The notes below the pieces were generated by a model that was not told the origin of the DNA, did not search any database, and worked only from the letters and a program-made list of their open reading frames with translations. 64,000 nt of DNA, taken from positions 1-64,000 of the forward strand of contig NZ_ANPE02000069.1 in the NCBI RefSeq assembly GCF_000328305.2, written 5' to 3'. Both the position numbers and the translations under genes were made by a program. Source of the DNA: Arthrobacter crystallopoietes BAB-32 (GTDB lineage Bacteria > Actinomycetota > Actinomycetes > Actinomycetales > Micrococcaceae). Below are positions 1-64,000 of the stretch, in pieces; position 1 is the stretch's first letter; every line of letters starts with the position of its first letter.

Positions 1-408
1 GCCGGCCGGGTCCTGTTCTATGTTCCGAGCCTGGACCAGCTGCGGCGCGGCGGCCGGATCAGCCCGGCGAGCGGCTACCTGGGCTCGCTGCTGTCTATCA
101 AACCCATTCTGGGCATTAAGGACGGCGCGGTCGTTGGCCTGGAAAAGATCCGGACGGCGGCCAAAGCCAAGGCCCGGCTGCAGCAATTGGTGGTACGGGG
201 GATCGAGGATCTCGATTACCCGCCGCAGCTGGCCGTGCACTATTTCGGCAATGAGTCCGAGGCGCAGGAACTGGCGGACGAGTTGGCAGCCCATGCCAGC
301 GGGGAGATTCTGCTGACGCCGCTGCCGTCCGTGCTGGCGGCGCACGCGGGACTGGGCGTGCTCGCCGTGGTCATCGGTCCGGCGATGGCGGACTCCCAGG
401 AGGCCTGA
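1..408 (+). CDS. DegV-family fatty-acid-binding protein, 3' part only
   Basis: The reading frame is open from base 1 and ends at TGA 406-408, leaving about 135 C-terminal residues. It begins inside the second half of a DegV protein: an LDQLRRGGRIS block, then LLSIKPIL and a DG turn, which in this family help form the fatty-acid pocket. DegV (FakB-like) proteins hold a fatty acid so that a DAK-type kinase can phosphorylate it. The N-terminal half and the start codon lie outside the window. It runs in the same direction as comEA, 105 bases upstream of it, and is probably a separate unit. Family assignment is firm; the lipid bound and the physiological role are not shown by the sequence. Confidence 0.85.
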   Translation, partial: AGRVLFYVPSLDQLRRGGRISPASGYLGSLLSIKPILGIKDGAVVGLEKIRTAAKAKARLQQLVVRGIEDLDYPPQLAVHYFGNESEAQELADELAAHASGEILLTPLPSVLAAHAGLGVLAVVIGPAMADSQEA

Positions 409-513
409 GCCAGGACCGACGACCCGGTCTCCACAGGCCTGCTCTGCACCGCACCATCCACATCGCGCGCCGCACGGACGGCAGCAGCCCGGACTGCTGC
501 CTACCGTGGCAGC

Positions 514-1257
514 ATGGGCCGCCATCGCTGGGAAACAGCGCCAATCCACCATGCAGGGGACCGGCCGGCACAGCCGGGACGGCGGCCCCGCTGGAAGATC
601 GCGCTCGGCGCTGCGCTGATCGCCGCCGGCGTGGTTTTGGGCTACGGCATCGTCGTGGTGGCCACGGCGGACCTGAACCGGGCAGAGTCCGACGTGCTGG
701 CCTCGCTGCCTGTCACCAGCCGGGCGACCGATCCTGGGGAATCTGGCGGACCGTCCCCGACGTCCGCCCGTGCGGAGCAACCCACAGAGGCAGCAGAAAG
801 CCCCGCCGGCGAGACAATTGTCCATGTTGCCGGGGCGGTCAGGCAGCCGGGGATTGTGCGCCTGGGGGCGGCCGCACGCGTCTTCGAAGCACTGGAGGCC
901 GCCGGAGGTGCCTTGCCGCAGGCAGACCTGGCGGCACTGAACCTCGCAGCGCCCGTGGCCGACGGACAGCAGATATTCGTCCCGTCCCCGGATCATCCCG
1001 CACCGGACAGCGCAGCATCCGGCAGCCCCGGCGGTCCGGCCGCCGGGGGCAATGCGGCGGGACCGGCAAAGATCAACCTCAATACCGCCACGGTCGATGA
1101 GCTAACAACCCTGCCGAGGGTCGGACCAGTGCTGGCACAGCGCATCGTGGACTTTCGGGAACAGCACGGCGCCTTTACCCGGCCTGAAGACCTCGACGCG
1201 GTGCCCGGGATCGGCGAGGTGATGCTGGCCAACCTGATCGAGCTGGTGACGATATGA
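514..1257 (+). CDS. comEA: ComEA-like DNA-binding competence protein
   Basis: This 247-residue protein has a basic N-terminus, one membrane segment at about residues 29-50 (ALGAALIAAGVVLGYG), a low-complexity linker, an SLBB-like domain beginning IVHVAGAVRQPG, a second Gly/Ala/Pro linker, and a C-terminal helix-hairpin-helix pair (KINLNTATVDELTTLPRVGP and AVPGIGEVMLANL). ComEA is a membrane-anchored receptor that binds double-stranded DNA outside the membrane and passes it to the ComEC channel. The stop overlaps the ATG of the ComEC-like gene by four bases, so the two are translationally coupled. Natural transformation is inferred from the pair; no pilus genes are visible here. The ATG at 514 follows a gap with no strong Shine-Dalgarno site. 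Confidence 0.9.
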   Translation: MGRHRWETAPIHHAGDRPAQPGRRPRWKIALGAALIAAGVVLGYGIVVVATADLNRAESDVLASLPVTSRATDPGESGGPSPTSARAEQPTEAAESPAGETIVHVAGAVRQPGIVRLGAAARVFEALEAAGGALPQADLAALNLAAPVADGQQIFVPSPDHPAPDSAASGSPGGPAAGGNAAGPAKINLNTATVDELTTLPRVGPVLAQRIVDFREQHGAFTRPEDLDAVPGIGEVMLANLIELVTI

Positions 1258-3923
1258 CGAAGCGTCCGCGCTGGCACGGGTACGCTGCCGCGGCCCGGGC
1301 CGGAGCGGAGGAAGGACCGGGAGCCGGCACGGCGGCCGGGCCCGCGGTTGCCCGGCCGACCGTGCGCGAACGGCTGGTGTTACGGATACCGGGAGTTGCC
1401 CGCGGTTGGGGACGGCTTCCGCAAGGCACTGACAGCCCGGTGCCGACTGACGTCCGAGTGGCTGCCGCCGCGCTGGTGTGCTGGCTGGGAGCGCTGTGGC
1501 TATCGCGTGGTTCCCCGGGCGTGAGCCTGGCGGCGTCCGGGTTCTGCTGCGGAACCGCCCTGATGCTCACGGGCTGGCTGCTGCTGCGCCGCCGCCACGG
1601 GAGGCCGGCAGGCTTCCTGTCCGGCACCGCGCTGCTGCTGCTGAGCGTGCTGGGGCTGCTGGCACTGGTCACCGGAGTGCAGCAGGCTGAACGGCTGGCA
1701 GGACCGATCGCGGCAGCCATTGATGCCGATGCCTATGTCAGCGTTGAGCTGCGTGCCGTCTCCGATGCCGCCCGGTCCAGGACTCCGTCCCGGTTTGGCG
1801 GCGAACGGTACCTCGTTTCTGCGGAAATCGAGTTCGCGTCCCACGACGGCAGGAAGTTCGAGGCAGCCACGCCCGTGCTCGTCCTCGGCAACGGAGCATG
1901 GAAGTCCGTGCGCTACGGTGACCGTATCCGGACTGCCGGAACCCTCGCCGCTGCCGACCCGGGCTCAGCGGAGCAGGCGCTGCTGAATGCCTCGGCCGCA
2001 CCATTGATCACAGGTACCCTGGCCGCAGCCGACATCGTGAACGGGATGCGCAGCAAGTTCCTGGGCATGACCCGGACTCTGCCCGAAGATGCCCGCGGCT
2101 TGCTGCCGGGGATGGCCTTCGGTGACCGCGAACAGCAAACCGATGAGCTCGCCGAGGCGATGAAGCGGACGGGGCTGACGCACTTGCTCGCCGTCAGCGG
2201 GGCGAACTGCAGCTATCTGCTCGGGTTCGTGTACCTGCTCGCCCAGTCCTGCAGGGCGCCGCGCTGGTGCGCCGCGGCCTGCGGTATCGCCGCGCTGGCG
2301 GGTTTTGTCATGCTGGTGCGGCCGGAGCCCAGCGTGCTGCGGGCCGCCGTGATGGGAGTCGTGGGAGTCATCGCGCTGCTCACCGGCCGCCGGCGGGCTT
2401 CGCTGACCTTTCTTTCCGTTGCTGTCGTGGTGCTGCTCGTGGCGGATCCATGGCTAGCCAACGAATTCAGCTTTATGCTTTCGGTCTGCGCAACGCTGGG
2501 ACTGGTTTTGTTCGGCAGCCGGTGCTCACTGTGGTTGCAGCGGTGGCTGCCCAAGGCAGTGGCCGATGCCATGGCGGTGCCGATCGCGGCCCAGATCTTC
2601 TGCACGCCCGTACTGGTCCTGCTGCAGCCCGAACTCGCGCTGTACTCCGTTCCTGCCAATGTCCTTGCCGCTCCCGTAGTACCCGTGGTGACCATCCTCG
2701 CGATGGCAGCGCTTGGGCTGCTTCCCCTGTTGCCTCTGCCGGCGGGCTGGCTGGTCTATGCCGCCGGCCTGCCGACGTTGTGGGTCGCTTGGATTGCGCG
2801 GACCTTCTCCGAATTGCCATTCGCCGCCCTGCCCTGGTGGGAAGGGGCAACAGGCTCGCTGGCGGCGGCGGCAGCCGGAGGAATGCTGGTGCTCCTGCTG
2901 TGGTTCGTATCCCGAATCAAGCGGGAATGGCGAGCAGAGCGGGCTGCGCCGTCGCGTCGCACAACCAGCGAAAGGACCAGGCCAATGACGAAAGGTGCCC
3001 GTGGCAGAGGCATCCTGTCAGAGATCCGGGACCGTGTCCGGCGGCCCCGCAGCGGGCACGGCCCGCGCTTAGTCGCCTGGACCCTGGCACCCGCGATCCT
3101 CATCGGAGGGCTTGCCGGCTGGCTGGCCGGCCCAGCGGCGGATGCCCAGGTCAAGGACAGGTGGGACGTAGCTGCCTGCGATGTAGGCCAGGGAGACGGC
3201 ATCGTCGTTCGGACAGGCCCGGCCCGTGCGATCGTGGTCGATGCCGGACCGGACCCTCAGCTGATCGACAGCTGCCTGGATCTGCTCGGTGTGCAGACCG
3301 TTGGGATGCTGGTCCTCACGCACATGCACTTGGACCACTACGGCGGCATGGCGGGTGTATTCGAAGGCCGCGAGGTCTCATCCGTGATGATCGGCAGTTC
3401 GAAACCGGAACTGCCGCCCGCAGCCGCGGCAGAACTGCGCCGCCACGGTGTGGTGCCGGTACGCGGAGCAGCGGGCCAATCCGGATCGGAGGGAGCGGTC
3501 GGCTGGCAGGTGCTGTGGCCGGACGAGAACGCCGCCGGCCGTAGCGAGAACGATTCGAGCGTCGTCCTGCTGTTCGACGTCCCGCACGAGGACGGGCCCG
3601 ATCTGCACCTGTTGCTGACCGGAGACCTGGAAGCGGAGGCCGCGGCCGCGATGCTCCACGGCCTGGGCGGCCGGATACCGGCCATCGATCTGATCAAGGT
3701 CAGCCATCATGGCGCGCGAAATGGTGGCGAAGAGCTTTTCAGCCAGTTGCAGCCCCAAGCCGCCCTGATTTCCGTCGGAGCAGATAATGATTACGGCCAT
3801 CCCGCGCCGGAGATCCTGGCTGCCCTTGACCGGCTCCGGATTCCAGCGTTCCGCACCGACCTGATCGGGACAGTGCTGGTGGATCTGCGCGAAGGCCGGG
3901 CGGTCATCACCGACGCAGGCTGA
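1254..3923 (+). CDS. comEC: ComEC/Rec2-type DNA uptake channel
   Basis: At 889 residues this is a full-length ComEC/Rec2 protein. After a hydrophilic N-terminus come two membrane helices, an extracellular OB-like stretch (about 150-260), the multi-helix competence domain with its signature TGLTHLLAVSGANCSYLLG (about residues 303-322), and a C-terminal metallo-beta-lactamase-like domain with DVGQGDGIVV, VVDAGP, LTHMHLDHYGG and KVSHHGARNGG. The MBL half probably degrades the non-transported strand or binds DNA; the membrane half forms the channel. ATG 1254 overlaps the comEA stop (ATGA). It is followed 72 bases later by holA, an order common in actinobacteria. All recognisable metal-ligand motifs are present, so it looks functional. 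Confidence 0.93.
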   Translation: MTKRPRWHGYAAAARAGAEEGPGAGTAAGPAVARPTVRERLVLRIPGVARGWGRLPQGTDSPVPTDVRVAAAALVCWLGALWLSRGSPGVSLAASGFCCGTALMLTGWLLLRRRHGRPAGFLSGTALLLLSVLGLLALVTGVQQAERLAGPIAAAIDADAYVSVELRAVSDAARSRTPSRFGGERYLVSAEIEFASHDGRKFEAATPVLVLGNGAWKSVRYGDRIRTAGTLAAADPGSAEQALLNASAAPLITGTLAAADIVNGMRSKFLGMTRTLPEDARGLLPGMAFGDREQQTDELAEAMKRTGLTHLLAVSGANCSYLLGFVYLLAQSCRAPRWCAAACGIAALAGFVMLVRPEPSVLRAAVMGVVGVIALLTGRRRASLTFLSVAVVVLLVADPWLANEFSFMLSVCATLGLVLFGSRCSLWLQRWLPKAVADAMAVPIAAQIFCTPVLVLLQPELALYSVPANVLAAPVVPVVTILAMAALGLLPLLPLPAGWLVYAAGLPTLWVAWIARTFSELPFAALPWWEGATGSLAAAAAGGMLVLLLWFVSRIKREWRAERAAPSRRTTSERTRPMTKGARGRGILSEIRDRVRRPRSGHGPRLVAWTLAPAILIGGLAGWLAGPAADAQVKDRWDVAACDVGQGDGIVVRTGPARAIVVDAGPDPQLIDSCLDLLGVQTVGMLVLTHMHLDHYGGMAGVFEGREVSSVMIGSSKPELPPAAAAELRRHGVVPVRGAAGQSGSEGAVGWQVLWPDENAAGRSENDSSVVLLFDVPHEDGPDLHLLLTGDLEAEAAAAMLHGLGGRIPAIDLIKVSHHGARNGGEELFSQLQPQAALISVGADNDYGHPAPEILAALDRLRIPAFRTDLIGTVLVDLREGRAVITDAG

Positions 3924-3995
3924 CCGACATCGTCCGGCTTGGGAAATCGCGGGCACCGTGGAAAAGTTGACGAAGGAATGAGGAGGCCCTGACCA

Positions 3996-5003
3996 GTGAA
4001 CCCAAGCCCGGCACGCCCGACGAGCCGTAAGACCGTTGCCCGGACCGTATCCTGGCGGGAGGTGGAACCCGCCGAGGTCGTACTGATCAGCGGCCCGGAA
4101 GAATACCTCGGCCACCGTGCCAAGGACCGCATCCGATCGCTCGTCCGCGGAATCCACCCCGACGTCGAATTGACGGCGCTGGACGCCTCTTCCTATTCCA
4201 GCGGCCAGCTCACCATGATTGCGAGCCCCAGTCTGTTCGGCGAGGCGAAGCTCGTGGAGGTCTCGGCCGCGGCACAGATGAACGATGAGTTCCTCACCGA
4301 TACCCTGGCGTACCTGAAGAACCCGTCCGAAGATGTCACGCTCGTCATTCAGCATTCCGGGGGAGTGCGGGGCAAGAAACTTCTTGATGCCATCAAGGCC
4401 AGCGGCGCCCCGGTGGTGGACTGCCAGGCGCTGAAGAAGGATTCGGAGAAGCTGGACTTCGTCCGCACTGAGTTCAAAGCGGCACGCAAAGGCCTCGAAC
4501 CGGCCGCCGGACAGGCCCTGGTCGCAGCCATGGGCGCGTCGCTGCCCGACCTGGCGGCAGCTTGCGCGCAGTTGATCTCCGACACCCAGGGCACCGTCAC
4601 GGAAGCCATCGTCGACAAGTACTACGGGGGCCGGGTGGAAGCCACCGGTTTCAAGGTTGCCGACGCCGCCATTTCCGGCCGCGGAGCCGCAGCTCTGGCG
4701 ATGCTCCGCCATGCCCTGGCCACGGGCCTGGATCCTGTGCCCATTGTGGCGGTGTTGGCGATGAAGCTGCGCCAGATCGCCAAGGTCAAGAGTGCTTCGG
4801 TCAGCGCCAAGGACGCAGGCATGGCTCCTTGGCAGTTCGACCAGGCGCGGAAGGAAGCGCGGGCGTGGGACTCGGCAAACCTGGCCAAGTGCATCCGGCT
4901 GCTGGCCGAGACCGACGCGCAGGTAAAGGGTGCGGGACGGGACCCGGAATACGCTGTCGAGCACGCCGTGCAGGTCATCGCCGCCAGCGCAGCCCGACAC
5001 TAG
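3996..5003 (+). CDS. holA: DNA polymerase III delta subunit
   Basis: This 335-residue protein has the layout of the clamp-loader delta subunit: an N-terminal nucleotide-fold region with VVLISGPEEYLGHRAKDRIR, a central helical domain, and a C-terminal collar domain (DAAISGRGAAALAMLRHALATG, then AVLAMKLRQIAKVKSA). Delta opens the beta sliding clamp within the clamp-loader complex; like other deltas it has no ATP-binding motif. GTG 3996 is preceded by GAGGAGG about ten bases upstream. It follows comEC and ends at a strong hairpin shared with the convergent rpsT gene. Identification rests on overall pattern and on its conserved place between comEC and rpsT. Confidence 0.92.
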   Translation: MNPSPARPTSRKTVARTVSWREVEPAEVVLISGPEEYLGHRAKDRIRSLVRGIHPDVELTALDASSYSSGQLTMIASPSLFGEAKLVEVSAAAQMNDEFLTDTLAYLKNPSEDVTLVIQHSGGVRGKKLLDAIKASGAPVVDCQALKKDSEKLDFVRTEFKAARKGLEPAAGQALVAAMGASLPDLAAACAQLISDTQGTVTEAIVDKYYGGRVEATGFKVADAAISGRGAAALAMLRHALATGLDPVPIVAVLAMKLRQIAKVKSASVSAKDAGMAPWQFDQARKEARAWDSANLAKCIRLLAETDAQVKGAGRDPEYAVEHAVQVIAASAARH

Positions 5004-5052
5004 GGCGATCGTTAGAACTCGCCCTCCGGGCGGCCCCGGGCGGTTAAAACGG

Positions 5053-5083
5053 AACGGCTCCCGCTCTGAGAGCGGGAGCCGTT
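5053..5083. terminator. Bidirectional hairpin between holA and rpsT
   Basis: The arms 5053-5065 (AACGGCTCCCGCT) and 5071-5083 are perfectly complementary over 13 bp with a 5-base loop. It lies between the convergent 3' ends of holA and rpsT, so it can end both transcripts. No strong T tract follows on either strand, as is usual in high-GC actinobacteria. Confidence 0.8.
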
Positions 5084-5120
5084 CAGCCCGTCCGGCCGGA
5101 CAGGCGGGAAACCTTGAATC

Positions 5121-5381
5121 CTAGAGGGCGTTGACCTTCTTGGAGATCGCGGACTTGCGATTGGCCGCGTTGTTCTTGTGGATGACGCCCTTGCTGACAG
5201 CCTTGTCCAGCTTGCGGCTGGCAGCAGCCAGGGCTGCCGAGGCAGCGTCCTTGTCAGCCGAATCAACGGCGCTGCCGACAGCGCGGATGGCGGTCTTCAG
5301 CTCGGACTTGACAGCGGCGTTGCGCTGGCGTGCCTTCTCGTTGGTGAGGATGCGCTTCTTCTGGGACTTGATATTAGCCAC
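5121..5381 (-). CDS. rpsT: 30S ribosomal protein S20
   Basis: This 86-residue basic protein starts [19 protein letters not shown], the classic S20 opening, and continues with the helical region rich in Ala and Lys ([36 protein letters not shown]). S20 binds 16S rRNA early in 30S assembly. The start codon is GTG at 5381 with an AGAGAG purine stretch upstream. It is monocistronic and convergent with holA. The roughly 185 bases upstream before the next minus-strand gene should hold its promoter; I could not pick one confidently. Confidence 0.97.
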
Positions 5382-5567
5382 TTATAAACTCTCTTTGTAA
5401 TGCGGACTGGTCGGTGAGGGCAGTCAGACCGGCCATTGACTGAGCGGCGTGGGGATACCGTAATGGCAGCCGGGCTGAGGTGCCCGTCGACCTGCGCGGA
5501 CACACAGCTAGCAATACTAGCAGATCCCGGGCGTCCATGCGGCAACCAACGCCGGCGGCGCGGCGGG

Positions 5568-6107
5568 TTAGTTCCAGCCGTGGCGGCGACGCAGAGCCTC
5601 GGCGACGCGGTCGAAGGCGGTCTTGGCCAGCACCGCACCCTCACGGCGGATATCGCGCGGATCCACTTGCAGGATCCGGTCCAGTTTGACCTCGCTCGGA
5701 CGCCGTTGCCGGTCCCAGGGCCCGGTTCCGACGTCGACGTAGTCCGCGTCATGGTGCTCCCCATTGTTGCGGTCCCGAGTGGTCATCATCAACGCCAGCA
5801 GCCGGCCGCCGTTGTGTCCGACCAAGAGGACGGGGCGGTCCTTGCCTTGGCTGTAGTCCTCTTCGTAGGGCACCCACGTCCAGACGACCTCGCCCGGGTC
5901 CGCTTCGCCGTCGGGCTTTGGGGCATAAGCGATCCGCGCGGTCCCGCGGAAGTCGCCCGGATAGGCCGAGCTCAGGTCGGGTCCCTGGACAGCGGCGCCG
6001 CCCCGGCCGCGGTGCGGACGGGGCGGAGCCGAACTCCGCTGGAGCTTGCCGAAGGCCTTCACCGCACCGCGCAGCAGGCGCCCGATCATGTTCGCATCAA
6101 TTGCCAT
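5568..6107 (-). CDS. PemK/MazF-family protein, no partner antitoxin visible
   Basis: The 179-residue protein carries a C-terminal PemK/MazF-like fold: GEVVWTWVPYEED (about 70-82), GKDRPVLLVGHNGGRLLALMMTT (about 87-110) and a late SEVKLDRILQVDP. MazF-like toxins are RNA endoribonucleases. The N-terminal 65 residues form a variable basic extension. No small antitoxin gene lies directly upstream or downstream: one flank is rpsT and the other lepA. Such solitary versions are common in actinobacterial chromosomes and may not be real toxins. The start ATG 6107 is likely, with ATG at residue 7 as an alternative. The family is reasonably clear; the activity is inferred. Confidence 0.8.
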   Translation of the reverse strand: MAIDANMIGRLLRGAVKAFGKLQRSSAPPRPHRGRGGAAVQGPDLSSAYPGDFRGTARIAYAPKPDGEADPGEVVWTWVPYEEDYSQGKDRPVLLVGHNGGRLLALMMTTRDRNNGEHHDADYVDVGTGPWDRQRRPSEVKLDRILQVDPRDIRREGAVLAKTAFDRVAEALRRRHGWN

Positions 6108-6236
6108 GCTGCAACGTTATCGCCCGGTTTGCCCGGCAGAGGGCATGCACGCCGGGCGCATTCTCATGGGAGACTATTAACTTGGCATCTGTTGCAGCCA
6201 CCCCCGTAAGTCCCGCTTGACAGTTAGGAAACCGCT

Positions 6237-8090
6237 GTGTCCCCCATGGCCCGCACCGCACCGGTGCCTGCCGCCACAGATCCGGCGATCATCAGGAACT
6301 TCTGCATCATTGCGCACATCGACCATGGGAAGTCCACGCTCGCCGACCGGATGCTCCAGCTGACCGGAGTGGTGCAGCCGCGCGACATGAAGGCGCAGTA
6401 CCTGGACCGGATGGACATCGAGCGCGAACGCGGGATCACCATCAAGTCCCAGGCGGTGCGCATGCCTTGGGAACTGGACGGCACGGCCTACGCGCTGAAT
6501 ATGATCGACACCCCCGGCCACGTGGATTTCACCTACGAGGTATCGCGGTCGCTGGCCGCCTGCGAGGGCGCCGTCCTGCTGGTTGATGCTGCCCAGGGCA
6601 TCGAGGCACAGACCTTGGCGAACCTGTACCTGGCGATGGAGAACGATCTGACCATCATCCCGGTGCTGAACAAGATCGACCTGCCCGCCGCCCAGCCGGA
6701 GAAGTATGCAGAGGAACTTGCCAACCTCATCGGCGGGGATCCCGAGGACGTGCTGAAGGTTTCCGGCAAGACCGGTGAGGGCGTCGAGGCACTGCTGGAC
6801 AAGATCGTGCGTGACCTGCCTGCCCCGGTCGGTGATGCGAATGCTCCGGCCCGTGCCATGATTTTCGACTCCGTTTACGACTCCTACCGCGGCGTGGTGA
6901 CCTATGTCCGCGTTGTCGACGGCCAACTGTCGCCGCGGGAACGCATTCAGATGATGTCGACCAAGGCCAGCCACGAACTGCTCGAGATCGGGGTCAGTTC
7001 CCCCGAGCCCACCCCCACCAAGGGCCTCGGCGTTGGCGAAGTCGGCTACCTCATTACCGGCGTGAAGGACGTCCGCCAGTCGAAAGTAGGCGATACGGTC
7101 ACCAACTACGCCAAGCCTGCCCCGGAGTCGTTGGGCGGCTACGAGGACCCGAAGCCGATGGTCTTCTCCGGGCTGTACCCGATCGACGGCTCGGACTATC
7201 CCGTGCTGCGCGACGCCCTGGACAAGCTCAAGCTCAACGATGCCGCTCTGATCTATGAGCCGGAAACCTCTGCTGCGCTGGGATTCGGCTTCCGCGTAGG
7301 CTTCCTGGGACTGCTGCACCTGGAGATTACCCGCGAACGGCTCGAGGCCGAATTCGGGCTGGACCTGATTTCCACCGCGCCGAATGTGGTCTACCAGGTG
7401 ACACTTGAAGACAAGAATGTCGTCACCGTCACCAACCCGAGCGAATTCCCCGAAGGCAAGGTCAACGAGGTCCGCGAACCGATGGTCTCGGCCACCATAC
7501 TCGCCCCGAGCGAATTCGTCGGCGCGATCATGGAGCTGTGCCAGTCGCGCCGCGGCCAGATGAAGGGCATGGACTACCTTTCGGAGGACCGGGTCGAACT
7601 GCGCTACTGGCTGCCGCTGGCCGAGATCGTTTTCGACTTCTTCGACCAGCTGAAGTCCAAGACCCGCGGCTACGCCTCCCTGGACTGGAAGGCCGACGGC
7701 GAGCAGGTCGCGGACCTGGTCAAGGTGGACATCCTGCTCCAGGGCGAGCAGGTGGATGCATTCAGCGCCATCACCCACCGGGACAAGGCCTACAGCTACG
7801 GCGTCATGATGACCTCGAAGCTGCGGGAGTTGATTCCGCGCCAGCAGTTCGAGGTTCCGATCCAGGCCGCCATCGGCTCACGCATCATCGCCCGCGAAAA
7901 CATCCGCGCGATCCGCAAGGACGTGCTGGCCAAGTGCTATGGCGGCGACATCTCACGCAAGCGCAAGCTGCTGGAGAAGCAGAAGGAAGGCAAGAAGCGC
8001 ATGAAGATGGTGGGACGAGTCGAAGTCCCGCAGGAGGCCTTCATCGCTGCGCTGTCTTCGGATGAGTCGAAAGACAAAGCGAAGAAGTAG
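6237..8090 (+). CDS. lepA: Elongation factor 4 (LepA) GTPase
   Basis: The 617-residue protein has the full LepA set: a G domain with HIDHGKST (G1), [10 protein letters not shown] (switch I), DTPGHVDF (G3) and NKIDLP (G4), EF-Tu-like domain 2, EF-G-like domains III and V, and a basic LepA-specific C-terminus ([25 protein letters not shown], interrupted here only by codon order). EF4 binds ribosomes and acts in back-translocation or initiation under stress. GTG 6237 is preceded by AGGAA at 6226-6230, a good Shine-Dalgarno spacing, and a second start ATG lies three codons in. It is followed by hemW, the usual actinobacterial order. Confidence 0.97.
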
Positions 8091-8125
8091 TTCCATGAGC
8101 TTTACGACGACGGTGGCCCGGTGCC

Positions 8126-9355
8126 GTGCCTAGTGTCCTTCCGGTAGGCGACCCGGCACCCCTCGACGGCCTGCTGCCGGCACAGGCTGCGGAGGGTGCC
8201 GCAGGGCGCGAGTTCTGCCTGTACGTACACATTCCCTTCTGTGCCGTGCGCTGCGGCTACTGCGACTTCAACACCTATACCGCCAAGGAGCTCGGTTCCG
8301 GCGCGTCCCAAGCGGAGTATTCCGGCACGGTGAACTCGGAGCTGGATTTCGCTGTCAAGGCGCTGGCGGCTTCAGGCGTGCCGGAGCGGAAGCTGTCGAC
8401 CGTCTTCTTCGGCGGCGGGACGCCCACGCTGCTGCCGGCGGCCGACCTCGCCTCGATCCTGCGGCGGGCCGACCAGCTGTGGGGCCTGGAAGCCGGAGCC
8501 GAAGTGACCACGGAAGCCAACCCGGACTCCGTGACCCCGGAGTCGCTGCAGACACTGGCCGACGCAGGCTTCACTCGGGTCTCCTTCGGAATGCAGTCGG
8601 CGGTCCCGCACGTGCTGAAGGTGCTCGACCGCACCCACGATCCCGAACGGGTACCGCAGGCTGTCGCGTGGGCCCGCGCAGCCGGCCTCAAAGTGAGCCT
8701 GGACCTGATCTATGGGACGCCGGGGGAGTCGATGGCTGACTGGGTGGCCAGCCTGGAGGCAACCATCGCCTGCAGTCCGGACCACATCTCCGCCTACTCG
8801 CTGATCATCGAAGACGGCACCAAGCTCGCGGCCCAAATCCGGCGCAGCGAAGTTGCTGCGATCGATGACGATGATCACGCGGACAAGTACCTCAAGGCGG
8901 ACGAAATGCTCGCCGCGGCCGGCTACACCTGGTACGAAGTCAGCAACTGGGCGCGTTCGGACCCCGACCGCTGCCGCCACAACCTGGCGTACTGGCGGGG
9001 CGCCGACTGGTGGGGTGCAGGCCCCGGAGCCCATTCCCATATGGGCGGCGTCCGCTGGTGGAATGTCAAGCACCCTGCTGCCTATGCACAGCGGCTTTCG
9101 ACGTCGGTCTCGCCAGCTGCCGGACGGGAAACCCTGGACGGCCGAACCCGCCAGGTGGAGCACATCATGCTGCAGACCCGCATCATCGACGGACTGGCCA
9201 CCGCTGAACTGGGCCCGGAAGGCAGGGACGCTGTCGCCGGGCTGATCGCGGAGGGACTTCTCGACGGTGCGGCGGCCATCGCCGGAACCGTGAGGCTCAC
9301 GCTGCAGGGCCGGCTGCTCGCGGACGCCGTCGTGCGGCGCCTGCTCGGCTATTAG
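8126..9355 (+). CDS. hemW: HemW radical-SAM haem chaperone
   Basis: This 409-residue radical SAM protein has CAVRCGYC after LYVHIPF, the CxxxCxxC cluster motif where HemW has an extra Cys, and FFGGGTPTLL followed by EANPDSV. The C-terminal part has the HemW domain with YEVSNWA and the NLAYWRGADWWGAGPGAHSH block. HemW is now regarded as a haem-binding chaperone; older annotation called it oxygen-independent coproporphyrinogen III oxidase (HemN). It follows lepA by 35 bases and may share its transcript; upstream of hrcA in many actinobacteria. GTG 8126 is the chosen start; a later start near residue 30 cannot be excluded because the first 28 residues are not conserved. Confidence 0.92.
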   Translation: MPSVLPVGDPAPLDGLLPAQAAEGAAGREFCLYVHIPFCAVRCGYCDFNTYTAKELGSGASQAEYSGTVNSELDFAVKALAASGVPERKLSTVFFGGGTPTLLPAADLASILRRADQLWGLEAGAEVTTEANPDSVTPESLQTLADAGFTRVSFGMQSAVPHVLKVLDRTHDPERVPQAVAWARAAGLKVSLDLIYGTPGESMADWVASLEATIACSPDHISAYSLIIEDGTKLAAQIRRSEVAAIDDDDHADKYLKADEMLAAAGYTWYEVSNWARSDPDRCRHNLAYWRGADWWGAGPGAHSHMGGVRWWNVKHPAAYAQRLSTSVSPAAGRETLDGRTRQVEHIMLQTRIIDGLATAELGPEGRDAVAGLIAEGLLDGAAAIAGTVRLTLQGRLLADAVVRRLLGY

Positions 9356-9394
9356 CGCCGTGGCCGGCCGACAGGCACTAAGGCCACCGCCCGC

Positions 9395-9817
9395 CTAGCG
9401 GATCAGGCGCAGGTTCAGCGGGTACTGGTACGGCCGTCCGCGGTTGACCTCGATGCCGGCCTTGACCGAGAACACGGTCAGGAAAACCCACACCGCGGCC
9501 GCAACCACGGCGAAAAAGCCGCTGACAGCCGGAATCAGGATCAGCAGGTTGGCGATGACGGCGACGATGGTCGGCGGCAGCGTGAAGTTCAGCGCTTCCT
9601 TCGACTCCTGGGCAGTGAACGGGCCGCGGTCCTTGAAGATCAGGTAGATGACCAGGGACGGCAAGCACCCGAGGATTCCCCCGAAGTGCGCCATGGTGGC
9701 CCACTGCCGGTCCTCGGAGGGCGTCAGCGGCAGCGCGGAAGACGCGGCGCTCTGGTACTGCGTCGGGCGCGACGGATCATGCTCCGGCTGTTGGCCGCGC
9801 ACGGGATTGTCTGACAC
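9395..9817 (-). CDS. DUF4870 membrane protein
   Basis: With GTG 9817 as start (AAGGCAGG Shine-Dalgarno just upstream) the product is 140 residues. An N-terminal cytoplasmic tail rich in Gln/Pro/Ser precedes the DUF4870 (Tic20-like) core: QWATMAHFGGILGCLPSLVIYLIFKDRG, then ESKEALNF (the typical ...ALNFQ... turn), and two further hydrophobic segments (TIVAVIANLLILIPAVSG, FAVVAAAVWVFLTVF). About three to four membrane helices. No function is established for the family. A longer form starting at TTG 9850 is possible but lacks a ribosome site. Neighbours are unrelated; the gene stands alone on the minus strand. Confidence 0.85.
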   Translation of the reverse strand: MSDNPVRGQQPEHDPSRPTQYQSAASSALPLTPSEDRQWATMAHFGGILGCLPSLVIYLIFKDRGPFTAQESKEALNFTLPPTIVAVIANLLILIPAVSGFFAVVAAAVWVFLTVFSVKAGIEVNRGRPYQYPLNLRLIR

Positions 9818-9929
9818 AGAACCTGCCTTGGGATTAACGGTGTTCCTCAATATCGCTATCTAAGAGAGTAGGTTGAGCGGGCAATGGCCGCAAATGGCCG
9901 GCGGCAGTGCGGACGGCGCGTGTCCGGGA

Positions 9930-10772
9930 TTACGCCGTGAGGAAATCGATGACTTCCTCAACCCGGCCCAGCAGAGAGGGCTCCAGGTCGGCGTAGGTGC
10001 GGACGCCGGCCAGCAGCCGCTTCCAGCCGTCGGCGATATCGGCCTGGCTGCTGTGCGGCCAGCGGAGTCCGGCGAGGATGCCGGTCTTCCAATCCGTGCC
10101 GCGTGGCACAACGGGCCACTGGTCCAGGCCAATCACAGACGGCTTGATGGCTTGCCACACATCGACATAGGGGTGTCCCACAATCAGGACGTTTCCCCTG
10201 GCAGCGGGTACGGCCATGGCTGCCTGGGCGATCCGCCATTCCTTAGTGTCAGGGAGGAGGTGGTCAACGAGGATGCCCAGCTTCCGGTCCGGTCCAGGCC
10301 CGAAATTTTCGACGGCGGCGGCAAGGTCGTCCACGCCGTGCAACGGTTCGACGACGATGCCTTCGACCCGCAGGTCGTGTCCCCAGACCTTTTCGACAAG
10401 TTCCGCATCGTGCTTGCCCTCAACCCAGATCCGGCTCGCCTTCGCCACTTGCGCCCGGAGCCCCTCGACCCGTACGGATCCGGAAGCCGTGCGCTGCGGC
10501 CCGGCAGGACGCGCTTTCGGCGCGGCCGCCACCACTTTCACCGGCTCGCCCTCGAGCAGGAAGCCGAAACCGAGCGGGAAGGACTTGGTCTTGCCCCGCC
10601 GGTCCTCCAGTGCGACCAAATGGACTCCGCCGGACTTCTCCACCCGGACCACCGCCCCGACCCAGCCGGACTGGACGTCTTCAAGGACGAGGCCGTGCTC
10701 GGCCGGAACCTCACGCAGCTGGCGGGCCTTCGGCGCGACGAGATCCTGCGGGCCCCATCCGTAACTGCTCAT
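9930..10772 (-). CDS. DUF3097 family protein
   Basis: The 280-residue soluble protein matches the actinobacterial DUF3097 family by pattern: an N-terminal SYGWGPQDLV, a small beta-barrel-like section (LEDVQSGWVGAVVRVEKSGG), a variable Ala/Pro linker, then IWVEGKHDAELVEKVWG, GILVDHLLPDTKE, VLIVGHPYVDVWQAIKP and GTDWKTGILAGL. The WVEGKHDAELVEKVWGHDLR segment resembles the Toprim-like core seen in primase/RNase M5-type proteins, with DHLL and GHPYVD as acidic blocks; that link is an inference. No function is known. It is divergent from hrcA, sharing the region that carries the CIRCE operator, but there is no evidence HrcA controls it. Confidence 0.85.
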   Translation of the reverse strand: MSSYGWGPQDLVAPKARQLREVPAEHGLVLEDVQSGWVGAVVRVEKSGGVHLVALEDRRGKTKSFPLGFGFLLEGEPVKVVAAAPKARPAGPQRTASGSVRVEGLRAQVAKASRIWVEGKHDAELVEKVWGHDLRVEGIVVEPLHGVDDLAAAVENFGPGPDRKLGILVDHLLPDTKEWRIAQAAMAVPAARGNVLIVGHPYVDVWQAIKPSVIGLDQWPVVPRGTDWKTGILAGLRWPHSSQADIADGWKRLLAGVRTYADLEPSLLGRVEEVIDFLTA

Positions 10773-10885
10773 GGCGACTTCCTTTGTTCATGCTCTGTGG
10801 AGGACGGAACGGCCGGGCTGTATGGTGGCCGTCGGCCGGTGCCGGGCGGCCTGACAATGCTAACAACCGGCGAAAGGTATTAGAC

Positions 10886-10912
10886 TTAGCACTTAGGTGT
10901 GTTGAGTGCTAA
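10886..10912. promoter_or_regulatory. CIRCE operator (HrcA binding site)
   Basis: TTAGCACTT (10886-10894), a 9-base spacer, then GAGTGCTAA (10904-10912). The CIRCE consensus is TTAGCACTC-N9-GAGTGCTAA, so only one position of the left arm differs. A TAGACT -10-like hexamer at 10881-10886 abuts the left arm, so bound HrcA would cover the start point. It lies 41 bases upstream of the hrcA start and should give heat-inducible autoregulation of hrcA-dnaJ. Confidence 0.93.
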
Positions 10913-10953
10913 TGCCGTGCGCGGGCCGGCCGGTCAGAATCAGGAGGTGTTCC

Positions 10954-11967
10954 GTGAGCGAAGTCCGACGACTTGAAGTACTGCGTGCCATCGTTGAAGA
11001 CTACGTTCATTCGCGCGAGCCTGTCGGCTCCAAGGCGTTGGTCGAAAGACACCACCTCGGCGTGTCTTCGGCTACCATCCGCAACGACATGGCGGCGCTG
11101 GAGGAGGAAGGGCTCATCGTTGCCCCGCACACCAGCGCTGGACGGATTCCCACGGATAAGGGCTACCGGCTGTTCGTCGACCGGATCTCCGACGTGAAGC
11201 CGCTGTCGCCGGCAGAACGGCGCGCCATCCAGGCCCTGCTGGAGGGAGCGGAGGACCTGGACGACGTCATGGACCGGACGGTGCGGCTGCTCTCCCAGCT
11301 GACGCACCAGGTTGCCGTCATCCAGTACCCGCAGTTGCGCCGGGCCAAAGTGCGGCATATCGAGTTCGTCCTCCTTGGCCCTGCCCAAGTGCTGATCGTG
11401 CTCATTGCCGACAACGGCAAGGTGGAGCAGCAGGTCATCGCCCTGCCCGCCACAGCAACCGAAAACCAGCTGGCCGATCTGCGGGCTGCGTTCCTGACAG
11501 AACTTTCGGGCCATCCGCTGGAAGCGGTCCGCGGCCTCGCCGATACGGTGCTGCGGAACGTCCGGCCGGAGTCGGCGGAAGTGGCCATGGCGCTGGGTGC
11601 GGCGCTGGCCAAGCTCGCCGAGGCCACGCACGAGGAACGGATTCTGCTGGCCGGCACGGCCAACCTGGCCCGTTCCACCATGGACTTCCCGCTGACCATC
11701 GGCCCGATCCTTGAGGCGCTCGAAGAGCAGGTGGTCATGCTCCGGCTCCTGTCGGAGATGTCGCAGGACGCCCGCGGCGTCTCGGTACGGATCGGCAGCG
11801 AGAACCCCTACGGTTCGTTGTCGGAGACCTCCGTCGTCGCTACCGGGTATGGACCGGATGCCTCCGCCAAGGTAGGCATCCTGGGACCCACACGAATGGA
11901 TTATCCAACCACGATGGCCGCTGTCCGCGCAGTCGCCCGCTACCTTTCGCGGATCCTCGCCGGCTAG
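10954..11967 (+). CDS. hrcA: Heat-inducible transcription repressor HrcA
   Basis: The chosen GTG start at 10954 has a near-perfect AGGAGGTG ribosome site at 10942-10949 and gives 337 residues starting [18 protein letters not shown]. The N-terminal winged helix contains [13 protein letters not shown] and [18 protein letters not shown], then the [17 protein letters not shown] wing typical of HrcA; the rest is the GAF-like and dimerisation domain. HrcA represses chaperone genes by binding CIRCE, and GroEL modulates its folding. The upstream CIRCE predicts autoregulation. The dnaJ gene follows after 70 bases, so one heat-shock operon is likely. Confidence 0.96.
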
Positions 11968-12037
11968 GCACCGCCACCAGAAGCAGCAGCCGGACAGTTC
12001 CTGTCCGCCAACCGATTCCAGGAAAGAAGTTAACCAG

Positions 12038-13168
12038 GTGAGCAACCACTACGACGTTCTCGGTGTCAGCCAGGATGCCACAGCTGAGGAAATCAAGAAG
12101 GCCTACCGCAAGCTGGCCAGGAAACTGCATCCGGACGTCAACGATGGACCCGAGGCCGCGGAGAAGTTCAAGCAGGTCAGCCATGCCTACGAGGTGCTCT
12201 CCGATCCCCAGAAGCGCCGTGTTTATGACACCACCGGCAATGAGAACGGCACGGACAGCGGCTTCGGCGGAGGCTACTCCGGTGCCGGCTTCGCCTTCCA
12301 GGACATTTTCGAGACGTTCTTCGGCGGACAGGGAGGAGCCGGCGGGCCGGCGTCGCGGCGCCAGCGCGGGCAGGACGCATTGATCACGGTGCGCATCGAC
12401 CTCAAGGATGCCGTGTTCGGCGTCAACAAGAAGATCGAGGTGGATACCGCCGTCATTTGTCCGACGTGCGACGGCAGCTGCTGCCGCCCCGGCACCAGCC
12501 CGCGCACCTGCGACATCTGCGGCGGCTCCGGCCAGGTCCAGCGGGCGGTGCGCTCCATCCTCGGCCAGGTTATGACCGCGGCGCCCTGCGGCAGCTGCCA
12601 GGGCTTCGGAACGGTCATCCCCGATCCCTGCAACGAGTGCAACGGCGAGGGCCGGATCCGCAGCCGCCGTTCGCTGACCATCAAGATTCCGGCCGGCGTG
12701 GGCACGGGCACCCGGATCCAGCTCGCCGGCCAGGGCGAGGCCGGTCCCGGCGGCGGCCCGCAGGGCGATCTGTACGTTGAGATCCGGGTGGCCCAGGACA
12801 AGAACTTCCTGCGCGAGGGCGATGACCTGCACGTGACGATGTCCGTGCCGATGACCGCAGCGGCCCTCGGCACGGAATTGGAGCTCGACACGTTCGACGG
12901 CGCCCAGCCGCTCAACATCCGGCCCGGAACCCAGGCCGGGGAAGTCATCACGCTGCGCGGGCTCGGCGTCACGCATCTGCGCGGTTACGGCCGCGGCGAC
13001 CTGAAGGTGCACATCCACGTCGAAACACCCACCAAGCTCGACGCCGACCAGGAAAGCCTGCTCCAGCAGCTGGCCCAGGTACGCGGTGAGCAGTTCACCG
13101 AAGGCAAGCTGGCCGGCAGCGGGACGGGCGTCTTTGCCCGGCTCCGCGATAAGCTCGGCAACCTCTGA
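12038..13168 (+). CDS. dnaJ: DnaJ-type chaperone (DnaJ2)
   Basis: This 376-residue Hsp40 begins with a J domain (residues 1-65, HPD at 31-33), then a Gly/Phe segment ([23 protein letters not shown]), a Cys-rich zinc-finger region at about 145-210, and two C-terminal substrate-binding beta domains. The first zinc repeat reads [12 protein letters not shown], where most DnaJ proteins have CxxCxGxGA, so an extra Cys pair replaces the Gly-Ala; the others are [16 protein letters not shown] and CNECNGEG. DnaJ stimulates the ATPase of DnaK and binds unfolded protein. GTG 12038 has GGAAAGAAG upstream. It lies behind CIRCE-hrcA and before rsmE, which is typical for the dnaJ2 copy rather than the dnaK-grpE-dnaJ operon. 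Confidence 0.95.
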
Positions 13169-13171
13169 TCC

Positions 13172-13933
13172 ATGACCAACCCGGTCTTTTTCGCTGAGCC
13201 CGGAGAGTTCGACGGCGTTGCTCCCGGTGGTCTTTTCGTCCTCACCGGTGCGGAGGCGCGGCATGCGGTCGCGGTCAAGCGGCTGGCTGCCGGGGAAGCC
13301 GTGGACATCGTGGACGGCACCGGCAAGCGGCTGTCCGGAGTCGTCGCGTCCGCCTCACCGCAGGAGCTGGCCGTGCGGGCCGACGCCGTGGCCCTCGACC
13401 CGGCTCCACCCTTCAACCTGACGCTGGTCCAGGCTCTGGCCAAGGGGGACCGGGACGAGCTCGCGATCGAAGCGGCCACCGAACTGGGGGTCGACCGGGT
13501 GGTGCCCTGGCAGTCGGAACGCAGCATTGTCCGCTGGCGGGATGCGAAGGCGGCCAAGGGACAGGCCAAGTGGGAGGCGACGGTCAAGGCCGCGGCGAAG
13601 CAGTCCCGCCGCGCCGCGGTTCCGGCCGTTGGCGCCTTGGTGGGCTTGAAGGAACTGTGCGGGCAGATCGCCGAAAGCCGGCTCGCGTTAATCCTGCACG
13701 AAGAGGCGGAGCAGACGCTGCCCGAAGCCGTGGCAGCGGCCGGCTTGTCCGCGGACACCGGCGGCAGCATCCTCATGATTGTCGGGCCAGAAGGTGGAAT
13801 GAGTCCGAACGAAGTGGAGCAGATGCGTGCCGCCGGCGCAATCGCTGTGCGGCTGGGCCCCCACGTGCTGCGGTCATCGACGGCGGGTCCGGCAGCCGTG
13901 ACCCTGCTGAGCGTCCAGCTCCAGCGCTGGTGA
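13172..13933 (+). CDS. rsmE: 16S rRNA (uracil-1498-N3)-methyltransferase
   Basis: The 253-residue protein is a SPOUT methyltransferase. The N-terminal PUA-like part includes GGLFVLTGAEARHAVAVKRL; the C-terminal knot domain has LVQALAKGDRDELAIEAATELGVD, WQSERSIVRW, MIVGPEGGMSPNEVE and VRLGPHVLRSSTAGPAAV, the last two forming the S-adenosylmethionine-binding trefoil knot. It methylates U1498 of 16S rRNA in the 30S subunit. ATG 13172 lies three bases after the dnaJ stop, so the two are coupled. Its 3' end converges on the GerMN lipoprotein gene. Confidence 0.95.
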   Translation: MTNPVFFAEPGEFDGVAPGGLFVLTGAEARHAVAVKRLAAGEAVDIVDGTGKRLSGVVASASPQELAVRADAVALDPAPPFNLTLVQALAKGDRDELAIEAATELGVDRVVPWQSERSIVRWRDAKAAKGQAKWEATVKAAAKQSRRAAVPAVGALVGLKELCGQIAESRLALILHEEAEQTLPEAVAAAGLSADTGGSILMIVGPEGGMSPNEVEQMRAAGAIAVRLGPHVLRSSTAGPAAVTLLSVQLQRW

Positions 13934-13960
13934 CGCGGGCGGCAGCGAAACTTGCCGCGA

Positions 13961-14926
13961 CTACTTGACGGTGAAGGCCTTGCTGTCCGTGTTGCGGCCA
14001 GGCGCTTCGGCGTCTTGCTGGCCGGCGTGGAACACCTCCAGCCGGTAGGCACCGGCCGGAAGGTCAAGCCCGAACCTGAATTCGCCGGACTCTCCCGCGG
14101 GAGCACTGATCGCCACGCTTCCCGATTCCACCGGGTTCCCTGCGGCCGCGCCGTCTTCGTCCACACGGGCCACCTGCCAGGACAGCTCCGATCCGAAGGC
14201 GACGGCCCGGCCGTAAACCTCCAGCCGCCCGTCCAAGGAAGCATCCTGCTGCGGATCGATCACCCAGATCGGCGCGCTGAGTTCCGGGTTGCGTGCCATC
14301 AGGCCGCCCAGTTGGACGTGGCCGAAGGCCTGGTAGCCGCGATGCCCATCGACCAGGATTTCCACCTCGAGCGGGTTCTCCGGGGCGCTCAGGCCCGCGT
14401 TCGCAGCGGCTGCTGTAGCCGTATAGACCAGTTGCTGAACCGCGCGTTCGGCGATGCCGGCATCAACATCTGCTTCGAAGGCGTCCGAGGAAATGTCCAG
14501 GGTGATCACCGAGCCGTTGGTGATCGAGGCGCCCACCTTCGACGCCGGCCGCCACGGGTTGAAGTAGTCCGGGTCCAGCGGCTGCAGCGAAAGCGCGGCA
14601 TTGACCGCCGTCGTAATGGGATCTCCCAAGTCCTCGGCAGACCGGAACTCGCGGTAGAGGAACACGTTGTCGGCGTTCTCGCCCATCCAGTACACCGGCG
14701 AGAGCGAGGTACTTTGCGGCGTCTCGACGGGCGCGCTCGTGACCAAGGGGCTGCTGGCGATCGTCGGGGCGCCGCTGCCGGCAGGCATCGATGTCTTAGG
14801 TCCGTTGCCCGATCCGGCGGGGGTGCAGCCGATCAGCACAAGGCTGCCCAGCGTCAGGACGGACAGCCACGCACGGAATCTGTGCGCTGCCGGAGCCTGG
14901 GGCCGCGGAGTCTGCTCGGGGGAAAT
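13961..14926 (-). CDS. GerMN/Gmad2-domain lipoprotein, apparent ATT start
   Basis: The protein has a lipoprotein signal (WLSVLTLGSLVLIGC, lipobox LIGC), a Ser/Thr/Pro linker, a GerMN domain (VYWMGENADNVFLYREFR ... TAVNAALS ... LDPDYFNPW ... ITLDISSDAFEAD) and a C-terminal Gmad2 immunoglobulin-like domain (VYGRAVAFGSELSWQV ... FGLDLPAGAYRLEVF). It should be exported, lipid-anchored and act at the cell surface; its role is unknown. No ATG, GTG or TTG lies in frame between the signal peptide and a far upstream region that does not look coding. The only start with a proper ribosome site is ATT 14926, with GAAGGAA seven bases upstream, giving 321 residues. A lost base near the 5' end is the alternative. 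Function unknown; domains fairly certain. Confidence 0.75.
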   Translation of the reverse strand: MSPEQTPRPQAPAAHRFRAWLSVLTLGSLVLIGCTPAGSGNGPKTSMPAGSGAPTIASSPLVTSAPVETPQSTSLSPVYWMGENADNVFLYREFRSAEDLGDPITTAVNAALSLQPLDPDYFNPWRPASKVGASITNGSVITLDISSDAFEADVDAGIAERAVQQLVYTATAAAANAGLSAPENPLEVEILVDGHRGYQAFGHVQLGGLMARNPELSAPIWVIDPQQDASLDGRLEVYGRAVAFGSELSWQVARVDEDGAAAGNPVESGSVAISAPAGESGEFRFGLDLPAGAYRLEVFHAGQQDAEAPGRNTDSKAFTVK

Positions 14927-15250
14927 AGCTGCGTTCCTTCGTTTTGCGGTTTCGTTCTTTTGCCAATCGGTATCGCGCCGGAAGCCGGGCGGTGCCGATG
15001 TCCGAGAGACTAGCTTGGCACATTGGGGCTCGATGCCGGGGCCGTTTCGGGCCCTCTCAACCGGACTGATGCACGATTGAAACAGGATCGATACCGAATG
15101 CCGCGCCGTTCCTCCAGAGGCCGACGGCGGCTGCGTGCCGTAGCATTGATGTATATGGTGCCGTCCACAAGAGCGGGCGGGAACCGAGCAACTGACAAGC
15201 AGCGATACGCGAACCTGAAGGGGCGATGGAAGGCCGGGACCGGCCGCACT

Positions 15251-16291
15251 ATGTCGGAAACACGTTTGGATGTTGATCCGCTCGGATCCAGTAGCCGTTC
15301 CGTGCACTTCGAATCGCCCGAGCATATGGTCAGGGCACTCGGCGCCCAGGACGAAGTGCTCCGGCTGATCGAGTCCGAGTTCACCGACGTGAACCTGCAT
15401 GTGCGTGGCAATGAACTCTCCATTTCAGGGCCCGCGGCGGCGGTCGAACGCACCGAACGCCTGCTGGCCGAAATCAGGACCCTGGCTGCCAATGACACCA
15501 GGGTGACCCCGCAGGTGGTCGAGCAGTTGCTGCGCATGCTCAGCGAGCAGTCCGTCGCCAGGCCCTCCGAAGTCCTCACGCTGAACATTCTGTCCTCGCG
15601 CGGACGCACCATCCGGCCGAAGACGCTGAACCAGAAGACCTACGTCGACGCGATCGACAAGAACACGATCGTTTTCGGCATCGGCCCGGCGGGCACGGGC
15701 AAGACCTACCTTGCCATGGCGAAGGCTGTCCAGGCGCTGCAGCACAAGGAAGTCAACCGGATTATCCTGACCCGCCCGGCAGTCGAAGCCGGCGAACGCC
15801 TGGGCTTCCTGCCGGGTACGCTCAGCGACAAGATCGACCCGTACCTGCGGCCGCTCTATGATGCCCTGCACGACATGATGGATCCGGACTCCATTCCGCG
15901 GCTGATGGGTGCCGGCACCATTGAGGTCGCTCCGTTGGCCTATATGCGCGGACGCACCCTCAACGATGCCTTCATCATCCTCGACGAAGCGCAGAACACC
16001 ACGCCGGAGCAGATGAAGATGTTCCTGACCCGGCTCGGATTCGGTTCCAAGATGGTGGTCACCGGGGACGTGACGCAGATTGACCTGCCGGGCGGCTCAA
16101 GTTCGGGACTCAAGGTGGTCAGCGAGATCCTCCAGGGCGTCGAGGACGTCAGCTTCTCGATGCTCGATGCTTCCGACGTCGTCCGCCACCGGCTGGTCAG
16201 CGACATCGTCAATGCCTACAGCCGGTGGGACGACAACCGGCGGCAGCACGTACCGGCCAGGAACCGGGCTCCGAGGGAGGCTCAGCGGTGA
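15251..16291 (+). CDS. phoH: PhoH-family ATPase
   Basis: Starting at ATG 15251 (MSETRLDVDPLG) the product is 346 residues; upstream in-frame sequence is not conserved-looking. An N-terminal KH-like part (SPEHMVRALGAQDEVLRLIESEF ... VRGNELSISGP) precedes the P-loop ATPase: FGIGPAGTGKTYLAMAKAVQAL (Walker A), LTRPAVEAGERLGFLPG, and FIILDEAQNTTPEQMKMFLTR (Walker B). The PhoH-YbeY pairing is conserved and both are linked to RNA and ribosome metabolism. Its TGA overlaps the ybeY GTG by four bases. First gene of the phoH-ybeY-CNNM-era overlapping operon. The exact start is the least certain part. Confidence 0.93.
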   Translation: MSETRLDVDPLGSSSRSVHFESPEHMVRALGAQDEVLRLIESEFTDVNLHVRGNELSISGPAAAVERTERLLAEIRTLAANDTRVTPQVVEQLLRMLSEQSVARPSEVLTLNILSSRGRTIRPKTLNQKTYVDAIDKNTIVFGIGPAGTGKTYLAMAKAVQALQHKEVNRIILTRPAVEAGERLGFLPGTLSDKIDPYLRPLYDALHDMMDPDSIPRLMGAGTIEVAPLAYMRGRTLNDAFIILDEAQNTTPEQMKMFLTRLGFGSKMVVTGDVTQIDLPGGSSSGLKVVSEILQGVEDVSFSMLDASDVVRHRLVSDIVNAYSRWDDNRRQHVPARNRAPREAQR

Positions 16292-16761
16292 GCATCGAGG
16301 TCAACAATGAATCCGCCATGGCTGCGGATGAAGCCGAACTCGCCCGCTTGGGCCGCTTCGTATTGGACAGCATGTATGTCCATCCCGAAGCCGAGCTGTC
16401 CATCATCCTTGTCGACAAGGATGCGATGGAACGGCTCCACATCGAATGGATGGACGAGCCGGGACCAACCGATGTCCTGTCATTTCCCATGGATGAGCTG
16501 CGGCCCGGCACGCCGGCGCAGAAGACGCCCGCGGGAGTGCTCGGCGATGTCGTGCTGTGCCCGCAGGTCGCGGAGGAGCAGGCCCGCAAAGCCGGACACA
16601 GCGTCGGCGAGGAACTGCTGCTGCTGACCACGCACGGAATGCTTCACCTGCTCGGCTACGACCATGCCGAACCGGAGGAGGAAAAGGAGATGTTCGGCCT
16701 GCAGCGTCAACTGCTGGCCGATTTCCTCGGCAAGGAAGCGCCCACGGAGACCACCCTTTGA
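16288..16761 (+). CDS. ybeY: Endoribonuclease YbeY
   Basis: GTG 16288 overlaps the phoH stop (GTGA) and has GAGGGAGG at 16273-16280 as ribosome site. The 157-residue product has the YbeY core: IEWMDEPGPTDVLSFPMDE, GVLGDVVLCPQVAEEQA, and the zinc motif THGMLHLLGYDHAEPEE (HGxxHLxGxDH). YbeY is a metal-dependent RNase for 16S rRNA 3'-end maturation and ribosome quality control. It sits between phoH and the CNNM/CorC gene, the standard actinobacterial order. Its stop overlaps the next gene's TTG start. Confidence 0.96.
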   Translation: MSIEVNNESAMAADEAELARLGRFVLDSMYVHPEAELSIILVDKDAMERLHIEWMDEPGPTDVLSFPMDELRPGTPAQKTPAGVLGDVVLCPQVAEEQARKAGHSVGEELLLLTTHGMLHLLGYDHAEPEEEKEMFGLQRQLLADFLGKEAPTETTL

Positions 16762-18086
16762 TCATTTGGATGCTGACCGGCCTCGCGGCTGTGTTTATCC
16801 TGCTGGCCGCGGTCCTCACAGCTGCCGAATCTGCGTTCACCTACCTTCCTCGGCAGGAAGCAGAGCAGCTGCTCGCCAGCGGCCGGGGCCGCAGCCTGGA
16901 TACCATCCTGCAGGCTCCGGTCGCCCACATGCACGGACTGCGCTTCTGGAGGATCTGGTTCGAGACGGCCGGAGCGGTTGGCGTTGCGCTGCTCTTCTAC
17001 GACCTGCTGCGCAACATCTGGCTTGCCGGGCTGTTGGCCACGGCCGCCATGGCCGCCGTCGGCTTTGTGCTGGTGGGCGTGTCGCCCCGGCAGTTCGGCC
17101 GTTTGCATGCGACCGGTGTCGTGCTGGCCACGGCACCTGCCGTCAGGCTGCTCTGCGGCATCCTGGGCCCGATTCCGCGCTGGCTGGTCCGGCTCGGCAG
17201 CGCTGTTGCGCCCAATGCGCCGCGGGCCGACGCCGCGTTTTTCTCCGAAGAGGAGTTCCGGGAGTTCGTTGACCGCGCCAATGAGGCGGACATGATCGAA
17301 GACACCGAGGCGGAGCTGATCCAGTCAGTATTCGACCTCGGTGACACCAAAGTACGGGCCGTCATGGTCCCGCGCACCGACATCGTGACCATCGACAGCG
17401 GGTCCACCCTGAAGCAGGCGATGTCCCTGTTCCTGCGGTCTGGCTACTCGCGCATCCCGGTTATTGGAGAGAACGCGGACCAGGTCAAAGGCATCCTCTA
17501 TCTGAAGGATGTGGCCGCGCGGGTCCACACTCGTCCTGAAACGGGTGCGCGCATGCTGGTGGACGAGGCCTGCCGGGACGTCCGCTATGTGCCCGAATCG
17601 AAGGCCGTTGGCGAGCTGCTCAAGGAGTTGCAGCGCGAATCCACGCACGTGGCGATTGTCGTCGACGAATACGGCGGCACTGCCGGCCTGGTCACTCTGG
17701 AGGACCTGATCGAGGAAATTGTCGGCGAGATCGTCGACGAGTATGATTCCGAACGGCCCGAAATCGAGGCGCTGGAGGATGGCCGTTACCGGGTGAGCGC
17801 CCGGACCAGCATCGATGACCTCGGCGAGCTCTTCGGTTTGGACTTGGACGATGAGGAAGTCGACACTGTCGGGGGCCTGCTGGCCAAGACCTTGGGGCGC
17901 GTGCCGATCGTCGGCAGCGAAGTGACGCTGCAGCGCCTGCACATCTATGCCGAGCGGCTGGAAGGACGCCGCAACCGGGTGTCCCATGTCCTGGCCTGGC
18001 TCGACCCGGCACCGGCGGATGCCTCCAACGGCAGCCATGCGGCCGGATATGTCCCTGCCCGAGCGGAACCGGAGTCGGAAAAATGA
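16758..18086 (+). CDS. CNNM/CorC-type hemolysin-family transporter with CBS pair
   Basis: TTG 16758 overlaps the ybeY stop by four bases; ATG 16770 is an alternative start. The 442-residue product has a CNNM (DUF21) membrane domain with about three to four helices and an early [12 protein letters not shown], two CBS domains ([17 protein letters not shown] ... [61 protein letters not shown], split here by domain), and a C-terminal CorC_HlyC domain. The family is implicated in Mg or Co export rather than true haemolysis. Part of the overlapping phoH-era operon. Confidence 0.92.
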
Positions 18087-19054
18087 CAGCACGAGAAGAC
18101 AAGGCTATGGCGATGGCCAGCAGCGGATGGCCGGCGGATTACCGGGCCGGCTTCGTTTCACTGGTCGGGCGGCCTAACGCCGGCAAGTCGACCCTGACCA
18201 ATGCGCTCGTGGGGCAGAAGGTCGCCATCACGTCGGCCAAGCCCCAGACAACACGGCACACCATCCGCGGGATCGTGCATCGCAGCGATTCCCAGCTGGT
18301 GCTGGTCGACACGCCGGGACTGCACCGTCCGAGGACGCTGTTGGGCCAGCGGCTCAACGACCTGGTTGCCGAAACGCTGTCCGAGGTGGACGCTATCGGC
18401 TTCTGCCTGCCGGCGAACGAGAAGATCGGCCCGGGGGACAGGTTCATTGCGAATCAATTGGCCGGGCTGGCCCGTAAACCGGTTGTCGCCCTCGTCACCA
18501 AAACAGACCTCGTGGACCGGGGCGCTCTGGCGGAACAGTTGCTCGCCGTTACCGCCCTCGGCACGGAAGTTTTCGGTCCTGACGGATTCGCCGACGTCGT
18601 ACCCGTTTCCGCGGCGGACGGCTTCCAAGTGGACACCGTTGCCGACGTGCTGGTCTCCAGGATGCCGCTCTCGCCGCCGCTGTACCCCGATGGGGAACTG
18701 ACAGACGAACCCGAGGCGGTCATGGTCGCTGAGCTGATCCGCGAAGCTGCCTTGGAAGGGGTGCGGGAGGAGCTGCCGCACTCGCTCGCCGTCGTCGTGG
18801 AGGAAATCGTCCCCCGGGAAGGCCGCAGCGAGGACAATCCGCTGCTCGATGTCAGGGTGAACCTGTTCGTGGAACGGCCGAGCCAGAAGGCCATTATCAT
18901 CGGCAAGGGCGGCGCGCGGCTGCGGGATGTTGGCACGCGTGCACGGCGCGGCATCGAGGCTCTGCTCGGTACCAGGGTGTACCTTGATCTCCATGTGAAA
19001 ATTGCCAAGGACTGGCAGCGGGACCCGAAGCAGTTGGTCCGGCTCGGCTTCTGA
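18083..19054 (+). CDS. era: GTPase Era
   Basis: The 323-residue protein has GRPNAGKSTLTNAL (G1), TTRHTIRG (G2), DTPGLHRPR (G3), TKTDLVD (G4) and VSAADG (G5), followed by the KH RNA-binding domain with VNLFVERPSQKAIIIGKGG and RDVGTRARRGIEALLGTRVYLDLHVK. Era binds the 3' end of 16S rRNA and assists 30S assembly. ATG 18083 overlaps the upstream stop (ATGA). The combination with phoH and ybeY makes this an rRNA maturation operon. Confidence 0.97.
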   Translation: MTAREDKAMAMASSGWPADYRAGFVSLVGRPNAGKSTLTNALVGQKVAITSAKPQTTRHTIRGIVHRSDSQLVLVDTPGLHRPRTLLGQRLNDLVAETLSEVDAIGFCLPANEKIGPGDRFIANQLAGLARKPVVALVTKTDLVDRGALAEQLLAVTALGTEVFGPDGFADVVPVSAADGFQVDTVADVLVSRMPLSPPLYPDGELTDEPEAVMVAELIREAALEGVREELPHSLAVVVEEIVPREGRSEDNPLLDVRVNLFVERPSQKAIIIGKGGARLRDVGTRARRGIEALLGTRVYLDLHVKIAKDWQRDPKQLVRLGF

Positions 19055-19170
19055 CCGGACCCGGCGGCAGGGAACTTTCCCCAGTAGCCGTCCGTGTGCA
19101 TGAGTAGCAATTTTTCACGATTATCCGTTTATCCGCCTCGTGCTGATATTTTCCCGAAAGGCAGGCATCC

Positions 19171-20742
19171 GTGGGTCGTCGCGGCAGTTCGAGTGATGAT
19201 CCGCTGCATCACGAAGGCGGAATTCCCGCTCCTCCGGTCCGTGCCGGAGAAACGCATCCCGTCCGGCACAGCACCGCACGGCACCTGCGGAAAGGCAAAC
19301 GCTTCACCTGGCTGAAGGTTGTCTCTGCCGTGCTGGCCTGCGCTTTGGTGGCCGGCCTGGGCGTCATCGTGGTCAAGGTGGTGGGTCTGCGTTCCAGCCT
19401 CACGACAGAACCGCTCAACCTGGGCACCGAGGCCCAGGGCCTGCCGGTCGACCTGAGCACGGATCCGGTGCAGATCCTGATCCTGGGTACCGATTCGCGG
19501 GCCAACACCGGCGGCGCCTACGGCCGGGATCCCTCCTCCGATGGCAAGGGCAACTCGGACGTCATGATGCTGATGAACTTGTCCGCGGACCGCGAGCGGG
19601 TCACGGTTGTCAGCCTGCCGCGCGACCTGCTGACCGACATTCCTGCCTGTGAGGATCCGCAGACCGGCGCCATCTACCCCGCGCAGCAGTTCGCCCAACT
19701 GAACACCGCTCTGAGCTACGGCGGTCCTGGCTGCACAGTTGCTGCGATCAACCAGCTGACCGGGATGGAAATCGACCACTTCATGATGGCCGACTTCAAC
19801 GCCGTCAAGGAGCTCTCGACGGTCATTGGCGGTGTCGAGGTCTGCGTCAACGAGCCGATCCACGATACCTACTCCAATCTCGAGCTGCCGGCCGGCGTGA
19901 GCGAAATCCAAGGCGAGCAGGCGCTGGCGTTCCTGCGGACCCGGCATGCGTTCGGCGACGGCGGCGACCGCGGCCGGATCCGGGCCCAGCAGAGCTTCCT
20001 GTCCTCGATGGCCCGCAAGATCACGTCCGAGGGGACCCTGACCAATGTGCCCCGGCTTTACAACATTGCCGATGCCATCGCTCGCAACCTGACCGTGGAC
20101 GAGGGGCTGGCGGAGATCACGAAGCTGCTGGCGCTGGCCGACCGGATCAAGAACGTTGACCTCGGCAAGGTCGCCTTTGTGTCCCTGCCGACAAGCCTGT
20201 ACGAGCCGAACCCGAACAGGCTGGTCATGGACGAAGTGGAAGGCGAGAAGCTGTTCAGCATCCTTCGGGCCGACGGCGACGTCACGGCGGCGGACGAGGA
20301 CGAAGAACCTGCGTCGCCCGCGCCCAGCGACGGACCGTCGTCCCCGGCCGCCCCCGAGCCCGAGGAGCCGGCATTCGATCCGTCGGCCCAGCCGGTGGAG
20401 GTCGTCAACGCTTCCGGCACCGACGGGCGCAGCAGTGAGATTGCCGAACAGCTCCAGACGCTCGGCTACCTGCTCGCAACCGGGACGGAGTCACTGGAGA
20501 CCAGTCCGGCAACCCAGATCTTCTATTCGGCGGGATTCGAAGACGTTGCCAATGAACTGGCGGAAGAACTGAATGTTCCCAAGGCCAGCGTGCTTTCCTC
20601 CGAACGGAACCACGGTGTAACCATCAGCATGGGGGCGGACTTCGCCACCGGCACACAGTTGGAGGCCACCGGGGGAGTGGGCGGCAACCTGCGCGGCCAA
20701 ACCGCGGACCAGGTCACGTGCCAGGGGTCCGGCGGCTTCTAG
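19171..20742 (+). CDS. LCP-family cell-wall glycopolymer ligase with LytR_C domain
   Basis: The 523-residue protein starts at GTG 19171, has one membrane helix at about residues 48-72 (LKVVSAVLACALVAGLGVIVVKVVG), a LytR-CpsA-Psr domain (ILILGTDSRA ... NSDVMMLMNLSADRERVTVVSLPRDLLTDIP ... GVEVCVNEPIHD ... GEQALAFLRTRHAFGDGGDRGRIRAQQSFL, given by blocks) and, after an acidic Pro/Ser linker, a C-terminal LytR_C domain (VEVVNASGTDGRSSEIAEQL). LCP enzymes attach glycopolymers to peptidoglycan from lipid-linked precursors, outside the membrane. The catalytic Arg/Asp residues of the LCP fold appear present. It stands alone and ends at a strong hairpin. Confidence 0.93.
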   Translation: MGRRGSSSDDPLHHEGGIPAPPVRAGETHPVRHSTARHLRKGKRFTWLKVVSAVLACALVAGLGVIVVKVVGLRSSLTTEPLNLGTEAQGLPVDLSTDPVQILILGTDSRANTGGAYGRDPSSDGKGNSDVMMLMNLSADRERVTVVSLPRDLLTDIPACEDPQTGAIYPAQQFAQLNTALSYGGPGCTVAAINQLTGMEIDHFMMADFNAVKELSTVIGGVEVCVNEPIHDTYSNLELPAGVSEIQGEQALAFLRTRHAFGDGGDRGRIRAQQSFLSSMARKITSEGTLTNVPRLYNIADAIARNLTVDEGLAEITKLLALADRIKNVDLGKVAFVSLPTSLYEPNPNRLVMDEVEGEKLFSILRADGDVTAADEDEEPASPAPSDGPSSPAAPEPEEPAFDPSAQPVEVVNASGTDGRSSEIAEQLQTLGYLLATGTESLETSPATQIFYSAGFEDVANELAEELNVPKASVLSSERNHGVTISMGADFATGTQLEATGGVGGNLRGQTADQVTCQGSGGF

Positions 20743-20760
20743 GCCCGCTCAGCTATAAGG

Positions 20761-20808
20761 CAAGGCCGCCCCTTCCGCCGCCGTTGGGCAGCGGAAGGGG
20801 CGGCCTTG
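20761..20808. terminator. Bidirectional hairpin between LCP gene and M13 peptidase gene
   Basis: Arms 20761-20778 and 20791-20808 are perfectly complementary over 18 bp with a 12-base loop. It lies between two converging genes and can end transcripts from both sides. Confidence 0.85.
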
Positions 20809-20817
20809 GTGCTGCCG

Positions 20818-22758
20818 TTACCAGATCCGCACGCGCTGTGCCGGATCGAGCCAGAGACCGTCGCCGGTTTGGACGTCGAAGGCAGCGTGGAACTCGTCCA
20901 TGTTCCGCACAACCTGGTTGCAGCGGAATTCGTTCGGCGAGTGCGGGTCGATGGTCAGCCTTCGGACGGACTCTTCGCTGCGGATCTTCTGGCGCCAGCA
21001 TTCTGCCCAGGAGTAGAAGAACCGCTGCACTCCACTGAGCCCGTCGATCACTGGAGGCTCCTGGCCGCCGAGGCTGAGCTGGTAGGCCTTGAAGGCAATA
21101 ATCAGGCCGCCCAGATCGCCGATGTTCTCGCCCAGGGTCAGTTCCCCGTTGACTGTCTTGCCCGCAGCTTCTTCGGGGCTCAACACGGCATACTGGTCAA
21201 CGAGGCGGGCAGTCAGGCCTTCGAAGGCCTCGCGGTCGGCATCGGTCCACCAATTCCGCAGGGCGCCGGTTCCGTCATACTGCGAGCCCATGTCGTCGAA
21301 ACCGTGGCCGATTTCGTGGCCGATAACGGCGCCGATGGCCCCGTAGTTTGCGGCGGGATCCGCATCCGCGTCGAAGAACGGCGGCTGCAGGATGGCCGCC
21401 GGGAACACGATCTCGTTCATGGTCGGCATGTAGTAGGCGTTGACCGTCTGCGGCGTCATATGCCACTCCTCGGTATCGATCGGCCCGCCCAGTTTGTCGA
21501 GGTTGCGCCGGACCTCGAACTCATTGGCCTCCAGGACGTTCTGCCAGACATCGTCCCCAGGGACGTACGAGGAGTAGTCGATCCATTTCGTCGGATACCC
21601 GATCTTGGTCCGGAAGGCCTGCAGCTTCTCCAAAGCCCGGTCGATCGTCTCCGAGCTGAGCCACTCCAGGGAGCTGATGCTTTCGCGGTATGCGGCAATC
21701 AGGTTGGCTACCAGTTCCTCCATCCGCTCCTTGTGCGACGGCGGGAAGTGCCGGGCCACGTACTCCTGGCCGATCGCTTCCCCAAGGGCTCCTTCGACAA
21801 GGGCGACCCCGCGGCGCCAGCGCTCTTTGAGTTCGGGCGTCCCGCTCAGGACCTTGCCGTAGAAGTCGAAATGCGTTTGGACCGCTTCGGCGTGCAGGTA
21901 CGGCGCAGCCGACGATAGCAGCTGCAGGCGCAGCCATGATTTCCAGTTCTCCACGGGCTCGTCTTCGAGCAGGCCTGCCAACAACGCGACGAAGTCCGGC
22001 TGGCAAACGACGACTTCCGCAATGCCGCGCCCTTGGCCGCCGATGCCTTCAACCCAGTCGCGGACACGCGGGAAGCTGTCCGCCAGTTCCTCGATGGTCC
22101 GCAGATTGTAGGTCTTCTGCGGATCCCGGCAGGAGACCTTGTCCAGATGGCCGGCAGCGAGCTTGTGCTCGAGGGCGATCGCCGCTTCAGCCTCGGCCGG
22201 GGCAAAACCGGCCTGCCCCAGGATGGCCTCCGCATACTCGGCATAGCGGGCGCGGATGTCCTTGAACTCGTCCTCACGGTAGTAAGACTCATCCGGAAGG
22301 CCCAGCCCCGCCTGGTACAGGTAGACCAAATACCTGGTGGGATCGCCGGCGTCGTTATTGACAAAGAAGGCCAGTGGATATGCGGCCCCCTGCCGGGTGA
22401 ATTCGGTCAGCAGGGCAAGCAACCCGTCCCGGTCCGAAACGGCATCGATCGCCGCCAATTGGGCGGCCAGGGGCGTGAACTTCCGGGCCTCGATTTCCGC
22501 CTCGTCCATGAAGCGGGAATAGACGACGCCGACCTTTCCGGCAGGGGTGCGCGGGTCCGGGTCCGCTGCGGATTCCTCGATGATCTGCCGGACCGCGGCC
22601 TCGGCCTCGTCCCGGAGGGCGGTGAACGAACCCTCCAGCGGGCGGTCGGGACGGATGGCCGTTTCGGCCAGCCACCTGCCGTTGACGTGGCGGAACAGAT
22701 CGTCCTGGGGCCGGACGGAGGAATCGACGTGGTCAAGGACGATGCCGGAACGGGTCAT
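20818..22758 (-). CDS. M13-family (neprilysin-like) zinc metallopeptidase
   Basis: The 646-residue protein has an M13 N-terminal domain (HVNGRWLAETAIRPD near the start) and a C-terminal catalytic domain with NAYYMPTMNEIVFPAAILQPPFF, the zinc motif HEIGHGFDDMG at about 481, ENIGDLGG at about 544 (third zinc ligand Glu), and CNQVVRNMDEFHAAFDV. Family members cut oligopeptides. No signal peptide or membrane anchor is seen, so unlike mammalian neprilysin it is probably cytoplasmic, as in other actinobacterial PepO-like enzymes. The stop is ten bases from the shared terminator. It is divergent from the leuA leader region. Confidence 0.95.
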   Translation of the reverse strand: MTRSGIVLDHVDSSVRPQDDLFRHVNGRWLAETAIRPDRPLEGSFTALRDEAEAAVRQIIEESAADPDPRTPAGKVGVVYSRFMDEAEIEARKFTPLAAQLAAIDAVSDRDGLLALLTEFTRQGAAYPLAFFVNNDAGDPTRYLVYLYQAGLGLPDESYYREDEFKDIRARYAEYAEAILGQAGFAPAEAEAAIALEHKLAAGHLDKVSCRDPQKTYNLRTIEELADSFPRVRDWVEGIGGQGRGIAEVVVCQPDFVALLAGLLEDEPVENWKSWLRLQLLSSAAPYLHAEAVQTHFDFYGKVLSGTPELKERWRRGVALVEGALGEAIGQEYVARHFPPSHKERMEELVANLIAAYRESISSLEWLSSETIDRALEKLQAFRTKIGYPTKWIDYSSYVPGDDVWQNVLEANEFEVRRNLDKLGGPIDTEEWHMTPQTVNAYYMPTMNEIVFPAAILQPPFFDADADPAANYGAIGAVIGHEIGHGFDDMGSQYDGTGALRNWWTDADREAFEGLTARLVDQYAVLSPEEAAGKTVNGELTLGENIGDLGGLIIAFKAYQLSLGGQEPPVIDGLSGVQRFFYSWAECWRQKIRSEESVRRLTIDPHSPNEFRCNQVVRNMDEFHAAFDVQTGDGLWLDPAQRVRIW

Positions 22759-22785
22759 GGCAGCACCTTTCTGAAGTAGCAGCGG

Positions 22786-22824
22786 TTGACATGTTCTTCC
22801 TCATCCTACGCACCGTGCTAGTGT
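22786..22824 (+). promoter_or_regulatory. Candidate promoter for leuA leader transcript
   Basis: A TAGTGT -10-like hexamer (TANNNT) at 22819-22824 preceded by TGC lies six bases before GTG 22831, so transcription would begin at or next to that codon. A perfect TTGACA is at 22786-22791 but 27 bases away, too far for a standard -35, so the pairing is uncertain. Confidence 0.4.
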
Positions 22825-22830
22825 GAAATT

Positions 22831-22875
22831 GTGCGTGCTGAAATGCTTCTTCTTAGCTGCCGCGGCGAGGCCTAA
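22831..22875 (+). CDS. Leucine-rich leader peptide upstream of leuA
   Basis: A 14-codon reading frame GTG...TAA encodes MRAEMLLLSCRGEA. It has three consecutive CTT leucine codons (22846-22854), a codon seldom used in the surrounding high-GC genes. It ends 91 bases before leuA. No Shine-Dalgarno site precedes the GTG and a -10-like hexamer lies six bases upstream, so it may be read from a leaderless transcript. Ribosome-mediated leucine attenuation in front of leuA is known in Actinobacteria; stalling at the CTT run would place the ribosome over the left arm of the following hairpin. Found by direct reading of the leader. Confidence 0.8.
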   Translation: MRAEMLLLSCRGEA

Positions 22876-22910
22876 AGAACTCTTGTTTGACGGCCGAATC
22901 CTCGCCGCGG
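22860..22910 (+). promoter_or_regulatory. leuA attenuator hairpin
   Basis: Arms 22860-22870 (CCGCGGCGAGG) and 22900-22910 (CCTCGCCGCGG) pair perfectly over 11 bp. The left arm overlaps the last codons of the leader peptide and the T-containing stretch AGTTTGTGTTG follows the right arm. Two copies of self-complementary CGGCCG (22891-22896 and 22924-22929) can pair with each other around the right arm as an alternative structure. This is the arrangement expected of a translation-coupled attenuator. Confidence 0.65.
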
Positions 22911-22948
22911 AGTTTGTGTTGCCCGGCCGAAGCCGCCACAGGAATTAG

Positions 22949-24733
<1,785 letters not shown>

Positions 24734-24744
24734 CCCGTCCGGCC

Positions 24745-24776
24745 GCGCCCGGTCCGTCGATGTGCGGGCCGGGCGC
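24745..24776 (+). terminator. Hairpin after leuA
   Basis: Arms 24745-24755 and 24766-24776 pair over 11 positions with one G-U wobble and a 10-base loop, in the 64-base gap between leuA and recO. No T tract follows. Confidence 0.5.
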
Positions 24777-24797
24777 AGTCAGTGGGACAATGGGGCC

Positions 24798-25550
24798 GTG
24801 TCCAACCGATCCTTCGCCTCCCGAACCTACCGGGATGAAGGCGTCATTCTGCGGACGCATAAACTCGGCGAGGCGGACCGGATCATCGTCCTGCTGACCA
24901 AGCGCCACGGCCAGGTGCGTGCCGTCGCCAAGGGGGTCCGCCGCACCAGCAGCAAGTTCGGTGCCATGCTGGAACCTTTTATGGTGACCGACGTGCAGTT
25001 GGTTGCCGGCCGCAACCTGGACATCGTCACCCAGGCGCAGACGCTTCGCCCGTACGGCCGGGAAATTGTGGCCGACTATGCCAAGTACACGGCGGCGGCC
25101 GTGATCTGCGAAACGGCCGAGAAACTGACCGATGTCGACGGCGAATCGACTGCGACGCACTACGGACTTGTTATCGGAGCGCTGTCGGCACTGAGCCGAA
25201 GCCGTCATGCACCGGAACTCGTGCTCGATTCGTACCTGCTCCGCGCCCTCGCAACGGCGGGCTGGGCGCCGAGCTTCACGGACTGCGCACGCTGCTCTGA
25301 ACCGGGCCCGCATACGGCCTTCTCCGCTGCACTGGGGGGCGCCGTTTGCCACGGTTGCCGCCCTCCCGGCTCGGCCTCACCGGCACCGGAAACGATGGTT
25401 CTGCTGGCGGCCCTGCTCAGCGGGGACTGGCCTTCCGCCGACGCCTCCATCCCGCCCGCCCGGCGCGAAGCCGCCGGCCTGGTAGCCAGCTACCTGCAAT
25501 GGCACCTGGAACGATCCGTCAGATCCCTCAAACACGTGGAGCGAGTGTGA
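24798..25550 (+). CDS. recO: DNA repair protein RecO
   Basis: From GTG 24798 the product is 250 residues. It has the RecO OB-fold N-terminus ([39 protein letters not shown]) in conserved order, FGAMLEPF, and a C-terminal helical domain with a CxxC-x(n)-CxxC-type zinc site (CARCSEP and GAVCHGC). RecO helps load RecA on SSB-coated single strands during recombinational repair. Its TGA lies within the start of uppS (GTG 25547), so the pair is translationally coupled; recO-uppS is a common actinobacterial order. Confidence 0.95.
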
Positions 25551-26343
25551 CAACCCTGAACCCGAGCCAACCGGCTCCCCATCCCTCCGGCGCCCTCCCG
25601 CCCAAGCTGCCCTCGGAGCTGGTCCCGGAGCACGTCGCGATCGTGATGGACGGTAACGGCCGCTGGGCCAACCAGCGCGGCCTGCCCCGGACCGAAGGGC
25701 ACCGCGCCGGTGAAGCAGCGCTGCTGGATGTGATGGCCGGTGCAATCGAGATCGGTGTGCGGCACGTCAGTGTCTACGCGTTTTCGACCGAGAACTGGAA
25801 ACGCTCCCCGGAAGAAGTCCGCTTCCTGATGGGGTTCAGCAAGGACGTGCTGCGCCGCCAGCGGAACCAGCTGGACGAATGGGGAGTCCGGATCCGTTGG
25901 TCCGGCCGCCGGCCGCGCCTCTGGCAGTCCGTCATCAAGGAGCTCGAGGTGGCGGAGCGCCAGACGGCGGGAAACACCGTCTGCACCTTGAATATGTGCG
26001 TCAACTACGGCGGCAGGGCCGAAATTGCAGACGCGGCCGCAGCCATTGCGGCCGATGTCGCAGCCGGCAGGATCAAGCCCTCCGCGGTGTCGGAAAAGAC
26101 GGTCCAGCGCTACCTCGATGAGCCGGACCTGCCCGACGTCGATCTTTTCCTCCGCACTTCAGGCGAACAGCGCTTCTCCAACTTCATGCTGTGGCAGTCG
26201 GCGTATGCGAGATGGTTTTCATGAACATCCTCTGGCCGGACGTGGACCGCCGGACGCTGTGGGAAGCGATCGATATCTACGCGCAGCGCGACCGGCGGTA
26301 CGGCGGCGCAGTGGATGCAGCGGCAACGGGTACCGCCGGCTAA
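25547..26343 (+). pseudogene. uppS: Isoprenyl (polyprenyl) diphosphate synthase, one-base frameshift
   Basis: The frame from GTG 25547 has all N-terminal and central cis-prenyltransferase motifs: [16 protein letters not shown] (catalytic Asp), [28 protein letters not shown], and [21 protein letters not shown]. It then ends at TGA 26222-26224. Family members continue AYxE-(M/L)-x-F-x-x-x-LWPD; exactly that continuation ([17 protein letters not shown] ... to TAA 26341-26343) is found from ATG 26212 in the +1-shifted frame. Restoring one G in GCG(G)AGATG near 26209-26211 rejoins the two. As read, the protein loses the last roughly 40 residues including the AYxE Glu, a conserved magnesium ligand. 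UppS makes the undecaprenyl-type lipid carrier. Either a sequencing error or a damaged copy backed up by a paralogue. The 3' end overlaps the stop of the convergent hydrolase gene. Confidence 0.88.
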
Positions 26344-27428
26344 TCCCGGCCAGACAAGATGTAGGCTTTCGCCCAGCGCTCCAGCCTGGCATATGCATCC
26401 GCCCGCACCTCGGGCCGCGAGAGGAAGATGTCGTGCAGGGCAGCCTCGATCCGTTCGACAGTGACAGTCGACCCCAGTTTGACGGCGCTGGCGGCCATGG
26501 TCTCCACGTCGAGCACAGCGTCCGCAGCTTTCATATCCTCATGCCAGAGTGGACCGTAGACGCTGCGGGCCGAGGTCAGCACCAGTACCGGCGCCGTAAT
26601 GGACAGCCCCTTGTCCACCTCGGACTGCCCCTGCCAAACGGCGCTGAGCCAGCCGGCTCGCACTGGAAAAGCGAACGGCGGCCGCAGGTCCGGGTCGAGG
26701 TCCCACTCGCCTTCCTCGGTGCTGCTGATGGTCCGCCAATAGAATCCGCGTGCCGGCAGCCTGATCTCCGCTTCCGGCTTGAGCCGCGAGAGCGGATCGA
26801 GCACCTTGGCGGCGGCCCGGCGCACCAGCGAACTGCGGTGCACCTCAAGCCACGGGCTGTTCAGGACCAGCGCCTTGACCGCGCCGGGGTTGCGATTCGT
26901 CCACAGCGCTGCGACGAGGCCCCCCGTGGAGTGGCCCATCAGGGTCAAGTCAATGTCGGCCTCGTCCAGACCCAGCCGGGCCGCAGCGTCCTCGCGCACG
27001 GCGGCCACCGCGGTGGCGATTTCGTCGTCGTAATCGGCCAGATCCGAAGCGTAACCGGCCAAATCCCCGCCGCCAACGGTCCTGCTCTCAGGATCCGCTC
27101 CCGCCGAATCGCCCGGCACAGCATCGCCCTGGTCCGGTTCGCCGATCCGCAGGTTCCGGCCGTGGTTGTGGACGTCCAGCGCGTAGAAGGCCACACCGAG
27201 CCGGTGCCAGAAGTCGGCCAGCTCCGTGTTGAAGAAGTAGTCGCTCCAGCCGTGCAGGTACAGGACCACATGCCCGGCCCGCTCGGCTCCGCCCGCTTGC
27301 GGCAGGTGCCGGACAAGCGTGGCCCTGCGCGTCGCACCGTCGCCGGCCGGGACTTCCAGCGCCGTGGATTCGAATCCGGCTCCGAGGATGTCCTCGATCC
27401 ACACCGCTGGCATACCTGGTCCCTCCAT
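26340..27428 (-). CDS. Alpha/beta hydrolase (serine aminopeptidase S33-like)
   Basis: The 362-residue protein has the Hydrolase_4/monoacylglycerol-lipase pattern: VVLYLHGWSDYFFNTELADFW (HG oxyanion region), FYALDVHNHGRN, the nucleophile elbow GHSTGGLVAALW, and late SPWLEVH, VLVLTSARS and LHDIFLSR, which supplies the catalytic His-like position. No signal peptide, so cytoplasmic. Substrate unknown; lysophospholipid or ester substrates are typical. Its TAG stop (26342-26340) shares bases with the uppS stop, the genes being tail to tail. The start ATG 27428 gives MEGPGMPAVW; ATG at residue 6 is an alternative. Confidence 0.87.
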   Translation of the reverse strand: MEGPGMPAVWIEDILGAGFESTALEVPAGDGATRRATLVRHLPQAGGAERAGHVVLYLHGWSDYFFNTELADFWHRLGVAFYALDVHNHGRNLRIGEPDQGDAVPGDSAGADPESRTVGGGDLAGYASDLADYDDEIATAVAAVREDAAARLGLDEADIDLTLMGHSTGGLVAALWTNRNPGAVKALVLNSPWLEVHRSSLVRRAAAKVLDPLSRLKPEAEIRLPARGFYWRTISSTEEGEWDLDPDLRPPFAFPVRAGWLSAVWQGQSEVDKGLSITAPVLVLTSARSVYGPLWHEDMKAADAVLDVETMAASAVKLGSTVTVERIEAALHDIFLSRPEVRADAYARLERWAKAYILSGRD

Positions 27429-27491
27429 TCCCTGCCTTCATGCTAAACCTGCCGGTTTGGCGCGCGATGCGTTAGGCGCAAAACTAGGTTC

Positions 27492-28586
27492 ATGCGTCTG
27501 TACCCACTCTTCTTCCGAGCCGCTTTCTCATGGATGGACCCGGAACGTGCCCACACTATCGGTTTCCGGATGATCAGGTTGGCCCATGCCAGCGGCGCTG
27601 GTGCGGCGCTGCGCCGGCTCACGGCGCCTGCACCTTCGTTGGAAACTAAAGCCTTGGGGCTGACCTTTCCGTCCCCGTTCGGGCTGGCCGCCGGTTTCGA
27701 CAAGGAGGGGCACGGGATCGAGGCGCTGTTCGACCTGGGTTTCGGCGCCGTCGAGGTCGGCACGATCACCGGGGCCGCCCAGCCTGGCAACCCGCGGCCC
27801 AGGCTGTTCCGGCTGGTGGAGGACCGCGCGGTCATCAACCGCATGGGGTTCAATAACGACGGCGCAGCCTCCGTAGCGCCGCGGCTTATCTCTGCCCGTC
27901 GGTCACTTCAGCGGCGCTACGGCGCCCGCCGGCCGATCGTGGGTGTCAACATCGGCAAGACCAAGGCCGTTGAACTGGAAAACGCTATTGACGACTACCT
28001 GCAGAGCACGCGGCTGCTGGCGCCGCAGGCGGACTACCTCGTCGTCAACGTCAGCTCGCCGAATACCCCGGGTCTTCGCCTGCTGCAGAGTGTCGAGACG
28101 CTGCGTCCGCTGCTCGCGGCAGTGGGGGAGACGGCCGACTCTGTGGCGCGGCGGCATGTGCCGCTGCTGGTCAAGATCGCCCCTGATCTGAGCGATGAGG
28201 ATATCGACGACGTTGCCAAGCTGGCGTTGGACCTCAAGCTGGACGGCATCATCGCCACGAACACCACGATCGGCAGGGAGGGGCTTGTGTCGAACGCCGG
28301 CAAGGTAGCTGCCTGCGGCGCCGGTGGCCTCTCTGGAGCGCCCCTGAAGCAGCGGTCCCTTGAGGTGCTGCGGCGGCTGCGTGCCACCGTGGGGGAGGAG
28401 CTGGTGCTGGTTGCCGTGGGCGGCGTGGAAACGGCAGCTGACGTCCAGGAACGGCTTGATGCCGGCGCTACGCTCGTGCAGGGCTACACCGCGTTCCTTT
28501 ATGAGGGTCCGTTCTGGGCCGCGCGCATCAATCGTGCACTTGCACGCGGGCGCCGGCAGCCCGCCGGGAACCCGCAGCGGGCTTAA
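27492..28586 (+). CDS. pyrD: Quinone-dependent dihydroorotate dehydrogenase
   Basis: The 364-residue class 2 enzyme starts MRLYPLFFRAAFSWMDPERAHTIGF, the N-terminal helical membrane-associating segment, and has LTFPSPFGLAAGFDKEG, GFGAVEVGTITGAAQPGNPRPR, NRMGFNNDG, VNVSSPNTPGLR (catalytic Ser), LLVKIAPDLSDEDI, IATNTTIGREG and a C-terminal phosphate-binding part with GGV. It oxidises dihydroorotate to orotate with quinone as acceptor in pyrimidine synthesis. No other pyr gene is adjacent. It is convergent with DUF3043 across a strong hairpin. Confidence 0.96.
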   Translation: MRLYPLFFRAAFSWMDPERAHTIGFRMIRLAHASGAGAALRRLTAPAPSLETKALGLTFPSPFGLAAGFDKEGHGIEALFDLGFGAVEVGTITGAAQPGNPRPRLFRLVEDRAVINRMGFNNDGAASVAPRLISARRSLQRRYGARRPIVGVNIGKTKAVELENAIDDYLQSTRLLAPQADYLVVNVSSPNTPGLRLLQSVETLRPLLAAVGETADSVARRHVPLLVKIAPDLSDEDIDDVAKLALDLKLDGIIATNTTIGREGLVSNAGKVAACGAGGLSGAPLKQRSLEVLRRLRATVGEELVLVAVGGVETAADVQERLDAGATLVQGYTAFLYEGPFWAARINRALARGRRQPAGNPQRA

Positions 28587-28592
28587 GGCGGA

Positions 28593-28632
28593 AAGCGGGC
28601 CGGTTCCTCCCGGGGGAGAGGCCGGCCCGCTT
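28593..28632. terminator. Bidirectional hairpin between pyrD and DUF3043 gene
   Basis: Arms 28593-28603 (AAGCGGGCCGG) and 28622-28632 are perfectly complementary over 11 bp, and the loop has a further internal CCTCCC/GGGAG pairing. It separates two convergent genes. Confidence 0.75.
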
Positions 28633-28655
28633 GAAGCGGGTAGAAGGCACCGCGG

Positions 28656-29240
28656 TCAGGCTGGATATTGACCCCGCTTGACCTGAGGTTTGGGCAGGCG
28701 CATCCGTCGCAGCTGCAGGCCGCGCATGACGCCGTACCAGACCGCGCCGCGCTCAACCTCGCCGAATTTGGCTGTCAACCGCTTCTTCAGCTGCCGGCCG
28801 AGGATGAACGCATCGACGGCCACCAGCGCGAGCAGCACCCAGAAGCCCACGAGGATGAAGGCTTGGACGTTGATGTCCTGCACGAAGCTCAGCACGACGA
28901 AAATGAGGGCGAAGATGATGAGGAACTCGCCCAGGACCCAGCGCGCATCGACGAAGTCGCGGACGAACCGCTTCTGCGGGCCCTTGTCGCGCAACGGAAG
29001 ATAGCGCTCTTCACCGGTATCCATGGCCTGGCGCATCCGGATGCGTTCTTCCTGGACCGCTTTCCGGTTCGCGTCCTTGGCTGCCTTGCGGTCGTTCGGC
29101 ACTAGGGGCCGTTTGCGGGCCGCTTCCTGGTCCTTGCGCCGCGGCGTCGGTGTACCTTTGCCCTGGCCGCGGGCAAGTTCGGGCTCGGGCTGTTCTACGG
29201 GTTCCGGGGCACTGGCCGCCTCTTTTTTTCGTCCAAACAC
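28656..29240 (-). CDS. DUF3043 membrane protein
   Basis: The 194-residue protein has a long charged N-terminus (GKGTPTPRRKDQEAARKRPLV ... KDANRKAVQEERIRMRQAMDTGEERYLPLRDKGPQKRFVRD, by blocks), then two membrane helices (LGEFLIIFALIFVVLSF and FILVGFWVLLALVAVDAFILG), ending in a basic tail with RGLQLRRMRLPKPQVKRG. This is the actinobacterial DUF3043 pattern, function unknown. The 5' end is near the start of the divergent M20 dipeptidase gene. Confidence 0.85.
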   Translation of the reverse strand: MFGRKKEAASAPEPVEQPEPELARGQGKGTPTPRRKDQEAARKRPLVPNDRKAAKDANRKAVQEERIRMRQAMDTGEERYLPLRDKGPQKRFVRDFVDARWVLGEFLIIFALIFVVLSFVQDINVQAFILVGFWVLLALVAVDAFILGRQLKKRLTAKFGEVERGAVWYGVMRGLQLRRMRLPKPQVKRGQYPA

Positions 29241-29302
29241 CCATCAAGAATACCCCGCAGGCGCTTGTCCGCCGTGCCCGCCCCGGGAGTAGGGTGGCCG
29301 GT

Positions 29303-30727
29303 ATGACCACTCGTGAAGAAACCGGCCAGACCAGACCAGGTGGCAACCGGAAAATCCCGGACACCGCCGCTCTCGCTGCAGCTGTCGACGCCCGGATGGG
29401 GCAGACCATTTCCACACTCGAGCAACTCGTTGCGATCCCCGGGATCGCATGGGAGGCCTTCGAACCGGCAGACCTCGCACATAGTGCAGAGACGGTGGCA
29501 GACCTGCTTCGCGGACTTGGGCTGGACGACGTCCAAGTACTCAGCGTTCCCCATGGGGAGCGCCAAGGCGGACCTGCTGTCGTGGCGCGGCGGCGCGCCT
29601 TGCCTGGCAAACCGACGGTGCTGTTGTACGCCCACCATGACGTGCAGCCCCCGGGCGACCTGGGGCTATGGAACACCGAACCATTTGCCGCCACGGAGAT
29701 CGGCGGCCGTCTGTATGGCAGGGGAGCGGCGGACGACAAGGCCGGGATTATGGCCCACGTCGGTGCGGTTGAAGCGGTCCTGGCAACCCTCGGCGACCAA
29801 TTCGGTCTGGGCCTCACCTTCTTCATTGAAGGCGAGGAAGAAGCCGGCTCACCGACCTTCCGCACCTTCCTGGAAACACACCGCGAACTGCTGCAGGCCG
29901 ATGTGATCATCGTGGCGGATTCGGCAAACTGGAAGGTGGGGGTGCCGGCCCTGACCACCAGTCTCCGCGGATTGATCGATGGAGTCGTGGAGCTGAAGGT
30001 CCTGGACCACGCCGTCCACTCCGGAATGTTCGGCGGGCCGGTCCTGGACGCGCCAACCCTGCTCGCGCGCCTGATTGCGACGTTCCATGACGACAATGGC
30101 GCGGTGGCAATTAGAGGACTCGTTGCCACGGAATCGGCCCAAGTCGATTATTCCGAGGCCGACTTCCGCCAGGACAGCTCCGTGCTCGAGTCCGTGCAGC
30201 TTGCTGGCACCGGCCCCATAGCGGACAGGTTATGGAACAAACCGGCCCTGTCCGTGATCGGAATGGACGTCCCCAGCGTTGCGCTCAGTTCCAATACCCT
30301 GCTCCCGTCGGCGAGGGCAAAGCTGAGCTTGCGCTTGGCTCCAGGGCAGGACCCGGCCGCCGCGATGGATGCCTTGGCAGCCCACGTCCAGGAGCATGTC
30401 CCCTTTGGCGCTGAAGTCCGCTTCACCCCAGGCGAGCAGGGGAGCGCGTTTGCGACGGAGACGAATGCTTCGGCGGCGCAGGCCGCGCTCTGGGCCCTGG
30501 GCGAAGCGTGGGGCACAGAGCCCGTCGAGACCGGAATGGGCGGATCCATTCCCTTCATCGCGGATCTGCGGGACCTGTATCCGCACGCCCAGATCCTCAT
30601 CACCGGCGTGGAAGACCCCGATTCCCGCGCCCATTCCGCCAATGAGTCCCTGCACTTGGGGGATTTTCGGAATGCGGTTCTTGCGGAAGCACTGCTTCTG
30701 GCCCGGCTTAACAATGAAGGTCTGTGA
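29303..30727 (+). CDS. M20-family dipeptidase
   Basis: From ATG 29303 the product is 474 residues. It has the M20 metal site blocks LLYAHHDVQPPGD (His and Asp ligands), GRGAADDKAGIMAHV (bridging Asp), FFIEGEEEAGSP (catalytic Glu and Glu ligand), and the C-terminal His region SRAHSANESLHL. The lid domain begins at SLRGLIDGVVELKVLDHAVHSG. Family members hydrolyse dipeptides or related amides using two zinc ions; the substrate here cannot be read from sequence. It is cytoplasmic, with no signal peptide, and ends 161 bases before erpA. Confidence 0.93.
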   Translation: MTTREETGQTRPGGNRKIPDTAALAAAVDARMGQTISTLEQLVAIPGIAWEAFEPADLAHSAETVADLLRGLGLDDVQVLSVPHGERQGGPAVVARRRALPGKPTVLLYAHHDVQPPGDLGLWNTEPFAATEIGGRLYGRGAADDKAGIMAHVGAVEAVLATLGDQFGLGLTFFIEGEEEAGSPTFRTFLETHRELLQADVIIVADSANWKVGVPALTTSLRGLIDGVVELKVLDHAVHSGMFGGPVLDAPTLLARLIATFHDDNGAVAIRGLVATESAQVDYSEADFRQDSSVLESVQLAGTGPIADRLWNKPALSVIGMDVPSVALSSNTLLPSARAKLSLRLAPGQDPAAAMDALAAHVQEHVPFGAEVRFTPGEQGSAFATETNASAAQAALWALGEAWGTEPVETGMGGSIPFIADLRDLYPHAQILITGVEDPDSRAHSANESLHLGDFRNAVLAEALLLARLNNEGL

Positions 30728-30888
30728 TCGGGCGAGGACGGTACGCCCTCCGCGTCCGCCCTCCAGTGGGCCACGCTGGCATTTGTTGGAACCAAGTGCC
30801 CGAGAAGTACCATGGAAGCGGAGCCACAGCACCACTGAGTGATAGCAGAAGGTCAACTGATGGCCACCTCAGAGATAAGGACAAAGCA

Positions 30889-31269
30889 ATGACCGAAACC
30901 ACCAGCACCGCTAATGGAAATGCAGCCGAGACCGAACTGCCTGTCCACGAGGTCAAGCTGACCGATGTTGCCGCGGGCAAGGTCCGCAGTCTGCTGGAGC
31001 AGGAAGGACGCACGGATCTTCGGCTCCGCGTCGCCGTCCAGCCCGGCGGTTGCTCCGGCCTGATCTACCAGCTGTACTTCGACGAGCGCATGCTGGACGG
31101 TGACGCCGTCCGCGACTTTGAAGGTGTCGAAGTCATCGTGGACAAAATGAGCGTGCCGTACCTGAGCGGCGCAACCATCGATTTCGAGGACACGATTTCC
31201 AAGCAGGGCTTTACCATTGACAACCCCAATGCCGGTGGTTCCTGCGCCTGCGGTGACTCGTTCCACTAA
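30889..31269 (+). CDS. erpA: Iron-sulfur cluster insertion protein (ErpA/HesB type)
   Basis: Start ATG 30889 with AAGGA about eight bases upstream gives 126 residues. The A-type carrier fold is clear: VKLTDVAAGKVRSLLEQEG, RLRVAVQPGGCSGLIYQLYFDE, and the C-terminal GGSCACGDSFH. The three conserved Cys (GGCSG and CAC) bind the cluster. A-type carriers deliver Fe-S clusters to apoproteins. Its place just ahead of the ctaC gene is conserved in actinobacteria and fits a need for Fe-S clusters by the Rieske protein encoded nearby. Confidence 0.95.
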   Translation: MTETTSTANGNAAETELPVHEVKLTDVAAGKVRSLLEQEGRTDLRLRVAVQPGGCSGLIYQLYFDERMLDGDAVRDFEGVEVIVDKMSVPYLSGATIDFEDTISKQGFTIDNPNAGGSCACGDSFH

Positions 31270-31455
31270 GTCGCTGAATGGCTTGCCTCAGCATCAGGGC
31301 AAACGCCGACGCACTGCCGCGACCTGTCACATCCAGGTCATCCGGGCGGGTAAGCTCTACAGTGAGTAGTAAAACCGATATGCCAGCGTGCGCAACGGGG
31401 GAATAGCCGTGCCGCGCGGGCATCACTTGCACGAAACAAGAAGGAAGGGCCGTCT

Positions 31456-32319
31456 GTGAGTTCGCAGGACCGAACCGGCAGTCGGCGCGCCAGGATCTTC
31501 AAGGCCACAGGCCTTGGGGCGGCGGGTGCGCTGTTGTTGACGGGATGTTCAGAAGAAGTCCGATTGGGATGGCTGCCCACTGAGCGGGGCACGACCAACC
31601 ACACGGACCGGATCATCGATTTGTGGGTGAACTCCTGGATTGCCGCGTTGGCTATCGGCGTTCTGACGTGGGCCCTGATGATTTGGTGCATCGTCGCCTA
31701 CCGCCGCCGGAAGAACGAAACCGGCTACCCCCGTCAGCTCAGCTACAACCTGCCGCTGGAAATCTTCTACACCGCGGTTCCGCTGATCATGGTTCTGACC
31801 CTGTTCTACTTCACGGACCGCGACATGACCGCGATCAACGCCCGTGACGACAATCCGGACCAGATCATCGATGTTCGTGGCAAGCAGTGGTCCTGGGACT
31901 TCAACTACGTCACCGAGGATAAGTACGACGTCGGTGTCCAGGCCCACCTTGACGGCGAGACCGGCGCGCCTGACCGCCTGCCGACGCTCTACCTGCCGGT
32001 CAACCAGAGCATCGAGCTGCAGATCAACTCCCGCGACGTGATCCACTCCTTCTGGGTCCCCGCCTTCCTGCAGAAGATCGACATGATCCCAGGCAAGACC
32101 AACTACATCACCGTCACGCCGCAGCGCGAGGGCGTCTACGCCGGTAAGTGCGCCGAACTCTGCGGCGAGTACCACTCCGAGATGCTGTTCAACGTCGCTG
32201 TGGTGTCCGAGGCTGAGTTCGCCGAGCGGATGACCGCCCTTGAAGACGGCCAGATCGGCGAGGAATACGACCGCAACCCGTACGCGGAAGCGGCTGAGCA
32301 AGGAGCGAGGGAGAACTAG
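31456..32319 (+). CDS. ctaC: Cytochrome c oxidase subunit II
   Basis: The 287-residue protein has a lipoprotein-type signal ([13 protein letters not shown]), two membrane helices ([23 protein letters not shown] and [20 protein letters not shown]), then a periplasm-side cupredoxin domain with the CuA site: the late His of [12 protein letters not shown], and [12 protein letters not shown]. It receives electrons from cytochrome c carried by QcrC in the bcc-aa3 supercomplex and passes them to subunit I. GTG 31456; its TAG shares the G with the GTG start of ctaD. Confidence 0.97.
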
Positions 32320-34046
32320 TGTCTACCTACGAGTACACCGCCGAGGAGACGGGCACGACGGTCGCACCGCGCGTCGTTCCTCGATCCAAGGGACGCATCG
32401 TCGTCAACTGGATCACCTCGACCGACCACAAGACGATCGGGTACATGTACCTGATCTCGTCATTCATCTTCTTCTGCCTCGGCGGTGTGATGGCTCTGGT
32501 CATTCGTGCCGAGCTGTTCGAACCGGGCATGCAGATTCTGCAGACCAAGGAACAGTACAACCAGCTGTTCACCATGCACGGCACGGTCATGCTGCTGATG
32601 TTCGCCACGCCCCTGTTCGCCGGCTTCACCAACGTCATGATGCCGCTGCAGATCGGCGCTCCTGACGTCGCCTTCCCGCGGCTCAACGCCCTGGCCTTCT
32701 GGTTCTTCCTGTTCGGCAGCACCATTGCAGTAGCCGGCTTCGTTACGCCGCAGGGCGCGGCATCCTTCGGGTGGTTTGCGTACGCGCCGTTGTCCAGCAC
32801 GACGTTTTCCCCGGGCGCCGGCGGAGACCTGTGGGTATTCGGCCTCGCGCTGTCTGGCTTCGGCACGATTCTGGGCGCGGTCAACTTCATCACGACCATC
32901 ATCTGCATGCGTGCCCCGGGCATGACCATGTGGCGGATGCCGATCTTCACCTGGAACGCACTGATCACATCGATCCTCGTCCTGATGGCGTTTCCTCCGC
33001 TGGCCTCTGCACTGTTCGGCCTCGGCGCCGACCGCCGTTTCGGAGCCCATATCTTCAACCCTGAAAACGGCGGTGCCATTCTCTGGCAGCACCTGTTCTG
33101 GTTCTTCGGACACCCTGAGGTTTACATCATCGCCCTGCCGTTCTTCGGCATCGTTTCCGAGATCTTCCCGGTCTTCAGCCGCAAGCCGATCTTCGGCTAC
33201 AAGGGCCTCGTTTACGCGACGATCGCCATCGCTGCGCTGTCCGTAACCGTCTGGGCGCACCACATGTACGTCACCGGGTCGGTCATGCTGCCGTTCTTCG
33301 CGTTCATGACCATGCTGATCGCCGTCCCGACCGGTGTGAAGTTCTTCAACTGGATCGGCACCATGTGGCGCGGTTCGCTGACGTTCGAAACACCGATGCT
33401 CTGGAGCCTCGGCTTCCTGGCCACGTTCCTCTTCGGCGGCCTGACCGGCATCATCCTCGCGTCCCCGCCGCTGGACTTCCACGTCTCGGACACGTACTTC
33501 GTGGTTGCCCACTTCCACTACGTCGTCTTCGGCACCGTGGTGTTCGCCATGTTCGCCGGTTTCTACTTCTGGTGGCCCAAGTGGACCGGCAAGATGCTCA
33601 ACGAACGCCTGGGCAAGATCCACTTCTGGCTGCTGTTCCTCGGCTTCCACGGCACCTTCCTGATCCAGCACTGGCTTGGAGTCATCGGCATGCCCCGCCG
33701 CTATGCGGACTACATGCCCGAAGACAACTTCACTGCCATGAACCAGTTCTCGACCATTGCGTCCTTCGTGCTGGGTGCTTCGCTGATCCCGTTCTTCTGG
33801 AACGTGTACACCACGTGGCGCCACGGCAAGAAGGTCGAGGTTGACGACCCCTGGGGCTTCGGTGCTTCGCTTGAGTGGGCAACTTCCTGCCCGCCGCCGC
33901 GCCACAACTTCACCTCCCTGCCGCGTATCCGTTCGGAACGGCCCGCGCTGGACCTGCACCATCCGGAGCTGGCACCGAAGCACACGCCCAAGGAGCCGGT
34001 ACCGGCCGCACAGATCTTCGGCCCTGCCGACCGAGAGGATGCCTGA
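32319..34046 (+). CDS. ctaD: Cytochrome c oxidase subunit I
   Basis: The 575-residue haem-copper oxidase core subunit has about twelve membrane helices, starting with the [15 protein letters not shown] entry, the low-spin haem His in [25 protein letters not shown] (CuB His and cross-linked Tyr), and the HFHYVVFG helix for haem a and a3. It reduces oxygen to water with proton pumping. GTG 32319 overlaps ctaC by one base. ctaF follows four bases after its stop, forming a ctaC-ctaD-ctaF operon. Confidence 0.98.
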
Positions 34047-34049
34047 CCC

Positions 34050-34451
34050 ATGAAAATCGAATCCTGGTTGTTCTCCGGGGGAGTCATCTTCTTCCTGCCG
34101 GTATGCGTGGTCTACGGATACCTGACCAACTGGAACGAGTGGGTCGGCATTGTCGGTCTGCTCCTGCTGGCCGGGCTCTCGCTGATGGTCGGCTGGTACC
34201 TGGCCACCACGGCCAAGCGTGTAGGCGCACGTCCCGAGGACCGGCTGGACGCCGAAATCCATGAAGGCGCAGGCGAGCAGGGCCATTTCAGCCCCTGGAG
34301 CTGGTGGCCGATCGTCCTGGCCATGGGTGCCGCCGGCGGCTTCCTCGGCATCGCAGTTGGTTTCTGGATCACCTACATTGCGGCCGGTTTGACGGTCGTA
34401 GCCATCATCGGCTGGGTGTATGAGTACAGTCGCGGAGACCACGCGCACTAA
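34050..34451 (+). CDS. ctaF: Actinobacterial cytochrome c oxidase subunit 4
   Basis: The 133-residue protein has four hydrophobic segments: WLFSGGVIFFLPVCVVYGYL, WVGIVGLLLLAGLSLMVGWYL, WWPIVLAMGAAGGFLGIAVGFWI and IAAGLTVVAIIGWVYEYSRG, with the GHFSPWSWWP turn typical of the actinobacterial subunit IV. It is a structural part of the aa3 oxidase. ATG 34050 lies three bases after the ctaD stop. A strong hairpin with a T-rich tail ends the operon. Confidence 0.94.
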   Translation: MKIESWLFSGGVIFFLPVCVVYGYLTNWNEWVGIVGLLLLAGLSLMVGWYLATTAKRVGARPEDRLDAEIHEGAGEQGHFSPWSWWPIVLAMGAAGGFLGIAVGFWITYIAAGLTVVAIIGWVYEYSRGDHAH

Positions 34452-34465
34452 TTGAATAAGCAAAG

Positions 34466-34500
34466 AAAAGCCCGGAGCATTCGGCTCCGGGCTTTTCTTT
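34466..34500 (+). terminator. Rho-independent terminator of ctaC-ctaD-ctaF
   Basis: Arms 34466-34478 (AAAAGCCCGGAGC) and 34484-34496 pair perfectly over 13 bp with a 5-base loop, and the T-rich TTTTCTTT follows. Confidence 0.9.
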
Positions 34501-34610
34501 GCTCTCGCGTTGGTGACCGCAATCAGCCGCCGCCCATCCGGCCGCGAAGATTGACCGGTGAGGGGCCTGCCTCGACAAGCACGATGGACGGCACAGTGCT
34601 GTTCGATCTG

Positions 34611-34622
34611 TGGTCTAGACCG
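34611..34622. promoter_or_regulatory. dre-like GntR (DasR-type) operator
   Basis: TGGTCTAGACCG at 34611-34622 contains the perfect palindrome GGTCTAGACC and matches 11 of 12 bases of the DasR/NagR responsive element core TGGTCTAGACCA. A TAGAAT -10-like hexamer follows at 34627-34632, so a bound repressor would block the promoter. It lies 46 bases before the regulator gene, predicting autoregulation. Confidence 0.75.
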
Positions 34623-34667
34623 GCTGTAGAATTGCCGCATCCGTTGTCGCCCAAAGGAGCATTTGAA

Positions 34668-35456
34668 TTGGTGTCGAGAGCCGCCGCCGCGATACAAGGT
34701 GAGATCGACGGTTCCTCACCGCTTGCCAAGCACGTGCAACTAAGGGAGATTCTGCGGCGCCATGCGAAGGAGAACTGCGAACCAGGGGGGCCGTTCCCCT
34801 CTGAGAGGGAACTGACTGAGCGCTTTGGCCTGGCGCGGATGACGGTGCGCCAGGCTATCGACTCTTTGGTGGCTGAAGAAGTGCTGGAGCGCATAGTTGG
34901 CCTGGGTACGTTCGTGAGCCAGCAAAAGCTCGACCTGCAGGTCAAGCTGACCTCCTACAGTGAGGAGATGCAGCGTCGGGGGATGGTTCCCGACGCCCGG
35001 GTCCTGAGCTTCGAACAGATCGGGGCAGCGCCCTTCGTCGCGCGCGAACTCCAGCTCGAAGAGGGACAGCCGGTCATCCGCTTCCGGCGCCTGCTGCTGG
35101 CCGACGGCGACCCCATGAGCGTGGACGAGAACTTCATTCCCGCCTACCGGGTCCCGGGAATCCTCGACGAGCCGCCGCCGTCGTCCTTGTACAACGTCCT
35201 CAGCGAACGTTACGGCCTGGTGATGGAGTGGGGCGAGGACACGATCGAAGCTACGGCTGCGCGGCCATCAATTGCCCGGCTATTGAACGTCGACATCGGT
35301 TCGCCACTGCTCAAGATCCAACGCCATGCCTTCGTGTCGAAGACGATGGTGGACTTTTCGATTTCGTACTACCGGGCCGACCGGTACAAGCTCTGGGTGC
35401 CGCTCCAAAGGCCGGGTGCACGGTCGCCGCGTGCCTACAACGTCAAGCGGTTTTAA
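34668..35456 (+). CDS. GntR-family regulator with UTRA domain, DasR/NagR-like
   Basis: TTG 34668 follows AAAGGAG (34653-34659) by eight bases and gives 262 residues. The N-terminal winged helix has FPSERELTERFGLARMTVRQAIDSLVAEEVLERIVGLGTF in conserved order, then a UTRA effector domain (LTSYSEEMQRRGMVPDARVL, RFRRLLLADGDPMSVDENFIP, YNVLSERYGL, EDTIEAT). Overall it resembles DasR/NagR, which sense glucosamine-6-phosphate or N-acetylglucosamine-6-phosphate and control amino-sugar and chitin use. The dre-like operator just upstream supports this. No nag or transport genes adjoin, so targets would be elsewhere. The actual ligand is an inference. Confidence 0.85.
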   Translation: MVSRAAAAIQGEIDGSSPLAKHVQLREILRRHAKENCEPGGPFPSERELTERFGLARMTVRQAIDSLVAEEVLERIVGLGTFVSQQKLDLQVKLTSYSEEMQRRGMVPDARVLSFEQIGAAPFVARELQLEEGQPVIRFRRLLLADGDPMSVDENFIPAYRVPGILDEPPPSSLYNVLSERYGLVMEWGEDTIEATAARPSIARLLNVDIGSPLLKIQRHAFVSKTMVDFSISYYRADRYKLWVPLQRPGARSPRAYNVKRF

Positions 35457-35767
35457 TCGTCGGAGAGCGCCCTTGCAGCCCTCCAAGGGCCTATAGAGGC
35501 CGATGACTGTGCGCCAGCCCCGAGCTACGAGGGGACGGGCGTCGTCGGGAGCCGATGTGCCGGTGCCAACCCGCATGCGAGACGCATAGAGCACGAGAGT
35601 GGACTGGTCGTTGTTCCCGACTACCGGCGGCTCGAGTCGCACGTGCCTGAGAGCGGAACCAACCGATCGTCGGGATCGAAGCCGCTGGGCCCTTAGGCCG
35701 GAGTTCGGCGGGACGGCGCCTCAACCCCACTGTCAGCCGAGGGGAATGTCCGCACCACCGGTTAACG
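35457..35767. other. Intergenic stretch without recognised gene
   Basis: About 310 bases between the GntR regulator and the hairpin behind qcrB. Short open frames exist on both strands but none has a ribosome site or recognisable product. I see no repeat, tRNA or operator in it. Confidence 0.5.
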
Positions 35768-35811
35768 CTGAAGGCCGGCTACAGGACCTTGGTCCTGTAG
35801 CCGGCCTTCAG
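35768..35811. terminator. 21-bp hairpin downstream of qcrB
   Basis: Arms 35768-35788 and 35791-35811 are perfectly complementary over 21 bp, leaving two unpaired bases at the tip (four to six in a real loop). It lies 16 bases after the qcrB stop on the minus strand and also downstream of the GntR gene on the plus strand. Confidence 0.85.
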
Positions 35812-35826
35812 ATTCCTCAGGCGCCC

Positions 35827-37493
35827 CTAGTGGCTGGCGATCCCAGCCTTCGTCTCGGCTTCCTCAACCTCGGCGTGGCCGTGGCTGTGTGCAGCTTCGA
35901 GTTCTGCCGGAGTTACCGGAGCAACGCGGTCTTCGAAGAAGAACCGGGACAGCCGTCCGCGGAGCTTCTCCGAGCGGGTGACGCGGCCGTTGGCGTTAGC
36001 TACGGCTGGCTGGACCTCCGGTGATTCGAAGCTCACCAGGCGGTGCAGCTTGTAATCGTTGAGCGGCTCATGAACTTCGATGAACTCACCATGCGGCAGG
36101 CGGACGATGCGTCCTGTTTCGCGGCCATGGAGGACGATCTCGCGGTCCTTGCGCTGCAGCGCAAGGCAAATCCGGCGGGTCACCATGAAGCCGACGATCG
36201 GACCGAAGATGAACAGCACGCGCAGCCAGTAGGTGACGTCATTCAGCGAAACCATGAAGTGCGTGGCGATCAGGTCGGAGCTGGCAGCTGCCCACATCAC
36301 GGCATACCAGATCACACCGGCAACGCCGGTAGCCGTCCGGAACGGAGCGTTACGCGGGCGGTCCAGGATGTGGTGTTCGCGGTCGTCCTTGGTGACCCAG
36401 CGTTCGATCCAGGGCCACGTGAACATCAGGCCGAACAGAATGCCTGCGGGGACGAGCGCGGGCAGCAGCACGTTCAGGGTGAGCGTGCGGCCGAAGATCA
36501 CGTACTCGAAGGCAAAGTCTCCCAGGACGCCCGGCATCAGGCGGAGCGCGCCATCGACCCAGCCGATGTACCAGTCAGGCTGGGTACCTGCGGACACGGG
36601 GGAGGGGTCGTAGGGGCCGTAATCCCAGATCGGAAGGATCTGGAAGTTGGCAGCGATGGCAGCCAGGACGCCGAAGACGATGAAGAAGAAGCCGCCTGCC
36701 TTCGCCGCGTAAACGGGACCGACGGGGAAGCCGACGACGTTGTTTTCGGTACGGCCGGGCCGGGGTACTGCGTGTGCTTGTGCACGACAACCATGAACAG
36801 GTGGATCGCGATCATCAGGAGGATGATGGCGGGCACCAGGAGGATGTGGAGCACGTAGAGCCGGCCGACGATGGCTGTGCCAGGGAACTCGCCGCCGAAG
36901 AGGAACATGGAAATGTAGGTGCCGACCAGCGGGATTGCCTTGATAACGCCGTCGATAATGCGCAGACCGTTGCCGGAAAGCAGGTCATCAGGCAGCGAGT
37001 AGCCGGTGAAACCGGCAGCCAGGGCGAGGATCAGCAGAACACAGCCGACAACCCAGTTCAGTTCGCGCGGCCGGCGGAAGGCGCCGGTGAAGAATACACG
37101 GAGCATGTGCACCGAAACCGACGCCACGAACAGCAGAGCAGCCCAGTGGTGCAGCTGGCGCATGAACAGCCCGCCACGGATATCAAACGAAATATCCAGT
37201 GTGGACGCGTACGCGACCGACATCTCGACGCCCTGGAGGGGAACGTAGGAACCCTCGTAGTGCGTCTCCGCCATCGACGGGTCGAAGAAGAACGTCAGGA
37301 AGGTTCCCGACATCAGCAGGATCACGAAGGAATACAGCGCGACTTCACCGAACATGAAGGACCAGTGGTCGGGGAAGATCTTCCGCCCGAATTCCTTCAC
37401 GATCGGGGAGACACCGACTCTGGTGTCAACGAAGTTGGAGATACGGCCCAAGCCTGTCTTGGGTGTGTACGTATCGGGTGCAGAGGAACTCAT
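35827..37493 (-). pseudogene. qcrB: Cytochrome bc1 (bcc) complex cytochrome b subunit, one-base frameshift
   Basis: The 5' frame from 37493 holds the haem-binding core: WSFMFGEVALYSFVILL, RQLHHWAALLFVASVSVHMLRVFFTGAFRRPRELNW, GFTGYSLPDDLLSG and VLHILLVPAIILLMIAIHLFMVVVHKHTQYPGP, given by blocks. It then goes out of frame. The expected next residues (GRTENNVVGFPVGPVYAAKAGGFF and onward) are found in another frame that runs to 35827, including the C-terminal helices and the cytoplasmic tail. Restoring one C on the plus strand in the CC at 36755-36756 (GGG on the coding strand) rejoins them into a 555-residue protein, the normal length for actinobacterial QcrB. QcrB carries haems bL and bH and the quinol sites. 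Such a core gene makes a sequencing error quite likely. Adjacent to qcrA and qcrC in the standard qcrCAB order. Confidence 0.9.
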
Positions 37494-37495
37494 GA

Positions 37496-38524
37496 CTAGC
37501 CACGCTCCCAGTAGCTCGGTCCAACAGGTTCGTGGAAATCGCTTGTGGCGATGAGGTAGCCCTCGTCATCAACGCTGATCGGAAGCTGCGGCAGAGCGTG
37601 TGCAGCCGGTCCGAAGATAACCTTGCATTCCTGGGTCAGGTCGAAGGTCGACTGGTGGCAGGGGCACAACAAGTGGTGCGTCTGCTGCTCGTACAGCGCA
37701 ACAGGGCAACCGACGTGGGTGCAGATCTTGGAGTAGGCGACGATGCCGTTGTAGTTCCAGTCCTCGCGTCCCGGCGAGACATTCAGATCGTCCGGGTGCA
37801 GCCGCATCAGCAGGACGACGGCCTTGGCCTTCTCTTCAAGCTTGTGCTCGGCTTCGTTGAGGCCTTCGGGGATCACGTGGAAGGCCGAGCCGATGGTGAC
37901 ATCGGAGGCGCGGATGGGAGTGCCGTCCGGATCACGGGTGAGACGCACACCGGCATCCCACATTGTGTGGCGCAGGACGTCGGGATCGATTTCCTTCGAC
38001 AGGTCGCGGAAGATGCCGATCGCCGGCAGCGGTGCCAGGATCATCGCGCCCAGGAGGGTATTGCGAATCAGCGGACGGCGCTTGATGCCCGTTTCCTCGA
38101 TGATCTCACCGACCATCGTCTCGGCGATCTGGCGGTCCTCTTCGGTCCGCACTTCGTGCCGTTCCTCGGCAATTTCGTGGTCGGGCATCAGGGTCTTTGC
38201 CCAGTGGACAATGCCTACGCCGATTCCGAGCATGGCAAAGCACGTGCCCATGCCCAGCAAAAAGTTCTGCAGACGCAGCGTTGCGATGGTGTCATCCAAC
38301 CGGATGGCAAAGTATCCCACGAAGAAAAGCAGGGTACCGATGATCGAGATTACGAACAGTATCGCAACCTGACGTTCGGCCCGCTTTTCGGCCCGGGGAT
38401 CCTTGTCGGCAAGGCGCGGACGGTGCGGAGGAAGCCCAGGGTCCTGAAACTTCTCCACTTCGCCCTGGCCAGCCGTAGCAACGGTGCCCGAGGATTTCGG
38501 ACCGCCGTGACTATGGTCGCCCAT
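37496..38524 (-). CDS. qcrA: Rieske iron-sulfur subunit of bcc complex
   Basis: ATG 38524 gives 342 residues; an ATG four codons upstream is an alternative start. The protein has a His-rich N-terminus, three membrane helices of the actinobacterial QcrA (VAILFVISIIGTLLFFVGYFAI, FLLGMGTCFAMLGIGVGIV, and LIRNTLLGAMILAPLPAIGIF), and a C-terminal Rieske domain with CTHVGCPVALYEQ and CPCHQSTFDL, the two CxH ligand pairs of the 2Fe-2S cluster. It transfers electrons from quinol to the cytochrome c subunit. The qcrB start lies three bases beyond its stop. Confidence 0.96.
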   Translation of the reverse strand: MGDHSHGGPKSSGTVATAGQGEVEKFQDPGLPPHRPRLADKDPRAEKRAERQVAILFVISIIGTLLFFVGYFAIRLDDTIATLRLQNFLLGMGTCFAMLGIGVGIVHWAKTLMPDHEIAEERHEVRTEEDRQIAETMVGEIIEETGIKRRPLIRNTLLGAMILAPLPAIGIFRDLSKEIDPDVLRHTMWDAGVRLTRDPDGTPIRASDVTIGSAFHVIPEGLNEAEHKLEEKAKAVVLLMRLHPDDLNVSPGREDWNYNGIVAYSKICTHVGCPVALYEQQTHHLLCPCHQSTFDLTQECKVIFGPAAHALPQLPISVDDEGYLIATSDFHEPVGPSYWERG

Positions 38525-38622
38525 GATCCCTCTCATCCTTCTCTTGATCTAGCTCTAAAGATTTCTCTGTGCGTGTGTTGTCAATAGTTGTCCGGCGGCC
38601 CGCAAGCCGCCGGACCAGGTGA

Positions 38623-39435
38623 CTATGAAGACCGCTGGGTTAACCAGATGGTGAATGCAATCACCACGCCCAGTCCCGCAGTCCACATCAGCAGGCCTTC
38701 GGACACCGGACCCAGGGAACCGAGGGCGAGGCCTCCGGGGGACCCCTGCGCTTCGATGGTCTTGAGGAAGGCGATGATGTCGCGCTTGCCTTCCGGGGTG
38801 ATGTTGGCATCGCTGAAGACCGGCATGTTCTGCGGGCCCGTAACCATGGCCTCGTAGATGTGCTTTTCGCTGACGCCCGAGAGCGTGGGGGCGAACTTGC
38901 CGCGGGTCAGCGCACCACCGGCGGCGGCGGCGTTGTGGCACATGGCGCAGTTGACGCGGAACAGCTCGCCGCCCTCTGCCGGATTGCCCTGGCTGGCATC
39001 GAGGAATTCCTCTTCGGGAACGGCGGGGCCGGCACCGAGGGAAGCTACGTAGGCGGCCAGCTGCATGGTCTGTTCTTCAGTGAACTGCTTCGGCTTCTGC
39101 TGGGCCTGCGGGCCGGTCATCTGCATCGGCATGCGGCCGGTTCCGACCTGGAAATCGACGGCAGCGGCGCCGACGCCAATCAGTGAAGGTCCTGCCTGGA
39201 GTCCGTGCGCGCCTTCGGGAGCTCCGACGGCACCGATTCCGTGACAAGTTGCACAGTTGGCAACGAAGAGCTTCTCGCCCTCTTCGATGTCCTGTGCGGA
39301 ATAGGTGGTGGTCGTGGCTTGGGCTTCGTTCACGGTCCCGGCTACGGCGTAGAGGCCGCCGGTGACCAGCAGTCCCATAAGCAGCAGGGCAATGGCCGCC
39401 AGCGGATGTCTCCGCTTCTGCGAGAGTGCCTTCAC
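38623..39435 (-). CDS. qcrC: Dihaem cytochrome c subunit of bcc complex
   Basis: GTG 39435 with TTAGGAACG as ribosome site gives 270 residues, VKALSQKRRHPLAAIALLL. An N-terminal membrane anchor is followed by two cytochrome c domains with CATCHG and CAMCHN haem motifs, each with a downstream Met ligand (e.g. MPVFSD), and a C-terminal helix (VSEGLLMWTAGLGVVIAFTIWL). In the actinobacterial supercomplex QcrC replaces free cytochrome c and feeds CtaC directly. qcrC-qcrA-qcrB are transcribed together behind ctaE. Confidence 0.96.
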   Translation of the reverse strand: MKALSQKRRHPLAAIALLLMGLLVTGGLYAVAGTVNEAQATTTTYSAQDIEEGEKLFVANCATCHGIGAVGAPEGAHGLQAGPSLIGVGAAAVDFQVGTGRMPMQMTGPQAQQKPKQFTEEQTMQLAAYVASLGAGPAVPEEEFLDASQGNPAEGGELFRVNCAMCHNAAAAGGALTRGKFAPTLSGVSEKHIYEAMVTGPQNMPVFSDANITPEGKRDIIAFLKTIEAQGSPGGLALGSLGPVSEGLLMWTAGLGVVIAFTIWLTQRSS

Positions 39436-39517
39436 TTGGTCGTTCCTAACTTTATGGTGCGTGTGTCGGATCAGCTTCTTGAATTCTGTCCTCTGTAGAA
39501 GAACAGTCAAGTTAGGC

Positions 39518-40156
39518 TTACTTCAGGAAGTAAATAACTACGAACAGCGCGATCCAGACCACATCCACGAAGTGCCAGTAGTAGGAAGTCACGATCGCTG
39601 AAGTCGCTTCGAAGTGGCCGAACTTCTTGGCGACGTAAGCGCGCCCGATGATCAGCAGGAAGGCGATGAGGCCACCGGTGACGTGCAGGCCGTGGAAGCC
39701 GGTGGTGATGTAGAAGGCGGAGCCGTAGGCGTTGGAGGACAGCGAAACGCCATGGGAAACGAGCTCGGCGTACTCATAAGCCTGCACGGACACGAAGATG
39801 GCGCCGAGCAGGAAGGTCAGGAGGAACCATTCCACCATGCCCCACTTGGCGATGTTGAAGACGCCGCCGGTGCGGCGGGCCTGGAGGCGCTCGGCAGCGA
39901 ACACGCCGAACTGGCAGGTGAATGAGCTGGACACCAGGATGATGGTGTTGGCCAGCGCAAACGGAACATTCAGCTTCGCTGTCTCGGTCGCCCACATTTC
40001 GGGGGAGGTCGCGCGCAGCGTGAAGTACATAGCGAAAAGACCGGCGAAGAACATCAGCTCGCTGGCCAGCCACACAACGGTTCCAACGGAGACCATATTC
40101 GGGCGGTTGAGCGTGGGATGCGCCGGGGTACTGGGGGCATGGGTTGCAGTTGTCAC
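39518..40156 (-). CDS. ctaE: Cytochrome c oxidase subunit III
   Basis: The 212-residue protein has about five membrane helices, including [19 protein letters not shown] (conserved SELMFF), [28 protein letters not shown], and the C-terminal [21 protein letters not shown] and [19 protein letters not shown]. It stabilises subunit I and the oxygen path. GTG 40156 is the first gene of the ctaE-qcrC-qcrA-qcrB operon, which separates it from ctaC-ctaD as is normal for actinobacteria. Confidence 0.97.
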
Positions 40157-40168
40157 TTAGCCATTATG
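40157..40168 (-). promoter_or_regulatory. Candidate -10 for a leaderless ctaE transcript
   Basis: On the minus strand CATAAT (40168-40163) is followed by six bases and then GTG 40156, with no Shine-Dalgarno site. A start point at the GTG would make ctaE leaderless, which is common in actinobacteria. No clear -35 is seen, and an overlapping TATAGA is an alternative -10. Confidence 0.35.
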
Positions 40169-40304
40169 TCTATAAAACCGCGCGGTTCACCAATGCAGCG
40201 GAACCATCGGCGAGCCGTGATCGTTCGGGTTCCGCGTGTTTCCGCGGAAAGCCGTGCGCGTTAACAATCCACGGGTTTCTACAAAACGTAGATAACCTAA
40301 GGAT

Positions 40305-41357
40305 GTGACTTCTATCAGCAGTGCTCAGTCCGTGCCCACCTGGCCCGCAATACTCTCCGCGTTGATCGCCGGCGAGGACCTCGGCCGGGAGCAGACTGAA
40401 TGGGCGATGAAGACGATCATGGCGGGCGAGGCAGCAGATTCGCAGATCGCGGGTTTCCTGGTTGCCCTGCGCGCCAAGGGTGAAACCGTGGAGGAACTGA
40501 CCGGTCTGGTCGACGCTATGGTCGCCCATGCCCGTCCGATCGATATCCCCGGCGAGAAGCTCGACATTGTCGGAACGGGGGGAGACCGGCAGAACACGGT
40601 CAACATTTCGTCGATGGCTGCGCTCGTGTGCGCGGGTGCAGGTGCGCGCATCGTCAAGCACGGCAACCGGGCGGCGTCCTCGTCCTCCGGATCCGCCGAT
40701 GTCATCGAGGCCCTCGGCGTCCGCTTGGACCTGCCCGTCGACCGGGTGGCCCAGACCGCCGTCGATGCCGGCATCACCTTCTGCTTCGCGCAGGTGTTCC
40801 ACCCTTCAATGCGCTTCGCCGGCGCTGTCCGGGCAGAGCTCGGCGTGGCAACGGCCTTTAACTTCATGGGCCCGATGATCAATCCGGCCGATCCCACCGC
40901 GTCCGCAATCGGCGTGGCCGATCCCCGGCTGGCGCCGCTGATCGCCGGCGTCCTTGCCACCCGTGGCCGGCGTGCTCTGGTGTTCCGGGGCGAGGATGGG
41001 CTGGATGAGCTGACCACCACGGGAACTTCCACTGTTTGGGAGGTGCGCGACGGCAGCCTGACCGAATCCGTGATCGATCCACTGGACCTCGGAATTCCGC
41101 GGGCAACACTGGATGACCTGCGCGGCGGCGATGCGCAGGCCAATGCCGAAGTAGTCCGGCGCATCCTGGCCGGTGACCACGGACCCGTGCGTGACGCCGT
41201 CGTACTTAATGCCGCTGCCGCCCTGGTTGCCTTGGACGATTCTGCTGAGGGCCCGCTGCAGGAACGGCTTTCCAAGGCTCTTGTGCGGGCCGCTGAAGCC
41301 ATTGACAGCGGCGCCGCAGCCGCCGCGCTGGACCGCTGGGTCAAGGCTACGCAGTAG
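40305..41357 (+). CDS. trpD: Anthranilate phosphoribosyltransferase
   Basis: The 350-residue enzyme has the TrpD set: [34 protein letters not shown] (phosphoribosyl pyrophosphate site GTGGD), [42 protein letters not shown] and [11 protein letters not shown]. It transfers phosphoribosyl to anthranilate in tryptophan synthesis. GTG 40305 is used; AAGGA lies just one base ahead, so translation start is not well defined. It stands apart from other trp genes, a usual actinobacterial arrangement next to ctaE. It ends at a strong hairpin. Confidence 0.96.
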
Positions 41358-41367
41358 CCAGACAATG

Positions 41368-41405
41368 CGAAGGGGCCGGACGGTGCACTCCGTCCGGCCC
41401 CTTCG
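41368..41405. terminator. Bidirectional hairpin between trpD and the Lrp-domain gene
   Basis: Arms 41368-41383 and 41390-41405 pair perfectly over 16 bp with a 6-base loop between two converging genes. Confidence 0.85.
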
Positions 41406-41417
41406 TGTCCGTCCTGC

Positions 41418-41699
41418 TCAGCCGTCGAAGCCCAGCGAGAAAGCCGCATCCAGATCGTGCTTCGAGTAAGTGCGGAAGGCGATATGCGTCGTCGTCGCTT
41501 CCACGCCGGGGACCTTGGAGAGCTTGTCCGCGATGGCATCGGCCAGATCCTCATGCTTGGACACGCGGGCCACCGCGATCAGGTCCCATTCGCCAGTCAC
41601 CGAGTAGACTTCGGCGATGCCGTCGATCTCCGAGATTTCCTGGGCGCACTCGGGAATCCGGGACGAGTCCGTCTGGATGAATACGAACGCTGTAACCAC
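41418..41699 (-). CDS. Stand-alone Lrp/AsnC ligand-binding (RAM) domain protein
   Basis: GTG 41699 has AAGGAAAGG upstream and gives 93 residues, all of it one AsnC-type RAM domain: VVTAFVFIQTDSSRIPECAQEISEIDGIAEVYSVTGEWDLIAVARV in order, then VPGVEATTTHIAFRTYS. It lacks a helix-turn-helix. Such proteins form rings that bind amino acids and may modify full-length Lrp regulators. Its place next to trpD is conserved in Arthrobacter-like genomes as far as I recall. The ligand is unknown. Confidence 0.87.
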   Translation of the reverse strand: MVTAFVFIQTDSSRIPECAQEISEIDGIAEVYSVTGEWDLIAVARVSKHEDLADAIADKLSKVPGVEATTTHIAFRTYSKHDLDAAFSLGFDG

Positions 41700-41731
41700 G
41701 CTGGCTGCCTTTCCTTGCACCGATAGAGTTC

Positions 41732-42145
41732 CTAGTTTCGAGGGTATGCCACCCGCCGCCGATTCCGTATGCGTATGACCAAGTGTGCTGCCAACCGCCA
41801 GCCGAGCAGGAACGCGGCCAGCACCAGCGTGGTGACGATCTGGAAGGAGAACGCGAGTCCGCCGCCGCTGACCCCGCGCAGGACCAGGCCGAGAACGACC
41901 GCGCACGCCCAGATAATGATGCCGGTCGGCCAAAGGGCGAGCGGCTTCCGCCAGGCGCGTGACACTGCCCACCCGATCAGCGTCCCGGCGAGGAACGGGG
42001 AGGCAGTCAGCAGGATACCGGCCGGGTCCAGTCCGTGTTCATGGGTGTCCCTGCCGATGCCGGCAAAAAGCACGACGGCGGCAGCATCGGCAGCGAGGGC
42101 CAGGACTATGCTTGGGGTACTGGAGCGGGCGGGGGAGTGGTTCAC
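41732..42145 (-). CDS. DUF3054 membrane protein
   Basis: The 137-residue protein has four hydrophobic segments: IVLALAADAAAVVLFAGIG, GILLTASPFLAGTLIGWAV, PTGIIIWACAVVLGLVL and FQIVTTLVLAAFLLGWRLA, with RDTHEHGLD near the first loop, the DUF3054 signature. Function unknown. It starts at GTG 42145 and lies just upstream of the RAM-domain gene on the same strand, with 32 bases between, so they may be co-transcribed. Confidence 0.85.
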   Translation of the reverse strand: MNHSPARSSTPSIVLALAADAAAVVLFAGIGRDTHEHGLDPAGILLTASPFLAGTLIGWAVSRAWRKPLALWPTGIIIWACAVVLGLVLRGVSGGGLAFSFQIVTTLVLAAFLLGWRLAAHLVIRIRNRRRVAYPRN

Positions 42146-42200
42146 GTTTCCAGCCTATCGTGGGGGGCCGACAGAACCGGGCGGCGATGCAGGGGGACTG

Positions 42201-42575
42201 ATGGGGATCATCCAGGTGGCCCAGCATGCGGAGGATCTTGAGCGGGCCGGCCGGTTTTACGCCGGACTCCTCGGCCAGGAACCGGCGGCGAAGTTCGATC
42301 CGCCCGGCCTGCTGTTCTTCGTGGTGGGCGGCGTTAGGCTTCTGCTCGAGCGGGGCGCTCCGTCGTCGTTGATTTATTTGGCGGTTCCTGATGTGCACGC
42401 CACCATTGAGGCTCTCCGGCGCGAGGGCGTGGAGATCATCGCGGAACCGACAGCCATCTTCCGGCACGAGGATGAGCGGATCGGGCCGGCTGGGACGGAC
42501 GAATGGATGGCGTTCATCCGTGACAGCGAGGGAAACAGCATCGGGCTGGTCAGCCATACTCCCGTCCACTTGTAA
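42201..42575 (+). CDS. VOC-family (glyoxalase/dioxygenase-like) protein
   Basis: ATG 42201 with AGGGGGA upstream gives 124 residues. One VOC half-pair pattern is visible: MGIIQVAQHAEDLERAGRFYAGLLG, LLFFVVGGVRLLLERG, IYLAVPDVHATIEALRREGVEI and MAFIRDSEGNSIGLVSH. The Gln/His/Glu-type metal ligands could be H9 and E near the end (EGNSIGL has the Asn-Ser variant), so a catalytic metal site is doubtful. Substrate unknown. Confidence 0.85.
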   Translation: MGIIQVAQHAEDLERAGRFYAGLLGQEPAAKFDPPGLLFFVVGGVRLLLERGAPSSLIYLAVPDVHATIEALRREGVEIIAEPTAIFRHEDERIGPAGTDEWMAFIRDSEGNSIGLVSHTPVHL

Positions 42576-42602
42576 ACAGGTTCACAAGGTTACATACTTG
42601 TA
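42569..42602. promoter_or_regulatory. Two AT-rich palindromes before the SatD-like gene
   Basis: CTTGT...ACAAG at 42569-42588 is palindromic at 8 of 10 paired positions, and TACA-TACT-TGTA lies at 42591-42602. They overlap the VOC stop and sit 29 bases before the next start, followed by a TAGATAT -10-like sequence near 42601. They look like a small operator region. Confidence 0.4.
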
Positions 42603-42630
42603 GATATGGGAACAAGGTTCGGGATTTGTG

Positions 42631-43218
42631 ATGTTTGTCCTGACAGTTGACCAGCGAAAATCCCGTAAACGCGAGGATCTGGTCGAGGCCGCGATGGATG
42701 CCTTGAATCACGACGCCCTGCGGCCACTGGTGCTGCCTTTCGACCGGACCGCGGGGGATGAAATGCAGGCCGTGGCCGCTGAGCCAGCCGTCGTCGTCAG
42801 CATAGCGATGGAGCTGGCCGTCAGTTCGCACTGGAGCGTGGGCATCGGTATCGGCAGCGTTAAGCGTCCATTGCCGGATAACACCCGCGCGGGGGCCGGC
42901 GAGGCGTTCGAGCGGGCACGCTCCGCCGTGACGTCAGCCAAGAACGCTTCCGGAAATATTGCGGTATCAGGTGCAAGCCCGCAGGCAGGGCAGGCCGAGG
43001 CGCTGCTGCAACTGCTGGTGCTGGTCGCCCGCAGGCGCAGTGAATTGTCGGAGGAAGCGGGCATACTCAGTGACCAAGGGCTGACCCAGCAGCAGATCGC
43101 GCGACAGTTGGGAATCAGCCAGCAGGCGGTCTCCAGCCGTTTGCAGTCAGGTCTGTGGCAGGAATCCCGGCGTGTACTGTCAGTAGCCGAGTCGTTGTTG
43201 GAAGGAGCTGATCGTTGA
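42631..43218 (+). CDS. SatD-like protein with C-terminal helix-turn-helix
   Basis: ATG 42631 (GTG 42628 is possible) gives 195 residues. The N-terminal part, FVLTVDQRKSRKREDLVEA ... LPFDRTAGDEMQAV, resembles the SatD family (Ile/Val-xx-Asp start and a Gly-Asp-Glu-Met/Phe-Gln block). The C-terminus has a clear helix-turn-helix, LTQQQIARQLGISQQAVSSRLQSGL. The next gene, a small membrane protein, starts within its stop codon, so the two act as a pair. SatD-type proteins are not functionally understood. The SatD relation is a pattern match and not certain. Confidence 0.65.
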   Translation: MFVLTVDQRKSRKREDLVEAAMDALNHDALRPLVLPFDRTAGDEMQAVAAEPAVVVSIAMELAVSSHWSVGIGIGSVKRPLPDNTRAGAGEAFERARSAVTSAKNASGNIAVSGASPQAGQAEALLQLLVLVARRRSELSEEAGILSDQGLTQQQIARQLGISQQAVSSRLQSGLWQESRRVLSVAESLLEGADR

Positions 43219-43739
43219 GTTCGGCAGGGCTCATCATTCTGTGCCTGGCGGCCTTGGTTTCCGCGCCGATGTATTTCGAGCGGATGCGGGGGAGCGGCAA
43301 CGGGGTCCTGTACACGCTCAGCGCAGTCACGGTCCTCATGCTTGGGTTTGCAGGAGTGCTCGCAGGCCTGGGGGAAGGCGGTCTCGGAGCCGGGGTCTAT
43401 GCCTTCGCTGTGGCCGCTGCAGCCATCGGCGGCGGTCCCGTGACCGTCTCCATCCTGCGGCTCTCGTACAATGCCTCGCATCCTGAGAACGCAACCGACG
43501 CGGAGGATGAGCCGGTTCTTCGCGGTGGCGCGTGGATCGGTGTCCTGGAACGCACGGCCATCGCATCAACACTCCTTGCCGGCTGGCCCGAGGGCCTGGC
43601 CGTGGTCCTCGCGGTCAAGGGCCTGGGGCGTTATAACGAACTGGGGCAGGCAGGCGCAGCGGAGCGTTTCATCCTCGGGACGTTTTCAAGTGTCCTGTGG
43701 GCATCCGCGGCGGCCGGCATCGCGGTTCTGGCGCGGTGA
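43215..43739 (+). CDS. Small membrane protein coupled to SatD-like gene
   Basis: TTG 43215 overlaps the upstream stop (TTGA). The 174-residue product has four to five hydrophobic segments: GLIILCLAALVSAPMYF, VLYTLSAVTVLMLGFAGVLAGLG, GVYAFAVAAAAIGGGPVTVSILRL, TAIASTLLAGWPEGLAVVLAV and FILGTFSSVLWASAAAGIAVLA, with an acidic loop (NATDAEDEP) after the third. The KGLGRYNEL block before the last helix recurs in proteins paired with SatD-like partners, as I recall. Function unknown. Confidence 0.7.
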   Translation: MSSAGLIILCLAALVSAPMYFERMRGSGNGVLYTLSAVTVLMLGFAGVLAGLGEGGLGAGVYAFAVAAAAIGGGPVTVSILRLSYNASHPENATDAEDEPVLRGGAWIGVLERTAIASTLLAGWPEGLAVVLAVKGLGRYNELGQAGAAERFILGTFSSVLWASAAAGIAVLAR

Positions 43740-43759
43740 CTGCAAGAGGGGACACGGCC

Positions 43760-44019
43760 ATGTTGATCGAACCTGAGGCTCCTATCCGGAGTGATGTTTA
43801 TGGGCTGCTCGGGGAGCACCTGGTGGATATGAAGGCCACATCGCCGGCCGGGAGTGTACCCGGGGCTATGAACGGATCAACCTCGAAACCCGCACGCAGG
43901 AGTACTTCGCGCCTGCCCGGAGGCTTTACCGCCGGCATGATTTTGTCGAATGCGGCCCGTTTGCGGGCTACGTCGTCGATCGGCACAGCACCTTCATGTG
44001 TTTGGCTCTGCGTGGCTAA
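43760..44019 (+). pseudogene. GNAT acetyltransferase remnant with internal deletion
   Basis: The start at ATG 43760 reads MLIEPEAPIRSDVYGLLGEHLVDMKATSP, a typical GNAT opening. From about 43849 a different frame reads GYERINLETRTQEYFAPARRLYRRHDFVECGPF, ending TAA 44017-44019, which is the family's C-terminal block with LYRRHDF. The middle part, which binds acetyl-CoA (RxxGxG/A), is missing and the frame changes between them. The join is near 43845-43850. So about 75 residues are deleted and the gene is dead. Confidence 0.8.
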
Positions 44020-44062
44020 TTGAGTGGACGTCGTCAGCCGCGGTCGTTCGGCCTACCTCCAG

Positions 44063-44440
44063 TCAGGGCTCAAGCTGCTTGCGGAGGAGGCAGAACTCGT
44101 TGCCCTCGGGGTCGGCAAGGACGTGCCATTGCGCATCGCCGGCTTGCCCGACGTCCGCTGGCCGAGCGCCGAGCGAGAGCAGCCGCTCCAGCTCAGCGTC
44201 CTGGTCCCGATCGACAGGGTTCACATCGATGTGGAGGGGGAGTCTTCCAACGCGCGGATTGCTGCTGGGGCTCAGGATGATGGTCGGCTGCAGGTCGCCG
44301 AACCCGGCGTCAGGCGGGCCGATCTCTATTGCACCGTCCTCCCGATCGAGCTCAACATACCCGAGGACCTCGCTCCAAAACCGTGCCAGCCGTTCCGGGT
44401 CGGCGCAGTTGAGGACCAGTTCGCTGATACGACATGACAT
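44063..44440 (-). CDS. VOC-family glyoxalase-like protein
   Basis: ATG 44440 gives 125 residues, MSCRISELVLNCADPERLARFWSEVLGY and on to LPLHIDVNPVDRDQDAELERLLSLGAR and WHVLADPEGNEFCLL. This is the common glyoxalase-like domain (Glyoxalase_6 type) of unknown substrate. An ATG eight codons further up (44464) is an alternative start. No good ribosome site is seen for either. It is convergent with the decayed acetyltransferase. Confidence 0.82.
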   Translation of the reverse strand: MSCRISELVLNCADPERLARFWSEVLGYVELDREDGAIEIGPPDAGFGDLQPTIILSPSSNPRVGRLPLHIDVNPVDRDQDAELERLLSLGARPADVGQAGDAQWHVLADPEGNEFCLLRKQLEP

Positions 44441-44594
44441 GAAGCTCAGTGTACGGATGTGCATGCCTTCGGTATACGAACCCGGGTGACCAGTCCAAAT
44501 CAGGATCGCCCGTAGTGAGCCAGATTCGGCTTATGGTCCGGGTGTAATGAGAATGGGCAACTTTAGATGAGACACCAGGAGAAGCGACGAACAG

Positions 44595-44852
44595 TGTCCT
44601 TTCTCAATTTAGTTGGCCACCTCGACGTGGGAAAAGGCCAGATCAATTGAGAGGGATCGGCAAGGAACCGTCTCAATTTATCTGGCCATGCCGTACCGAT
44701 CGTTTTGGAGCTACTGCAGCACGAGCACCCTGACGGCGCGGGGTGCGGCACGCGAGCAGCATGCCTGGTGGCCAGATTAACTGAGACAGACCCTAAAACC
44801 CGTAGGTGGCCAGGTAAATTGCGAAAGTGGCCAGCTAAATTGACACAGGACA
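44595..44852. mobile_element. 258-bp MITE-like element with 26-bp terminal inverted repeats
   Basis: The left end 44595-44620 (TGTCCTTTCTCAATTTAG then TTGGCCAC) and the inverted right end 44827-44852 (TGTCCTGTGTCAATTTAG then CTGGCCAC) match at 23 of 26 positions. Both are flanked by the same five bases AACAG (44590-44594 and 44853-44857), a target duplication. Inside are four more copies of the TGGCCAGNTAAATTGA motif (44635-44653 plus, 44671-44688 minus, 44769-44788 plus, 44807-44823 plus). No transposase is encoded, so it must have been moved by a full-length relative. Multiple end repeats and a TGT terminus are typical of IS21-family ends; that family label is inference. Confidence 0.82.
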
Positions 44853-44894
44853 AACAGAGGGCGGAATCGCGTCCAATGCGCCCCGCAGACTATT

Positions 44895-44922
44895 ACTTGA
44901 CATAATGCAGGTTATCGGCGAT
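44895..44922 (-). other. dif: dif-like XerC/XerD recombination site
   Basis: On the plus strand ACTTGACATAA (44895-44905), a central TGCAGG, then TTATCGGCGAT (44912-44922). Read on the minus strand this has XerC arm ATCGCCGATAA, six bases, and XerD arm TTATGTCAAGT. The arms agree with bacterial dif (GATAA/CATAA, six bases, TTATG) and, from memory, with actinobacterial dif ending TTATGTCAAGT. The dominant coding strand changes at this place, as expected at a terminus. Confidence 0.78.
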
Positions 44923-45306
44923 TTAAAGAGAGGTCAGAAGCGGACGGTTGGTTGACGGACACCGCAGCGAATATGGCGTCGTATCGCTTGCTATCGAGCT
45001 GACACTCGAGTCCGATGTTGCGCCTCGTGCCTGCGGTGCAGCCGGGCCGGCGCAGAGGCGAATGGCACGCCAAGCAGATTGGCGAACTGACTTGGAAACC
45101 AGCCAGGCGCCATCGGTTCAGGCGATGCCGCCGGCATCCGGCCGGTGGCCAGTCTGGCTTGGCCCGCTGAGGTGCCTCTGATGGGACAAGTGGCGACCGC
45201 CGTCGTTCCTGTCCCGATCCCGCCGGAACGACGTGTGCGGAGTTCCTTCCGCCGGCTGGTGCTCGCGGTGTCCTTGAAATGTGCGCTGGCTCCCTGGGCA
45301 CCCTTG
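44923..45306. other. Segment between the two Xer-type sites, no recognised gene
   Basis: About 385 bases between the dif-like site and the second XerD-arm copy. Open frames exist on both strands (for example on the minus strand from 45301) but they are chance-like in high-GC DNA, without ribosome sites or recognisable motifs. It may be a small Xer-integrated module or the remains of one. Confidence 0.4.
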
Positions 45307-45336
45307 TTACTTGACATAACTAATGTTCGGAACCCG
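45307..45336 (-). other. Second partial Xer site (XerD arm only)
   Basis: TTACTTGACATAA at 45307-45319 repeats 44893-44905 exactly over 13 bases in the same direction, including the whole 11-base XerD arm. The six central bases (CTAATG) and the following arm (TTCGGAACCCG) are different. A degraded or foreign XerC arm is what an element integrated at dif leaves behind. Confidence 0.55.
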
Positions 45337-45468
45337 TGCAGCGGAAGACGTAGGTAACCATTACAAAAACGTCGGCATCCGCTCGGCGGCATCTGGCCGG
45401 TACGGCTCCATCAGTCGGCTCGTGTCCGTTTTGCGGGGTACGAACGACCGCTCGGGAGTGCGATATCG

Positions 45469-45513
45469 GCTGTGGGTTGTGGGCCTGCTAATCACCGGCC
45501 CACAACCCGCAGC
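45469..45513. terminator. Hairpin downstream of UvrA-like gene
   Basis: Arms 45469-45485 and 45497-45513 pair over 17 positions with one G-U type mismatch and an 11-base loop. It lies 22 bases after the stop of the minus-strand UvrA-like gene. Confidence 0.7.
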
Positions 45514-45535
45514 ACCGCTACTCCCCCGGCATGGA

Positions 45536-47923
45536 TTATGCGCCTACGTACGCCGCGAGGTGCTTTCCGGTCAGGGTTGAGCGGGCGGCCACGAGAGCGG
45601 CGGGTGTGCCCTCGAAGACGATCCGGCCGCCGTCGTGCCCTGCCCCGGGACCAAGGTCGATGATCCAATCTGCATGCGCCATGACTGCTTGATGGTGTTC
45701 GATGACGATCACGGATTTGCCTGCGTCGACCAGCCGGTCGAGGAGCCCGAGAAGCTGCTCGACGTCGGCGAGGTGGAGGCCGGTGGTCGGCTCGTCGAGG
45801 ATATAGATGTCCCCCTTCTCGCCCATCTGGGTGGCCAGCTTGAGCCGCTGCCGCTCGCCGCCGGAGAGGGTGGTCAGCGGCTGGCCAAGCGAGAGGTAGC
45901 CGAGTCCGACGTCGGCGAGCCGGTCCAGGATCTTGTGGGCTGCCGGCGTGCGTGCCTCGCCGGCGCTGAAGAATTCCTCGGCCTCGGTGACGGGCATCGC
46001 GAGCACCTCGGCGATGTTGCGGCCGCCCAGCCTGTACTCCAGGACCGACGCCTGGAACCGCTTGCCTTCGCAATCCTCGCAGGTCGATTCGACGGTGGCC
46101 ATGACGCCCAGGTCCGTGTAGATGACGCCGGCGCCGTTGCAGGTCGGGCAGGCGCCCTCGGAGTTGGAGCTGAAGAGCGCGGGCTTCACGCCGTTGGCTT
46201 TCGCAAAGGCCTTGCGGATGGGGTCGAGCAGCCCGGTGTAGGTCGCCGGATTGCTGCGTCGCGAGCCGCGGATGGCGCTTTGATCGACCACCACCACGCC
46301 GTCGCGGCCGGCGACGGACCCGTGGATCAGTGAGCTCTTGCCCGAGCCTGCCACGCCGGTGATGACGCTCAGGACTCCAAGCGGAATGTCTGCGTCGACG
46401 TTCTGCAGGTTGTTGGCGCTGGCGCCGCGTACCTCCAAAGCGCCGGACGGCGTGCGTACGGAGGGCTTCAGGGCGGCGCGGTCGTCGAGGTGCCTGCCGG
46501 TCAGCGTGTCGCTGACGCGCAGCCCGTCCACGGTTCCTTCGAAGACGACTTCCCCGCCCTCGCTGCCGGCACGCGGACCGAGGTCGACAACGTGGTCTGC
46601 GATCGCGATGGCCTCCGGTTTGTGCTCGACCACGAGGACGGTGTTGCCCTTGTCGCGCAACTGCAGCAGGAGGTTGTTCATCCGCTCGATGTCGTGGGGA
46701 TGCAGGCCGATCGTGGGCTCGTCAAAAACGTAGGTGACGTCGGTCAGTGACGACCCCAGATGGCGGATCATCTTGGTGCGCTGCGCCTCGCCACCGGACA
46801 GGGTGCCCGCCGGCCGGTCGAGCGAGAGGTACCCCAGCCCGATTTCCGTGAACGAGTCGAGGAGGTCCTGCAGCCCGGCCAGCAGCGGGGCCACCGACGG
46901 TTCATCAAGTTCCCGGATCCAGCCGGCCAGATCGCTGATCTGCATGGAACAGACATCCGCGATGTTCTTACCGCGGATCTTCGACGACAGCGCCTCCTGG
47001 GCGAGGCGGGTGCCGCCGCAGTCGGGGCAGGTGGTGAAGGTGATCGCGCGGTCGACGAACGCCCGGACGTGCGGCTGCATCGCCTCGCGGTCCTTCGAGA
47101 GCATCGATTTCTGGATCTTGGGGATCAGGCCCTCATAGGTCAGGTTGACGCCCTCGACCTTGATCTTTTCCGGGTCGCTGTAGAGCAGCTTGTGCAGCTC
47201 TTTCTTGCTGAACTTCGCAATGGGCTTGTCCATCGGCAGTCCTGCCCCGCTGAAGATCCTGCCGTACCAGCCGTCCATGCTGTAGCCGGGAACCGTCAGG
47301 GCGCCTTCGGCGAGGGATTTGGTGTCGTCGTACAGCGCCGTCAGGTCGAAATCACTGACCGACCCCATGCCTTCACAGCGGGGGCACATGCCACCGAGGC
47401 GGTTGAACGTCGCCTTCTCCGCCTTGGTTTTGTTGCCGCGCTCGACCGTGATCGCGCCGCTGGCTTTCACCGTGGGCACATTGAACGAATACGCGTTGGG
47501 CGACCCGATGTGCGGCTCCCCCAGCCGGCTGAACAGAATGCGCAGCATCGCGTTGGCATCGGTCGCGGTGCCGACGGTCGAGCGGGGGTTGGCGCCCATC
47601 CTCTCCTGGTCGACAATGATCGCAGTGGTCAGGCCCTCGAGCCGGTCGACTTCCGGCCGCGCGAGCGCGGGCATGAACCCCTGAACGAAGGCGCTGTAGG
47701 TTTCGTTGATCATCCGCTGCGATTCCGCCGCGATCGTGCCGAAGACAAGGGAACTCTTGCCGGAGCCGGAGACACCGGTGAACACCGTCAGCCGGCGCTT
47801 TGGGAGCTCGACGTTGACGTCCTTGAGGTTGTTCTCGCGCGCGCCCTGGACCCGGATCAGGTCATGGCTGTCGGCATGATGCAGGGCTGCCGGCTCGCTG
47901 TCCGTCCTCGTGGTCATGCTCAT
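45536..47923 (-). CDS. UvrA-like ABC ATPase (DrrC-type, short)
   Basis: ATG 47923, five bases after GGAG, gives 795 residues, about 150 less than true UvrA. Two ABC domains are present: FTGVSGSGKSSLVFGTIAAES and ITGVAGSGKSSLIHG (Walker A), and LSGGEAQRTKM and LSGGERQRLKLATQMG signatures, with zinc-type Cys pairs (CPRCEGMG, CPDCGGTRL, CPTCNGAG, CEDCEGKRF). Such UvrA-like proteins without UvrB/UvrC partners include DrrC, linked to resistance against DNA-binding drugs. True uvrA with uvrB/C is presumably elsewhere. It is thus better named UvrA-like than excinuclease. It lies right beside the Xer region, so recent acquisition is possible but codon use looks like its neighbours. Confidence 0.88.
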   Translation of the reverse strand: MSMTTRTDSEPAALHHADSHDLIRVQGARENNLKDVNVELPKRRLTVFTGVSGSGKSSLVFGTIAAESQRMINETYSAFVQGFMPALARPEVDRLEGLTTAIIVDQERMGANPRSTVGTATDANAMLRILFSRLGEPHIGSPNAYSFNVPTVKASGAITVERGNKTKAEKATFNRLGGMCPRCEGMGSVSDFDLTALYDDTKSLAEGALTVPGYSMDGWYGRIFSGAGLPMDKPIAKFSKKELHKLLYSDPEKIKVEGVNLTYEGLIPKIQKSMLSKDREAMQPHVRAFVDRAITFTTCPDCGGTRLAQEALSSKIRGKNIADVCSMQISDLAGWIRELDEPSVAPLLAGLQDLLDSFTEIGLGYLSLDRPAGTLSGGEAQRTKMIRHLGSSLTDVTYVFDEPTIGLHPHDIERMNNLLLQLRDKGNTVLVVEHKPEAIAIADHVVDLGPRAGSEGGEVVFEGTVDGLRVSDTLTGRHLDDRAALKPSVRTPSGALEVRGASANNLQNVDADIPLGVLSVITGVAGSGKSSLIHGSVAGRDGVVVVDQSAIRGSRRSNPATYTGLLDPIRKAFAKANGVKPALFSSNSEGACPTCNGAGVIYTDLGVMATVESTCEDCEGKRFQASVLEYRLGGRNIAEVLAMPVTEAEEFFSAGEARTPAAHKILDRLADVGLGYLSLGQPLTTLSGGERQRLKLATQMGEKGDIYILDEPTTGLHLADVEQLLGLLDRLVDAGKSVIVIEHHQAVMAHADWIIDLGPGAGHDGGRIVFEGTPAALVAARSTLTGKHLAAYVGA

Positions 47924-48125
47924 CCTGTCTCCATCTGTCACTCGTGGTAGGCACGGCATCTCCGCCGGCGCACCCGGTCCTGATTTAACCAGCTTCCGTG
48001 CGCCTTTCACGGCCGATGGCCGCTACGTTCATGCCAGTCAGTCTAGGCCCGGCCGCCGGGCGCGTGCTTCTTGATTCCTGATCCGTTTGCTCCGTCCCGG
48101 GACCGTCATGGCATACCATGTGCCC

Positions 48126-48716
48126 ATGGCCCAAGCCGGCGCGGGGCGACGAACGCCGCAGATTCCAGCGGTGGTGAGCATGCTGACCGCCCTGCTGGTT
48201 GCCTCCTGCAGTCCCACCGGAAGCGCGCCAAACGGACCTGCCTCTCCCCCGGGATCCGCGGCCGGTGTGCCTGAACATGGACTTAGTGCGGCGATCGCAG
48301 CGGCCGACGGCGAGGGCGCGGCTGGAGCGGTCCTGGTCACCGTCCGCAACGATTCGGACTCGCCGGTGCTCCTGCTGGCCGTGACGCTGTATGCCAACGG
48401 TTACGACGGCGGAGCGGACTGGGTGCCGGAACGTTCCGGCGGGTTTCGGGTTGCACCGGGAAACGAACTGAGCGTGGCAGCGGCGCTGCCGGAGGTCCGG
48501 TGCAGCGCCGGGGAACCCGGGGATGCCGAGGTCGCGATCACCGTGGACCAGGCTAAGGCAGGGTCCACCACGGTCGAAGTGGTGGCACAGGATGAGCAGC
48601 AGGTCCTGGTCCGCCACCACCGCCGGGAATGCCGGCAGGAAGCAGCCGCTGCGGCGCCGCGGGTCGGGCAAGATGGAGTCGAACACTATCCCAGCACCTT
48701 CGAAAGGCGGGTTTAG
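48126..48716 (+). CDS. Putative secreted lipoprotein
   Basis: ATG 48126 gives 196 residues; upstream ATG/TTG codons from 48087 are alternatives. A signal peptide IPAVVSMLTALLVASC ends in a lipobox (VASC), then a Ser/Pro/Gly linker. The mature part has a beta-rich look, GAVLVTVRNDSDSPVLLLAVTLYANGYDG and ELSVAAALPEVRC and EVAITVDQAKAGSTTVEVV. I do not recognise a family. It stops five bases before the peptide deformylase start and may share its transcript. Confidence 0.6.
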   Translation: MAQAGAGRRTPQIPAVVSMLTALLVASCSPTGSAPNGPASPPGSAAGVPEHGLSAAIAAADGEGAAGAVLVTVRNDSDSPVLLLAVTLYANGYDGGADWVPERSGGFRVAPGNELSVAAALPEVRCSAGEPGDAEVAITVDQAKAGSTTVEVVAQDEQQVLVRHHRRECRQEAAAAAPRVGQDGVEHYPSTFERRV

Positions 48717-48721
48717 CGCAC

Positions 48722-49351
48722 ATGAGTGATCCCTCGCCGTCGTCCATTCGCGCCGCGGTGGAAGCTGTCCTGGCGGATCCCGCTCCAGGAATAGTCCAGT
48801 TGGGCCATCCCGTCCTGCGGCGGGCGGCCGTTCCGTACGACGGGCAGATCGACGACGCGGTCCTCCACGCTTTGCTGGTGCTGATGCGCCACGTGATGCA
48901 TGCCGCTCCTGGTGTGGGCCTGGCCGCTCCGCAGTTGGCAATTCCGCTCCGCATCGCTGTGCTGGAGGACCGGTATGAGGTCGCGGCGGACGTGGCGCAG
49001 ACCCGGGAGCGGCTGCCTTTGGATCTGCTGGCCGTGATCAATCCGAACTACCGGCCGATCGGCGGCGAAACGGCGGCCTTTTATGAGGGATGCCTCTCGT
49101 TCACGGGCTACCAGGCTGTGGTGGAACGTCCCCGGCAGATCGAATTGAGCTACCACTGTGCGGACGGAACGCCGGTTGTCCGCCGGCTGAGTGGCTGGCA
49201 GGCACGGATCGCACAGCATGAGACCGACCACCTGGACGGGACCATCTATATCGACAAGGCGCTGACCCGTTCGCTGTGCAGCAACGAGGAATACTCCCGA
49301 CGTTGGGCCCAGCCGGACATCGAGGAGGCCCGGTCCGGACTGGGCTTCTGA
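48722..49351 (+). CDS. def: Peptide deformylase
   Basis: ATG 48722 gives 209 residues. The three deformylase motifs are intact: GVGLAAPQL (motif 1), EGCLSF (motif 2, Cys ligand) and QHETDHLDGTIYIDK (HExxDH, two His ligands and catalytic Glu). It removes the formyl group from nascent proteins. The N-terminal 30 residues (PSSIRAAVEAVLADPAPGIVQLGHPVLRR, by blocks) are the usual actinobacterial extension. Actinobacteria often have two or more def genes; this may be the second copy, as no fmt adjoins it. Confidence 0.93.
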   Translation: MSDPSPSSIRAAVEAVLADPAPGIVQLGHPVLRRAAVPYDGQIDDAVLHALLVLMRHVMHAAPGVGLAAPQLAIPLRIAVLEDRYEVAADVAQTRERLPLDLLAVINPNYRPIGGETAAFYEGCLSFTGYQAVVERPRQIELSYHCADGTPVVRRLSGWQARIAQHETDHLDGTIYIDKALTRSLCSNEEYSRRWAQPDIEEARSGLGF

Positions 49352-49385
49352 GGTCCCGCCGGTGCCGGCGGCTAGGATCTAATCC

Positions 49386-50252
49386 ATGGCACCGCTCCCC
49401 CATCCGCTCGATGCTGCCGGTCTGCTCCGCTGCCCAGTCTGCGCTGCCGGGATCGCTCCACGGGCCGGCTCGGTGACCGGCGGGCTCCGCTGTGCAGCAG
49501 GACATTCGTTCGACGGCGCCAAGCAGGGCTACATCAACCTGCTGACCGGACGGGGCACATCCTTCACGCCGGATACGGCGGAGATGGTCGCCGCCAGAGT
49601 GGAGTTCCTGGAGGGCGGGCACTACCTGCCGCTGGTGGAGTCGGTTGCCCAAACTGCGGGACGTCTGCTGGCGGATGTCGCCGATCCTGTCGTGGTTGAC
49701 GCCGGCGCAGGCACCGGCCACTATCTGGCAGCGGTCCTGCACGAGGTTCCGTCGGCGCGTGCCGTGGCGCTGGACCTGTCGAAGTACGCACTGCGGCGTG
49801 CGGCCCGCGGCTGTCCGCAAGCCCTGTGCCTGGTGTGGGATCTGTGGCGTCCGCTTCCCCTTGCCGACAGGGCGGCCGACCTGATGCTGAACATTTTCGC
49901 TCCCCGCAATGCCGCTGAGTACGCCAGAGTCCTCAAACCCGGCGGGCACCTGCTGGTCGTTACTCCTGCGCCGGGGCATATGGACGCCTTGAGGCAGCTC
50001 ATGCCGCTGCTGGCGATCGACGAGGACAAGTCTGATCGGCTCGCCGCGGCGTTCCGCGGAATGCTCCACCTGGAAGACGTTGAAGAGCTCGTGGTTCCGC
50101 TCCAGCTGGGCGCGGAGGACGTGCACAACCTGGTGATGATGGGGCCGAACGCGCACCACGTGGATGCCGCGGGCTTGAAGGGGCCGGACGGGCCGCCGAC
50201 CGCCGTCGAAGCACGGTTCACCGTGAGCATTTTTCGCAAGCCACTGAGCTAG
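49386..50252 (+). CDS. 23S rRNA guanine-N1 methyltransferase-like protein (RlmA/TlrB family)
   Basis: The 288-residue protein begins with a zinc finger (LRCPVCAAGI ... LRCAAGHSFD; Cys-x2-Cys, Cys-x3-His) and the FD-x-AKQGYINLL block, followed by the SAM-binding fold VVDAGAGTGHYLAAVL and LDLSKYALRRAAR, and later LNIFAPRNAAEYARVLKPGGHLLVVTP. That is the RlmA (G745) / TlrB (G748, tylosin resistance) family. Which base it methylates cannot be read here. ATG 49386 follows def after 34 bases. Confidence 0.9.
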   Translation: MAPLPHPLDAAGLLRCPVCAAGIAPRAGSVTGGLRCAAGHSFDGAKQGYINLLTGRGTSFTPDTAEMVAARVEFLEGGHYLPLVESVAQTAGRLLADVADPVVVDAGAGTGHYLAAVLHEVPSARAVALDLSKYALRRAARGCPQALCLVWDLWRPLPLADRAADLMLNIFAPRNAAEYARVLKPGGHLLVVTPAPGHMDALRQLMPLLAIDEDKSDRLAAAFRGMLHLEDVEELVVPLQLGAEDVHNLVMMGPNAHHVDAAGLKGPDGPPTAVEARFTVSIFRKPLS

Positions 50253-50430
50253 CAGAGGCATCGGGCGGGACGGACAGCCGGAAGCGGAGTCACAACTCGG
50301 CAACGGTTTGGTCCGCGAAGTCCTAACCGCCGGTTCAACCAAGCACAGGCGCTGATAATCCTGCATGATTGTGGTGTCGGTTACATTTTGCGGTGCCGGC
50401 GGCGGCTCCGCACTACCTCAGGAGGTAGCT

Positions 50431-50904
50431 GTGCTCGAATGGCTCGTTACCAACAGTTGGGTCCTTTGGCTTGCGCTCTTCCTGATCCTGGCCATCGTCG
50501 AAATAATGACCCTGGACCTGCTCTTCATCATGATGTCCTCCGGGGCGCTGGTTGCGCTGTTCACTGCATTGCTGGGCTGGCCGTTCTGGCTGCAGGTCGT
50601 CGTCTTCTGCGTGGTTGCCCTGTTGATGGTCCTCTTCGTCCGCCCCGTGGCCCTGCGGCATTTGCGCCGCGGACCGCGGGAACAGGCGACGAACATCGAG
50701 CGGCTGATCGGCGAGCAGGCGCTCGCGCTGGAAACCGTCACGGACCACACCGGCATGGTGAAGATCGGCGGCGATACCTGGACGGCGCGCTCGAGTGACG
50801 GCTCCGCTATCCCCGCCGGCGCTCGTGTTGCTGTTGAACGCATTGACGGTGCCACCGCCGTCGTCTATCCCACGGCCAGTCCGGGACCTTATCCAGCACA
50901 GTAG
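50431..50904 (+). CDS. NfeD-family membrane protein
   Basis: GTG 50431 has AGGAGGT eight bases upstream and gives 157 residues. Three hydrophobic segments at the N-terminus (WVLWLALFLILAIVEIMTLDLLFIMMSSGALVALF and FWLQVVVFCVVALLMVLFVRP, by blocks) precede an OB-fold domain (IGEQALALETVTDHTGMVKIGGDTWTARSSDG). NfeD proteins pair with stomatin/SPFH proteins, exactly as here with the next gene 27 bases on. Function in membrane domains or quality control is suggested. Confidence 0.9.
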   Translation: MLEWLVTNSWVLWLALFLILAIVEIMTLDLLFIMMSSGALVALFTALLGWPFWLQVVVFCVVALLMVLFVRPVALRHLRRGPREQATNIERLIGEQALALETVTDHTGMVKIGGDTWTARSSDGSAIPAGARVAVERIDGATAVVYPTASPGPYPAQ

Positions 50905-50931
50905 GAAGCACCGCACAAAGAAGGGGGAACA

Positions 50932-51900
50932 ATGGACACCGATACCGGCCTTTGGATCGTTCTGCTGGTACTGATCGTCTTTGTGGTGATAGTCCTGGCG
51001 CGGTCGATCAGGATCATCCCGCAGGCCCGCGCCGGGGTGGTTGAGCGCCTCGGCAAGTACCAGCGGACTCTGAACCCGGGACTCACTATCCTGATCCCGT
51101 TCGTCGACCGCCTGCTGCCCCTGCTTGATCTGCGCGAACAGGTCGTGTCATTTCCGCCCCAGCCGGTCATCACGGAAGACAATCTCGTGGTGTCCATCGA
51201 CACAGTGGTCTACTTCCAGGTCACCGATCCCCGTGCCGCGACCTACGAGATCGCCAACTACATCCAGGCAGTAGAGCAATTAACGACGACGACCCTGCGC
51301 AACGTGGTGGGTGGCCTGAACCTGGAAGAAGCCCTGACCTCGCGCGACCAGATCAACGGCCAACTGCGCGGAGTGCTGGATGAAGCCACCGGGCGATGGG
51401 GCATCCGCGTGTCCCGTGTCGAACTCAAGGCGATTGATCCGCCGATGTCCATCCAGGATTCGATGGAAAAGCAGATGCGGGCCGAACGCGACCGGCGGGC
51501 AGCGATCCTGACAGCCGAAGGAACCAAGCAGTCCCAGATCCTCACCGCCGAGGGCCAGCGGCAGGCCGCCATCCTGGCTGCCGAGGGCGACGCCAAGGCA
51601 GCCATTCTCCGCGCAGACGGCGAATCACAGGCCATCCAGAAGGTCTTCGACGCGATCCACAAGGGCAATCCCACCCAGCGGCTGCTGGCCTACCAGTACC
51701 TGCAGACCCTCCCCAAGCTCGCCGAAGGCAGCTCGAACAAGCTTTGGATCATACCGAGTGAAGTCGGTGAAGCGCTCAAAGGCATCGGCGATGTGCTGGG
51801 CCGAACGGAACAACAGGCCGCGGAGGGGCCAGAACCGGAGGCAGCCGCTTCGTCGGCTCCGGGCCAGGACCAGGCGGTGCGGACTCAGCAGCCGACCTAG
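50932..51900 (+). CDS. SPFH/stomatin-like (band 7) protein
   Basis: The 322-residue protein has one N-terminal membrane helix (GLWIVLLVLIVFVVIVLARSI), an SPFH domain (IIPQARAGVVERLGKYQRTLNPGLTILIPFVDR, by blocks; VSIDTVVYFQVTDPRAATYEIANY), a coiled-coil helical part with Ala/Glu repeats (AEGTKQSQILTAEGQRQAAILAAEGDAKAAI, by blocks), and a Pro/Ala-rich tail. Such proteins oligomerise on membranes (lipid-raft-like) and scaffold proteases. With NfeD it forms the classic pair. ATG 50932 has AAGGGGGAAC upstream. Confidence 0.93.
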   Translation: MDTDTGLWIVLLVLIVFVVIVLARSIRIIPQARAGVVERLGKYQRTLNPGLTILIPFVDRLLPLLDLREQVVSFPPQPVITEDNLVVSIDTVVYFQVTDPRAATYEIANYIQAVEQLTTTTLRNVVGGLNLEEALTSRDQINGQLRGVLDEATGRWGIRVSRVELKAIDPPMSIQDSMEKQMRAERDRRAAILTAEGTKQSQILTAEGQRQAAILAAEGDAKAAILRADGESQAIQKVFDAIHKGNPTQRLLAYQYLQTLPKLAEGSSNKLWIIPSEVGEALKGIGDVLGRTEQQAAEGPEPEAAASSAPGQDQAVRTQQPT

Positions 51901-51987
51901 GATCGTGGCCCCCGCCTTTACCTTCGGGCCGATGGTGGACTACTATTGGTTATTTGCCGGGACGCTGATGCCCGCATGCCCGGAACC

Positions 51988-52014
51988 GGGAACAGTTCTG
52001 GTTCTGCACGCGTT
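51988..52014 (+). promoter_or_regulatory. SigR/SigH-type promoter of rbpA
   Basis: GGGAAC at 51988-51993 and GTTGA at 52012-52016 are 18 bases apart, matching the disulfide-stress sigma factor consensus GGAAY-N18-GTT. It lies about 66 bases before the rbpA start. rbpA of Streptomyces is in the SigR regulon (known), so stress induction is predicted here. Confidence 0.6.
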
Positions 52015-52079
52015 GAACAATGTGCGGGTCACGGGACGGTTCAGCGCGCCGTCCCCACACAAGACAAGAGGGAGAAACC

Positions 52080-52427
52080 ATGAGCGATCGTAGCCTGCGG
52101 GGCATGCGCCTTGGAGCGCAGAGCATGGAAACGGAAGCCGGTGTCGAACCGGCGCCGCGCCAGCGGGTCGAGTACCGCTGTGAGGATGGCGAGCAGGTTT
52201 TCGTGACTTTCGCTGCCGAGGCTGAGATCCCCTCTACCTGGGTGTCGAAGACGGGCAAGGAAGCCGTGCTCGTCAACGGCGAAAAGCCCGATGAGAGCAA
52301 TGAGAAGCCGGTGCGCACGCACTGGGACATGCTCCTCGAACGCCGTTCCATTGAGGAACTGGAACAGATCCTCGAAGACCGTTTGAACAAGCTGCGCGAG
52401 CGTCGTGGAGAACGCCGTTCCGCTTAG
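52080..52427 (+). CDS. rbpA: RNA polymerase-binding protein RbpA
   Basis: ATG 52080 with AGGGAG upstream gives 115 residues, MSDRSLRGMRLGAQSMETE, then RVEYRCEDGEQVFVTFAAEAEIPSTWV (central domain), and the sigma-interacting helix HWDMLLERRSIEELEQILEDRLNKLRE (by blocks). RbpA binds RNA polymerase and the primary sigma factor and stabilises the open complex; it is restricted to actinobacteria. The Cys-x(n)-Cys zinc pair of some RbpA is reduced to one Cys (YRCEDG) here. It ends at a strong hairpin. Confidence 0.97.
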   Translation: MSDRSLRGMRLGAQSMETEAGVEPAPRQRVEYRCEDGEQVFVTFAAEAEIPSTWVSKTGKEAVLVNGEKPDESNEKPVRTHWDMLLERRSIEELEQILEDRLNKLRERRGERRSA

Positions 52428-52438
52428 GATGCTAAAAC

Positions 52439-52481
52439 ACGAAGGAGGGCGCTGGCCGATATGGCCGGCGCCCTCCTTCGT
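52439..52481. terminator. Bidirectional hairpin between rbpA and glycosyltransferase gene
   Basis: Arms 52439-52457 and 52463-52481 pair over 19 bp (one G-T wobble) with a 5-base loop between two convergent genes. Confidence 0.85.
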
Positions 52482-52504
52482 GCTATCGCGCTAGCGGTAC
52501 CGCT

Positions 52505-53248
52505 TCAGGCCCGGGTCGAGGTGTTTCCGCCGCGGAGGGCCTTCCACCGCGACCGCAGGCCCCATTTCGTCACCAGCAGGATGGACTCCAGCACAATATT
52601 GCCGCTCATTTTGGAGTCGCCGAACTCCCGTTCCACGAAAGTGATCGGTACTTCGCGGACCGTCAGGCCAGCCTTAAGGGTCTTCCACGTGAGGTCTATT
52701 TGGAAGCAGTAACCGACGGATTCCACGGAGTCCAGGTCGATCCTGCGCAGTGTCGCCGACTTGAAGGCGTTGTAGCCGCCCGTGATGTCTTTAATACCAA
52801 CACCGAGCAGGATTCGGGAGTAGAGGCTGCCGCCCAGGGAGAGCAGCTTGCGGTGCAGCGGCCAGTTCACGACCTTGCCGCCGCGGATCCAGCGGGACCC
52901 CTTGGCCATATCGGCACCGTTGTCCAAGGCGCTGAGCAGGCGCTGCAGTTCCTCGGGCTGGTGGGAGCCGTCGGCGTCCATCTCCACGAGCACGTCGTAG
53001 CCGGCCTCAAGGCCCCACTTGAACCCGGCGATGTAGGCGGCGCCTAAGCCTTCCTTGCCCTGGCGGTGGAGGACATGGATGGCCCTGTCCCGGGCCGCCA
53101 GGGAGTCCGCGAGCTGCCCCGTCCCGTCGGGGGAATTGTCATCCACGACGAGCACATCGGAGTCGGGGACTGCGGCGCGGAGCCGGGCAATGGTTCTCGG
53201 CAGCGAATCGATTTCATTAAACGTCGGAATGATCGTGACGACCCGCAC
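52505..53248 (-). CDS. Polyprenol monophosphomannose synthase-like GT2
   Basis: The 247-residue family 2 glycosyltransferase has [73 protein letters not shown] (DAD metal site), [14 protein letters not shown] and [15 protein letters not shown]. This is the dolichol-phosphate mannosyltransferase (Ppm1/DPM1) type, which transfers mannose from GDP-mannose to polyprenyl phosphate for lipoglycans or protein mannosylation. No Lnt-type membrane partner adjoins. GTG 53248. It is often found next to rbpA in Micrococcaceae and mycobacteria. Confidence 0.92.
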
Positions 53249-53715
53249 TCAGCTGCCTTTCAATTCTGTCTACTGCCCGCGCAGATTCCACAGCGAAGCC
53301 GGTCCACGACCAGGAACGACGCCGGCAGTCCAGTATATGCGACAGGTACTGTCCAGACCGGTGCTTCAGGCAGGTCCGCCCGCCTTCGGGCCAAGAGACC
53401 GGACCGGAATCCGGCAGGGGACTTGTTTTCTACTGACGAACGGACCCACCTATTGGAAGCTCCGGACCCTCGCCGGCCGGACTCCTCGGAGTCCGGCCTT
53501 CGGCTGCCCGGCGTTTGAGGCCCCCGTCGATCCGAGGAGCCCCATGAGCCAAGAGTTTACGGCCTGACAATCTGCTGTCAACGTGGAGCTGAGCTGCAGG
53601 TTCGACTATAACCCCAGATCAAGGCCACTATGCCGGTCAAAGGGCCGGACATATTTAATCTCACGTTCACCTTGGTCCAAGGCGACGGGCAGCGGATCCC
53701 AAGGCACCTGTTGAC
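53249..53715. other. 467-base intergenic region
   Basis: Contains the presumed promoter of the Ppm-like gene near 53250-53330 and an 11-bp hairpin at 53475-53498 (GGCCGGACTCC and its complement). No ribosome site or recognised product accompanies the short open frames. I see no tRNA or repeat. Confidence 0.5.
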
Positions 53716-55365
53716 CTAGGCCTGAGCGTCGAATATGGTGCGGCCTTCCACCACCGTCCGGAGGCACTCGGGGAGCCTGCCGGTGTCCAGGGAGGGCAGC
53801 AGCGGCGTCCCGGCACGTGCATCCGTGCTCCAGGCTGAAACACGGGAGTCCGGCGTCTGCACGGAAAGTTCGTCCACATCCCACACGGCGAAAGTAGCAG
53901 GGGTGCCGGGTGCCAGCTGCCCCTGCATGGGATTGCGTTCATTGGCGGCCCGCCAGCCAGCCCGCGTGTGTGCCAGGAAGGCGGCCCGGGCGGAAATCCG
54001 CTCCGCGGGATTGTTATGCTCGAGGCACGCCTTCACGGCCGCCCAGGGGCTCTGCTCGGTGACAGGGGCATCGGAACCGAGGCAGACCGGCACTCCCGCG
54101 GTCTGCAACGTGCCGACCGCGTTCATGGCCAGTGCCCTCTCGGACCCAAGCCGCTCTGCGTACATCCCCGACTGCCCGCCCCAGTAGGCGTCGAAAAGCG
54201 GCTGCATGCTTGCGGTGATGCCGAAATGCAGGAGCTGCTCGACTGCTCCCGGCGGCAGCATTTCCACATGCTCGAGGCGGTGCCGGGCCCGGCGCACTGT
54301 CTCGAGGCCGACGCGCTCGGCCGCGCCCGCAAACGCCAGCAGCGCCCGCTCCAGGCCGGCATCGCCGATGACATGGAATCCGCCCTGGACGCCGACGGCG
54401 GAGCAGTGGGCAACGTGCTCGGTGGCCTGCTCCACGCTCAAGAACAGCTCTCCGGACTCCGACGGCCGATCGGAGTACCCTCCGTGCACGCAGGCAGTGC
54501 GGGAGCCGATGGAGCCGTCGATGTTCAAGTCGCCGGCCAGTCCGCGGAGCCGCCCGCCAAACCCGTCCAGCAGGGCCCTGAGTTCCTCGGCCGAACTGAC
54601 CAGCTGGCCCCAATAGGGCAGGATCTTTGGCAGGGACTCCCGCTCATCCTCCGCCAGCTGCAGGAGGCCCAGCAAATCCTCCGCTGGCACTATCTGCGGC
54701 GCGGCCATTTCGGCCAAAGCCACATAGCCCCGGGACGCCGCGTGGGACAAAGCTGCACGCTGCACCTCCCGGCGCACCGCCGTCGTCATGGTTTGCGCGG
54801 TACGGCGCGCCGCGGCGTGGGCCTGGGTACGGACGATTCCTGCGCCGTCCCAGCCTTCCAGCTCCGTCACCTCTGCGCGGACGGCCAGGGAGGCCGATAC
54901 GGCCGCGGAGTGGACATCGATGCGGTTCAGGAAGACGTCCTTGCCGCCTGCAGCACGCTCAAGCTCAGCCGCGGTGGGCGCCCGGTTTTCCGGCCACCGG
55001 GTCTCGTCCCAACCATGTCCGAGGACGACATCGTTGGTTTTGGCAGCGCCTGCCACCTCCTCCAGCAGTTCAGCCAGCGAGGCCGCTCCCGACAGGTCCA
55101 GGGTGCGCAACGCCAAGCCCTTGTCCGTCGTGTGCGTGTGCGAATCCACGAACCCCGGAGCGACGAGGCGGCCGTCCAAATCGAAGATTTCCATGGAAGC
55201 ATCCGCGATGGAGTCGGCAGCCTGCTCGGAACCGATCCACGCTACGGTGTCGCCTTCCACCACCATTGCGGTGGCATAGGGGTCGGCGGGACTGTAGACC
55301 GACCCGTTCCGGTACAAGGTCACGCGGTTCCCCCGCTGCGGACCGGCGTCGTTCATGCTACTCAT
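53716..55365 (-). CDS. YtcJ-like amidohydrolase
   Basis: ATG 55365, five bases after GGAG, gives 549 residues. It has the amidohydrolase family 3 layout: LYRNGSVYSPADPYATAMVVEGDTVAWIG, RLVAPGFVDSHTHTTDKGL (metal HxH as HTH), NRIDVHSAAVS, NIDGSIGSRTACVHGGY, HVIGDAGLERALLAFAG, ARHRLEHVEMLPPGAVEQL, ASMQPLFDAYW and CLGSDAPVTEQSPW (late Asp). These match YtcJ-type N-substituted formamide deformylases. Substrate unknown. It is cytoplasmic and lies 70 bases downstream of the helicase gene on the same strand. Confidence 0.88.
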   Translation of the reverse strand: MSSMNDAGPQRGNRVTLYRNGSVYSPADPYATAMVVEGDTVAWIGSEQAADSIADASMEIFDLDGRLVAPGFVDSHTHTTDKGLALRTLDLSGAASLAELLEEVAGAAKTNDVVLGHGWDETRWPENRAPTAAELERAAGGKDVFLNRIDVHSAAVSASLAVRAEVTELEGWDGAGIVRTQAHAAARRTAQTMTTAVRREVQRAALSHAASRGYVALAEMAAPQIVPAEDLLGLLQLAEDERESLPKILPYWGQLVSSAEELRALLDGFGGRLRGLAGDLNIDGSIGSRTACVHGGYSDRPSESGELFLSVEQATEHVAHCSAVGVQGGFHVIGDAGLERALLAFAGAAERVGLETVRRARHRLEHVEMLPPGAVEQLLHFGITASMQPLFDAYWGGQSGMYAERLGSERALAMNAVGTLQTAGVPVCLGSDAPVTEQSPWAAVKACLEHNNPAERISARAAFLAHTRAGWRAANERNPMQGQLAPGTPATFAVWDVDELSVQTPDSRVSAWSTDARAGTPLLPSLDTGRLPECLRTVVEGRTIFDAQA

Positions 55366-55435
55366 GGATCTCCTATCGCATTCCAACATCATCCAGAACC
55401 CATCGCCCGGCGTTCAGCCGGCGCCGCGGGCTCTG

Positions 55436-58264
55436 CTATTCACTGACCACCGAGTAGGCGACGACGCCGCGCCGGACCAAGGTGATCGCCTGGCGGCAGA
55501 GTGCCACGAGGTGCGGGTCCATGTCAGGGACCTTGACGAGCTGGTCCAGCAAGTCGATCACCTGCTTGGCCCAGCGCACAAAGTCTCCGGCGGCCAGTTC
55601 CGTGCCTTGCAGCGCGGTCAGCAGCGAGCGGCCCTGGGCCCACTTGTACATCGGCCACACCAGGCCCAGTTCCGGTTCCCCGCTCAGGGGCAGCTTGTGT
55701 TGCTCTTCCCGGTCGTTCAGGACGGACCATTCCCGTACGGCGATGTCGACGGCCGTCTCCAGGGAGACGCTCGGCATCTTCGGGCGGATGCCTGTTTCCT
55801 CCCGCTTGGCTTGGAAAACCAAGCTGGAGACGAACGCGGCCACCTCCGCCGCGTCCAGATCATCAAAAGCTCCTGCCTGCAGGCACAGCGCCACCAGCAG
55901 GTCACGGTCTCCATAGATCCGCCTGAGGCGGTTGCCGGACTCGCTGATGGTGACCCGGCCGTCCGGATGAGCTTGCAGATAGCCGTAGGTATCCAACAGG
56001 TCGCATACCCGGTCGAACGTCTTGGCGATGGTGTTGGTCCGCCCCTGGATCTGTCCCATCAGCTGGTCGGTTTCCTTGCGCAGCTTCCACCAGCGCTCGG
56101 ACCAGCGGGCGTGGTCTTCACGATCGCTGCAGCCATGGCAGGGATGGGACTTGAGCTTCCGCCGTAGCTCGACGATCCGGCGTTCCTGCCCTTCGGTCCC
56201 GGGCGCCTCGAACTCCTGCCGGCCGCTGCCCCGCCGCGGGGGCCGGTTCTCGTGCAGGGCATTCCGCACCGATGATGCCAGGTCCCGGCGTTCTTTGGGG
56301 CTGCGGCCGTTGAAGCTCTTCGGGACGCGGATGGTCGAGAGGACTTCGACCGGACCATCGAGATCCTGGGCAGAGATCCGCCGGATCTGCTTGTCAATCG
56401 TCAGGACGGTGGGCCGGGGTTCGTGACCGGAGGGATCCACGGCCAGGATGACGGCATATCCTTCGTTGCGACCGCCAGGCACATCGATGATGTCGCCGCG
56501 GCGCAGGCGTTCGAGTGATGCCACAGCGGCCGAGCGCAGGTGCCGGCTGCGGGATTTTGCTGACTGGTTCTCGGCGTCTTTGAGCTCGCGCCTCAGCCGG
56601 GCATATTCTGTGAAGTCGCCCAGGTGGCAGGTCATGGCCTTCGCATACCCGGCAAGGGACTCCTCGCGGCTGCGCACCTGCTTCGCCAGCCCGACGACTG
56701 AGCGGTCCGCTTGGAACTGGGCGAACGAGGTTTCCAGGATTTCCCGTGCCCGGATGCGCCCGAATTGTGCGATGAGGTTGACGGACATGTTGTAGGTCGG
56801 CCGGAAACTTGAGTTGAGCGGGTATGTCCGCCGCGAGGCCAAGCCTGCCACCGCTGCCGGATCCGTGCCGGGTTGCCACAGCACCACGGCATGGCCTTCG
56901 ACGTCGATCCCCCGCCGCCCTGCCCGGCCGGTGAGCTGGGTGTACTCCCCCGCTGTGATGTTCACGTGGCTTTCGCCATTGAACTTGTCGAGCTTTTCCA
57001 GCACGACCGTCCGTGCTGGCATATTGACGCCGAGAGCGAGGGTCTCAGTGGCGAATACTGCCCGCACCAGTCCGTCGGCGAAGAGCTTCTCGACGACTTC
57101 CTTGAACGTTGGCAACATGCCGGCATGGTGCGCCGCGATTCCCCTGATGAGCCCTTCCCGCCACAACCAGAAGCCCAACACGGCCAGGTCTTCTTCCGGG
57201 ATCTCCCGGGCTGCCTCATCGACCCGCCGGGCGATAATCTCCCGTTCGCGTTCCGTGGTCAGCCAGAGCCCGGCGTCGAGGCATTGCCGTACGGCGGCGT
57301 CGCAGCCGTTGCGGGAAAAAATGAAGGTGATGGCTGGAAGCAGGCCTTCTTTGTCCAGACGTGCGATGACCTCCGGGCGCGATGCCCGCCGGATCCGGCT
57401 GACAGGTTGCTGCGGACGGGATGGCGGCCGCTTCCCGCGTCGGCCGGCCGGGCGGCCCCAGTTGGAGGCCCGGTTGAGCTTCTGCTCCGAGTAGGCCAGT
57501 TCCAGCAACTCGGGGTTGACCTCGTATCTGCTGCCGGCGCCGGTGCCGGACGACAAAGCCGGCACCGCTTCATCGAATGCGATGTCCGAGGCGAAGAGGT
57601 CCAGGATGTCCGGCCCCACCATGACGTGCTGCCAGAGCGGTACCGGGCGGTGCTCGGAGACCACGACGTCGGTGTCCCCGCGGACGGTATCCAGCCAAGC
57701 ACCGAATTCTTCTGCGTTGGAGACAGTCGCGGAGAGGGAAACCAGCCGTACTTCACTGGGAAGGTGGATGATGACCTCTTCCCAGACCGCGCCGCGGAAC
57801 CGGTCCGCCAGGTAATGGACCTCATCCATCACCACGTAACCGAGCTCGAGGAGGGTATCCGAATTGGCGTAGAGCATGTTCCGCAGGACTTCGGTCGTCA
57901 TCACCACAACGTCTGCATGCGGGTTGACGGATACGTCGCCGGTCAGCAGGCCGACCCGGTCCGGGCCGTACACCTGGACGAGCTCGGTGTACTTTTGGTT
58001 GCTCAGCGCCTTGATGGGCGTTGTATAGAACGCTTTGAGCCCCCGCTGGAAGGCCAGGTAAATGGCGAACTCGCCCACCACAGTCTTGCCTGCGCCGGTA
58101 GGCGCCGCGACCAGGACGCCCCGGCCCCGTTCGAGCGCTTCGCAGGCTTCGCGCTGGAACGGGTCCATTTCGAATCCGAGCGTTTGGGAAAACGCATAGA
58201 GCCGGGTCTTGCGGTGCTCCGTTCTGGCCTTCGCTTCACGGTACCGCTCGGATGGGGAACTCAT
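55436..58264 (-). CDS. helY: Ski2/Mtr4-like DEVH-box helicase (HelY)
   Basis: The 942-residue protein has superfamily 2 motifs: LVAAPTGAGKTVVGEFAIYLAF (I), TTPIKALSNQKY (Ia), DEVHYLADRFRG (II), LSATVSNAEEF (III), FIFSRNGCDAAV (IV), ALGVNMPARTVV and QLTGRAGRRGIDVEGHAV (V-VI), then a DSHCT-type C-terminal domain. It matches HelY of mycobacteria, an RNA helicase relative of Ski2/Mtr4. Cysteines near 670 (CHGCSDREDHARW) fit the Ski2-like insertion. It starts 48 bases after tatC ends on the same strand, a conserved actinobacterial neighbourhood with the proteasome/Pup genes. Confidence 0.95.
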   Translation of the reverse strand: MSSPSERYREAKARTEHRKTRLYAFSQTLGFEMDPFQREACEALERGRGVLVAAPTGAGKTVVGEFAIYLAFQRGLKAFYTTPIKALSNQKYTELVQVYGPDRVGLLTGDVSVNPHADVVVMTTEVLRNMLYANSDTLLELGYVVMDEVHYLADRFRGAVWEEVIIHLPSEVRLVSLSATVSNAEEFGAWLDTVRGDTDVVVSEHRPVPLWQHVMVGPDILDLFASDIAFDEAVPALSSGTGAGSRYEVNPELLELAYSEQKLNRASNWGRPAGRRGKRPPSRPQQPVSRIRRASRPEVIARLDKEGLLPAITFIFSRNGCDAAVRQCLDAGLWLTTEREREIIARRVDEAAREIPEEDLAVLGFWLWREGLIRGIAAHHAGMLPTFKEVVEKLFADGLVRAVFATETLALGVNMPARTVVLEKLDKFNGESHVNITAGEYTQLTGRAGRRGIDVEGHAVVLWQPGTDPAAVAGLASRRTYPLNSSFRPTYNMSVNLIAQFGRIRAREILETSFAQFQADRSVVGLAKQVRSREESLAGYAKAMTCHLGDFTEYARLRRELKDAENQSAKSRSRHLRSAAVASLERLRRGDIIDVPGGRNEGYAVILAVDPSGHEPRPTVLTIDKQIRRISAQDLDGPVEVLSTIRVPKSFNGRSPKERRDLASSVRNALHENRPPRRGSGRQEFEAPGTEGQERRIVELRRKLKSHPCHGCSDREDHARWSERWWKLRKETDQLMGQIQGRTNTIAKTFDRVCDLLDTYGYLQAHPDGRVTISESGNRLRRIYGDRDLLVALCLQAGAFDDLDAAEVAAFVSSLVFQAKREETGIRPKMPSVSLETAVDIAVREWSVLNDREEQHKLPLSGEPELGLVWPMYKWAQGRSLLTALQGTELAAGDFVRWAKQVIDLLDQLVKVPDMDPHLVALCRQAITLVRRGVVAYSVVSE

Positions 58265-58312
58265 ACTAAAAGCCTAGTGGCTGGCGGGAGCGACGGCTGC
58301 GCCCCGATGCAA

Positions 58313-59158
58313 TCAGGCCTCGGCAGGGCCTTCGAGGTCCTTGAGCGGCGTGGCCGTGTCCGCCGACGCCTCGACTTCTTCTTCACGTTCCTTGCGCTTG
58401 CGTGCACGGCGCTTGTCGTTGAGCAGGCAGATGCCGACGGCGACGAAGAACAGCGCCAGCAGCGGTCCGGCGAGGAGGAACATCGACGTGGCGTCGGGCC
58501 CCGGCGCGGCCATGGCCGCAACGACACACACCACGAACACGACGATGCGCCAGCTCTTGACGACCTGCTTGCCCGACACCAGCCCGGCGAAGTTAATGCC
58601 GACCAGCACCACCGGCAGCAGGAAGGCAACGCCAAGGGACAGGAACATGCGCATGACGAACGTCAAGTAGTCCGTTGCCAGGATCTGGTTGACGCCGCCC
58701 TCCGGCGTGAACATGGTCAGCACCTTGACGATTTCGGGCAGCACGATCCACCCGAAGTAGATGCCGAGCAGGAACAGCGGAACAGCAGCAAGCATGAAGC
58801 CGAGAGTGTAGCGCCGTTCCTTCTGCTTGAGGCCGGGCGTGATGAACGCCCAGATCTGGTAGATCCAGACCGGGGAACTCACCAGCAGGCCGAGGAAGAT
58901 CGAAACCTGGATCTTGAGGTCGAACGGAGAACCCACGCTGCCGTAGTTGATTTCCGCCCGCCGGCCTTCTTCAGCCGAAATCTCCATCAGCGGCTGCTGT
59001 ACGGCCACCATGACCGGGTCGTACAGGAACCAGCCGGCGACAGCGCCCAGCAGTACGGCGATGCCCGAAACAACCAGCCGGTTGCGCAGTTCCTTAATGT
59101 GCTCTTTGAGGGCCATCCGGCCTTCGGGATTGGCCTTGCGTCCCTTGGTCCGCGCCAT
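58313..59158 (-). CDS. tatC: Sec-independent translocase TatC
   Basis: The 281-residue protein has six membrane helices and the TatC signatures MALKEHIKELRNRLVVSGIAVLLGAVAGWFL, SPVWIYQIWAFITPGLKQKERRY, and FLLPVVLVGINFAGLVSGKQ. It recognises the twin-arginine signal of folded export substrates, such as Rieske proteins. tatC is followed by helY and preceded by tatA five bases away; the tatA-tatC order is normal for actinobacteria. The C-terminus has a charged extension (RRARKRKEREEEVEASADT). Confidence 0.96.
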   Translation of the reverse strand: MARTKGRKANPEGRMALKEHIKELRNRLVVSGIAVLLGAVAGWFLYDPVMVAVQQPLMEISAEEGRRAEINYGSVGSPFDLKIQVSIFLGLLVSSPVWIYQIWAFITPGLKQKERRYTLGFMLAAVPLFLLGIYFGWIVLPEIVKVLTMFTPEGGVNQILATDYLTFVMRMFLSLGVAFLLPVVLVGINFAGLVSGKQVVKSWRIVVFVVCVVAAMAAPGPDATSMFLLAGPLLALFFVAVGICLLNDKRRARKRKEREEEVEASADTATPLKDLEGPAEA

Positions 59159-59163
59159 TGGCC

Positions 59164-59448
59164 TTACTGCTGGCTGGGCGGATGGGTTCCGCCGTTGGCG
59201 TTCGGAGCCTGGTCGCGGTTGCTGCCGGTGTTCCTCGGCGGATTGACCACTCGCCCTTCGACCGGCTCATCAGCTGCGCCGGCATCGGAAGAATTCTCGT
59301 CCTTCATCTGCTTCACTTCGGACTTGAAGATGCGCAGCGACTGACCCACGCTGCGGGCAAGACCCGGCAATTTCGGCGCACCGAAGAGCAGCAGGACAAT
59401 GATGACCAGAATGATGATTGTCCACGGGTTGTCGAAGAGTCGTCCCAT
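59164..59448 (-). CDS. tatA: Sec-independent translocase TatA
   Basis: ATG 59448 with AGGAACC upstream gives 94 residues: MGRLFDNPWTIIILVIIVLLLFGAPKLPGLARSVGQSLR is the TatA helix, FGxxKLP hinge and amphipathic helix (read in parts). A disordered acidic/Pro tail follows (NSSDAGAADEPVEG). TatA forms the pore-like assembly with TatC. Its stop is five bases from the tatC start. Confidence 0.95.
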   Translation of the reverse strand: MGRLFDNPWTIIILVIIVLLLFGAPKLPGLARSVGQSLRIFKSEVKQMKDENSSDAGAADEPVEGRVVNPPRNTGSNRDQAPNANGGTHPPSQQ

Positions 59449-59482
59449 TACGTGGTTCCTTTCGTATCGATTCAATCCTACG

Positions 59483-59824
59483 TCAAGAGAACTTGACGTC
59501 GCGCAGTGACTGCCGCTGCCCGCGGGCGGACCTTCTGGCGACCCGCCGTTCCCGGCGTGCCTCGCGGCGCACTGACTTACCATCCAGGTAGCGTTCCCTT
59601 GCTACGGCAGGATCGAGGAAAATGGCCGGTTCGAAGGGGGTGCCTTCCCCGCTTTCCACGGCCGGGGCAGAACCAAACGCGGCTTCCAACTTTCCCGCAG
59701 CTGTCTCAAATTCTTGCAAAGTCTTCATGAACGACCGGAAAATCCAGACTGCGAGAAACCCCACAAACAGCAGTGAGAGAGCCGCCACTGCAACCCAGAG
59801 GAATATCCAGAACCACCAATCCAT
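59483..59824 (-). CDS. Small single-helix membrane protein
   Basis: ATG 59824 gives 113 residues: MDWWFWIFLWVAVAALSLLFVGFLAVWIFRSF (membrane helix, by parts), a helical acidic stretch (FMKTLQEFETAAGKLEAAFG), then a basic Arg-rich tail (SVRREARRERRVARRSARGQRQSL). No known family recognised. It lies between pafBC and tatA in the same direction, with two bases to the upstream gene, so it is very probably co-transcribed. Actinobacteria often have a small gene here. Confidence 0.75.
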   Translation of the reverse strand: MDWWFWIFLWVAVAALSLLFVGFLAVWIFRSFMKTLQEFETAAGKLEAAFGSAPAVESGEGTPFEPAIFLDPAVARERYLDGKSVRREARRERRVARRSARGQRQSLRDVKFS

Positions 59825-59826
59825 GC

Positions 59827-61836
59827 CTACGAGTCTAGTCCGCCGGCCTTGGAGATTTCCGAATATGCTGCCAGCGCCGCGGTGAGCCACTCGCGGGTGG
59901 TCACGGCCAGCTCCGGAGGCTCAACGACCGTTACCTCGCCGCCGTGACGTGCCACGAGCTGGGGGATGATCGCGGTGGTGCCGAGGCGCAGTTCCGCTAT
60001 CAGGCTGCCGTCGGGCAACGTGCACCGGCGTTCGGCATTGTACTGGTCGGCCAGGTCCGCCAAGCGCGGAGACAGGTGCAGCACGGCCAGCTGGTCTGTC
60101 TCCCGCGGAGTGAAGAGGGACTGGGGAAACTCGGAGCTGCGGCCGCCCGGCGGCTGGAAGGTGCGGCCGGTCCGCTCCAAGCCGCGGATCTTGTCCGCAC
60201 GGAACTGCCGGACAGCCTGTTTGTCATGGCACCACGCCTCGGTATACCAGTGCCCGTTGACGGCGAAGACCTGAAGCGGATCGATCTCCCGCACGGTCAT
60301 CTCGTCCCGCGAGGAAACCAGGTACTCGATGCGCAGGGTTTCCCCGGCGGCCACGGCATCCTGCAGGGCCTGCACTTCCGCCGTCGTGGTCCGGGCATCG
60401 AAGTCGGCAGCCAAGGAACGGTGCAGGCCGTGCTCCCCGCCGGTCGCATCCAGCAGCTTGCTCAGCGCGCTGCGCAGTGCGGGCCGCTCCCCTACTCCCG
60501 GAACGGTCTCCAGGGCCTGCAGCCCCACCACCAGTGACAACGCCTCGTCCAGGCTCATCCGCACGGTGGAGGAAATCTCCTCCGCATTCTCGATGAAAAT
60601 CGAGTCATTGTCCCAGTGCACTTCGATCAGCTGGTCCGGTCCGTAACCGGGAGTACCGCAGACGAAAAGCAGGTTCAGGTCCTTGATCAGCTGGGCCCGG
60701 CTGACCCCGAATTTCTCTGCCGTCGCACCTAGTTCGGCACCAGGGTTCGCGCTGATATAGGAGACAAGATCCAGCAGCCGGGGCAGGTGGTCCAGCGAGG
60801 ACGTCTTCTTGTGGCCGGCGGATGCAGCGGCCGCAGGAAGGGTGTACGACGGCGGCGTCCGCGCCGCGGCGTCAAGGGCACCTTGGAAACGGCGCACGAC
60901 GGCGGCCACAAGCTCCGCCGGTTCCAAAGCGACGGCGGTGGCACCGTGTGAGGCGACTTCTTCGGCCAGGATCTCCACGTCCGAGTACGGACACTGCACC
61001 TCGTCCCAGCCTTCGGGAACAGAAGCTTTAGGGGATGCCGGTACGGCCGACGTCCGCAATGATTGAGCCCGGCCATGGCGCAGGAGCAGCCTGGCCGTGC
61101 CCTGTTCCCGCTCCGGATCCAGGGCATCGAGAGCTGCCCGCATGGTGAACTCTTCGGGAACTGATACGTCCCCGCTGAGTTTCTTGATTCCCGACGTGAT
61201 CCGGGAAAGCCGGAAAGTCCGCTGACCGCCGCGGTCGGTGTCGAAGCCGGACAGATACCAGTGGCCAAACCGGTTGCCCAAGCCCCAAGGTTCGACGTGC
61301 CTGGTGGTGGTGTCGGCATTGTTCGCGGCGCGGTACTCAAACGACACCGGGTAGCGCCCGGTGAGGGCTTTGAGCAGTTCATCGAAGGCCGGTTCGGCCG
61401 TCCGCAGCCGGGGTTCGATGCCGATGGGGGAATCGCCGTCCGACAACGCGCCGTGCACATCCAGCCGGCGTACGGCGCGGGCAGCGGCAGAACCCAGCGA
61501 GGCCTGCTGCCAGATCCTCGATGCCAGGGACAGGACCGCCGTCTCCTCCGGTGTGAAAGCCAGTTCCGGGAGGCGGTACGCCTTGCGGTCGATCCGGTAG
61601 CGCTTGACGGCATGGTCAGCGTCGAAGAAGGCCTCCTCGCTGAAGGTCTCCACGGGGACACCCATTTCCCGCAGGTCCTCCTTGTCCCGCTCGAAGATCC
61701 GGTTGAAGGCTTCTTCGGTGGCGGCCTCGCGGTACGGCTGGATCAGCGATCGCAGTTCCTCCTTGCTGTACCCGCGCTGGCGTTCGAGCAAGGCAATGAG
61801 GAGGTTCAGCAGACGTTCAGTCTTGGACGCAGACAT
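59827..61836 (-). CDS. pafBC: PafB-PafC fusion transcriptional activator (WYL)
   Basis: ATG 61836 gives 669 residues, about twice the length of a single PafB or PafC. Each half has an N-terminal winged helix (KTERLLNLLIALLERQRGYSKEEL; LLDLVSYISANPGAELGATAEKFGVSRAQLIKDLNLL, by parts) and a WYL domain (ISFEY-like PVSFEYRAANNADTT ... HVEPWGLGNRFGHWYLSGFDTDRGGQRTFRLSRI; LRIEYLVSSRDEMTVREIDPLQVFAVNGHWYTEAWCHDKQAVRQFRADKI, by parts). PafBC activates the LexA-independent DNA damage response in actinobacteria; a fused form is known from Arthrobacter. It lies downstream of the Pup ligase pafA across the two FKBP genes. Confidence 0.93.
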   Translation of the reverse strand: MSASKTERLLNLLIALLERQRGYSKEELRSLIQPYREAATEEAFNRIFERDKEDLREMGVPVETFSEEAFFDADHAVKRYRIDRKAYRLPELAFTPEETAVLSLASRIWQQASLGSAAARAVRRLDVHGALSDGDSPIGIEPRLRTAEPAFDELLKALTGRYPVSFEYRAANNADTTTRHVEPWGLGNRFGHWYLSGFDTDRGGQRTFRLSRITSGIKKLSGDVSVPEEFTMRAALDALDPEREQGTARLLLRHGRAQSLRTSAVPASPKASVPEGWDEVQCPYSDVEILAEEVASHGATAVALEPAELVAAVVRRFQGALDAAARTPPSYTLPAAAASAGHKKTSSLDHLPRLLDLVSYISANPGAELGATAEKFGVSRAQLIKDLNLLFVCGTPGYGPDQLIEVHWDNDSIFIENAEEISSTVRMSLDEALSLVVGLQALETVPGVGERPALRSALSKLLDATGGEHGLHRSLAADFDARTTTAEVQALQDAVAAGETLRIEYLVSSRDEMTVREIDPLQVFAVNGHWYTEAWCHDKQAVRQFRADKIRGLERTGRTFQPPGGRSSEFPQSLFTPRETDQLAVLHLSPRLADLADQYNAERRCTLPDGSLIAELRLGTTAIIPQLVARHGGEVTVVEPPELAVTTREWLTAALAAYSEISKAGGLDS

Positions 61837-61878
61837 AGTTCCAACGTTACTGGCAGAGTGCGGCAACGCCGCTTAAGC

Positions 61879-61925
61879 GGACCGGGGTGCAGCAACGATG
61901 AATGTTCGTTACTGCACCCCGGTCC
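61879..61925. terminator. Hairpin between FKBP gene and pafBC
   Basis: Arms 61879-61898 and 61906-61925 pair at 19 of 20 positions with a 7-base loop, 17 bases after the stop of the cytoplasmic FKBP gene. It separates this gene from pafBC, so pafBC must have its own promoter or rely on read-through. Confidence 0.82.
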
Positions 61926-61941
61926 AGGTCTGGAGGCGCTG

Positions 61942-62337
61942 TCAGCGGACGCCGAGCAGGTCCACCACGAAGATGAGCGATTCGCCCGGCGCGATGGCGG
62001 CGCCGGCACCACGCTGGCCGTAAGCGAGCTCGGAAGGGATCTCGAGCCGGCGCCGGCCGCCGACCTTCATGCCCAGCAGGCCCTGGTCCCACCCTTGGAT
62101 GACCTGTCCGACGCCGACGCGGAAGTCGAGCGGTGCTCCGCGGTTCCAGGAAGCATCGAACTCTTCGCCGGTCGACCAAGCGACGCCAACGTAATGGGTC
62201 GAGACAGTGTCGCCGGGCTTGGCTTCCGCGCCGGTCCCGACGATGATGTCTTCGATGCGCAGCTCGGTGGGCGCTTCGGTTCCGGGGAAATCGATTTCCG
62301 GCTTCTGCCGGTCATACTCGCGCTTGCCAAAGGACAT
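61942..62337 (-). CDS. FKBP-type peptidyl-prolyl isomerase, cytoplasmic
   Basis: The 131-residue single-domain FKBP has VSTHYVGVAWSTGEEFDASWNRGAPLDFRVGVGQVIQGWDQGLLGMKVGGRRRLEIPSELAYGQRGAGAAIAPGESLIFVVDLLGV, in parts, with the Tyr, Phe, Asp, Trp (QGWD) and Tyr (LAYG) active-site positions. No signal peptide. It isomerises proline peptide bonds. It follows the lipoprotein FKBP by 34 bases on the same strand. Confidence 0.94.
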   Translation of the reverse strand: MSFGKREYDRQKPEIDFPGTEAPTELRIEDIIVGTGAEAKPGDTVSTHYVGVAWSTGEEFDASWNRGAPLDFRVGVGQVIQGWDQGLLGMKVGGRRRLEIPSELAYGQRGAGAAIAPGESLIFVVDLLGVR

Positions 62338-62371
62338 GGATGGGTACCTTCCTCGCAGGTGATGGAGACAG

Positions 62372-63280
62372 TTACTTTACTTCAGTCAGTTCGACGTAGA
62401 AGACCAAGTCGCCGGCGGCGTCGCCCTGGCCCTGGGTGTAGGCGAGTTCGGTCGGGATGGTCAGGACGACCTTGGCGCCTTCCTTCAGGCCGGTCAGACC
62501 TTGCGTCCAGCCCGGAATCACGCCGCTGAGGGGGAACTCCGTGGGCTCGCCGCGGGAGAAGCTGGAGTCGAACTGCTTGCCCTGGGCCCAGTTCCAGCCG
62601 GTGTAGTGGGCCTTGACCGTGCTCTCGGCGGTTGCTTCCTTGCCCTCGCCTTCCTCGAGCACCTGGACGATCAGGTTCTCCGGCGCCTCGGTTCCCTCCG
62701 GAATCTTCACCGAGGGAACCCCCTTGTCATCGAAGCTCACTTCCGGCAGCTTGCCGGCCTTCTCCAGCTCGGCGACCTCCTTGGCGTCCGCCTTGGTGCC
62801 CTCGTTCTTGACCCGCTCGATGTCGAGGATGAGCAGCTGCGGCTTTTGTGCCGGGGCACTGGCGCCGGAGGCAGTCTCAGGCTTCACATAGTAGGCCACC
62901 TGGTCCCCCGCCTTGGCACCTTCCAGCGCGTCGTAGAGGGTTGGGTCGACCTGCTTCATCTCCTCGTTGATTTCAAGAGTCTGGGCCGCGACAGAGTCGT
63001 ACGTGTCCCCCGTCGGTTCGCCGGTCGTGGCGTCGAACTGGGCGAACTGGAAGCGGATCCACTGGCCATCGGCGGCACCTGCGCCTTCACCGGATCCCTG
63101 CTGGATAACCTGGGCAGTCGATTTCGGCAGTTCCAACGGTGCGTCGAATTCCACGGACGGAGCAGCGCCGGCCTCACCTTGGGTAACGGAGACGTCGTCC
63201 AGGCTGTCGGATCCTTCCGAGGAGCCGCACGCCGTCAGCAGGAGGGCAGCCGGCAGAAGCATTGCTAGAAATTTGCGCAC
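62372..63280 (-). CDS. FKBP-type peptidyl-prolyl isomerase lipoprotein, tandem domains
   Basis: The 302-residue protein starts at GTG 63280 with a lipoprotein signal (LAMLLPAALLLTACGSS, lipobox LTAC). A first, degenerate FKBP-like domain (about 45-160, DGQWIRFQFAQFDATTGEPTGDTYDS ... LEGAKAGDQVAYYV) and a second, canonical FKBP domain (about 210-302, VKAHYTGWNWAQGKQFDSSFSRGEPTEFPLSGVIPGWTQGLTGLKEGAKVVLTIPTELAYTQG, in parts) are seen. The first lacks the LAYG-type loop and probably is structural. It acts on exported proteins at the cell surface. Confidence 0.92.
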   Translation of the reverse strand: MRKFLAMLLPAALLLTACGSSEGSDSLDDVSVTQGEAGAAPSVEFDAPLELPKSTAQVIQQGSGEGAGAADGQWIRFQFAQFDATTGEPTGDTYDSVAAQTLEINEEMKQVDPTLYDALEGAKAGDQVAYYVKPETASGASAPAQKPQLLILDIERVKNEGTKADAKEVAELEKAGKLPEVSFDDKGVPSVKIPEGTEAPENLIVQVLEEGEGKEATAESTVKAHYTGWNWAQGKQFDSSFSRGEPTEFPLSGVIPGWTQGLTGLKEGAKVVLTIPTELAYTQGQGDAAGDLVFYVELTEVK

Positions 63281-63367
63281 AGTACTACTTTCGTCAGGTG
63301 CATCGGCAGGTCAGCGGAACCGCCGGAACCGCTGTGGGCCATTGTCGCAGAGAAACCTTAACTCCGT

Positions 63368-64000
63368 TCACAGCGTGGCCAGCAGGGCATCCACTCTCTC
63401 GTCCGCATTCTTGAACGGGTCTTTGCACAGGATGGTCTGTTGCGACCGGTCGTTGAGCTTCAGATGCACCCAGTCCACCGTGAAGTCCCGCCCATGCTCC
63501 CGGGCTGCTCGGACGAAGTCACCGCGCAGCTTGGCCCGGGTCGTTTGCGGCGGATTGTCGACGGCGGACTTCACTTCCGGTTCCTGCACCACCCGGGCGG
63601 CTTCGCCGCGGGCCTGCAGCAGGAAGAACAAACCGCGGCGGCGGGAAATGTCGTGGTATGCCAGGTCGAGTTGGGCCACGCGCGCCGAGTCCAGGTCGAG
63701 TCCATGCCGCTGGCTGAACCTGTCGATGAGCTTTTTCTTGATGGCCCAGTCAATTTCCGTGTCGATGCGCGAATAGTCCCGTGCTTCGACGGCATCCAGT
63801 GTCCGGTTCCACAGGTCCAGGATCCGGCCGATGTGTGGATTGTGCGCCCCGTTGGCCTGGACGAAAGCTTCGGCTTTGGCCAGGTACTCGCGCTGCATTT
63901 GGAGCGCGTTCATGTCCTTGCCGTTGGCCAGGCGAAGCGGGCGGGACCCGGTCAGGTCGTGGGATATGTCCCTAATGCTGCGGATGGGGTTCTCCAGCCG
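63368..64000 (-). CDS. pafA: Pup--protein ligase PafA, 3' part only
   Basis: The frame is open to the window's end and covers about 210 C-terminal residues: LTGSRPLRLANGKDMNALQMQREYLAKAEAF, ILDLWNRTLDAVEARDYSRIDTEIDWAIKKKLIDRF, LDLAYHDISRRRGLFFLLQARG and a final VDWVHLKLNDRSQQTILCKDPF (in parts). These are the C-terminal region of the carboxylate-amine ligase that attaches Pup to lysines for proteasomal degradation. The ATP-binding N-terminal part is outside the window. It stands at the head of the pafA-FKBP-FKBP-pafBC-tatA-tatC-helY neighbourhood conserved in actinobacteria. Confidence 0.95.
   Translation of the reverse strand, partial: RLENPIRSIRDISHDLTGSRPLRLANGKDMNALQMQREYLAKAEAFVQANGAHNPHIGRILDLWNRTLDAVEARDYSRIDTEIDWAIKKKLIDRFSQRHGLDLDSARVAQLDLAYHDISRRRGLFFLLQARGEAARVVQEPEVKSAVDNPPQTTRAKLRGDFVRAAREHGRDFTVDWVHLKLNDRSQQTILCKDPFKNADERVDALLATL

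Follow-up and report, generated by a model that had tools for sequence, protein, structure and literature searches.

A very probable chromosomal dif and a lone XerD-type arm kept beside it in an Arthrobacter-type genome of the Micrococcaceae

The 28 bp site at positions 44895–44922 (minus strand) of the window, by which we mean the whole analyzed stretch comprising bases 1–64,000 of the 72,365-base contig C279, is very probably the chromosomal dif of an Arthrobacter-type (Micrococcaceae) genome. At 45309–45319, also on the minus strand, lies a lone accessory XerD-type arm, TTATGTCAAGT, devoid of a XerC arm and assigned from its conservation in the genus together with enrichment and flank tests. 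We are highly confident that the window site is dif at the replication terminus, with the lone arm most likely giving XerD another place to bind. A broader proposal, to which we give even chances, is that several Micrococcaceae genera harbor a composite dif, in which the XerCD site is accompanied by at least one selected lone XerD arm, mostly 0.2–0.5 kb away, which would serve as a XerD-only platform, e.g. for SMC unloading or FtsK control. The dif itself is textbook, and 44895–44922 is one more example of it. The lone arm of 11 bases, if it binds XerD, would provide a DNA-level handle on the roles of XerD at the terminus apart from recombination.

Read directly, the minus strand of 44895–44922 is ATCGCCGATAA-CCTGCA-TTATGTCAAGT, which has the 11-6-11 form with conserved arms. 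By analogy with known dif sites, we take ATCGCCGATAA at 44912–44922 to be the XerC arm and TTATGTCAAGT at 44895–44905 to be the XerD arm, both on the minus strand; the core of the former, CGCCGATAA, is common to most sites of the family, and the latter was assigned from the sequence and from the genus and family sites. We searched the own genome, a draft of 4,348,607 bases in 347 contigs, using the pattern WTCGCCGATAA-N6-TTATGTCAAGT with up to 3 mismatches and the reversed pattern as a control. Three places matched, and 44895–44922 alone did so with 0 mismatches, the other two having 2 mismatches each, while the reversed pattern matched nowhere in the own genome at ≤3 mismatches. As expected of a chromosomal dif, there is a single best place, and the draft in which it stands alone is 99.76% complete. 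This bears out the 28-base, two-arm XerC/XerD-type site on the minus strand that a sequence-only reading of this DNA had proposed, and the draft offers no better match elsewhere.

Sites of dif form are present in the relatives as well. All 10 genomes of the genus contain at least one, and 8 of them contain more than one dif-like site when ≤3 mismatches are allowed. Across the family, a looser core pattern with 1 mismatch detected dif sites in 122 of 149 genomes, and the reversed control gave 0 matches in every own, genus and family genome searched. One feature counts against the assignment, namely that the central six bases are CCTGCA in the window versus TCTACA in 8 of the 10 genus genomes. 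The proteins that act at a chromosomal dif are also encoded in the own genome. Profile search found XerD above the cut-off (343 bits) and an FtsK gamma domain above its cut-off; a second match to the XerD model (269 bits, below the XerD cut-off) fits XerC, whose identity is given solely by this second-best match, and a third match is weak (67 bits).

The conserved neighbor on the XerC side of dif is a uvrA-like ABC ATPase gene at 45536–48010 (minus strand), identified by TIGR00630 (E 3.5e-210; 700.6 bits, below the cut-off of 729.8), pfam and synteny. A uvrA-like gene on this side is common to 8 of 9 relatives, being placed directly so in L006, L008, L009, L010, L011, L012 and L014 and separated from dif by an insertion in G001 (L026), while G004 has no uvrA-like gene within 1 kb of dif. 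As only 20 of the 119 loci in our wider family set have a uvrA-like gene within 1 kb of dif, this neighborhood is a genus-level trait. In G002, which is a single contig of 4,381,539 bases, the dif sharing the uvrA-like neighbor is located at 3,282,233. We sampled the GC skew of G002 in forty 20-kb pieces (0.8 of 4.38 Mb), taking dnaA as the fixed origin, and these samples place the sign change between 3.20 and 3.31 Mb, the interval that holds the syntenic dif; none of 500 permutations gave an equally good fit. The dnaA gene of G002 is at 921,982, and its dif is 169 kb (3.9% of the genome) off the opposite point; in G001, dif is 144 kb (3.0%) off the point opposite dnaA. With the own draft in 347 contigs, the position at the skew shift and opposite the origin is therefore read by synteny, from skew and dnaA in G002 and from dnaA in G001. 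The skew check that the sequence-only reading had suggested thus came out in its favor in a one-contig relative, and its claim of a chromosomal dif is supported by the sole 0-mismatch match, the genus sites, the uvrA-like synteny, the G002 skew and the opposition to dnaA.

When ORFs were picked over the whole of C279, 29 plus and 9 minus genes were found to the left of dif, and 5 plus and 15 minus genes to the right. Two of the left plus picks, 36774–37499 and 44024–44437, coincide in part with genes on the minus strand that have family matches (QcrB and glyoxalase-like, respectively), so that the left side is nearer to about 27 plus and 11 minus. The five plus genes on the right (48629–52427) lie between the uvrA-like gene and an unbroken minus block, which begins at 52,505. 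A strand switch, previously counted as 29 plus and 15 minus to the left and 6 plus and 11 minus to the right, is therefore present nearby but not exactly at the site. Similarly, the cumulative GC skew of the contig does have a peak, but at 53,237, which is 8.3 kb from dif instead of within a few kb of 44.9 kb and counts against the assignment.

On the XerD side of dif are a glyoxalase-like gene at 44063–44464 (minus strand; PF18029, E 3.3e-24) and a repeat stretch at 44597–44852 (no strand assigned), which by eye resembles insertion-sequence ends and lies 43 bp from dif. This stretch is 90.7% identical over 259 bp to a sequence in C77 (L024 4090–4343), where the own genome has another dif-like site; at both sites it is 43–47 bp from the XerD side, as if it targeted the dif flank or had moved along with it. 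Farther left, QcrB (35827–37493) appears split into two overlapping minus frames, 36537–37493 and 35827–36597, the first of which corresponds to positions 2–241 of the 458 in the QcrB model and scores below the cut-off. The split is likely due to a frameshift or an assembly error.

The lone arm, a feature absent from the sequence-only reading, is 414 bp from dif, on the same strand and in the same orientation, and inspection of the sequence revealed no XerC arm at 45309–45319. In the own genome TTATGTCAAGT occurs four times, i.e. in dif, in C77, in C328 and at 45309–45319. Every one of the 10 genus genomes has a lone arm on the XerC side of dif, as exact TTATGTCAAGT in eight and as TTATGTCAACC in G006 and G008. 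Its spacing from dif is 305–470 bp in nine genomes, and in G001 an insertion of 3.26 kb pushes the arm to 3.6 kb. Across the genus, identity in the two flanks of the lone arm is 0.31 and 0.39, which is near chance, and the 40-bp flanks of dif itself are 0.39 identical; over the 700 bp before dif, most pairs among 9 genomes share 36–56%, and G002, G003 and G007 share 70–75%. Part of the identity of the arm columns comes from the arms having been search targets, and the weight rests on every member of the genus having one. When the intergenic region was aligned, the lone arms did not line up, because their spacing varies. A co-variation of the arm ends with those of dif was perfect in the genus (8 GT/GT, 2 CT/CC) but failed in the genera g7, g22 and g32 and was dropped.

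We examined enrichment of the arm in 119 dif loci, 9 from the genus and 110 from other genera of the family, with dif itself masked. The genus is represented by nine rows, and G001 was counted apart because its insertion moves the arm. The 110 loci were drawn from 114 non-genus family genomes with a match, leaving out G052, G057, G128 and G150. In most loci the search extended 1,000 bp from dif towards the XerC side and 300 bp towards the XerD side; one site was used from each genome with several dif-like sites, a choice that may not be chromosomal in some, e.g. G110, G085, G012 and g23. The 9-mer TTATGTCAA of the XerD arm had 42 exact occurrences in 39 of the 119 loci, compared with a mean of 0.32 and a maximum of 6 per 9-mer for 300 shuffled 9-mers in these loci. 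Neither reversed TTATGTCAA nor the XerC 9-mer CGCCGATAA occurred in the 119 masked loci, and the short XerC core CCGATAA had 7 matches in 7 loci. The wider motif TTATGT[CA]A[AG] matched 49 times versus 2 for its reverse. Arms with one mismatch showed no clear excess (15, with shuffled motifs averaging 8.4 and reaching 30 at most); in six arm-bearing genera they numbered 9 versus 2.8 (maximum 10). All 42 exact matches are preceded by a purine and followed by G or C, as is the 9-mer in most of the examined dif sites.

Five of the 42 matches are genic, four of them in a methyltransferase-like gene (L133, L150, L151 and L153) and one in a uvrA-like gene (L142). The occurrence of TTATGTCAAC within the methyltransferase-like gene near dif in these four loci looks like a coding coincidence. 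Outside the two checked genes there are 37 arm matches in 34 of the 119 loci, among which some could still be coding, the coding check having used three window proteins. The arm points in the same direction as dif in 36 of these 37.

Non-genic arms are unevenly distributed among the genera. They occur in 9/9 loci of g1, 7/7 of g32 (with two exact arms in three loci), 5/6 of g22 (the sixth has TTATGTCAG), 5/6 of g7 (on the XerD side of dif, at +186 to +206), 4/7 of g9 (one reversed), 1/1 of g30, 1/2 of g13, 1/6 of g24 and 1/7 of g4. No non-genic lone arm was found in the examined loci of the remaining genera, e.g. g10, g11, g14, g19, g20, g21, g25, g28 and g31. Flank identity around the arm is 0.36–0.47 in g7 and g32, but on the left in g22 it remains at 0.70, so that arm conservation there says less. 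In g22 and g30 (L154–L159 and L190), TTATC follows 5 bp past the lone XerD arm in direct orientation, and in L190 the sequence there is TTATCGG, with which a reversed XerC arm begins.

Beyond the family, we examined 30 of 70 matching genomes at the order level. One of the 30 loci repeats its own arm (reversed), and three more have a looser variant. As lone arms are absent from many genera and rare outside the family, dif in general does not require them. A scan of the whole collection for arm plus dif at 360–420 bp found 6 loci, three of them in Arthrobacter; the others, one each in a Propionibacteriales MAG, Nocardioides and Demequina, were given no weight. In seven whole genomes, outside dif-like sites and their arms, the 9-mer was counted 29 times versus 30 for the reversed control, and a terminus-wide array of arms was accordingly not seen. 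Among the matches listed in a search of the open-access literature, judged by titles and the starts of abstracts, there was no paper on lone XerD arms beside dif in this family.

The main rival to XerD docking at the lone arm is that the arm is a functionless scar, left when an element integrated at dif or when dif was duplicated and the XerC arm was lost. We consider this unlikely, though some points favor it. Elements do insert at dif, as the 3.26-kb element of G001 directly adjoins the XerC arm; extra full dif-like sites are frequent in the genus, as described above; and in the arm-less loci of g25, g28 and g31 and in one g9 locus the end of the uvrA-like gene is 41–79 bp from dif versus 486–803 bp in g1. 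Against a scar, the arm is kept in every genus genome although its flanks have diverged to near-chance identity, and in other genera it recurs at other spacings, on the opposite side of dif (g7) or doubled (g32). We thus favor a second XerD binding place.

The G001 element (L026 6771–10008; also in L027 and L028) is present at three places with 99.7–99.8% identity, which are the chromosomal dif, another chromosomal dif-like site and a plasmid dif-like site, in each case immediately next to the XerC arm. Encoding a tyrosine recombinase of 373 aa, an HTH protein of 117 aa and a protein of 492 aa that has no family match, it is perhaps a dif-hunting element.

The two runners-up in the own genome are identical 2-mismatch copies, AACACCGATAA-TTGATA-TTATGTCAAGT, at the ends of C77 and C328 (L023 19627–19654 and L024 4390–4417). 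As these contigs share a 94-bp end, the copies are probably one place, and as C77 has matches in the relaxase regions of Arthrobacter-type plasmids, this second dif-like site is probably plasmid-borne. It is very improbable that it is the true chromosomal dif and that the window site is of a plasmid or element type. Such an exchange would draw on the dif-like form of the C77/C328 copies, on the frequency of extra sites in the genus and on the ordinary transporter and enzyme ORFs of C328 (the plasmid comparison covered C77), but it is opposed by the 2 mismatches, by the relaxase-region resemblance of C77, by neither contig having another exact XerD arm and by the chromosomal synteny at the window site, where QcrA/QcrB-like, CtaE and TrpD genes are close by. 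Over 122 bp, made up of the second site and about 80 bp before it, there is 82% identity to the end of the G001 element together with its dif.

A promoter −35 box is a scarcely credible reading of the lone arm, even though the reverse complement of the arm, ACTTGACATAA, includes the consensus hexamer TTGACA, because in the 119 loci TTGACA is followed by TAA in 42 of 73 occurrences (3 for the next commonest trinucleotide) and a −10 at the right spacing (≤3 mismatches) accompanies 12 of 42 arms versus 24% of controls, which is about random.

XerC and XerD, activated by FtsK at the septum, turn a dimeric chromosome into monomers by recombining the copies of dif. In the own genome, XerC and XerD would bind the two arms of 44895–44922 and resolve chromosome dimers at the terminus, while the lone arm at 45309–45319 would hold XerD without XerC and add XerD at the terminus. 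That XerD binds the lone arm without XerC is inferred from the sequence; having XerD but not XerC, such a site could not recombine. The use that we prefer for the lone arm, on the analogy of Bacillus subtilis, is speculative: XerD docked there might unload arriving SMC complexes. A search for SMC in the own genome found two strong partial matches on two contigs, covering 2–398 and 845–1181 of 1181, both below the cut-off.

Karaboja and colleagues reportedly described, in 2021, SMC unloading in B. subtilis at several XerD sites over the terminus region. In contrast to this multi-site picture, the DNA examined here has a few arms within ~0.5 kb of dif and no excess elsewhere; several sites spread over the terminus, as would mark XerD-only sites for SMC unloading, were not found for TTATGTCAA in the seven genomes (29 versus 30 reversed). 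Unloading of SMC by XerD near the B. subtilis terminus is reported in PMC8242196 and PMC8357415, and is also covered in PMC12322038; in PMC13342612, dif is argued to be the main SMC unloading site more widely. A role of XerD at the terminus beyond recombination, as in these accounts of B. subtilis, would suit a XerC-less site.

In Kono et al., 2011 (PMC3025954), the chromosomal dif of the XerCD system is a 28 bp sequence with two 11-bp arms around 6 bp, located near the GC-skew shift. The window site is like it in its 28 bp, 11-6-11 form and, by synteny in G002, in its position at the skew shift. Unlike the dif described there, that of the genus keeps a lone XerD arm 305–470 bp away (3.6 kb in G001, behind the insertion). 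Extra DNA adjoining a Xer core site is also known from the plasmid sites cer and psi; according to PMC5357621, the accessory sequences of cer span ~180 bp and act in concert with PepA and ArgR. The window resembles cer and psi in having such additional DNA, but differs from cer in that what it adds is the XerD arm in a further copy.
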